From positions 27,556-49,183 of the forward strand of contig DDYM01000057.1 of NCBI GenBank assembly GCA_002347985.1: DNA of 21,628 nucleotides, read 5' to 3'. Below, in pieces: positions 1-21,628 of this stretch (positions are counted from its first letter, which is position 1; each line of letters opens with the position of its first letter). The translations under genes and the position numbers were made by a program. The notes beneath the pieces were generated by a model. That model did not search any database and was not told where the DNA came from. It saw only the letters and a program-made list of their open reading frames with translations. This stretch comes from Bacteroidetes bacterium UBA2234. GTDB taxonomy: Bacteria > Bacteroidota > Bacteroidia > NS11-12g > UBA955.

Positions 1-407
1 GTACTTGTGCCAACCCTTCGGAACTGGATGTTGATGGGCTGGGAGGTGAGGCTGTCCGCAAAAACCATGACTCTCTTGTCTAGGGTCTGGTAAGGTTTGC
101 CCTTGGCGTTTAGGTGATCAAAGGTGGCCACGCCAAAATTGGGGGCTTTTACCGGAAACGAATTGTTTACCCAAACCAGGTTGTCGGTCCAATTTTTTGG
201 TGATGGGTAACCATCGGGTTGAACAAAGTCCTCGAAAAATGGGAGCGATAGTGTATCGGAAATGGAAAGTGAGATTTGATCAGTTGTATTGTTTTTAACC
301 GATGCAATAGGGCGATTTGAAATGGGTTGTAAACGCAGGTATGCTTGCGCCGAAATCTCGGAAATCGCTAGGATACACAACAAGAAGATGATATTTCTTA
401 CCCGCAT
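1..407 (-). CDS. Secreted protein, N-terminal part only (3' end outside window)
   Basis: The frame is open from ATG at 407 down to the window edge (135 codons), so only the N-terminus is seen. It begins with a clear signal peptide (MRVRNIIFLLCILAISEISAQA, cleavage probably after the SAQA region). The mature part contains LPFFEDFVQPDGYPSPKNW, then a GVATFDHLNA stretch and a segment ending in ADSLTSQPINIQF. This pattern (EDF...P..W.D..V.VN..FP...P..GVATFD) is familiar from N-terminal regions of large Bacteroidota exported proteins, many carrying a C-terminal T9SS sorting domain. That last point is inference, because the C-terminus is missing. It follows the PASTA gene on the same strand after a 127-bp gap with no convincing terminator, so co-transcription is possible. 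The small imperfect palindrome CAAAGTCACTTTG lies in that gap. Confidence 0.75.
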   Translation of the reverse strand, partial: MRVRNIIFLLCILAISEISAQAYLRLQPISNRPIASVKNNTTDQISLSISDTLSLPFFEDFVQPDGYPSPKNWTDNLVWVNNSFPVKAPNFGVATFDHLNAKGKPYQTLDKRVMVFADSLTSQPINIQFRRVGTS

Positions 408-534
408 TTTATTTTATTGTTATGATAAGTTCTTTGGAAATCTTGTTTGAACGGAAATAACAATTGTGCTAATTTAACGAATTTTCCTTTGATTTATTCT
501 ATGTCAAAGTCACTTTGTTCAATAAATTCAGCCG

Positions 535-1116
535 CTATTCTTCAGGATTTTGATTTTCTGAATCGATGGCTGTAGAGTCTGCGGTGGGGGTTAATTCTGT
601 ATCAACTACGGTCAAATCTACAGTAGTGCCTTTCAATACCTTTTGCCCTGCTTCAATTGTTCTGCCACCCACGCGTTGCCCGATGACCAAGTTATTGCCG
701 TATTCAGCGTATTCGTAGGTGACTTTTCCCAAGATTAATCCGGCATTTTTTAGCAAAGCTTTGGCCAAATTGAAGCTACAATCGGTTAGTTTGGGCATAG
801 AAATTCTTGGTCTACTCATTGCGTTTACTGTCACATAAACCATCCTTCCCGATTTAACATCTTCATTGGCTTCAGGCAACTGCTCAACGATAACCCCCGG
901 CTTCATTTTGTCGAGGTAAACCGTATCAATAATTTTCATCCGCAATCCCATTTCGCTGAGTTTGGCTTCTGCTTCGAAGGGTTTGGACCGAAGAACATCA
1001 GGTACGATTATTTTGTCTCCATGCCGTGTGTAAGCGTCTAGCCCAAAATAACTTAGGGTAAGAATTATGGCGATGAAAAGGCCACCCAGTCCGATATTGT
1101 ACATCCAATTTTTCAC
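535..1116 (-). CDS. Membrane-anchored PASTA-domain protein
   Basis: 193 aa with one N-terminal membrane helix (about residues 7-27, IGLGGLFIAIILTLSYFGL), a short linker, then two PASTA repeats (about 36-98, starting at KIIVPDVLRSKPFEAEAKL, and about 103-173, starting at PRISMPKLTDCSFNLAKAL). It has an acidic, disordered tail. PASTA domains bind peptidoglycan stem peptides or act as periplasmic spacers. There is no kinase or transpeptidase domain, so it is a stand-alone anchored PASTA protein as is common in Bacteroidota next to ddl. The start is GTG at 1116, whose GTGA overlaps the TGA of the upstream ligase gene, which argues for translational coupling. The alternative ATG at 1104 would cut only four residues. 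Confidence 0.85.
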   Translation of the reverse strand: MKNWMYNIGLGGLFIAIILTLSYFGLDAYTRHGDKIIVPDVLRSKPFEAEAKLSEMGLRMKIIDTVYLDKMKPGVIVEQLPEANEDVKSGRMVYVTVNAMSRPRISMPKLTDCSFNLAKALLKNAGLILGKVTYEYAEYGNNLVIGQRVGGRTIEAGQKVLKGTTVDLTVVDTELTPTADSTAIDSENQNPEE

Positions 1117-3830
1117 GCCGTTCTATTTTGTCCAAATTTCAATATTTCTCTGATGAATTCAAAGGGTTTGTAGCCATTGATTGCGGCTTGGTGGTAAATA
1201 CAAGTCGCAGGGGTCATGCCAGGCAAAGAATTTACTTCGATGATGATTGTTTCCACCTTTCCATTTTCGAATATTCTCACAAAGGCATCGATTCTGCAAT
1301 ACCCAGTTACGTGGAGTGCTTCGGCCACTTGTTTTAGTGTATTTCTCACTTCGCTGCTAATTCTGACTTGTTCATTGGGGTTGTTTGAAAATCGGGAAGG
1401 GGTGAGGTTTTGACCTTGGCCGGCCAGGAATTTCTCTTCAAGACTCAATATTTCGCTTTCGGCAAGTGATTCGGAAGGTTCGAAGATTTCGTATCTAATT
1501 TCGCCTTGATTATCATAGGATGTAAGCATGCCACCGGTCACTTCCAAGAATTTTATTGCACCGGCTCGATCTATGAATTGCTCAATCAATAATTCAGATT
1601 TCTGCGGCATTTCGTCTTTGGGTTTCACGTTAAGCGCCGCGCAAAGCGCGGCGCTTAACGACGCCTCACGGCGGAAAATCGCCTCCATGAACAAATGTAA
1701 TTCCTCCGCCGATTTGATTTTTCTCACCGCCGCACTGCATCCGTCATCTGCCGGCTTTGCAATCAACGGAAGTCCATACTTTGCACAAATTTCTTTGCAT
1801 AAATCCAATCCCCTCGATTCCCATTCCTCCTGCTTTACCAATTGATGCTCGGCAACCAAAAATCCCAATTCCCTCAACCTTCTATTTGTCTCGAACTTAT
1901 TGATCGTAACCGAAGACGCCTCGCTTTCACTGCCGTTGAAATACAGACCCAAACGAGTTAAATCTGCCTGTATGGTTCCGTCTTCCCCGGGCCGTCCATG
2001 CAAAGCGATAAATACCCCCTCACACAAACTGGGCAATTCCGAAATAGCCACTTCCGCCGGTTTGAATGTCGGTGCCCCATGCAACAACGACTTTGTTAGT
2101 TTGAGACTTTCTTGCTGTATTTCTGTAAGAACAGGGTTCTCAGAATAATGCAAAATCTTATCCCTTATGTCATCGGCGTTGTCCTTTAACATCATATTGA
2201 TCGGCAAATGGAACAATCGATAAGATTGATTATCACCAGTCAAAAACAATGGAATCGGTTCGAATTCCTCACTACTGCTGAGTTTTTCGTAGATGTTTCT
2301 ACCGCTCTCCATCGATATATGTCGTTCAAAACTATATCCACCCATCACAACGGCGATTTTCTTTTTTACCGACGATGCGCCCCGACTGTTTTCTAACAAT
2401 GCACTGCTGCGCTGAAGGAGCGTTTCAAATTTTTGTCCCTTCGGATGACCCTGAATACGTGCTCTCAATGAATTAAAATAAATCAATGTCAAAAAGGCAC
2501 TTGGACTCAATCCGATTTCTGCCGCTTGGTGAAAGAAGAACGATGACGGCATCATTCCGCTGGTTGTGTTTGGGTCGTTCAGGAATATTTCTCCATCCTC
2601 ATCAATGAAACCATCGATTCTCGCGTAAACCTCAAAGCCGAAATGATTGTAAAGCTGACAGCAAGAAAGTCTGATGTCTTCGATGAGTTGAGCCGAAACT
2701 TCAATGGGGGTGACTTTGTTGCTTAAGCCCGGTAAATATTTGCTTCTGTAATCAAATAACTCGCTATTCTTCCGGATTTCCGTGGGCGGAAGAGCAAACG
2801 GTACGCCCTTTTCGTCTGCCACCACGATACAGCTAAATTCTTTTCCTTGAATCAACGATTCGATCAAAACAACCGATTCGCTGTCCATTGCTTGTAGGTC
2901 AATGTGCGCAGTGGTTTGCAGTGTTTTGTCGATGTAATCCATTAAGGCATCGGGTAAATGGAAAACTTGGCCATCGGCAATCAACGGCAATCCCAATCCA
3001 CTTCTCAGGTCAGTGAGTTGTTTGATATAAATGACTTTTGCCTCATTGTCCATTTGCTGCCACGCTTTTTGGTGCAACGACAAATGAAAGAATGCGAGAT
3101 TGATAGCGTCGCAGAATTCCTGAAAGTCTGGTTGTTTTAAAATACTAACGCCAAGGGAAGATCCTTGATGGGCTGGCTTGATGACAAACTGCTCTCCAAA
3201 TTCAATATTGAACTGAACAAACAGCCTTTTTCTGTCATTTTCCGAGGCCTCAAACCACGACTTCTTATCAATTGTATTGAATTCATTTACAAAGAGTCCT
3301 GCTGTGGTTTGGAAGTCTTTCTGAATGGCTTTGTTGATTCCAAGTGCCGACGGCAATATGCCTGAGCCAGAATAGGGAATGCCATACCATTCCAGAAGTC
3401 CTTGAATACTTCCATCTTCGCCATGGGTTCCGTGAAGGGCTAAGAATGCAAAATCAAATAATGTGGCAAACTCGTGGGCTTCAACCGGACTGCCAATTTC
3501 TTTTAACAAGTTGATTTGTGCAGTTCTATCGTTCTCTAGTTGAACCAAACTCTCCGCGTAGACTTGAAATCCATGGGGTAATTCAGGCAAGCAATTGACT
3601 CTCTTGTCTTCCAAATGCAAAAAGGTGGGAGGGTAGAAATCCCGGATACTTCCTTTGTATACATGTTCCCAGTTCAGGAGACAAAAGTTTCCGAAGGAGT
3701 CAACGAAAATTGGAATGGCTTCAAAAAGTTCCTTGTTCAGGTTGTCGTAGACCGTTCTACCACCCGCAAATGAAACTTCTCGCTCGCGAGATTGTCCGCC
3801 AAAAAAGATACCGACCTTAATTTTCTGCAT
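1113..3830 (-). CDS. Tandem double D-alanine--D-alanine ligase-like protein
   Basis: 905 aa, about 2.7 times a normal Ddl (~320 aa), built of two ATP-grasp ligase units in one frame. Unit 1 (about 1-470) has GIFFGGQSREREVSFAGG at the N-terminus, LALHGTHGEDGS (~127), VIKPAHQGSSLG (~217), IESLIQGKEFSC and the C-terminal NDPNTTSGMMP (~418). Unit 2 (about 487-905) restarts with KIAVVMGGYSFERHISMESG, IALHGRPGEDGT, LIAKPADDGCSA and the canonical Ddl signature EVNSLPGMTP (~863). Ddl makes the D-Ala-D-Ala dipeptide for peptidoglycan in the cytoplasm. Unit 2 keeps the usual E-x-N-x-x-P-G motif. Unit 1 has D-x-N-x-x-x-G there, so the two halves may differ in substrate or activity. Unit 2 contains an extra loop (~715-745) that coincides with a GC-rich palindrome in the DNA. 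It overlaps the PASTA gene by 4 bp. Confidence 0.85.
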   Translation of the reverse strand: MQKIKVGIFFGGQSREREVSFAGGRTVYDNLNKELFEAIPIFVDSFGNFCLLNWEHVYKGSIRDFYPPTFLHLEDKRVNCLPELPHGFQVYAESLVQLENDRTAQINLLKEIGSPVEAHEFATLFDFAFLALHGTHGEDGSIQGLLEWYGIPYSGSGILPSALGINKAIQKDFQTTAGLFVNEFNTIDKKSWFEASENDRKRLFVQFNIEFGEQFVIKPAHQGSSLGVSILKQPDFQEFCDAINLAFFHLSLHQKAWQQMDNEAKVIYIKQLTDLRSGLGLPLIADGQVFHLPDALMDYIDKTLQTTAHIDLQAMDSESVVLIESLIQGKEFSCIVVADEKGVPFALPPTEIRKNSELFDYRSKYLPGLSNKVTPIEVSAQLIEDIRLSCCQLYNHFGFEVYARIDGFIDEDGEIFLNDPNTTSGMMPSSFFFHQAAEIGLSPSAFLTLIYFNSLRARIQGHPKGQKFETLLQRSSALLENSRGASSVKKKIAVVMGGYSFERHISMESGRNIYEKLSSSEEFEPIPLFLTGDNQSYRLFHLPINMMLKDNADDIRDKILHYSENPVLTEIQQESLKLTKSLLHGAPTFKPAEVAISELPSLCEGVFIALHGRPGEDGTIQADLTRLGLYFNGSESEASSVTINKFETNRRLRELGFLVAEHQLVKQEEWESRGLDLCKEICAKYGLPLIAKPADDGCSAAVRKIKSAEELHLFMEAIFRREASLSAALCAALNVKPKDEMPQKSELLIEQFIDRAGAIKFLEVTGGMLTSYDNQGEIRYEIFEPSESLAESEILSLEEKFLAGQGQNLTPSRFSNNPNEQVRISSEVRNTLKQVAEALHVTGYCRIDAFVRIFENGKVETIIIEVNSLPGMTPATCIYHQAAINGYKPFEFIREILKFGQNRTA
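1628..1660. repeat. 33-bp perfect palindrome inside the ligase gene
   Basis: Two 15-bp arms (CGTTAAGCGCCGCGC and its exact reverse complement) flank an AAA loop. The arms are far more GC-rich than the surrounding gene. The element is in frame and encodes about eleven residues (around SLSAALCAALN) in a surface-loop position between the NPADDG-type helix and the ATP-grasp strand of unit 2. It looks like a small palindromic repeat inserted into coding sequence without breaking it. Whether it is repeated elsewhere in the genome cannot be seen here. Confidence 0.85.
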
Positions 3831-3967
3831 ACGCTAATTCCTACAAATTTAAGGCGAGTTGATCCTTGGTTTGCTTCAGTTCTGCACAAAACACAAATGT
3901 GTTTTTCTCTTTGGGCATTCTTGCAAATAAAATGGGGTTTACCGCTTTGATTTCGTTATTTTGCAGC

Positions 3968-5347
3968 ATGAAGGCAGAAATCTTTTTGGCCAATGATGTT
4001 ACGGCATTTGCAAGCACGAAATTACCCGTGCATATCGCAGAATTTTGGAAACTCAAATCCGCAGAAAATTTCCATCACTATTATGGTCCAGAGGGCTGTT
4101 TTATCGGTGTGATTAGCAAAGGAAAGAGCAATGCATCGGAATGGGAGACTCTAAGAAAGGCAGGGAACAAAGCGTTTTTGTTGTTGTCGAAGGAAATCGA
4201 AAAGGTCGTTGTCAAAAATGTGAACTGTGATGCGGCAAAAGCACTGTCGTTTTTTGAGGGCTTGTTGCTTTCTGATTATCAATTTGATAAGTATTTAAAA
4301 ACTAAAATTCGGGAGAAATCCATTGAATATTCGCTCAAAGGCAAGGGGGAGGACAAGCAGGACGAAGTAAAAATTATTGTTGCAGCGGTGAAATCGGCGA
4401 GAGATTTGGTGAATGAGCCAGTGAATGCGCTAAATGCACAAGGTTTGGCAGATTCTTTTGTGAAAATGGGAGAAATAGCCGGTTTTAAAGTAGAGGTTTT
4501 TGGTGAAGCACAAATTGAGAGTTTGAAAATGGGTGGATTGTTGGCCGTGAACAAGGGAAGCCAGGAGCCGCCTACTTTTTCTGTATTGGAATATAAACCG
4601 AAGAAAGCGGTAAACAGTCAGCCAATTGTTTTGGTGGGAAAAGGCGTTGTTTTTGATACTGGAGGACTGAGTTTGAAGCCCACGCCAAATTCCATGGATA
4701 TGATGAAATGTGATATGGGTGGCGCAGCAGTTGTGGCAGGAGTTTTCGAAGCTGTTGCAAAATTGAAATGGCCCTTGTGGATTGTTGGATTGGTGCCTTC
4801 TACAGACAACCGACCTGGTGAAAATGCTACCTGTCCGGGTGACGTGATTACCATGTTTGATGGAACTACCGTTGAGGTCCTAAACACAGACGCTGAAGGC
4901 CGTTTGATATTGGGCGATGCGCTTTCGTTTGCGAAGAAATTCGATCCCCAATTGGTTATAGACTACGCCACACTTACCGGTGCGGCAGCCAGGGCTTTCG
5001 GGACTTATGGCTCTGCATTGATGGCGCAAGCACCAGAATCGGTCGTAAAATCATTAAAAAAAGCGGGCGATGCCGTGTTTGAGCGGGTTGCAGAAATGCC
5101 CTTATGGGAAGAGTATTATGAAGAGATCAAAGGCGGAATTGCAGATATCAAAAACTTAGGAAAAGGCGAGGGGGGAGCACAAAGTGCAGCAATGTTCTTG
5201 AGGCATTTTACACAGTATCCGTGGGTTCATATTGATATCGCGGGGACAGCATTTTTAACTTCTCCAAGTCATTATGTTCCAAAAGGTGGCACAGGTGTTG
5301 GCGTTCGCTTAACTTTGGAGTTTCTTAGACAGCAGATCAATGGATAA
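3968..5347 (+). CDS. pepA: Leucyl (M17 family) aminopeptidase
   Basis: 459 aa from the chosen ATG. Cytosolic M17 metallo-aminopeptidase releasing N-terminal residues from peptides with two metal ions. The C-terminal catalytic domain is complete: GKGVVFDTGGLSLKP (metal ligand Asp and catalytic Lys), MKCDMGGAA, the family signature NTDAEGRLILGDAL, then DYATLTGAA. The N-terminal domain (about 1-150) is divergent, as usual. The frame is open further upstream to 3866, but that extension (34 residues) is unlike the family, while MKAEIFLANDVTAFAS at 3968 is a normal M17 beginning, so the shorter start is preferred. The divergent ligase gene starts 137 bp upstream. The stop overlaps the pdxA start by 8 bp, suggesting one transcript. 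Confidence 0.9.
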   Translation: MKAEIFLANDVTAFASTKLPVHIAEFWKLKSAENFHHYYGPEGCFIGVISKGKSNASEWETLRKAGNKAFLLLSKEIEKVVVKNVNCDAAKALSFFEGLLLSDYQFDKYLKTKIREKSIEYSLKGKGEDKQDEVKIIVAAVKSARDLVNEPVNALNAQGLADSFVKMGEIAGFKVEVFGEAQIESLKMGGLLAVNKGSQEPPTFSVLEYKPKKAVNSQPIVLVGKGVVFDTGGLSLKPTPNSMDMMKCDMGGAAVVAGVFEAVAKLKWPLWIVGLVPSTDNRPGENATCPGDVITMFDGTTVEVLNTDAEGRLILGDALSFAKKFDPQLVIDYATLTGAAARAFGTYGSALMAQAPESVVKSLKKAGDAVFERVAEMPLWEEYYEEIKGGIADIKNLGKGEGGAQSAAMFLRHFTQYPWVHIDIAGTAFLTSPSHYVPKGGTGVGVRLTLEFLRQQING

Positions 5348-6404
5348 TCTAAAACCCGTAATTGGAATAACCCAAGGAGATCCCTCAGGTGTTGGGATGG
5401 AACTCATAATCAAGGTTTTTTCTGATGCCAACATTTATAAGTATTGCACCCCAGTATTGTATGCCAACCTCAAAACTTTTGTGGCTTGGAAAAAACATAT
5501 GGAATTGCAAGAACCCATGTATACCTTGGTTTCGTCGGCCTCCGATGCAAAACCAGGCAAATTGAATTTGGTTGTAAGCAGCGATGCGGTTTTTGATTTA
5601 TCCATCGGAAAGTCATCCGATGCCTCAGGCCTAGAAGCGCTGAAATCTTTGGATAAAGCCATTTCGGATGTCAATCATTTGCAGGCTTTGGTTACAGCGC
5701 CAATCGACAAATCTACGGTTGCCCCTCACTCTCCAAATTTTACGGGTCATACAGGGTATCTGGCCGAAGCGTTTGGAAAAACCAATTATGCTATGATATT
5801 GGCCAGCGAGGATTTACGCGTTGCATTGGTTACGGAACATGTTCCCATTACTGAATTGGGTAAACACCTAACTCAGGATAAAATCGAGCAGAAAATTGAG
5901 GTTGTATACGAATCATTAAGAAATGATTTCAATGTGATTAAACCTCGAATTGCGGTGTTAGGCCTCAATCCTCATGCGGGCGACAATGGATTGCTAGGCA
6001 AAGAGGAGGAAACTCTAATTATTCCTGCCATTCAAACGCATTTTAAACGCGGTAAACTCGTTTACGGTCCATATTCGGCAGACAGTTTCTTTGGGGGTGG
6101 TAATTACAAGAATTTTGACGCTGTAATCGCAATGTATCACGACCAGGGGTTGATCCCATTCAAGACTTTGGCATTCATGGACGGAGTAAATGTAACGGCG
6201 GGGCTACCCATCGTTCGCACCAGTCCTGACCATGGTACGGCTTATGATATCGCAGGTAGTGGCGTTGCTGATCCATCGAGCTTCAGAGCGGCTATCTATG
6301 ATGCAATTCATTTGGTTAGAAACCGAAATCAATTCGCCGAAGACTTCGCCAATCCCTTGGATTACGCTGAATTGCGCAGAGAACGATTCCGTATTGATTT
6401 TTAA
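5340..6404 (+). CDS. pdxA: 4-hydroxythreonine-4-phosphate dehydrogenase
   Basis: 354 aa, normal length for PdxA. The enzyme oxidises 4-phosphohydroxy-L-threonine with NAD, leading to 3-amino-2-oxopropyl phosphate for pyridoxal-5'-phosphate synthesis (DXP-dependent route). Visible family motifs: ITQGDPSGVGMELI at the N-terminus, TAPIDKSTV and the metal-binding His of NFTGHTGYLAE (~140), LNPHAGDNGLLGKEE (~213), MYHDQGLIPFK with the second metal His (~265), and GLPIVRTSPDHGTAYDIAG with the third His (~295). It starts inside the last codons of pepA and is probably translated from the same mRNA. It ends 3 bp from the converging hydrolase gene, with no intervening terminator hairpin. Confidence 0.95.
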   Translation: MDNLKPVIGITQGDPSGVGMELIIKVFSDANIYKYCTPVLYANLKTFVAWKKHMELQEPMYTLVSSASDAKPGKLNLVVSSDAVFDLSIGKSSDASGLEALKSLDKAISDVNHLQALVTAPIDKSTVAPHSPNFTGHTGYLAEAFGKTNYAMILASEDLRVALVTEHVPITELGKHLTQDKIEQKIEVVYESLRNDFNVIKPRIAVLGLNPHAGDNGLLGKEEETLIIPAIQTHFKRGKLVYGPYSADSFFGGGNYKNFDAVIAMYHDQGLIPFKTLAFMDGVNVTAGLPIVRTSPDHGTAYDIAGSGVADPSSFRAAIYDAIHLVRNRNQFAEDFANPLDYAELRRERFRIDF

Positions 6405-6407
6405 TCT

Positions 6408-8048
6408 TTAACGGAGCTGACTGCGTTCCGTGAGCCATTTGCTTACAACCGACATGGCCTCCATTGCTATTGTCTCATCTAAATTGAAGTATTCGGATAC
6501 ATCGCAAGTTTTACAATGTTGAAATAGATGATTCAATCCTGGGAATTCTTGGTAGGTTACACCTGCGCCGGATTCAGTCATTTTTTTCACCAACTTCGAT
6601 GTTGCACTCGCATCTATTTGTTGGTCGTTAGATCCTTGTAGCATTAAAATGTCGCAATTTTTAAGTTCTGTGAATTCCACTTCTGGCTCAGACTGAAGAA
6701 AATAACTGGTCCATGGGTTTGATGCCAAGCCAATATAGGTTTGGGCCAAAAAAATCAAGGATGATTTTGCGCCAACAGACTTCGCTGCGTCCTTATTGCT
6801 GCTGATTTGATATTTGTAGGCGCGTTGAAGATTTTTGTTGCTTTTATTTTTTGAAATGTACGATTTCAATTCAGAAGTAAAGAATGAAGTACCGTCCATT
6901 TTTTGTTGATTCAAATCTCTATCTGTTTCATCTTTGGCTTTGACATCGCGTTGGATTGTATGGAATCCCAATTCAATCATTTTTCGATGTAAATCACTCA
7001 ATCCCAATATTAAACCACTGTCCAAATTCTGTGCTTTCCAAATGACTTGATTTTGAAAAACCGACGTTTCGATGCCACTGCTTGTCATTCCGGCCAAAGA
7101 AACTACCCCTGAAATGTCGGTTTGTGCATTGGCGAGCTTAACCGCTACGTTTGCTCCTTCGCTATGTCCTATCACAAAAATGCGCATCGTATCAACCATC
7201 GGTTGAGTATATAGAAATCGTATGGCGGCTTGGGCATCACCCACGTATGATTCTGTTGTGGTGGATTCTAAATAGGTGGGATCGCCGGTAGAATTCCCAA
7301 CACCTCTATCGTCTACCCGCAAAACTACAAATCCCAACCGGGTGAGATGGTCCGCCCAAATGGCAAAAGGTTTGTGATCGCCGAGGGTTTCATCGCGGTC
7401 CTGCGGACCGCTTCCCGATAGCAGCAAAACTGCGGGTAGTTTGAATGTAGGGTCCGCGGGATTGGGCGTTTTTCTTGCCAAATGATAAATGCTCTGGGCG
7501 ATGGCTTCGTTTTTAATAGAATTTGTATCGGGATAAGTCAAGGTTCCGCCAAATTTCAACTTCCCGCTAGGGTGAGGGAAATCTATCGATTTTGAAGAAT
7601 AAGGGAATGGGGGCTTGGGAGTTTGGGGTTTGGTAGCGTTGAATGTTGGGCTGTATCTCAGGGTTAACGGGAGCGACTTCCCACCTTGTGTCCAATTGCC
7701 AATGATGAGCCCCTCTGTATTTCTCTTGCCCTTAAAAACGGCGGGTAATGAAAGCGACCATGTGATTTCTTCGCCATGGATTTCAGTTTCATCGATTTTG
7801 AAATTCTTTAAACGCTGCATCGGCACATCCAAAGTAGAGCGATAAATTTTGACGTCGCCCACTTGGCTTGGTGGATTGATATGAAAAATCAAAGTGAGTT
7901 GCATGCCGGAAACGCTCAAATCGCCCTTCCAATAACCTTCCCAAGGTCTCTCATTTTGAGATTTAGAAATTCCAGGTAACAACAAGCAGAAGACAATCAA
8001 AATGGATTTAACTATCTGTTGATTTATTGATTTAATTAAAATTGTCAT
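6408..8048 (-). CDS. Secreted alpha/beta hydrolase (serine aminopeptidase S33-like)
   Basis: 546 aa. It has an N-terminal signal peptide (about 1-30, SILIVFCLLLPGISKSQ), then a ~130-residue beta-rich domain (RPWEGYWKGDLSVSG...LPLTLRYSP) seen at the front of many exported Bacteroidota hydrolases. The C-terminal alpha/beta-hydrolase domain (about 155-546) has LLLSGSGPQDRDET (oxyanion region), RVDDRGVGNSTG, the nucleophile elbow GHSEGA (~295), the acid in LMLQGSNDQQID and the His of GLNHLFQHC (~515). All three catalytic residues are therefore visible. Substrate unknown; an exported esterase or peptidase is the safe reading. An 86-bp gap separates it from the DUF5686 gene. A TATCTTTG box (minus strand, 8121-8128) matches the Bacteroidota -7 element but has no clear -33 partner. 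Confidence 0.85.
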   Translation of the reverse strand: MTILIKSINQQIVKSILIVFCLLLPGISKSQNERPWEGYWKGDLSVSGMQLTLIFHINPPSQVGDVKIYRSTLDVPMQRLKNFKIDETEIHGEEITWSLSLPAVFKGKRNTEGLIIGNWTQGGKSLPLTLRYSPTFNATKPQTPKPPFPYSSKSIDFPHPSGKLKFGGTLTYPDTNSIKNEAIAQSIYHLARKTPNPADPTFKLPAVLLLSGSGPQDRDETLGDHKPFAIWADHLTRLGFVVLRVDDRGVGNSTGDPTYLESTTTESYVGDAQAAIRFLYTQPMVDTMRIFVIGHSEGANVAVKLANAQTDISGVVSLAGMTSSGIETSVFQNQVIWKAQNLDSGLILGLSDLHRKMIELGFHTIQRDVKAKDETDRDLNQQKMDGTSFFTSELKSYISKNKSNKNLQRAYKYQISSNKDAAKSVGAKSSLIFLAQTYIGLASNPWTSYFLQSEPEVEFTELKNCDILMLQGSNDQQIDASATSKLVKKMTESGAGVTYQEFPGLNHLFQHCKTCDVSEYFNLDETIAMEAMSVVSKWLTERSQLR

Positions 8049-8134
8049 TGAAAAATGGCTCAGGTTTAGTGGTGTTTAATACAAATACAGTTCAAAATGG
8101 TCGTATATTTTGAGGATTTACAAAGATACGAAAC

Positions 8135-10798
8135 TTAGAATCCCATCGAGAAGCTGGCCTTAATACCTGCGTTTCTGTGGGAGTTGGGTTCCAGATATGT
8201 CATCCGCCAAATGAAATCCAAGCGAATGCACTTGAAGATGTTCTCAATGCCCAATCCCATTTCCCAGTAGGGTTCATGACCGAACGTTTTAAATTGAGTA
8301 ATAGGAACTGCCTCGCCATTGCCAAATTGATCCCATGTTTTTGGGATTAGGTTGCGGTTGTCGTCCCTTAACGTACCATAAATGGCTTTGCTCGATACCA
8401 CTTCTCTCAATTTGAAATGATTTAGCAAGGGGATGCGGTTGAATATGTATCCGTTAAAGTGATGCTCTACGCCAAGTTGTAAACTCTGGTCCGATACGAA
8501 TTCAAATATCCTCATTTGGTTGTAGGCTCTACTGCTATACATGAAACTCTGATTTCCTACATAAACGGTAAGCAGCGGATAGGGCAGTTGGCCGAAAACC
8601 TTGGCATAATCCACATAAGCGATTGTTCTCCCCATTACGCTCCATGATTTATCGTATAAGTATGTTGCTTGGAGTTTTGTGTAATTGTATTGAGAGCCCA
8701 GAAATCCTTTCAGGCCTTGTTGGATATATACTTCAGCACGCGGACCGTCTGCGTGAAATGTCATCCTGTCCTGGTCCGTCCGTACAAAATAACTGCGGGG
8801 TTCATAGATGAATCGGACGGAAACGAATGCATTGGTCAAGTAGTTTGAAATGCTGCTGTTAGATGTATCGGGGTAATTTGGATAATATGCGAAACGATAA
8901 TTTTTTACGAAAGGGAATTCGTATTCAGCGCGCGACAGAGATCCTGAAATACGGACGCCGGAGCGGATGTCGGTACCCAAACTCACCTTGCTTTGTTTTA
9001 CCAAAGTGATGTTATTGGAGCCAAATAAGTTAAATGCTGTAAATAAGCTTTGACTGTATAAGTCGTTGTCAGTTAGTCCGATAAGTTCAGTATCGAAACG
9101 ATGCGAGAGTGTCAATTTGGTCCAATTGCTTTTCTTTAAAAAGATGTCTACAGTTGTACCGTATTTGTATCGCTGGTCTTTGAAACCGTAGGCGAGAAAT
9201 CCAGTGGCGACCCAGTTTTTGGAAATTGCGGGTGTGGTGCGATATCCCATTCTCAAACGGGGGCCTTCATATAAGTTCCAACTTGCCAGTGTGTAGTATG
9301 GACCAAAATCCATCATGCCAATACGTTGGTATCCATCCACCAAAAAGTTAACCAAGTCAACATAGGTTTTCACGCGTGGCAGATTGTTCAGTGTGTCTAT
9401 TCTTGATGCAATTTTTGCCTCTTCCTTGGATTGTTGAATGTGTGCATGGGCGGTCCAAAAGGTGTCGGATTTGGTGTTTGCATCGGGCAACATCATCAGT
9501 CGATTTTCAAAGAATTTCTTCGGGAATTCCATGTTGTACTTCATGTTTTTGCATGTCAGCACGTTGGTCGCCACCATTCCCGCGGCTTGTTCAGAAAGTT
9601 CTCCAATATCAAGCATTACCCGGGCTTTGGTGCAGAAATAGGCAATATTTACTTCTTTGGCTGCGCCATTGCGTTTGCCATCCGTGGAGTCAATAATCGG
9701 TGCGATAAAATCCTCAATTTTTGTGGCTTCATATTCTTGGGAGAATTTAAGTTTTTCCACATAGTTCAAGTTCGCCGTCCCGGTAATTTCAACGCTCAGT
9801 CGAACAATTGCCCCTGATGTGTCTTCAATCCAGATAAATCCAGAAACGGCCAAATCTCTTGGATTTTTTGGTGTGACTTTGATTTGAAATAATCGTCGCG
9901 GCCCCATTTTGTCTACGTTAACCAATTTATAATCGTAGATAAGTTCAGCCCCAGGACTTATGGGCGTTGGGATTCCTTTGTCAAGGACCACGAGGCTTTC
10001 GTCATAGATGTTGTACCCCGTAAAGGTATTGCCCATCATTTGACCGATGAAAGTTCCATCCGTCACGCCTATTCCTCTGATTCGAGAAGCTTTGACCACT
10101 TCTTTGGTGAATCTGGGGGCGCGCTGAAAGCTGAAATCGCTCAAAACCTCAGAGAAAAAAACGGGCAAAATGCTTTTGTTTGAATCACCAGTGAGATAAC
10201 TGATTGTGTCGAAGTATCCACCAACATCTTTCGCCAACTTGGTTTTTTGTAGGTTTTTTGAAATGTTGTTGATCGCTACAGTGGTTTTAGAGAAAACTTC
10301 ACATTGGTAAGATGAGATTTTAGAGGGGCTGTTTTTGGTCCGATTTTTTTGTGCCAAGTTTACCCATTTCATTGCGGGGTTGATGCCCAATTTGATGGTT
10401 ACGGCTTCGGTTTTTTCAAAAGTTCTCTGCAGGTAAATCTGCATCGGTACGTGGGTTACGGTATCGATCAAAAAACGATACGTTTCAAAACCCATGTATA
10501 CAATTTCGATGGTGTCGGAGGGCCAAGGGCCATAACCGATATCGAACTGACCTTCGAAGTTTGTGCCAACCCCAAAGTCAGTGTTTTTGTAAAATAGGTT
10601 GGCATATGCCATGGGTTCGTGGGTTTCTCCATCCCACAGCATTCCGTAAATATGGCTTGCACGTTTGGGCGCTTTTGCGCTTTGCGCTTGGGTTTGATTG
10701 GCTGAAGCAAAGAGGGTTATTAGGATGATACACCAAAAGATGTGAAGCAAACGGGGTAAATAAAAACATGCCCTGTTGGGTCTCGATTGGGTTGACAT
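8135..10798 (-). CDS. DUF5686 outer-membrane protein with CarboxypepD_reg-like domain
   Basis: 887 aa from ATG 10798. It has a signal peptide (hydrophobic LLHIFWCIILITLFASANQTQAQ), then a CarboxypepD_reg-like/transthyretin-type repeat (HIYGMLWDGETHEPMAYANLFYKNTDFGVGTNFEGQF) as found at the N-terminus of SusC-like and DUF5686 proteins. The body matches the DUF5686 pattern (SPSKISSYQCEVFSKTTVAINN...), and the chain ends as a beta-barrel strand with terminal Phe (IKASFSMGF), which fits an outer-membrane protein. Function is not established for the family. An in-frame ATG at 10837 would lengthen the signal peptide to over 50 residues. A TAAATTTG box (minus strand, 10805-10812) lies between the two ATGs, so the shorter start is preferred, but this is not certain. 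Confidence 0.8.
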   Translation of the reverse strand: MSTQSRPNRACFYLPRLLHIFWCIILITLFASANQTQAQSAKAPKRASHIYGMLWDGETHEPMAYANLFYKNTDFGVGTNFEGQFDIGYGPWPSDTIEIVYMGFETYRFLIDTVTHVPMQIYLQRTFEKTEAVTIKLGINPAMKWVNLAQKNRTKNSPSKISSYQCEVFSKTTVAINNISKNLQKTKLAKDVGGYFDTISYLTGDSNKSILPVFFSEVLSDFSFQRAPRFTKEVVKASRIRGIGVTDGTFIGQMMGNTFTGYNIYDESLVVLDKGIPTPISPGAELIYDYKLVNVDKMGPRRLFQIKVTPKNPRDLAVSGFIWIEDTSGAIVRLSVEITGTANLNYVEKLKFSQEYEATKIEDFIAPIIDSTDGKRNGAAKEVNIAYFCTKARVMLDIGELSEQAAGMVATNVLTCKNMKYNMEFPKKFFENRLMMLPDANTKSDTFWTAHAHIQQSKEEAKIASRIDTLNNLPRVKTYVDLVNFLVDGYQRIGMMDFGPYYTLASWNLYEGPRLRMGYRTTPAISKNWVATGFLAYGFKDQRYKYGTTVDIFLKKSNWTKLTLSHRFDTELIGLTDNDLYSQSLFTAFNLFGSNNITLVKQSKVSLGTDIRSGVRISGSLSRAEYEFPFVKNYRFAYYPNYPDTSNSSISNYLTNAFVSVRFIYEPRSYFVRTDQDRMTFHADGPRAEVYIQQGLKGFLGSQYNYTKLQATYLYDKSWSVMGRTIAYVDYAKVFGQLPYPLLTVYVGNQSFMYSSRAYNQMRIFEFVSDQSLQLGVEHHFNGYIFNRIPLLNHFKLREVVSSKAIYGTLRDDNRNLIPKTWDQFGNGEAVPITQFKTFGHEPYWEMGLGIENIFKCIRLDFIWRMTYLEPNSHRNAGIKASFSMGF

Positions 10799-10931
10799 AA
10801 AAGACAAATTTAGGTCATTACGAGATAATATTCTCATTCAATAAATACACGAGAATTCCGATTTTTATCTTTTGTATTTTTTGGCAATAAAATTTTAGAC
10901 AGAATTGCCTGTTTTGAAATTGTGATGAATC

Positions 10932-10969
10932 AAAAAAGGCTATCGATGTCGATAGCCTTTATCTTTTTT
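10932..10969 (-). terminator. Terminator of the original tRNA-Met locus (leftward)
   Basis: A perfect 12-bp stem (AAAGGCTATCGA, 10935-10946, with its complement at 10949-10960) closed over two bases. On the minus strand it is followed by a T run (complement of the A run at 10932-10937). It lies directly downstream of the left tRNA 3'-half copy, where the tRNA-Met transcript would have ended before the island inserted. Confidence 0.8.
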
Positions 10970-11013
10970 GTAGCGAAGGGGGGAATTGAACCCCCGACCT
11001 CAGGGTTATGAAT
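10970..11013. repeat. Left attachment site: 44-bp copy of the tRNA-Met 3' half
   Basis: Identical to 20978-21021. It covers the tRNA from the anticodon loop (TTCAT) through variable loop, T arm and acceptor strand to the first C of the terminus. The tRNA sequence stops at 11013; what follows (ATTGCGG...) is unrelated apart from a few bases. The identity ends at the anticodon loop, so crossover there is likely. This is the classic choice of tRNA-targeting tyrosine integrases. Confidence 0.92.
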
Positions 11014-11095
11014 ATTGCGGTATATTTTGTAAGTGATTTATATTCAATCTTATTGTTGTTTTATAATTCAGGATTTTTTGGGATTTTTGATGAAA

Positions 11096-11118
11096 ACATG
11101 GCACAAAAAACTGGCACA
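11096..11118 (+). promoter_or_regulatory. Left integrase arm-site pair (candidate)
   Basis: Two direct TGGCACA heptamers at 11099-11105 and 11112-11118, start-to-start 13 bp. The right end of the island carries the same pair (20912 and 20925) with the same 13-bp phasing, the same orientation and the shared ACATGGCACA prefix. Over 23 aligned positions the two sites differ at two. Placement just inside each att copy fits arm-type binding sites for the N-terminal domain of the integrase. Confidence 0.65.
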
Positions 11119-11238
11119 GATTGAAACACCAAGCTTCAGATTTGAACGGTTAAACGAAATTACTGTGTGTTTTTTACAATTGGTATTACGCAATCTGCAA
11201 TTTCCGTCAATGCGAGAAAATCAGGACTCTAAAATTAT

Positions 11239-11270
11239 TTTGCAATTCCTGTGTGATTGTGATAGTTTCG
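11239..11270 (+). promoter_or_regulatory. Candidate cassette promoter (Pc-like)
   Basis: TTTG (11239-11242), exactly 20 nt, then TAGTTTCG (11263-11270), against the Bacteroidota consensus TTTG-N~20-TAnnTTTG (one mismatch in the -7 box). Predicted transcription would start near 11277, five bases before the first cassette core site and about 44 nt ahead of the DinB start codon. This is the position of Pc in an integron platform. Confidence 0.5.
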
Positions 11271-11281
11271 TATATAATCAA

Positions 11282-11290
11282 GTTAGTGGC
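11282..11290 (+). other. First cassette core site (attI-side junction)
   Basis: GTTAGTGGC, exact reverse complement of GCCACTAAC at 11865-11873, the left border of the first attC-like site. By integron logic the crossover lies between the G at 11282 and TT, making cassette 1 run 11283-11992. Confidence 0.7.
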
Positions 11291-11320
11291 AAGTGTATTA
11301 AAAAACAGAAATGAAATAAA

Positions 11321-11872
11321 ATGAAAAATTGGACATCGACATTAAACGACATTTCAAAACAATCATTATCTGAATTCGGGTCATTGACTAGTGAACAGTT
11401 GAATTGGAAACCGGCATCAAACACATGGAGTATTGCTCAAAATTTAGACCATTTGATTGTAGTCAACGAAACTTACTATCCTGTTTTAGCATCATTAAAA
11501 TCAGGGACACATAGAACACCTTTCATTGCGAAAATTGGTTTTATGGTTTCATTTTTAGGTAAGACAGTATTAAATGCAGTGCAGCCAGACAGAAAGAAAA
11601 AAATGAAGACGTTTCCAATATGGGAGCCAACTACAAGCAATGTAATTGGTGACATTCTGAACAGGTTTCAAAATCACCAAAATGAACTTATACAAAAAAT
11701 AGAAGGTTCACAAGGACTTGTTGAGAAAGGAGTTGTTATTTCTTCACCTGCAAACAAGAATATTGTTTACAAATTAGAGACAGCATTTGACATTATTGTT
11801 TCACACGAACAAAGACATTTAGAACAAGCGAAAGAAGTATTGCAATTGATGAAAAATAACACCAGCCACTAA
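11321..11872 (+). CDS. DinB-family protein
   Basis: 183 aa, four-helix-bundle DinB/YfiT-type fold by pattern: WTSTLNDISKQSLSEFGSL, then EQLNWKPASNTWSIAQNLDHL with the first metal His (~44), and C-terminal IIVSHEQRHLEQAKEVLQLM with two further His (~162, ~166). These three His form the usual divalent-metal site. Members include damage-inducible proteins and metal-dependent thiol transferases (bacillithiol/mycothiol class). The exact reaction here is unknown. It is the sole gene of cassette 1. Its stop codon TAA (11870-11872) is embedded in the attC left border, leaving no spare sequence, as is typical of compact cassettes. The ATG lies in an A-rich leader with no strong Shine-Dalgarno. Confidence 0.8.
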   Translation: MKNWTSTLNDISKQSLSEFGSLTSEQLNWKPASNTWSIAQNLDHLIVVNETYYPVLASLKSGTHRTPFIAKIGFMVSFLGKTVLNAVQPDRKKKMKTFPIWEPTTSNVIGDILNRFQNHQNELIQKIEGSQGLVEKGVVISSPANKNIVYKLETAFDIIVSHEQRHLEQAKEVLQLMKNNTSH

Positions 11873-12000
11873 CAGCACCTACCCAAAAGGCGGGGTTTCG
11901 TGCTCTAAAGACAGTTTGGTGGTAGCTCGAACTTTAGTACTTTTAATCAACATTTGTGGTGAATCGCCCGCCCTTCGGGTAGCTGCAAAACGTTATATGC
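11865..12000 (+). repeat. attC-like site 1 (end of DinB cassette)
   Basis: 136 bp from GCCACTAAC (left border) to GTTATATGC (right border, 11992-12000). Inner arms pair: AGCACCTACCC...GGCGGG at the left with CCCGCCC..GGGTAGCTGC at the right. An unpaired AGC follows the left AAC, so the arms are asymmetric as in attC. The right end (CCCGCCCTTCGGGTAGCTGC then AAACGTTA) is nearly identical to that of site 3, and GGCGGGGTTTCGTGCT is shared with site 3. Confidence 0.7.
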
Positions 12001-12028
12001 AACCCTAAAAGACACGATACTCAAAGAA

Positions 12029-12403
12029 ATGAAACTTGATAAATTGACACCAATGCTTTACACAACTGACCTGAAAGAGACAGTTGATTTTTACGTTCAA
12101 ACACTTGGTTTCAAGTGCAAATCGTTTGAAATTGAATGGGGTTGGGCTTCTGTGTTCATTGACAACATAGAAATTATGTTTTCATTACCTAACGACCATA
12201 TTCCATTTGACAAGCCAACTTTTACAGGCTCTTTTTATTTCAAGACTGAGCAAGTTGATGAACTTTGGAACAACATAAAAGATAAGTCAAACGTTGCTTA
12301 CCCAGTTGAAAATTTTGACTATGGAATGAGAGAGTTTGCCATTCACGACAACAACGGATATTTACTTCAATTTGGACAAGAAATAAATGAAACTAAAAAG
12401 TAA
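12029..12403 (+). CDS. VOC-superfamily (glyoxalase/bleomycin-resistance-like) protein
   Basis: 124 aa, one full VOC unit of paired beta-alpha-beta-beta-beta modules: LTPMLYTTDLKETVDFYVQTLGFKCKSFE at the front and GREFAIHDNNGYLLQFGQE-type ending (MREFAIHDNNGYLLQFGQ) at the back. The glutamate/histidine metal positions cannot be assigned with certainty. Relatives include fosfomycin- and bleomycin-resistance proteins and lyases; the substrate is not readable. It is the first gene of cassette 2. Its last 17 bp overlap the start of the MerC-type gene in another frame, so the two are translationally linked. Confidence 0.8.
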   Translation: MKLDKLTPMLYTTDLKETVDFYVQTLGFKCKSFEIEWGWASVFIDNIEIMFSLPNDHIPFDKPTFTGSFYFKTEQVDELWNNIKDKSNVAYPVENFDYGMREFAIHDNNGYLLQFGQEINETKK

Positions 12404-12995
12404 CATCGACAAAATTGGAACGGCTGGACTTTTCTTGACCGCAATATTTTCACCTTGCTGTTTTCCTCTTTTTGCATTTGCAGCATCAGCACTTGGACTT
12501 GGGAGCTTTGAACTTTTCGGTGGGTGGACAATGTGGATTTTCCAAGCAATGGTTTTAATATCGGTTGGTGGACTTTACATTTCGTATCGCAGACACCGTT
12601 GTTTGTTTCCTTTATTGACAGCTATTCCAAGTGGACTTTTAATTTTTTATGCCTATCACTTTAACGACAGCAATTACTGGACATATTTTCTTTACACAGG
12701 AATGTTCGGACTTCTCATTGCGACAATATGGAACTATAAACGAAACAAAATGCACGGAACTTGCGACACTTGCACAACTTACAACGGCAAGACAGTTGAA
12801 ACACAATCAACATTGACTTGCCCAAACTGTGGACACAAGAAAACTGAAATTATGCCGACAGACGCTTGTGTATATTTTTACGAATGCGAACAATGTAAGA
12901 CACGACTGAAACCATTGCAAGGAGACTGTTGTGTATATTGCAGTTACGGGACAGTTAAATGTCCACCAATTCAAGCAGGAGAAAATTGTTGCTAA
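12387..12995 (+). CDS. MerC-like membrane protein fused to a GDCCVxC domain
   Basis: 202 aa. The N-terminal part (about 1-115) has four hydrophobic helices. Helix 1 carries the Cys pair of FSPCCFPLFAFAASALGLG, the MerC-type mercury-binding position (MerC moves Hg(II) across the inner membrane). The C-terminal part (about 120-202) is a Cys-rich cytosolic domain: CDTC, CPNCGHKK, MPTDACVYFYECEQC, then GDCCVYCSYGTVKCPPIQ, which is the GDCCVxC family motif. Members of that family are sometimes selenoproteins; this copy uses Cys throughout. The fusion suggests metal or metalloid uptake coupled to a thiol-rich handling domain. Mercury is inferred from family only. It overlaps the VOC gene by 17 bp, and the stop lies 23 bp before the attC-like site. 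Confidence 0.85.
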   Translation: MKLKSNIDKIGTAGLFLTAIFSPCCFPLFAFAASALGLGSFELFGGWTMWIFQAMVLISVGGLYISYRRHRCLFPLLTAIPSGLLIFYAYHFNDSNYWTYFLYTGMFGLLIATIWNYKRNKMHGTCDTCTTYNGKTVETQSTLTCPNCGHKKTEIMPTDACVYFYECEQCKTRLKPLQGDCCVYCSYGTVKCPPIQAGENCC

Positions 12996-13017
12996 TGGAC
13001 ACGACAGAAAAAGGGCA

Positions 13018-13151
13018 GCATATAACAGCGGTTTGGCAATATGGCGGCTGAAGTGCTAATATGAAACATTTGTGCAAGGTTCAAGTGCAGTAATCCTATT
13101 GAACTTTTCTGCTAAAAATACGCCACATCGCCAAGCCGCAAACCGTTAGCA
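13018..13151 (+). repeat. attC-like site 2 (end of VOC-MerC cassette)
   Basis: About 134 bp from GCATATAAC (13018-13026) to GTTAGCA (13145-13151). The left arm TAACAGCGGTTTGGCAA is the same as in site 3. The right arm (reverse complement TAACGGTTTGCGGCTTGGCG) pairs with it after an unpaired AGC on the left and a 7-base bulge on the right, then continues ATATGGCG/GTGGCG. The middle has a second inner hairpin (GGTTCAA near 13079 with TTGAAC near 13100). Confidence 0.7.
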
Positions 13152-13187
13152 GTAATGGTAGGACGCACCAGCCGACAACAATAGACA

Positions 13188-13985
13188 ATGAGGAAAACGA
13201 CATTTAAAATATCAAAAATGGACTGCCCATCCGAAGAACAAATGATACGGATGAAACTTGCCGACTTGACAAACATCAACTCGTTAGAATTTGACATTGC
13301 AAACAGACAACTGACCGTTTTTCACACAGACAATCACGACCAAATTTTTCAGCGACTTGATAACTTAAAATTTGACACTTCACTTATTGACAGCGTTTCG
13401 GCAGACAATTACACAGCAACGACAGACAACACTAACCGAGAAAGAAAATTGCTTTGGCAAGTTTTAGCTATCAACTTTTTCTTTTTTGCTCTTGAAGTGA
13501 CAACAGGTTTTATTTCAAACTCAATGGGACTTGTGGCGGACAGCTTGGATATGCTTGCCGACAGCATTGTTTACGGACTTGCACTTTTTGCAATTGGTGG
13601 GACAATGACACGAAAAAAGAACATCGCAAAATCAGCAGGTTATTTTCAGTTGACACTTGCCGTTTTCGGTTTCATTGAAGTAATCAGACGATTTGTAGGT
13701 AGTGAAACAATTCCTGCATTTCAGACAATGATAATTATTTCAATTCTTGCACTTATCGGCAACGGACTTTGTTTGTATTTACTGCAAAAAAGTAAAAGCA
13801 AAGACGCACATATGCAAGCAAGTATGATTTTTACATCCAATGACGTAATTGTAAATCTTGGAGTAATTATAGCAGGCGGACTTGTTTACTTGACAAACTC
13901 AAAATATCCTGACCTTATCGTTGGGACAATTGTATTTTTCATTGTTGGACAAGGAGCATTTAAAATTTTAAAACTATCAAAATGA
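13188..13985 (+). CDS. Cation diffusion facilitator with N-terminal HMA-like domain
   Basis: 265 aa. The N-terminal ~75 residues form a heavy-metal-associated-like domain with the motif KMDCPSEEQ (~10-18), a single Cys plus acidic residues in place of the usual CxxC. The rest is a CDF-type transporter with about five to six membrane helices. The metal-site pattern VADSLDMLADS (D-x-x-x-D, ~116-125) and the second half HMQASMIFTSNDVIVN (~208-223) are both visible. No large C-terminal cytosolic domain is present, so the HMA module at the front may replace it. Likely exports a divalent metal; which one is not readable. Only gene of cassette 3. Its ATG is 42 bp after the core site that ends attC-like site 2. 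Confidence 0.8.
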   Translation: MRKTTFKISKMDCPSEEQMIRMKLADLTNINSLEFDIANRQLTVFHTDNHDQIFQRLDNLKFDTSLIDSVSADNYTATTDNTNRERKLLWQVLAINFFFFALEVTTGFISNSMGLVADSLDMLADSIVYGLALFAIGGTMTRKKNIAKSAGYFQLTLAVFGFIEVIRRFVGSETIPAFQTMIIISILALIGNGLCLYLLQKSKSKDAHMQASMIFTSNDVIVNLGVIIAGGLVYLTNSKYPDLIVGTIVFFIVGQGAFKILKLSK

Positions 13986-14000
13986 CGGACGAACAAAGAA

Positions 14001-14101
14001 CCACTAATGCTAACAGCGGTTTGGCAAAAGGCGGGGTTTCGTGCTTCGAATGAACATTTGTGCTAAAAATCCCGCCCTTCGGGTAGCTGCCAAACGTTAG
14101 C
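14001..14101 (+). repeat. attC-like site 3 (end of HMA-CDF cassette)
   Basis: Shortest and cleanest of the three. GCTAAC (14009-14014), AGCG unpaired, GTTTGGCA pairs with TGCCAAAC then GTTAGC (14096-14101). An inner stem AAAGGCGGG pairs with CCCGCCCTT. The extended left border 14001-14014 matches the start of cassette 3 (13145-13158) as reverse complement at 12 of 14 bases. After the right border comes TTTTGCTAA, so GTTAGC-TTTT-GCTAA forms a further small inverted repeat running into the stop codon of the next gene. Confidence 0.72.
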
Positions 14102-14106
14102 TTTTG

Positions 14107-14679
14107 CTAATACGCAAACAAATCCTGTATTGCATACATATCCCCAACCTCTTCTTTGGTTATATCAAGGTATATGCGGGTAATAGCAGTTGAGGAATGG
14201 TTGAACAGGAAGGAAAGTTTAATAAGCGAAGCCTCGGAATAGTTGTTTCGTTTCCAAACTTCTCGTCCAAAGGTTTTACGCCAGGTATGAGTTGAAATTC
14301 GTTTGCCACGAATACCGGCTCTGTAAGCCAGTATTTTAATCTGCTTGTTGATAGCCCTGATGGTAATGGGAACTACAGATTCTGATGATGGGGGCTGACC
14401 AAGCTTCTTGTATAAGAATAAGAGGTTCTCGGAAAGTTCCTTGCCAATTGGAATTTCTCGTCGCTTGCCTGTTTTCTTTTCAATGATGATGAGAGCATCT
14501 TTATGAAGAATGTCAGACCAACGAATTTGCGAAAGGTCTGAAAAACGAAGTGCGGTTGAAACACCAAGGCGAACGATGGTGTAATATATCCAATCTTCAT
14601 TCTTGGAAAGATACTTAAGGAGTTTGTTCAGTTCGTTTTCTTCAAGATGTTCGGCAGATTTAATTTTTGTTGTGTGCAT
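14107..14679 (-). CDS. Tyrosine recombinase consisting of the catalytic domain only
   Basis: 190 aa, against 290-430 for ordinary integrases. All catalytic positions of a tyrosine recombinase are present: Arg45 (STALRFSDL), Lys69 in EKKTGKRREIPIG, His131 and Arg134 (HTWRKTFG), His161 (FNHSSTAITRIY) and nucleophile Tyr170. Missing are the N-terminal SAM-like core-binding domain and any arm-binding domain, and the ~20-residue extra helix that marks integron IntI is not seen, so it is not IntI by sequence. FimB/FimE inversion enzymes are of similar small size. The gene reads toward the cassette array; its stop codon is 5 bp from the last attC-like border. A 9-bp inverted repeat abuts its start codon. 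It may be a full small recombinase, or a remnant that kept the catalytic half. An intact reading frame argues for the former. Confidence 0.8.
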   Translation of the reverse strand: MHTTKIKSAEHLEENELNKLLKYLSKNEDWIYYTIVRLGVSTALRFSDLSQIRWSDILHKDALIIIEKKTGKRREIPIGKELSENLLFLYKKLGQPPSSESVVPITIRAINKQIKILAYRAGIRGKRISTHTWRKTFGREVWKRNNYSEASLIKLSFLFNHSSTAITRIYLDITKEEVGDMYAIQDLFAY

Positions 14680-14680
14680 G

Positions 14681-14716
14681 GTTCCTTTTTTGGTGCTATG
14701 CTACGGCAAAAGGAAC
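14681..14716. repeat. Inverted repeat at the start of the solo recombinase
   Basis: GTTCCTTTT (14681-14689) and AAAAGGAAC (14708-14716), perfect 9-bp arms, 18 bp apart, beginning one base upstream of the recombinase ATG (14677-14679). Either an autoregulatory operator or a recombination site of this enzyme. The 18-bp gap is longer than the 6-8 bp crossover regions typical of tyrosine recombinases. Confidence 0.6.
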
Positions 14717-14999
14717 AAAATGCAATGCTAAATTTTTGTTTTAGTTGATTTTCAATACTTTAAGGGTGCCATTTAGTACAAAAATGGAACTAAGAGTGTC
14801 GCCAATCAATATACCCCCGTCCTGCTCCCCACTGTCTCCCCGGCCGGACTGGTTACCTGCCTCATATAATGGTGTTAGTCCTTTTTGGTAGGGGGTACGG
14901 TGCCGTGATGGAAATGGCTTTTATTTTTTGAGTTATTGATGTAATACGTTTTGGGGTCAAAAGTTGAAGTACCCCCTCATTTCTTAAAAAGGCTAAAAA
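14717..14999. other. Noncoding region with a GC-rich block and inverted repeats
   Basis: About 280 bp without a gene. From roughly 14811 to 14863 the sequence becomes strikingly C-rich (ATACCCCCGTCCTGCTCCCC, then CTCCCCGGCCGG), in strong contrast to the A/T-rich island. AGGGGGTAC (14889-14897 area) and GTACCCCCT (14969-14977) form a 9-bp inverted repeat, and a third ACCCCC copy lies at 14812. It sits beside an RHH-protein gene. Candidate roles are oriT, replication origin or an operator array; none is proven. Confidence 0.5.
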
Positions 15000-15000
15000 A

Positions 15001-15026
15001 AATCCGGCAGAAATTTCTACCGGATT
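15001..15026 (-). terminator. Terminator of the RHH gene (leftward)
   Basis: Stem AATCCGG/CCGGATT (15001-15007, 15020-15026), one mismatch, then AGAAA/TTTCT. On the minus strand it is followed by eight T (complement of the A run at 14995-15002). It lies 22 bp after the stop codon of the gene ending at 15049. Confidence 0.8.
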
Positions 15027-15048
15027 CTAATGCTCTCTCAATTTAGGG

Positions 15049-15456
15049 TTACTTGTCTGAGGATTTTTTGTGATACTGGTCAAGTATTCTCTTAATATGC
15101 ACCAAGAATGACATGAAATCAGATGGTTTTGATATCAATTCAATCAACGCTTCGTCATCATCTGATTCAATGCTGTATGTGTCCATGATTCTTTTAGCGA
15201 ACTCAATTTCTGTTGGTGTTAGGTTTATTGGAGTTTTGAATAACTCTCCGAGTGTTATTGTTTGTTTTGTCCAATCATCCAAAGGAAAATCTGGATGACC
15301 TGTAATTCCGATTTTAATCATTTCGTCTTGTTTTATTTTGTTTTTTATAGCAGTGCGGATGTAGTCGCTTTTGTTCTCAGCTTTTGAAATTAATCTTTCC
15401 AATCGGTCATTTAGTTCGTTGGATATCCTGATTCTTATGTGTGTTCCGAATTTCAT
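15049..15456 (-). CDS. Ribbon-helix-helix DNA-binding protein
   Basis: 135 aa. Residues about 5-45 (HIRIRISNELNDRLERLI then KAENKSDYIRTAIKNKI) show the RHH pattern: a short basic beta strand, helix, turn and second helix. Such proteins bind operators as dimers and act as plasmid partition, copy-number, antitoxin or relaxosome-accessory factors. The C-terminal 90 residues (DFPLDDWTKQTITLGELF..., acidic middle SIESDDDEALIE) match nothing I recognise. No toxin or relaxase gene is adjacent. The gene is monocistronic, with its own terminator, and lies between the GC-rich noncoding block and a candidate operator upstream of its start. Confidence 0.7.
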   Translation of the reverse strand: MKFGTHIRIRISNELNDRLERLISKAENKSDYIRTAIKNKIKQDEMIKIGITGHPDFPLDDWTKQTITLGELFKTPINLTPTEIEFAKRIMDTYSIESDDDEALIELISKPSDFMSFLVHIKRILDQYHKKSSDK

Positions 15457-15473
15457 ATACCAATAAATATGTG

Positions 15474-15491
15474 ATACTTCGAGAAAAGTAT
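15474..15491. promoter_or_regulatory. Candidate operator between the RHH gene and the replication-like gene
   Basis: ATACTT (15474-15479) and AAGTAT (15486-15491), a 6-bp inverted repeat with a 6-bp gap, 17 bp upstream of the RHH start codon, in the only intergenic region shared with the divergent gene at 15579. Autoregulation by the RHH protein is an inference. Confidence 0.35.
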
Positions 15492-15578
15492 TACGGAAGA
15501 CCTTGTTTTTTAATTTTTTCTTGAAGCAGATTTCTTAATACGGTTTATTTTATTTATCATTTAATCAAAACAAATAGA

Positions 15579-16262
15579 ATGATAAGAATTAATCGAGCTA
15601 GCAACATCATGGGTATTAAGGGAACGATACCTATAAGGCCAGAGACATTACGTCCAAATAAGAACTATACCATTGAAGAAAAGGTTTTGCTACTTGATTT
15701 ATTATCTCTTCCACCCAAATGGAATTTGAAACAGGACTGGGTTATTAGAATGTATGATGAAATAATGGGCCGTGATAAAGTAAAAAAGGCGTGGGCTGGG
15801 TTAAAGTTGAAGGGTCATCTTTTTAAGAAGCGTGGAAAAAAATTCACGGATGTCTACTGGGTAGTTTATGAAATTCCACCTAATGACTGGAATCCAGAAG
15901 ACCAGGAACCAGTAGACGGAGAATCCGACAACAATAATACCAATAACAAAGAAACTAAAAATAAAGAAACTGATATAACTAGAACTAGTATACTGGGTAA
16001 AAAGGAAATAGAACCCAAACCTATTGAAAATGAAACTTCATTCGTAAAAAAGCCTAGTACAATATTTGAAATATACAATAAGCAATTTGATGATGCAGTT
16101 TGTGAAATTTATGATGGAGCTAAGATTGGAGAGGAAGTGTTTTGGTATCTTGATTATGATATGTTTGGCGAACTTAGTGATAGAATTGGTGTAAGCACTT
16201 TCAATCAAATAAAGCCAGCAATTGAAAAATTTAAACAAGCCAAAAAGAATTTAGGATATTAA
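15579..16262 (+). CDS. Winged-helix protein, replication-initiator-like (tentative)
   Basis: 227 aa. Residues about 15-105 resemble the winged-helix N-terminal domain of phage and plasmid replication proteins: TIEEKVLLLDLLSLPPKWNLKQDWVIRMYDEIMGRDKVKKAWAGLKLKGHLFKKRGKKFTDVYWVVYEIP in outline (helix, helix, recognition segment, then a beta wing). It is followed by a long Asn/Lys/Glu/Thr-rich linker (~110-165), a typical disordered spacer, and a small C-terminal helical part (~165-227). I do not recognise the C-terminal part. A role in replicating the excised circle is inferred from the domain and the repeat-bearing region just downstream. A second in-frame ATG at 15609 is possible. Divergent from the RHH gene. 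Confidence 0.55.
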   Translation: MIRINRASNIMGIKGTIPIRPETLRPNKNYTIEEKVLLLDLLSLPPKWNLKQDWVIRMYDEIMGRDKVKKAWAGLKLKGHLFKKRGKKFTDVYWVVYEIPPNDWNPEDQEPVDGESDNNNTNNKETKNKETDITRTSILGKKEIEPKPIENETSFVKKPSTIFEIYNKQFDDAVCEIYDGAKIGEEVFWYLDYDMFGELSDRIGVSTFNQIKPAIEKFKQAKKNLGY

Positions 16263-16263
16263 C

Positions 16264-16560
16264 TTCTCAACGACCCGCAGGGGATAGCAGCACTGGTTTC
16301 AATTTTTTGAAAGAACCTGTTTTCAACAAATTCTAGTATGTAACAGCGCTAACTAGTTGAGATGAGAACTTGGTTGGCCATAGTTGGTAAAGCAATGTGA
16401 TAAGAAGGAAAGATAGTTCTCAACGCCCCGTAGGGAGAGATGGAGCCAGTTTCTTCAGAATTAAAGGCGGTAGAAATAAATGCTAGTCTGATACTGGCAG
16501 CAGCACAAAATCAATTTAGCGCAAGCCTAGCGCAACCTGGGAGAAAATTGTTTGGCACTG
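16264..16560. repeat. Two diverged copies of a ~150-bp structured sequence
   Basis: Copy 1 starts at 16264 and copy 2 at 16417 with the same TTCTCAACG. They continue in register: ACCCGCAGGGGATAG / CCCCGTAGGGAGAG, TTTC..., then TTCTAGTATG / TGCTAGTCTG. The CCC-loop-GGG mini-hairpin is kept with base changes in the loop. In copy 1, GGTTTCAA/TTGAAAGAACC forms a hairpin near 16300, and AGTTGAGATGAGAACT (16355-16370) is complementary to the leading TTCTCAAC, so the copy can close into one folded unit. Candidate small RNA, origin or regulatory repeat. Confidence 0.5.
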
Positions 16561-16583
16561 AAAATCAAGGATTTTTGAGCTAG
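16440..16583 (+). CDS. Possible 47-aa small protein
   Basis: ATG at 16440 to TAG at 16581. The product begins MEPVSSELKAVEINASLILA, continues Ala/Gln-rich and ends ENQGFLS. AGGGAGAG lies just before the ATG, which could serve as an unusually good Shine-Dalgarno, and the codon choice looks natural. Against it: the ATG and purine tract lie within the second copy of the structured repeat, and no family is recognised. It could be a chance open frame in an RNA gene. Confidence 0.25.
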   Translation: MEPVSSELKAVEINASLILAAAQNQFSASLAQPGRKLFGTENQGFLS

Positions 16584-16606
16584 TTTTAAAAAAATACAAA
16601 ATTTAT

Positions 16607-16638
16607 TTTGTTTGTATTGATTTTAGTTATTACCTTTG
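16607..16638 (+). promoter_or_regulatory. Bacteroidota-type promoter with an overlapping inverted repeat
   Basis: TTTG (16607-16610), 20 nt, then TACCTTTG (16631-16638), an exact match to TAnnTTTG. An 8-bp inverted repeat AATACAAA (16593-16600) / TTTGTATT (16611-16618) straddles the -33 box, so a repressor bound there would block the promoter. The -7 box covers the TTG at 16636, which excludes that TTG as the start of the next gene and supports ATG 16657. Confidence 0.65.
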
Positions 16639-16656
16639 TGTCAAGGTATTCAAAGT

Positions 16657-17217
16657 ATGAAACGTAAGGGAGCCAAAATATTTGATTTGCAGGATTGGGT
16701 TGAGGAGTATAGCACTCCAATACCTGAGCAATGGAGCAATGAAGACGGAGGTAAGTCTCGGTTTCAAGTTAGTGGAGACTCTCCTCAACTCAAAAAGAAG
16801 CGAGCCGAGATACTAGATTTCATGAAATCAAATGAATCGGTTCTCAAAGAGTTAGAGAAACTAACTTTGGATTACGCCCGAGTTTTAGAATTAGAATGGC
16901 CAACAGTTTATCCAGTTGTCGTTAAGGCTGCGGGAGAACTAAATGATAGGTCTTATGTGAATGCCCGTGTTTTCTGGCCCATGGCTGGTGGAAAGAAAAG
17001 AGAATTGAGATTCTACATTTGTCCGTACTCTGATGGTTTGGACATCAAATCTGAAAAATTTAAGATACTGATGATGGAGAAGGTTGGAGAAGAGATTAAA
17101 AAGAGATTCGAATCGGACTTTTTCATTTCTTTTGATAAAAATTACGATGCGTTTTATAAGGAGGTATTGAATGAAACTACCTCGAAGGAAAAAATTAAAA
17201 AGACTAGTCAAAAATAA
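16657..17217 (+). CDS. Hypothetical protein of the island
   Basis: 186 aa from ATG 16657 (MKRKGAKIFDLQDWVEEY). An in-frame TTG at 16636 is rejected because it falls inside the promoter -7 box. I recognise no family. Visible features: a charged N-terminal segment, an amphipathic helical middle (LKKKRAEILDFMKSNESVLK, ~45-64), a mixed alpha/beta part with LEWPTVYPVVVKAAGELNDR and RELRFYICPYSDGLDIKSE, and a Lys-rich helical tail ending KEKIKKTSQK. No signal peptide or membrane helix, so probably cytosolic. It lies between the replication-like gene and the ParB-methyltransferase gene and has its own regulated-looking promoter. A weak hairpin with a T run (17236-17255) follows and may terminate it. 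Confidence 0.6.
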   Translation: MKRKGAKIFDLQDWVEEYSTPIPEQWSNEDGGKSRFQVSGDSPQLKKKRAEILDFMKSNESVLKELEKLTLDYARVLELEWPTVYPVVVKAAGELNDRSYVNARVFWPMAGGKKRELRFYICPYSDGLDIKSEKFKILMMEKVGEEIKKRFESDFFISFDKNYDAFYKEVLNETTSKEKIKKTSQK

Positions 17218-17542
17218 AATGGAGTGGATAGACCCAGCGATGAAAGTCGCTTTTTGTTTGAAAACAAAATACATCAAAATAAACAGTGTATGTATTTTCG
17301 CATGTCTTCTTTTTTTTTGACTTAAAAATACATACAAAATTAATAATGTAATGAAAGACAGAAATAACATCAACATCCGCGCACCGGTAATCAACTAATC
17401 CAACTTCTTGCCGGGTTGCTAGAATAATCAATCCATCTGCAGTAGGCAGAAAAATACAGTCCTCCAAAATTGACTTTGGACAGGTCACGGGATTCCTATG
17501 CCCCAGAGAATCCTGAACGTAAGGGGTAAAAAATCAAATTAA
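17218..17542. other. Noncoding stretch: terminator-like hairpin, repeated AAAATACAT, structured leader
   Basis: 325 bp without a convincing gene on either strand. It contains: AGCGA/TCGCT plus T run (17236-17255), a weak terminator; AAAATACAT at 17266-17274 with its exact complement ATGTATTTT at 17290-17298 and a third copy at 17325-17333, a likely operator cluster; and three small hairpins in the 130 bp before the methyltransferase ATG (TCTGC/GCAGA at 17436-17450, TCCAAA/TTTGGA near 17463-17480, GGATTC/GAATCC near 17490-17513). The last group could be a folded 5' leader. Confidence 0.5.
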
Positions 17543-19039
17543 ATGAATAACATTCTGAAAATAGAGACCGGTTCACTGGACGTGCACCCTCTCGTAGCGG
17601 CAGTGAAATGCCAAACAAAAAAATCATTGACTCACCGTTTCACAATGGAAAGATTCGGACAAATCGAACCTTTAACAGTCGTAATGAGGGGTGGTAACGC
17701 CCTCATTATTGACGGTGCCGAAAGATTCGAGGTTGCCAAGCAATTACCAACCCTTTTTCCAACTATGGACTGCAGGGTAGTAGAATTAGAAGACTCGGAA
17801 ATTATCGATAAACGAATCCTTCTCAATTCCACTCGCAAACAATCCATCCGTGAGAAATGCAGGTTGGTGGAAGGTATTCTGAATTTCCTTGGAAAACAAC
17901 CTGGTTTAAAAAGAGATTGGTTGGGAATTGATGGGGTCGACATCCGCGAAAAATACTCTGACAAAATCAAGTTAGACCGGTATCATTTTGCATCGTATTT
18001 AATTGGCGCAGACATATCATCATCAACCCTCCGAAAACTAATGGCCATCTATTACTACGATGGAAAGCAAAAGGAAAAAATCCTCGACTTGATAGAAGTA
18101 GGTAGGTTGACCATTGACAAAGGTTACAAAGTTCTCATTTCGAAAAAGAAGAAGGAGCAGGAAAAAGAACAGTTACGATATAATCACTTTGGGAATGGAG
18201 AATTAGGAAAATATGAATTGTACTGTCAGAGTTCATTGTGTATGAATCAGATACCTGACCATTCAATTAGATTGGTGGTAAATTCCCATCCATATTTTCA
18301 ACTCAGAGAATACCGTAATCAGGGAGAGTCACCTCATGGTCAGGAAAATTCAGTTAGAGAGTACGTTGAGAAATTTATTGAGCATTGTGAGGAAGTCAAG
18401 AAAAAACTTCTTTCCAATGGAGTTCTTGTTACGATAATTGGTGAGACCTACCGTAACGGATACCAAGGCGTATGTACCAAGGTTGAGACTGCCCTTGAAA
18501 ACAACGGATGGAAAATCATAGACGTAAATGTATGGGTGAAGTTGAACCCACGGTTTGCACCTCATTTATCACGATTTATTTCTGGACACGAAAAAATAAT
18601 CGTGGCGTGTCCGTCAGATGAAGAACCAATATTTAATGTGGTTAAAAAACCATCGGCAATTGGCGAGTACAAAGTGATTAGAAGTTCGTCTTTGGTCAAC
18701 GGGGACTGCAACTATTCCATGGCATCGCCTGATGCAGACATAACGAATGTCATTCAAACCAGTGTGTTTAATAGAAAAGAACATTCACTTATAGATGGCG
18801 AGTTCTCACATGATGCACCAGCCCCTGAACAGTTATATGATTTGTTCGTAAAAGCATACTCATTACCTGGGGATACCGTTTTGGACAATTTCGTTGGTTC
18901 AGGTTCCATTGGGGTTGCACTAAAGTTGGGAAGAGATGTAATTGGATTTGATGTTGACCCTGTATCAATTGAGTTCTGTCGCAAAAGATTTGATGCCATA
19001 CTTGGACAAGGTGTTCAAACCCTATCTATTGCAGCATAA
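17543..19039 (+). CDS. ParB-domain/DNA methyltransferase fusion
   Basis: 498 aa. Residues about 1-110 are a ParB/Srx-like N-terminal domain (LDVHPLVAAVKCQTKK, the GQIEPLTVVMRGGNALIIDG strand-loop and ERFEVAKQL). Residues about 110-215 are helical with a charged linker (SKKKKEQEKEQLR). Residues about 225-498 are an SAM-dependent amino-methyltransferase with motif IV before motif I (beta-type order): motif IV at ~247 reads NSHPYFQLREY, and motif I at ~445 reads DTVLDNFVGSGSIGVALKL followed by GFDVDP. The usual motif IV is (D/N/S)-P-P-(Y/F/W); here the first Pro is His. Such fusions occur as orphan methyltransferases on phages and mobile elements. No restriction endonuclease gene is adjacent, so it is probably protective or regulatory. 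Activity is uncertain because of the SHPY motif. Confidence 0.85.
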   Translation: MNNILKIETGSLDVHPLVAAVKCQTKKSLTHRFTMERFGQIEPLTVVMRGGNALIIDGAERFEVAKQLPTLFPTMDCRVVELEDSEIIDKRILLNSTRKQSIREKCRLVEGILNFLGKQPGLKRDWLGIDGVDIREKYSDKIKLDRYHFASYLIGADISSSTLRKLMAIYYYDGKQKEKILDLIEVGRLTIDKGYKVLISKKKKEQEKEQLRYNHFGNGELGKYELYCQSSLCMNQIPDHSIRLVVNSHPYFQLREYRNQGESPHGQENSVREYVEKFIEHCEEVKKKLLSNGVLVTIIGETYRNGYQGVCTKVETALENNGWKIIDVNVWVKLNPRFAPHLSRFISGHEKIIVACPSDEEPIFNVVKKPSAIGEYKVIRSSSLVNGDCNYSMASPDADITNVIQTSVFNRKEHSLIDGEFSHDAPAPEQLYDLFVKAYSLPGDTVLDNFVGSGSIGVALKLGRDVIGFDVDPVSIEFCRKRFDAILGQGVQTLSIAA

Positions 19040-19050
19040 TTTGTCGTAAT

Positions 19051-19124
19051 GGTCGATTTAAGAGGATTTTACGCCCCGGATGTGGTTTTTCCAGTCCGGC
19101 GGTGTTTTATCCCCAAATTCGACC
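19051..19124 (+). terminator. Nested hairpin between methyltransferase and integration genes
   Basis: The outer stem GGTCGA (19051-19056) / TCGACC (19119-19124), extended by two further pairs after one mismatch, encloses an inner hairpin CCGGA (19076-19080) / TCCGG (19095-19099) with an additional GG/CC pair around a TTTTT loop. A short T-rich stretch (GTGTTTTA) follows the inner hairpin. It starts 12 bp after the methyltransferase stop and could act as terminator or attenuator upstream of the leader-xis-int unit. Confidence 0.45.
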
Positions 19125-19163
19125 TTAAAATAGGGTTCTGCAATGTATTCAGGAGACTCTACC

Positions 19164-19217
19164 ATGCTTGAAATAAACGACGAAATGAAACATGTTCTGG
19201 AATGCTCAGAATTATGA
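19164..19217 (+). CDS. 17-aa leader ORF ahead of the excisionase gene
   Basis: ATG at 19164 to TGA at 19215-19217, product MLEINDEMKHVLECSEL. AGGAG (19151-19155 area) lies at normal distance upstream, unusual in a Bacteroidota sequence. Its TGA overlaps the ATG at 19214 as ATGA, the same arrangement as between the excisionase and integrase genes. It is likely a translated leader coupling expression of the two downstream genes rather than a functional protein. Confidence 0.4.
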   Translation: MLEINDEMKHVLECSEL

Positions 19218-19615
19218 ATGTAAAGACTAGTGTAATAAAAGAATTAGTGCCGTCTAAAAATCTATATACTTTATTAACGCTTTCCGAAGTTGGTAAGAAA
19301 ATTAAATTATCTGACCCCAAATCAATTAAGAATTGGTTGCGGCAAAATGGAGTAACTATCCATAAATTAGCTTCGAGAACATTTGTGTATGATTTGGAAT
19401 TGAAGGTTTGTTTATTGAAGCCTATGGTTTTGGATTTGATTAAAAAACACCCTAATCAATGGAGAGAGATTTGCCGAAATATTATTGATAACGATGTGGT
19501 TTTTGAGTTGCTTTTAGTTGGATTAGAAGACGGACGACCGATGATTTTACCGAGGTACAAAATGCAATTCAACTCAATTGACGAAGAAAAACTCTACAAT
19601 GACCTAGTGGCATGA
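19214..19615 (+). CDS. Excisionase-like helix-turn-helix protein
   Basis: 133 aa from ATG 19214. ATG 19202 would add four residues, but 19214 overlaps the leader-ORF stop as ATGA. Residues about 20-65 (LYTLLTLSEVGKKIKL then SIKNWLRQNGVTIHKLASRT) look like the MerR/excisionase-type DNA-binding fold that reads a short helix-turn-helix plus a wing. The second half (~70-133) is helical, with no recognised motif. The TGA overlaps the integrase ATG (ATGA at 19612-19615), so both are made together. By position and fold it is a recombination directionality factor candidate controlling excision of the island. Confidence 0.6.
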   Translation: MNVKTSVIKELVPSKNLYTLLTLSEVGKKIKLSDPKSIKNWLRQNGVTIHKLASRTFVYDLELKVCLLKPMVLDLIKKHPNQWREICRNIIDNDVVFELLLVGLEDGRPMILPRYKMQFNSIDEEKLYNDLVA

Positions 19616-20907
19616 GGAACATAAAGTTACCAACTAATCCTTTTAAAGGATTAAGATTATACTGTAGGATATGCAGAGGAAAAGTAAACGGGTGTAATCA
19701 TACCTCAGAAAACCTGTGTTATAGGTTGATTGTTACAGTTCCAAATTCGGGTGGCAAACAGGTCACTAAACTCTTGAATGCCGAAAATTATGAAGATGCC
19801 GTCATTGAATCTATTGATATTAAAAGGCAGTTGGAAAGGTTGAATTATCAAATAGTTACCGAAAAAGTTGAAACCAGAAATATTCCAAATGCTTTAAACT
19901 TGGCAGCTGCGATTGTTGAGTATAAGAGATATTTGAATGGTGAAAGTGGTTATTCACACTTGAAGAAAAATCTGAGTGCAGCCTATATTAAAGAAGTACT
20001 AAGATATTGTAAGTTGTTTGTATTTGTTCTAAAGAAAAATAATAACATTAAAACTCTCCTTGTAAAGGATATTTCAAAGCAAGATGTATCCGATTTTTAT
20101 CAATACCTGAATACAGAGTATAGTCCAAAGACCTTTAATAAGTGTTTCAACACACTAAAAGGTTTCTTTGATTTCTTGATAAATATTGAAGATGTGGATA
20201 TGAAGAACCCATTTGCTAATTTTACTCCTAAAGTCATCCCTAAGTCCAATATAGAAATTTTAACACGGGGTGAGTTTGAGGCAATTTTGGTATCGGTTGA
20301 TAGATTTGATTCAAAAATCAAACTGGGAGGTCGTGGAGAGGTTAAATACATGTATTACTGCTGGTTGAAGAATGCATTTAAATTGTTTCTTTTAACAGGG
20401 GCAAGAAGAGAAGAGGTAGTTGAGTTAAAATGGAAAGATATTTTCGTATCAGAAAATGGGGTTAAATTCTTGATGTTTGGGAATTTGAAAGTTGAGAGAA
20501 TAAAGAAGGTAAGTAATACTCCTAAAAAGTTCGTGCCAATAAATAAGGATTTAGAGGACCTGTTAGTTGATATGGGTATGAATAACATTGAAAACCCGAA
20601 CGATTTTATTCTATGTCCTGATAGAAAATGTAGTTCAAAGACGTTGATGGATGTTATCAGCAAATCATTTACGCATTACAAAAATGGTGCAGGTATTGAC
20701 AAAGATGTCAGTTTGAAAAATCTTAGAAAAACATATATCACTTGGGTTAATCAAGTTATGGGGAACGAGACAGGGTTGATTACATCCCATTCCACTCAAG
20801 AGGTATTAGAAAGACATTACATAGACCCTAAAGTGTTATCTGCTATTGAACGTGGGGCACTTGAAATCAAGGTTTTTGGGGACAACAATCATCAAGAGTT
20901 GGACTGA
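19612..20907 (+). CDS. int: Tyrosine integrase of the island
   Basis: 431 aa, three-part phage/ICE-type integrase. The N-terminus has a Cys-rich segment (CRICRGKVNGCNH...C, ~20-42) that may bind zinc, followed by a SAM-like core-binding domain (~100-200, KDISKQDVSDFYQYLNTEY...FNTLKGFFDFL). The catalytic domain (~215-431) shows Arg in LLTGARREEVVELKW (~265), the beta-strand Lys (LKVERIKK or KKFVPI region), box II LKNLRKTY with Lys in place of the first His and the required Arg (~373), His in SHSTQEVLERHY (~393) and nucleophile Tyr (~402). Lys at the first box II position is tolerated in the family. The gene ends 69 bp from the tRNA and lies next to the att copy, so it is the enzyme that integrates the element into tRNA-Met. 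Confidence 0.92.
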   Translation: MRNIKLPTNPFKGLRLYCRICRGKVNGCNHTSENLCYRLIVTVPNSGGKQVTKLLNAENYEDAVIESIDIKRQLERLNYQIVTEKVETRNIPNALNLAAAIVEYKRYLNGESGYSHLKKNLSAAYIKEVLRYCKLFVFVLKKNNNIKTLLVKDISKQDVSDFYQYLNTEYSPKTFNKCFNTLKGFFDFLINIEDVDMKNPFANFTPKVIPKSNIEILTRGEFEAILVSVDRFDSKIKLGGRGEVKYMYYCWLKNAFKLFLLTGARREEVVELKWKDIFVSENGVKFLMFGNLKVERIKKVSNTPKKFVPINKDLEDLLVDMGMNNIENPNDFILCPDRKCSSKTLMDVISKSFTHYKNGAGIDKDVSLKNLRKTYITWVNQVMGNETGLITSHSTQEVLERHYIDPKVLSAIERGALEIKVFGDNNHQELD

Positions 20908-20908
20908 A

Positions 20909-20931
20909 ACATGGCACAGAAAAATGGCACA
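20909..20931 (+). promoter_or_regulatory. Right integrase arm-site pair (candidate)
   Basis: Direct TGGCACA heptamers at 20912-20918 and 20925-20931, beginning two bases after the integrase stop and 46 bp inside the right att copy. Same phasing, orientation and flanking ACA as the left pair at 11099 and 11112. Confidence 0.65.
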
Positions 20932-20967
20932 AAATAAAAAAAACCACCTACGAATTCGTAAGTGGTT
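20932..20967 (-). terminator. Element-supplied tRNA-Met terminator (leftward, possibly bidirectional)
   Basis: Stem 20942-20967 (AACCAC...GTGGTT around TACGAATTCGTA), with one position that is a mismatch in DNA but a U-G pair in the minus-strand RNA. It is followed on the minus strand by a T-rich run (complement of 20932-20943). It replaces the native terminator now stranded at 10932-10969, and could also stop integrase transcription from the other side. Confidence 0.75.
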
Positions 20968-20975
20968 GATTTTGT

Positions 20976-21052
20976 TGGTAGCGAAGGGGGGAATTGAACC
21001 CCCGACCTCAGGGTTATGAATCCTGCGCTCTAACCACCTGAGCTACCTCGCC
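20976..21052 (-). tRNA. tRNA-Met(CAT), elongator type, CCA encoded
   Basis: 77 nt including CCA. Acceptor GGCGAGG pairs with CTTCGCT (two G-U pairs), discriminator A. D arm GCTC/GAGC, anticodon arm CAGGA-TTCATAA-CCCTG with anticodon CAT (the closing position reads A-C), T arm GGGGG-TTCAATT-CCCCC. G1-U72 rather than the C1 mismatch of initiator tRNA argues for elongator Met; a CAT-bearing tRNA-Ile2 cannot be fully excluded. The 3' end from the anticodon loop on is supplied by the island. Confidence 0.93.
20978..21021. repeat. Right attachment site: 44-bp repeat within the intact tRNA-Met
   Basis: Identical base for base to 10970-11013. Lies inside the intact tRNA from the anticodon loop to the first C of CCA. 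Beyond it the chromosome continues with the tRNA 5' half. Confidence 0.92.
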
Positions 21053-21062
21053 GTTGGGGGTG

Positions 21063-21093
21063 CAAAAATAGTGAGTTGCAGTGAAATTTGCAA
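21063..21093 (-). promoter_or_regulatory. Promoter of tRNA-Met
   Basis: On the minus strand TTG (21093-21091), 20 nt, TATTTTTG (21070-21063), exact match to TAnnTTTG. The -7 box ends 10 bp before the tRNA 5' end. GTTGCA/TGCAAC within the spacer forms a 6-bp inverted repeat. Confidence 0.65.
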
Positions 21094-21115
21094 CGCGACA
21101 TCAAAAATGTATGAA

Positions 21116-21628
21116 TCAATTGCTATTTAGGACGCTTTCAACCTGTTGCATTACAACCGAGGGTTGCAAAGTATCCATGCAACTTGTGCCATCCACACAG
21201 CTGCCGCGATAAAAACACTTACATTCCTTGGGCGGCTGAACAATAGCTCCTTTGTTGAATAAATCAAATTCATGGGGGTTGAAAATGTTATTCATCAATA
21301 CAATTTTCTTGCCCAAGCCTAGCGTTAAATGCATGCCCATCGTGACTTGTGTAACAACCAAATCGCATTGATCGATCAAGTTGATAAACTGCTGTAGAGG
21401 GAAGTTGCCTAAATACGTGGCGCCGCTGCCTGCTTGAATCGCCAAGTTCCTTTCATGTTCCTGAGATCCGCCTAAAAGGAGTGGTGTGTAACCTGCGTTA
21501 CTTATCGATTTCGCTAGGTCAATCCAGTTTTCGATGCTCCACAAACGGGTGGTCCAACGATCGCCGCAGCCGGTGTTTAACCCGATGATAGGTTTGCTTC
21601 GATCCAAATCCCAAACAAAGCCCTTGCT
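21116..21628 (-). CDS. Glycosyltransferase family 9 (heptosyltransferase-like), 5' end outside window
   Basis: The frame is open to the right edge (about 170 codons seen), continuing upstream of the TTG at 21607, so this is the C-terminal half only. The visible part is the nucleotide-sugar-binding domain of GT9 enzymes: PIIGLNTGCGDRWTTRLWSIENWIDLA, PLLLGGSQEHERNLAIQ, YLGNFPLQQFINLIDQCDLVVTQVTMGMHLTLGLGKKIV, and an ending with a Cys-rich stretch (CKCFYRGSCVDGTSC). The phrase VVTQVTMGMHLTLGL corresponds to the family D-S-G-x-M-H-x-A-x-A-L motif with Thr-Met replacing Ser-Gly. It would transfer sugar to lipopolysaccharide core or another surface glycan. It belongs to the chromosomal flank; a 63-bp gap with the tRNA promoter separates it from the tRNA. 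Confidence 0.8.
   Translation of the reverse strand, partial: SKGFVWDLDRSKPIIGLNTGCGDRWTTRLWSIENWIDLAKSISNAGYTPLLLGGSQEHERNLAIQAGSGATYLGNFPLQQFINLIDQCDLVVTQVTMGMHLTLGLGKKIVLMNNIFNPHEFDLFNKGAIVQPPKECKCFYRGSCVDGTSCMDTLQPSVVMQQVESVLNSN

Follow-up and report, generated by a model that had tools for sequence, protein, structure and literature searches.

The question raised by this locus is whether three consecutive gene units, each closed by a palindrome, are the cassettes of an integron, and which enzyme could have joined them in a member of the Bacteroidota, a phylum in which few integrons have so far been reported. The window, that is, the whole stretch of 21,628 nucleotides that was analysed, was described in an earlier note as holding an integron-type cassette array without IntI inside a tRNA island. 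Integrons are a main route of gene collection by bacteria. A passage of the IntegronFinder 2.0 paper (PMC9024848) assigns one complete integron to Bacteroidetes proper, namely to Salinibacter ruber, and the 11 taxon-specific attC models presented in part of another study include none for Bacteroidota (PMC8352920). In the openly licensed literature without bioRxiv preprints, neither integron arrays across Bacteroidota nor arrays with an insertion-less integrase were among the matches listed. The integron reading of the earlier note is supported, and with a probability of about 0.9 the segment 11282-14095 is an integrase-less array keeping its attI (a CALIN) that belongs to a Bacteroidota integron class and lies inside a tRNA-Met island.

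The segment consists of three gene cassettes on the forward strand, each closed by a palindrome. Cassette 1 (11282..11991) starts with GTTAGTGGC, which complements the left border of its own site, and carries a DinB_2-family gene (11321-11872; Pfam DinB_2, 1.5e-12), followed by attC-type site 1 (11862..12003), the last 12 bases of which are already the start of cassette 2. The latter (11992..13144) holds two genes recognized by family matches, a glyoxalase-family gene (12029-12403) and a MerC plus GDCCVxC gene (12387-12995), and is closed by attC-type site 2 (13015..13156). Cassette 3 (13145..14095) encodes an HMA plus cation-efflux protein (13188-13985; Pfam Cation_efflux, 1.1e-18) and is closed by attC-type site 3 (14003..14107), which has mixed arms, the left one of the GCGGTTTGGC type and the right one of the GGGTAGCTGC type. 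All three sites have a predicted fold and match the R1 site model with 122.7, 130.3, and 83.5 bits, respectively, scores that are not independent as all three are also part of the R1 training alignment. The inner sequence that the earlier note had found to be common to the sites was recovered as the repeat families D1, D2, and D4, which make up the three palindromes and all of which occur in site 3. At these sites, all Rfam families stayed below threshold. Chance in an AT-rich genome was rejected as their origin: of the four R1 sites in the genome, three belong to the window array. In a check for AT-richness, near matches to a 15-mer were as frequent as those to its reversed control.

In the proposed mechanism, each cassette would exist as a circle that combines a single gene or a pair of genes with one site, and this site, being long and imperfectly palindromic, could fold as single-stranded DNA. 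An IntI-related tyrosine integrase without the IntI-specific domain would join this circle to the attI beside its own gene by a cut between G and TT, so that the bases directly behind the cut would be carried along with the cassette and would keep their complementarity to the left border of the site belonging to it. This relation was the core of the earlier note, and palindromes and border rule at the window array are confirmed as a real observation. Cassette start and reverse complement of the own site are identical at 9/9 bases in cassette 1 (GTTAGTGGC/GTTAGTGGC) and cassette 2 (GTTATATGC/GTTATATGC) and at 8/9 in cassette 3 (GTTAGCAGT/GTTAGCATT), with 12/14 in each when the comparison is extended; over six bases, cassettes 2 and 3 score 6/6 and 5/6. 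The right border of a site, with which the next cassette starts, is different: at site 2 it agrees in only 2/6 bases. That of site 3, however, also resembles the left border (5/6), which counts against the integron reading.

Beyond the window, the rule was found in three data sets. Over 140 cassettes (140/150 pairs kept, two of the cassettes being from the window), the mean match to the own cassette was 5.49/6, compared with 2.65 +/- 0.09 after shuffling and 2.90 for the right border of the same site. The match was a perfect 6/6 in 109 of these 140 cassettes, which, against the shuffled mean, cannot be attributed to chance. Viral contigs gave a mean of 4.95/6 over 99 cassettes (99/103 pairs; shuffled 3.04 +/- 0.11), and a single chromosome, G396, gave 5.71/6 (237/240 pairs; shuffled 2.60 +/- 0.08). 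In locus L149, one cassette opens with ATTAGTGG, and its match begins only at base 2.

These values bear on the possibility that the sites are a plain family of intergenic palindromic repeats, of the REP or terminator kind, dispersed next to genes without any cassette recombination. Being palindromic, conserved in sequence, and intergenic, the sites would suit such a family, but the match with the start of the preceding unit is far closer for a site's left border than for its right one, and all 242 sites found within 400 kb of chromosome G396 are on one strand. One common cassette of 1435 bp is present end to end in 12 other loci (1433-1441 bp aligned), and its homology starts and stops at these borders. 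A repeat family is ruled out by the border rule and retains next to no probability.

The integron reading is also in line with the cassette contents. The same site family stands beside unrelated genes, with 116 cassette proteins falling into 105 clusters. Neither counter-scenario of the earlier note applies, be it palindromes elsewhere that lack the border relation or palindromes always beside the same genes. Among 125 cassettes of up to 2 kb, the longest ORF points to the site in 110 and away from it in six, and nine have no ORF of 60 amino acids; arrays of unrelated genes in a single orientation are what integrons display. Many unnamed genes and metal-handling genes are common to arrays of distant genera. 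The stretch 11989-13161, spanning cassette 2, is 96.7% identical in one other locus, on chromosome G396, and cassette 3 recurs with 90-97% identity over 881-973 bp in five loci (L175, L166, L053, L051, and L121).

The sites share a conserved stem and vary in sequence, as expected for palindromic attC-type sites: in an alignment of 44 sites, 12 of 16 consensus pairs were changed on both sides. If G.T pairs are allowed, the bottom-strand fold is more stable in 29/43 sites (p = 0.003), the margin being slight; without G.T pairs this holds for 23/43 sites and is not significant. Thus, the fold energies give no clear indication of the strand that would be used. R1 sites were detected in 165 of 395 sampled Bacteroidota genomes, with eight candidates per genome scored for sites. 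In a control of 12 genomes from other phyla, R1 was silent in 11, and the sole match was one contig of a Micrarchaeota MAG. INPHARED phage records gave no match to 11862-14107, IMG/VR viral contigs contained 49 stretches with the 17-mer, and the plasmid matches listed, 15 of 20, covered no more than 41% of the query.

A candidate enzyme is found beside these arrays. An IntI-related integrase of about 350 residues has sites near it in 17 of 20 integrase regions, compared with none among 19 Xer regions taken from these genomes; the three regions without a site are L240 (at a contig end), L253, and L257. Across the 395 genomes, sites occur in 94 of 115 with the integrase and in 71 of 280 without it, a comparison that ignores relatedness of the genomes and uses a presence line of E <= 1e-66 set after the scores were known; 21 of the 115 integrase-bearing genomes show no site among the eight candidates scored in each. 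Complete loci combining R1 sites, the insertion-less integrase, and the attI motif are represented by L238, L243, and L246; the integrase is also present in Epilithonimonas tenax (L186) and Pelobium manganitolerans (L183). Neither the wide distribution of the system in the phylum nor the likely integrase without IntI-specific domain had been part of the earlier note.

At most loci, the integrase gene is accompanied by a recognizable attI. Among GTTR positions, the attI motif ranked first in 9 of 14 loci and within the first five in 13 of 14, failing in L241 (rank 129 of 337). Three of the 17 loci were left out, L254 and L255 because the start identified there is far from the integrase and L251 because of a divergent integrase; where two starts fitted, the better one or that adjoining the integrase was used.

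The integrase has no counterpart of the IntI-specific insertion of about 41 residues, which is the additional domain of canonical integron integrases. The match to VchIntIA is split around residues 186-243 of the latter, and TIGR02249 gives 178-223 bits in five Bacteroidota proteins (cut-off 265), compared with 316.8 bits in a single piece for a Pseudoalteromonas IntI as control. In the tree, the integrase groups with IntI at 100/100 support, the IntI rows being few: one Thiodictyon protein and its close relatives, nine in all, and two from Pseudoalteromonas. In a first tree that included L113, a 248-residue protein with a long branch, IntI was placed weakly (2 changes) among the Bacteroidota rows; after the removal of L113 and the addition of eight proteins, these rows formed one clade at only 89/77. 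A topology test rejected a single clade of Bacteroidota integrases plus IntI (p 1.3e-9), probably because a Lentisphaerota protein entered as 'other Xer' lies inside IntI.

It has also to be considered that the host XerC/XerD might use the sites, as in phages that fold an attachment site, the integrase family being a mere passenger. The 71 genomes with sites and no integrase would agree with this, as would the 361/395 genomes with a recombinase match that reaches or exceeds Xer level. Yet the Xer regions lack sites, the attI motif adjoins the integrase (the motif scan having covered integrase loci), and integrase-free genomes equally fit a loss of the integrase as in the window, which leaves the use of Xer very unlikely. 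The second candidate is a short catalytic-domain tyrosine recombinase (14107-14679) that abuts site 3 and might move the cassettes in place of the IntI-related integrase. In L149, an interrupted site is followed by a 67.6% identical relative; viral relatives of the short recombinase are distant (<=37% identity). Among 393 loci (all from L033 on, minus 14 collected with this recombinase as query), its sole match apart from two duplicates of the window was L149, and it is the IntI-related family that is found near sites. As the engine of the cassettes, the short recombinase was rejected on this count, its probability being likewise very low. Recombination by the IntI-related integrase is the preferred reading.

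In the window, the segment 11151..11281 (+ strand) directly before cassette 1 is, by homology to a congener, an attI together with the leader of an integrase gene that was divergently oriented and has been lost. Over 149 bp it shares 75.8% identity with the region that separates integrase and first cassette in the congener G434, the first ATG (L414:9155) serving there as integrase start, and the values are similar for G438 (72.7%, 143 bp) and G427 (72.8%, 125 bp). Its attI motif, TCGTATATAATCAA, ranks second among 379 GTTR positions of the window. This attI at the start of the array is an addition to the earlier note. A tblastn search found no integrase coding sequence at this attI, and in the genome itself (95.4% complete) no IntI-related integrase was found, only one Xer-type match (4.5e-38, which is Xer level, compared with 1e-66 or better in the integrase family), in agreement with the array having been described as lacking IntI. 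Judged from its sequence, the window array is one whose integrase was lost, a loss that is visible because attI and integrase leader remain. Its cassettes would now be mobile only with an integrase from elsewhere.

The location in a tRNA island was equally upheld. An exact 44-bp direct repeat marks both island ends, the left copy (10970..11013) being a 3' part of tRNA-Met and the right copy (20978..21021) lying inside the tRNA-Met gene (20976-21052). Between them, the integrase of the island (19612..20907, + strand; Phage_integrase, 2.2e-08), which is not an integron integrase, adjoins tRNA-Met.

With odds slightly better than even, these arrays represent a large, overlooked integron class, present in about two-fifths of the sampled Bacteroidota genomes and comprising as many as hundreds of cassettes; its integrase would work on folded sites without a domain held to be essential for this. 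The integrase is placed next to IntI and separately from Xer in the tree, so the IntI-specific domain may be younger than cassette recombination itself. A section of PMC4792948 raises the puzzle of how this domain could have been selected before attC sites existed, a question that becomes testable with an insertion-less integrase next to cassette arrays. According to a passage of PMC9668308, IntI detection by IntegronFinder 2.0 requires this domain, and such screens are therefore expected to miss the integrase of the Bacteroidota class.

Several known systems resemble this class. Archaeal XerA (NF040815) is similar in its best PDB matches and in scores of 203-228 bits in five Bacteroidota proteins, one of them above the cut-off of 220. 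A link between XerA and cassette arrays is not known. In the trees, this model is represented by eight NF040815 matches of other phyla in place of verified archaeal XerA; seven of them grouped with Xer and one (Lentisphaerota) within IntI. The Bacteroidota integrases may belong to the 'integron-like' subgroup of tyrosine recombinases (PMC8138268), although the part of that study drawn on here treats the insertion as indispensable to integron function and links insertion-less members to no cassette arrays, attI, or attC.

Canonical integrons (class 1, Vibrio superintegrons) share one gene and one palindromic site per cassette, one orientation, the border rule, and an attI beside a tyrosine integrase, with which the Bacteroidota integrases group as described above. 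Most of the latter end in an SP(F/L)D motif, to which the end of IntI is similar. In contrast, the spacing from catalytic lysine region to HxLRH is 97 residues in 10/11 IntI and 55-57 in the Bacteroidota integrases (14/16 measurable). The canonical R' consensus, GTTRRRY, fits only 15/205 Bacteroidota right borders, a mismatch at border position 11 is conserved in the Bacteroidota sites, and the integrase gene is co-directional with the cassettes in 16/17 regions, whereas in canonical integrons it is divergent, as it is in G434, the congener of the window's genome. Finally, passages of the IntegronFinder papers introduce CALIN as a term for clusters of attC sites lacking an integron integrase. 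With at least two sites, namely three, and no integron integrase nearby or in its genome, the window array corresponds to this description; it differs from it in keeping attI and integrase leader and in a site family that is the Bacteroidota one.

Three units lie in 11282-14095, each with one or two genes and, after them, an attC-type palindrome (sites 1 to 3). Cassette 1 (11282-11991) encodes a DinB_2 family protein, cassette 2 (11992-13144) a glyoxalase family protein and a MerC/GDCCVxC protein, and cassette 3 (13145-14095) an HMA plus cation-efflux protein. As claimed in the earlier note, every palindrome has a left border that is reverse-complementary to the first bases of its own unit, measured here at 9/9, 9/9, and 8/9 bases; this complementarity was also picked up as inverted repeats I4 and I6 in a repeat search of the window. 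The location in a tRNA island was likewise confirmed, as the array is carried in a 10-kb island between two exact 44-bp copies of the tRNA-Met 3' part (10970-11013 and 20978-21021) with its own integrase at 19612-20907. Site 3 (14003-14107) looks chimeric, with a left arm similar to site 2, a right arm similar to site 1, and outer L-arms that do not pair in the way seen at other sites. It is abutted by the 3' end of a minus-strand gene (14107-14679) for a short tyrosine recombinase of 190 aa comprising the catalytic domain only. This protein has 316 relatives at E <= 0.001, one of which (67.6% identical) follows an interrupted site in locus L149 (2197-2800). A palindrome ahead of its start codon (14683-14720) was noticed by eye, and L149 has a similar stretch.

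An alignment of 44 sites, three of them from the window, was the basis of the covariance model R1; in the inner stem, 12 of 16 pairs are changed on both sides. R1 then recovered arrays in the collected stretches. The relation between borders and cassette starts, previously seen in the window, was compared at positions 4-9 in 150 consecutive same-strand pairs, 10 of which were excluded as their border does not start with GTT. In the remaining 140, each cassette start agrees with its own site's left border at a mean of 5.49 of 6 bases (109 perfect), versus 2.90 for that site's right border, already part of the next cassette, and 2.65 +/- 0.09 for shuffled pairs (1000 shuffles, none above 2.94). 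The corresponding values are 4.95, 3.02, and 3.04 for viral contigs (99 of 103 pairs retained), which lie outside the R1 training set but were retrieved by the same 17-mer, and 5.71, 2.56, and 2.60 for a single chromosome, G396 (237 of 240 pairs retained). At position 11, agreement is 2%, 4%, and 19%, respectively. In the 140 pairs and in the viral contigs this position is thus a conserved mismatch, A in the cassette start facing mostly G in the reverse-complemented border.

A 17-base site piece occurs in at least 117 stretches of the genome collection. Among the matches listed, 14 stretches carry titles of other groups, two of them Ignavibacteria; R1 found no match in the other 12, which look like chance matches. 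R1 sites are present in 165 of 395 Bacteroidota genomes and 90 of 171 genera (at most eight candidates scored per genome), in 28 of 39 related genomes (the own genome counted among them), and in one of 12 genomes from other phyla. Because the training sites of R1 were similar in type to those of the window, sites of other types are undercounted. The sole match in other phyla is a Micrarchaeota MAG (G420:C95, L419) with two R1 matches on one 4.8-kb contig, perhaps a binning error. The G396 chromosome (CP058707.1, MAG 'Bacteroidota bacterium isolate SSA2'; C1 3475734-3986625; L420-L439, L254) carries 242 one-strand sites in the 400 kb fetched, with an integrase at the head and more sites beyond, to at least 3475734; this exceeds the number known from Vibrio superintegrons. 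IMG/VR viral contigs (L299-L347) contain arrays of short cassettes with a median gap of 324 bp, and one of them (L320) also encodes a member (285.7 bits) of the integrase family found near such arrays, described below.

Sequence comparison suggests that cassettes are mobile between genomes. The segment 11989-13161, which covers cassette 2, shares 96.7% identity with part of G396, and cassette 3 has counterparts in five other loci (90-97% over 881-973 bp), among them Seramator thermalis (L175) and a Flavobacterium MAG (L121). The cassette 3 alignments mostly end within the site or extend into the neighbouring one, and are thus cassette-long, not base-exact. A 1435-bp Pelobium cassette (L118 2412-3846) recurs over its full length in 12 other loci with 85-96% identity, the hosts including Pelobium, Chryseobacterium, Sphingobacterium, Flavobacterium, and an Algoriphagus MAG. 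Its main protein appears MerT-like by eye, and its end is similar to 12803-13147. In one cassette copy in L149, A replaces G ahead of TT and the match starts at base 2, consistent with a cut between G and TT. Site-adjacent genes are otherwise unrelated, the 116 cassette proteins forming 105 clusters, so the palindrome family does follow unrelated genes, which the earlier note had proposed to check. In many aligned sites the loop contains TAAATTTG, a sequence similar to the promoter box TAnnTTTG of Bacteroidota; putative cassette promoters may be located within the sites.

Tyrosine recombinases matching the integron-integrase model TIGR02249 are present in 18/18 array-rich and 14/14 control genomes, and none of the recombinases of the 18 array-rich genomes reaches its cut-off. 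The best match per array-rich genome has a reading frame of 285-610 residues, and in most cases the alignment to the model falls into two pieces flanking an unmatched middle. With second copies from G396 and G404 (the latter truncated by the contig end), this gave 20 integrase genes. R1 sites lie in 17/20 of their regions versus 0/19 regions of Xer-type genes from the same genomes, and the integrase is oriented in the cassette direction in 16 of these 17, being divergent in L251. At E <= 1e-66, 115 of the 395 Bacteroidota genomes encode the family; R1 sites occur in 94 of these and in 71 of the 280 others, with genome kinship uncontrolled. The trees contain no verified archaeal XerA and sample IntI thinly; in the larger one the family groups with IntI (100/100) versus 20 Xer-type and 7/8 other-phyla proteins, and forms a single clade with 89/77 only, while the smaller one places IntI weakly among integrase-family rows. 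Two MAGs titled Ignavibacteria have members as well (L179, L349). Based on position, co-occurrence, and descent, the family is assigned as the putative enzyme of these arrays. Most of the 16 aligned integrases have an N-terminal extension of roughly 70 residues (columns 1-120 of alignment A2), and the 610-residue frame of L182 has a larger N-terminal part.

In 14 loci, the first cassette start was placed by border match, and a short motif rich in A and T, e.g. CATATATACAA, lies ahead of it. Ranked left-one-out among the GTTR positions of each locus, this attI motif comes first in 9/14 and fifth or better in 13/14. In the window, a like motif, TCGTATATAATCAA, stands immediately before 11282 (rank 2/379), and 11151-11297 is 75.8% identical to the stretch of congener G434 between a divergent integrase (start taken as the first ATG) and the first cassette. 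The same segment is similar to G438 and to G427, the latter having no integrase match at 1e-50. The reported absence of IntI from the array holds: no integrase coding sequence was found in the window, and the best match to the A2 profile in the whole own genome is at Xer level (4.5e-38). The search in related genomes, also proposed earlier, located the family in 2/14 congeners (G434, G438). Given the attI motif, the homology to G434, and the missing coding sequence, the window is best read as an integron in which attI and three cassettes persist and from which the integrase gene has been lost. On another contig of the own genome (G000:C62:3272-3885, L417), a second attI-like motif, ATATATACAA ahead of GTTATAGCCC, occurs with one solitary cassette.

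Among the papers listed by the literature searches, none deals with this Bacteroidota integron class. A 2008 survey reported intI in the Bacteroidetes/Chlorobi group (PMC2426708), a review includes Bacteroidota among integron-bearing phyla (PMC8618304), and structural marks of attC have been described (PMC2727003). For Bacteroidetes proper, IntegronFinder 2.0 named a single complete integron (PMC9024848); its IntI detection requires the IntI-specific domain (PMC9668308). The origin of this domain has been called a chicken-egg paradox (PMC4792948); a recombinase survey described the insertion as incompletely conserved in an integron-like subgroup, yet essential for integron function (PMC8138268). 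The Bacteroidota family is devoid of it, because the alignment to VchIntIA (PDB 2a3v) is interrupted at VchIntIA residues 186-243 and the spacing from the catalytic lysine region to HxLRH is short. This spacing amounts to 59-65 residues in Xer-type proteins (9/19 measured) and 56-61 in seven further integrase-family rows. It reaches 97 residues in IntI (10/11 measured), against 55-57 in the Bacteroidota integrases (14/16 measured).
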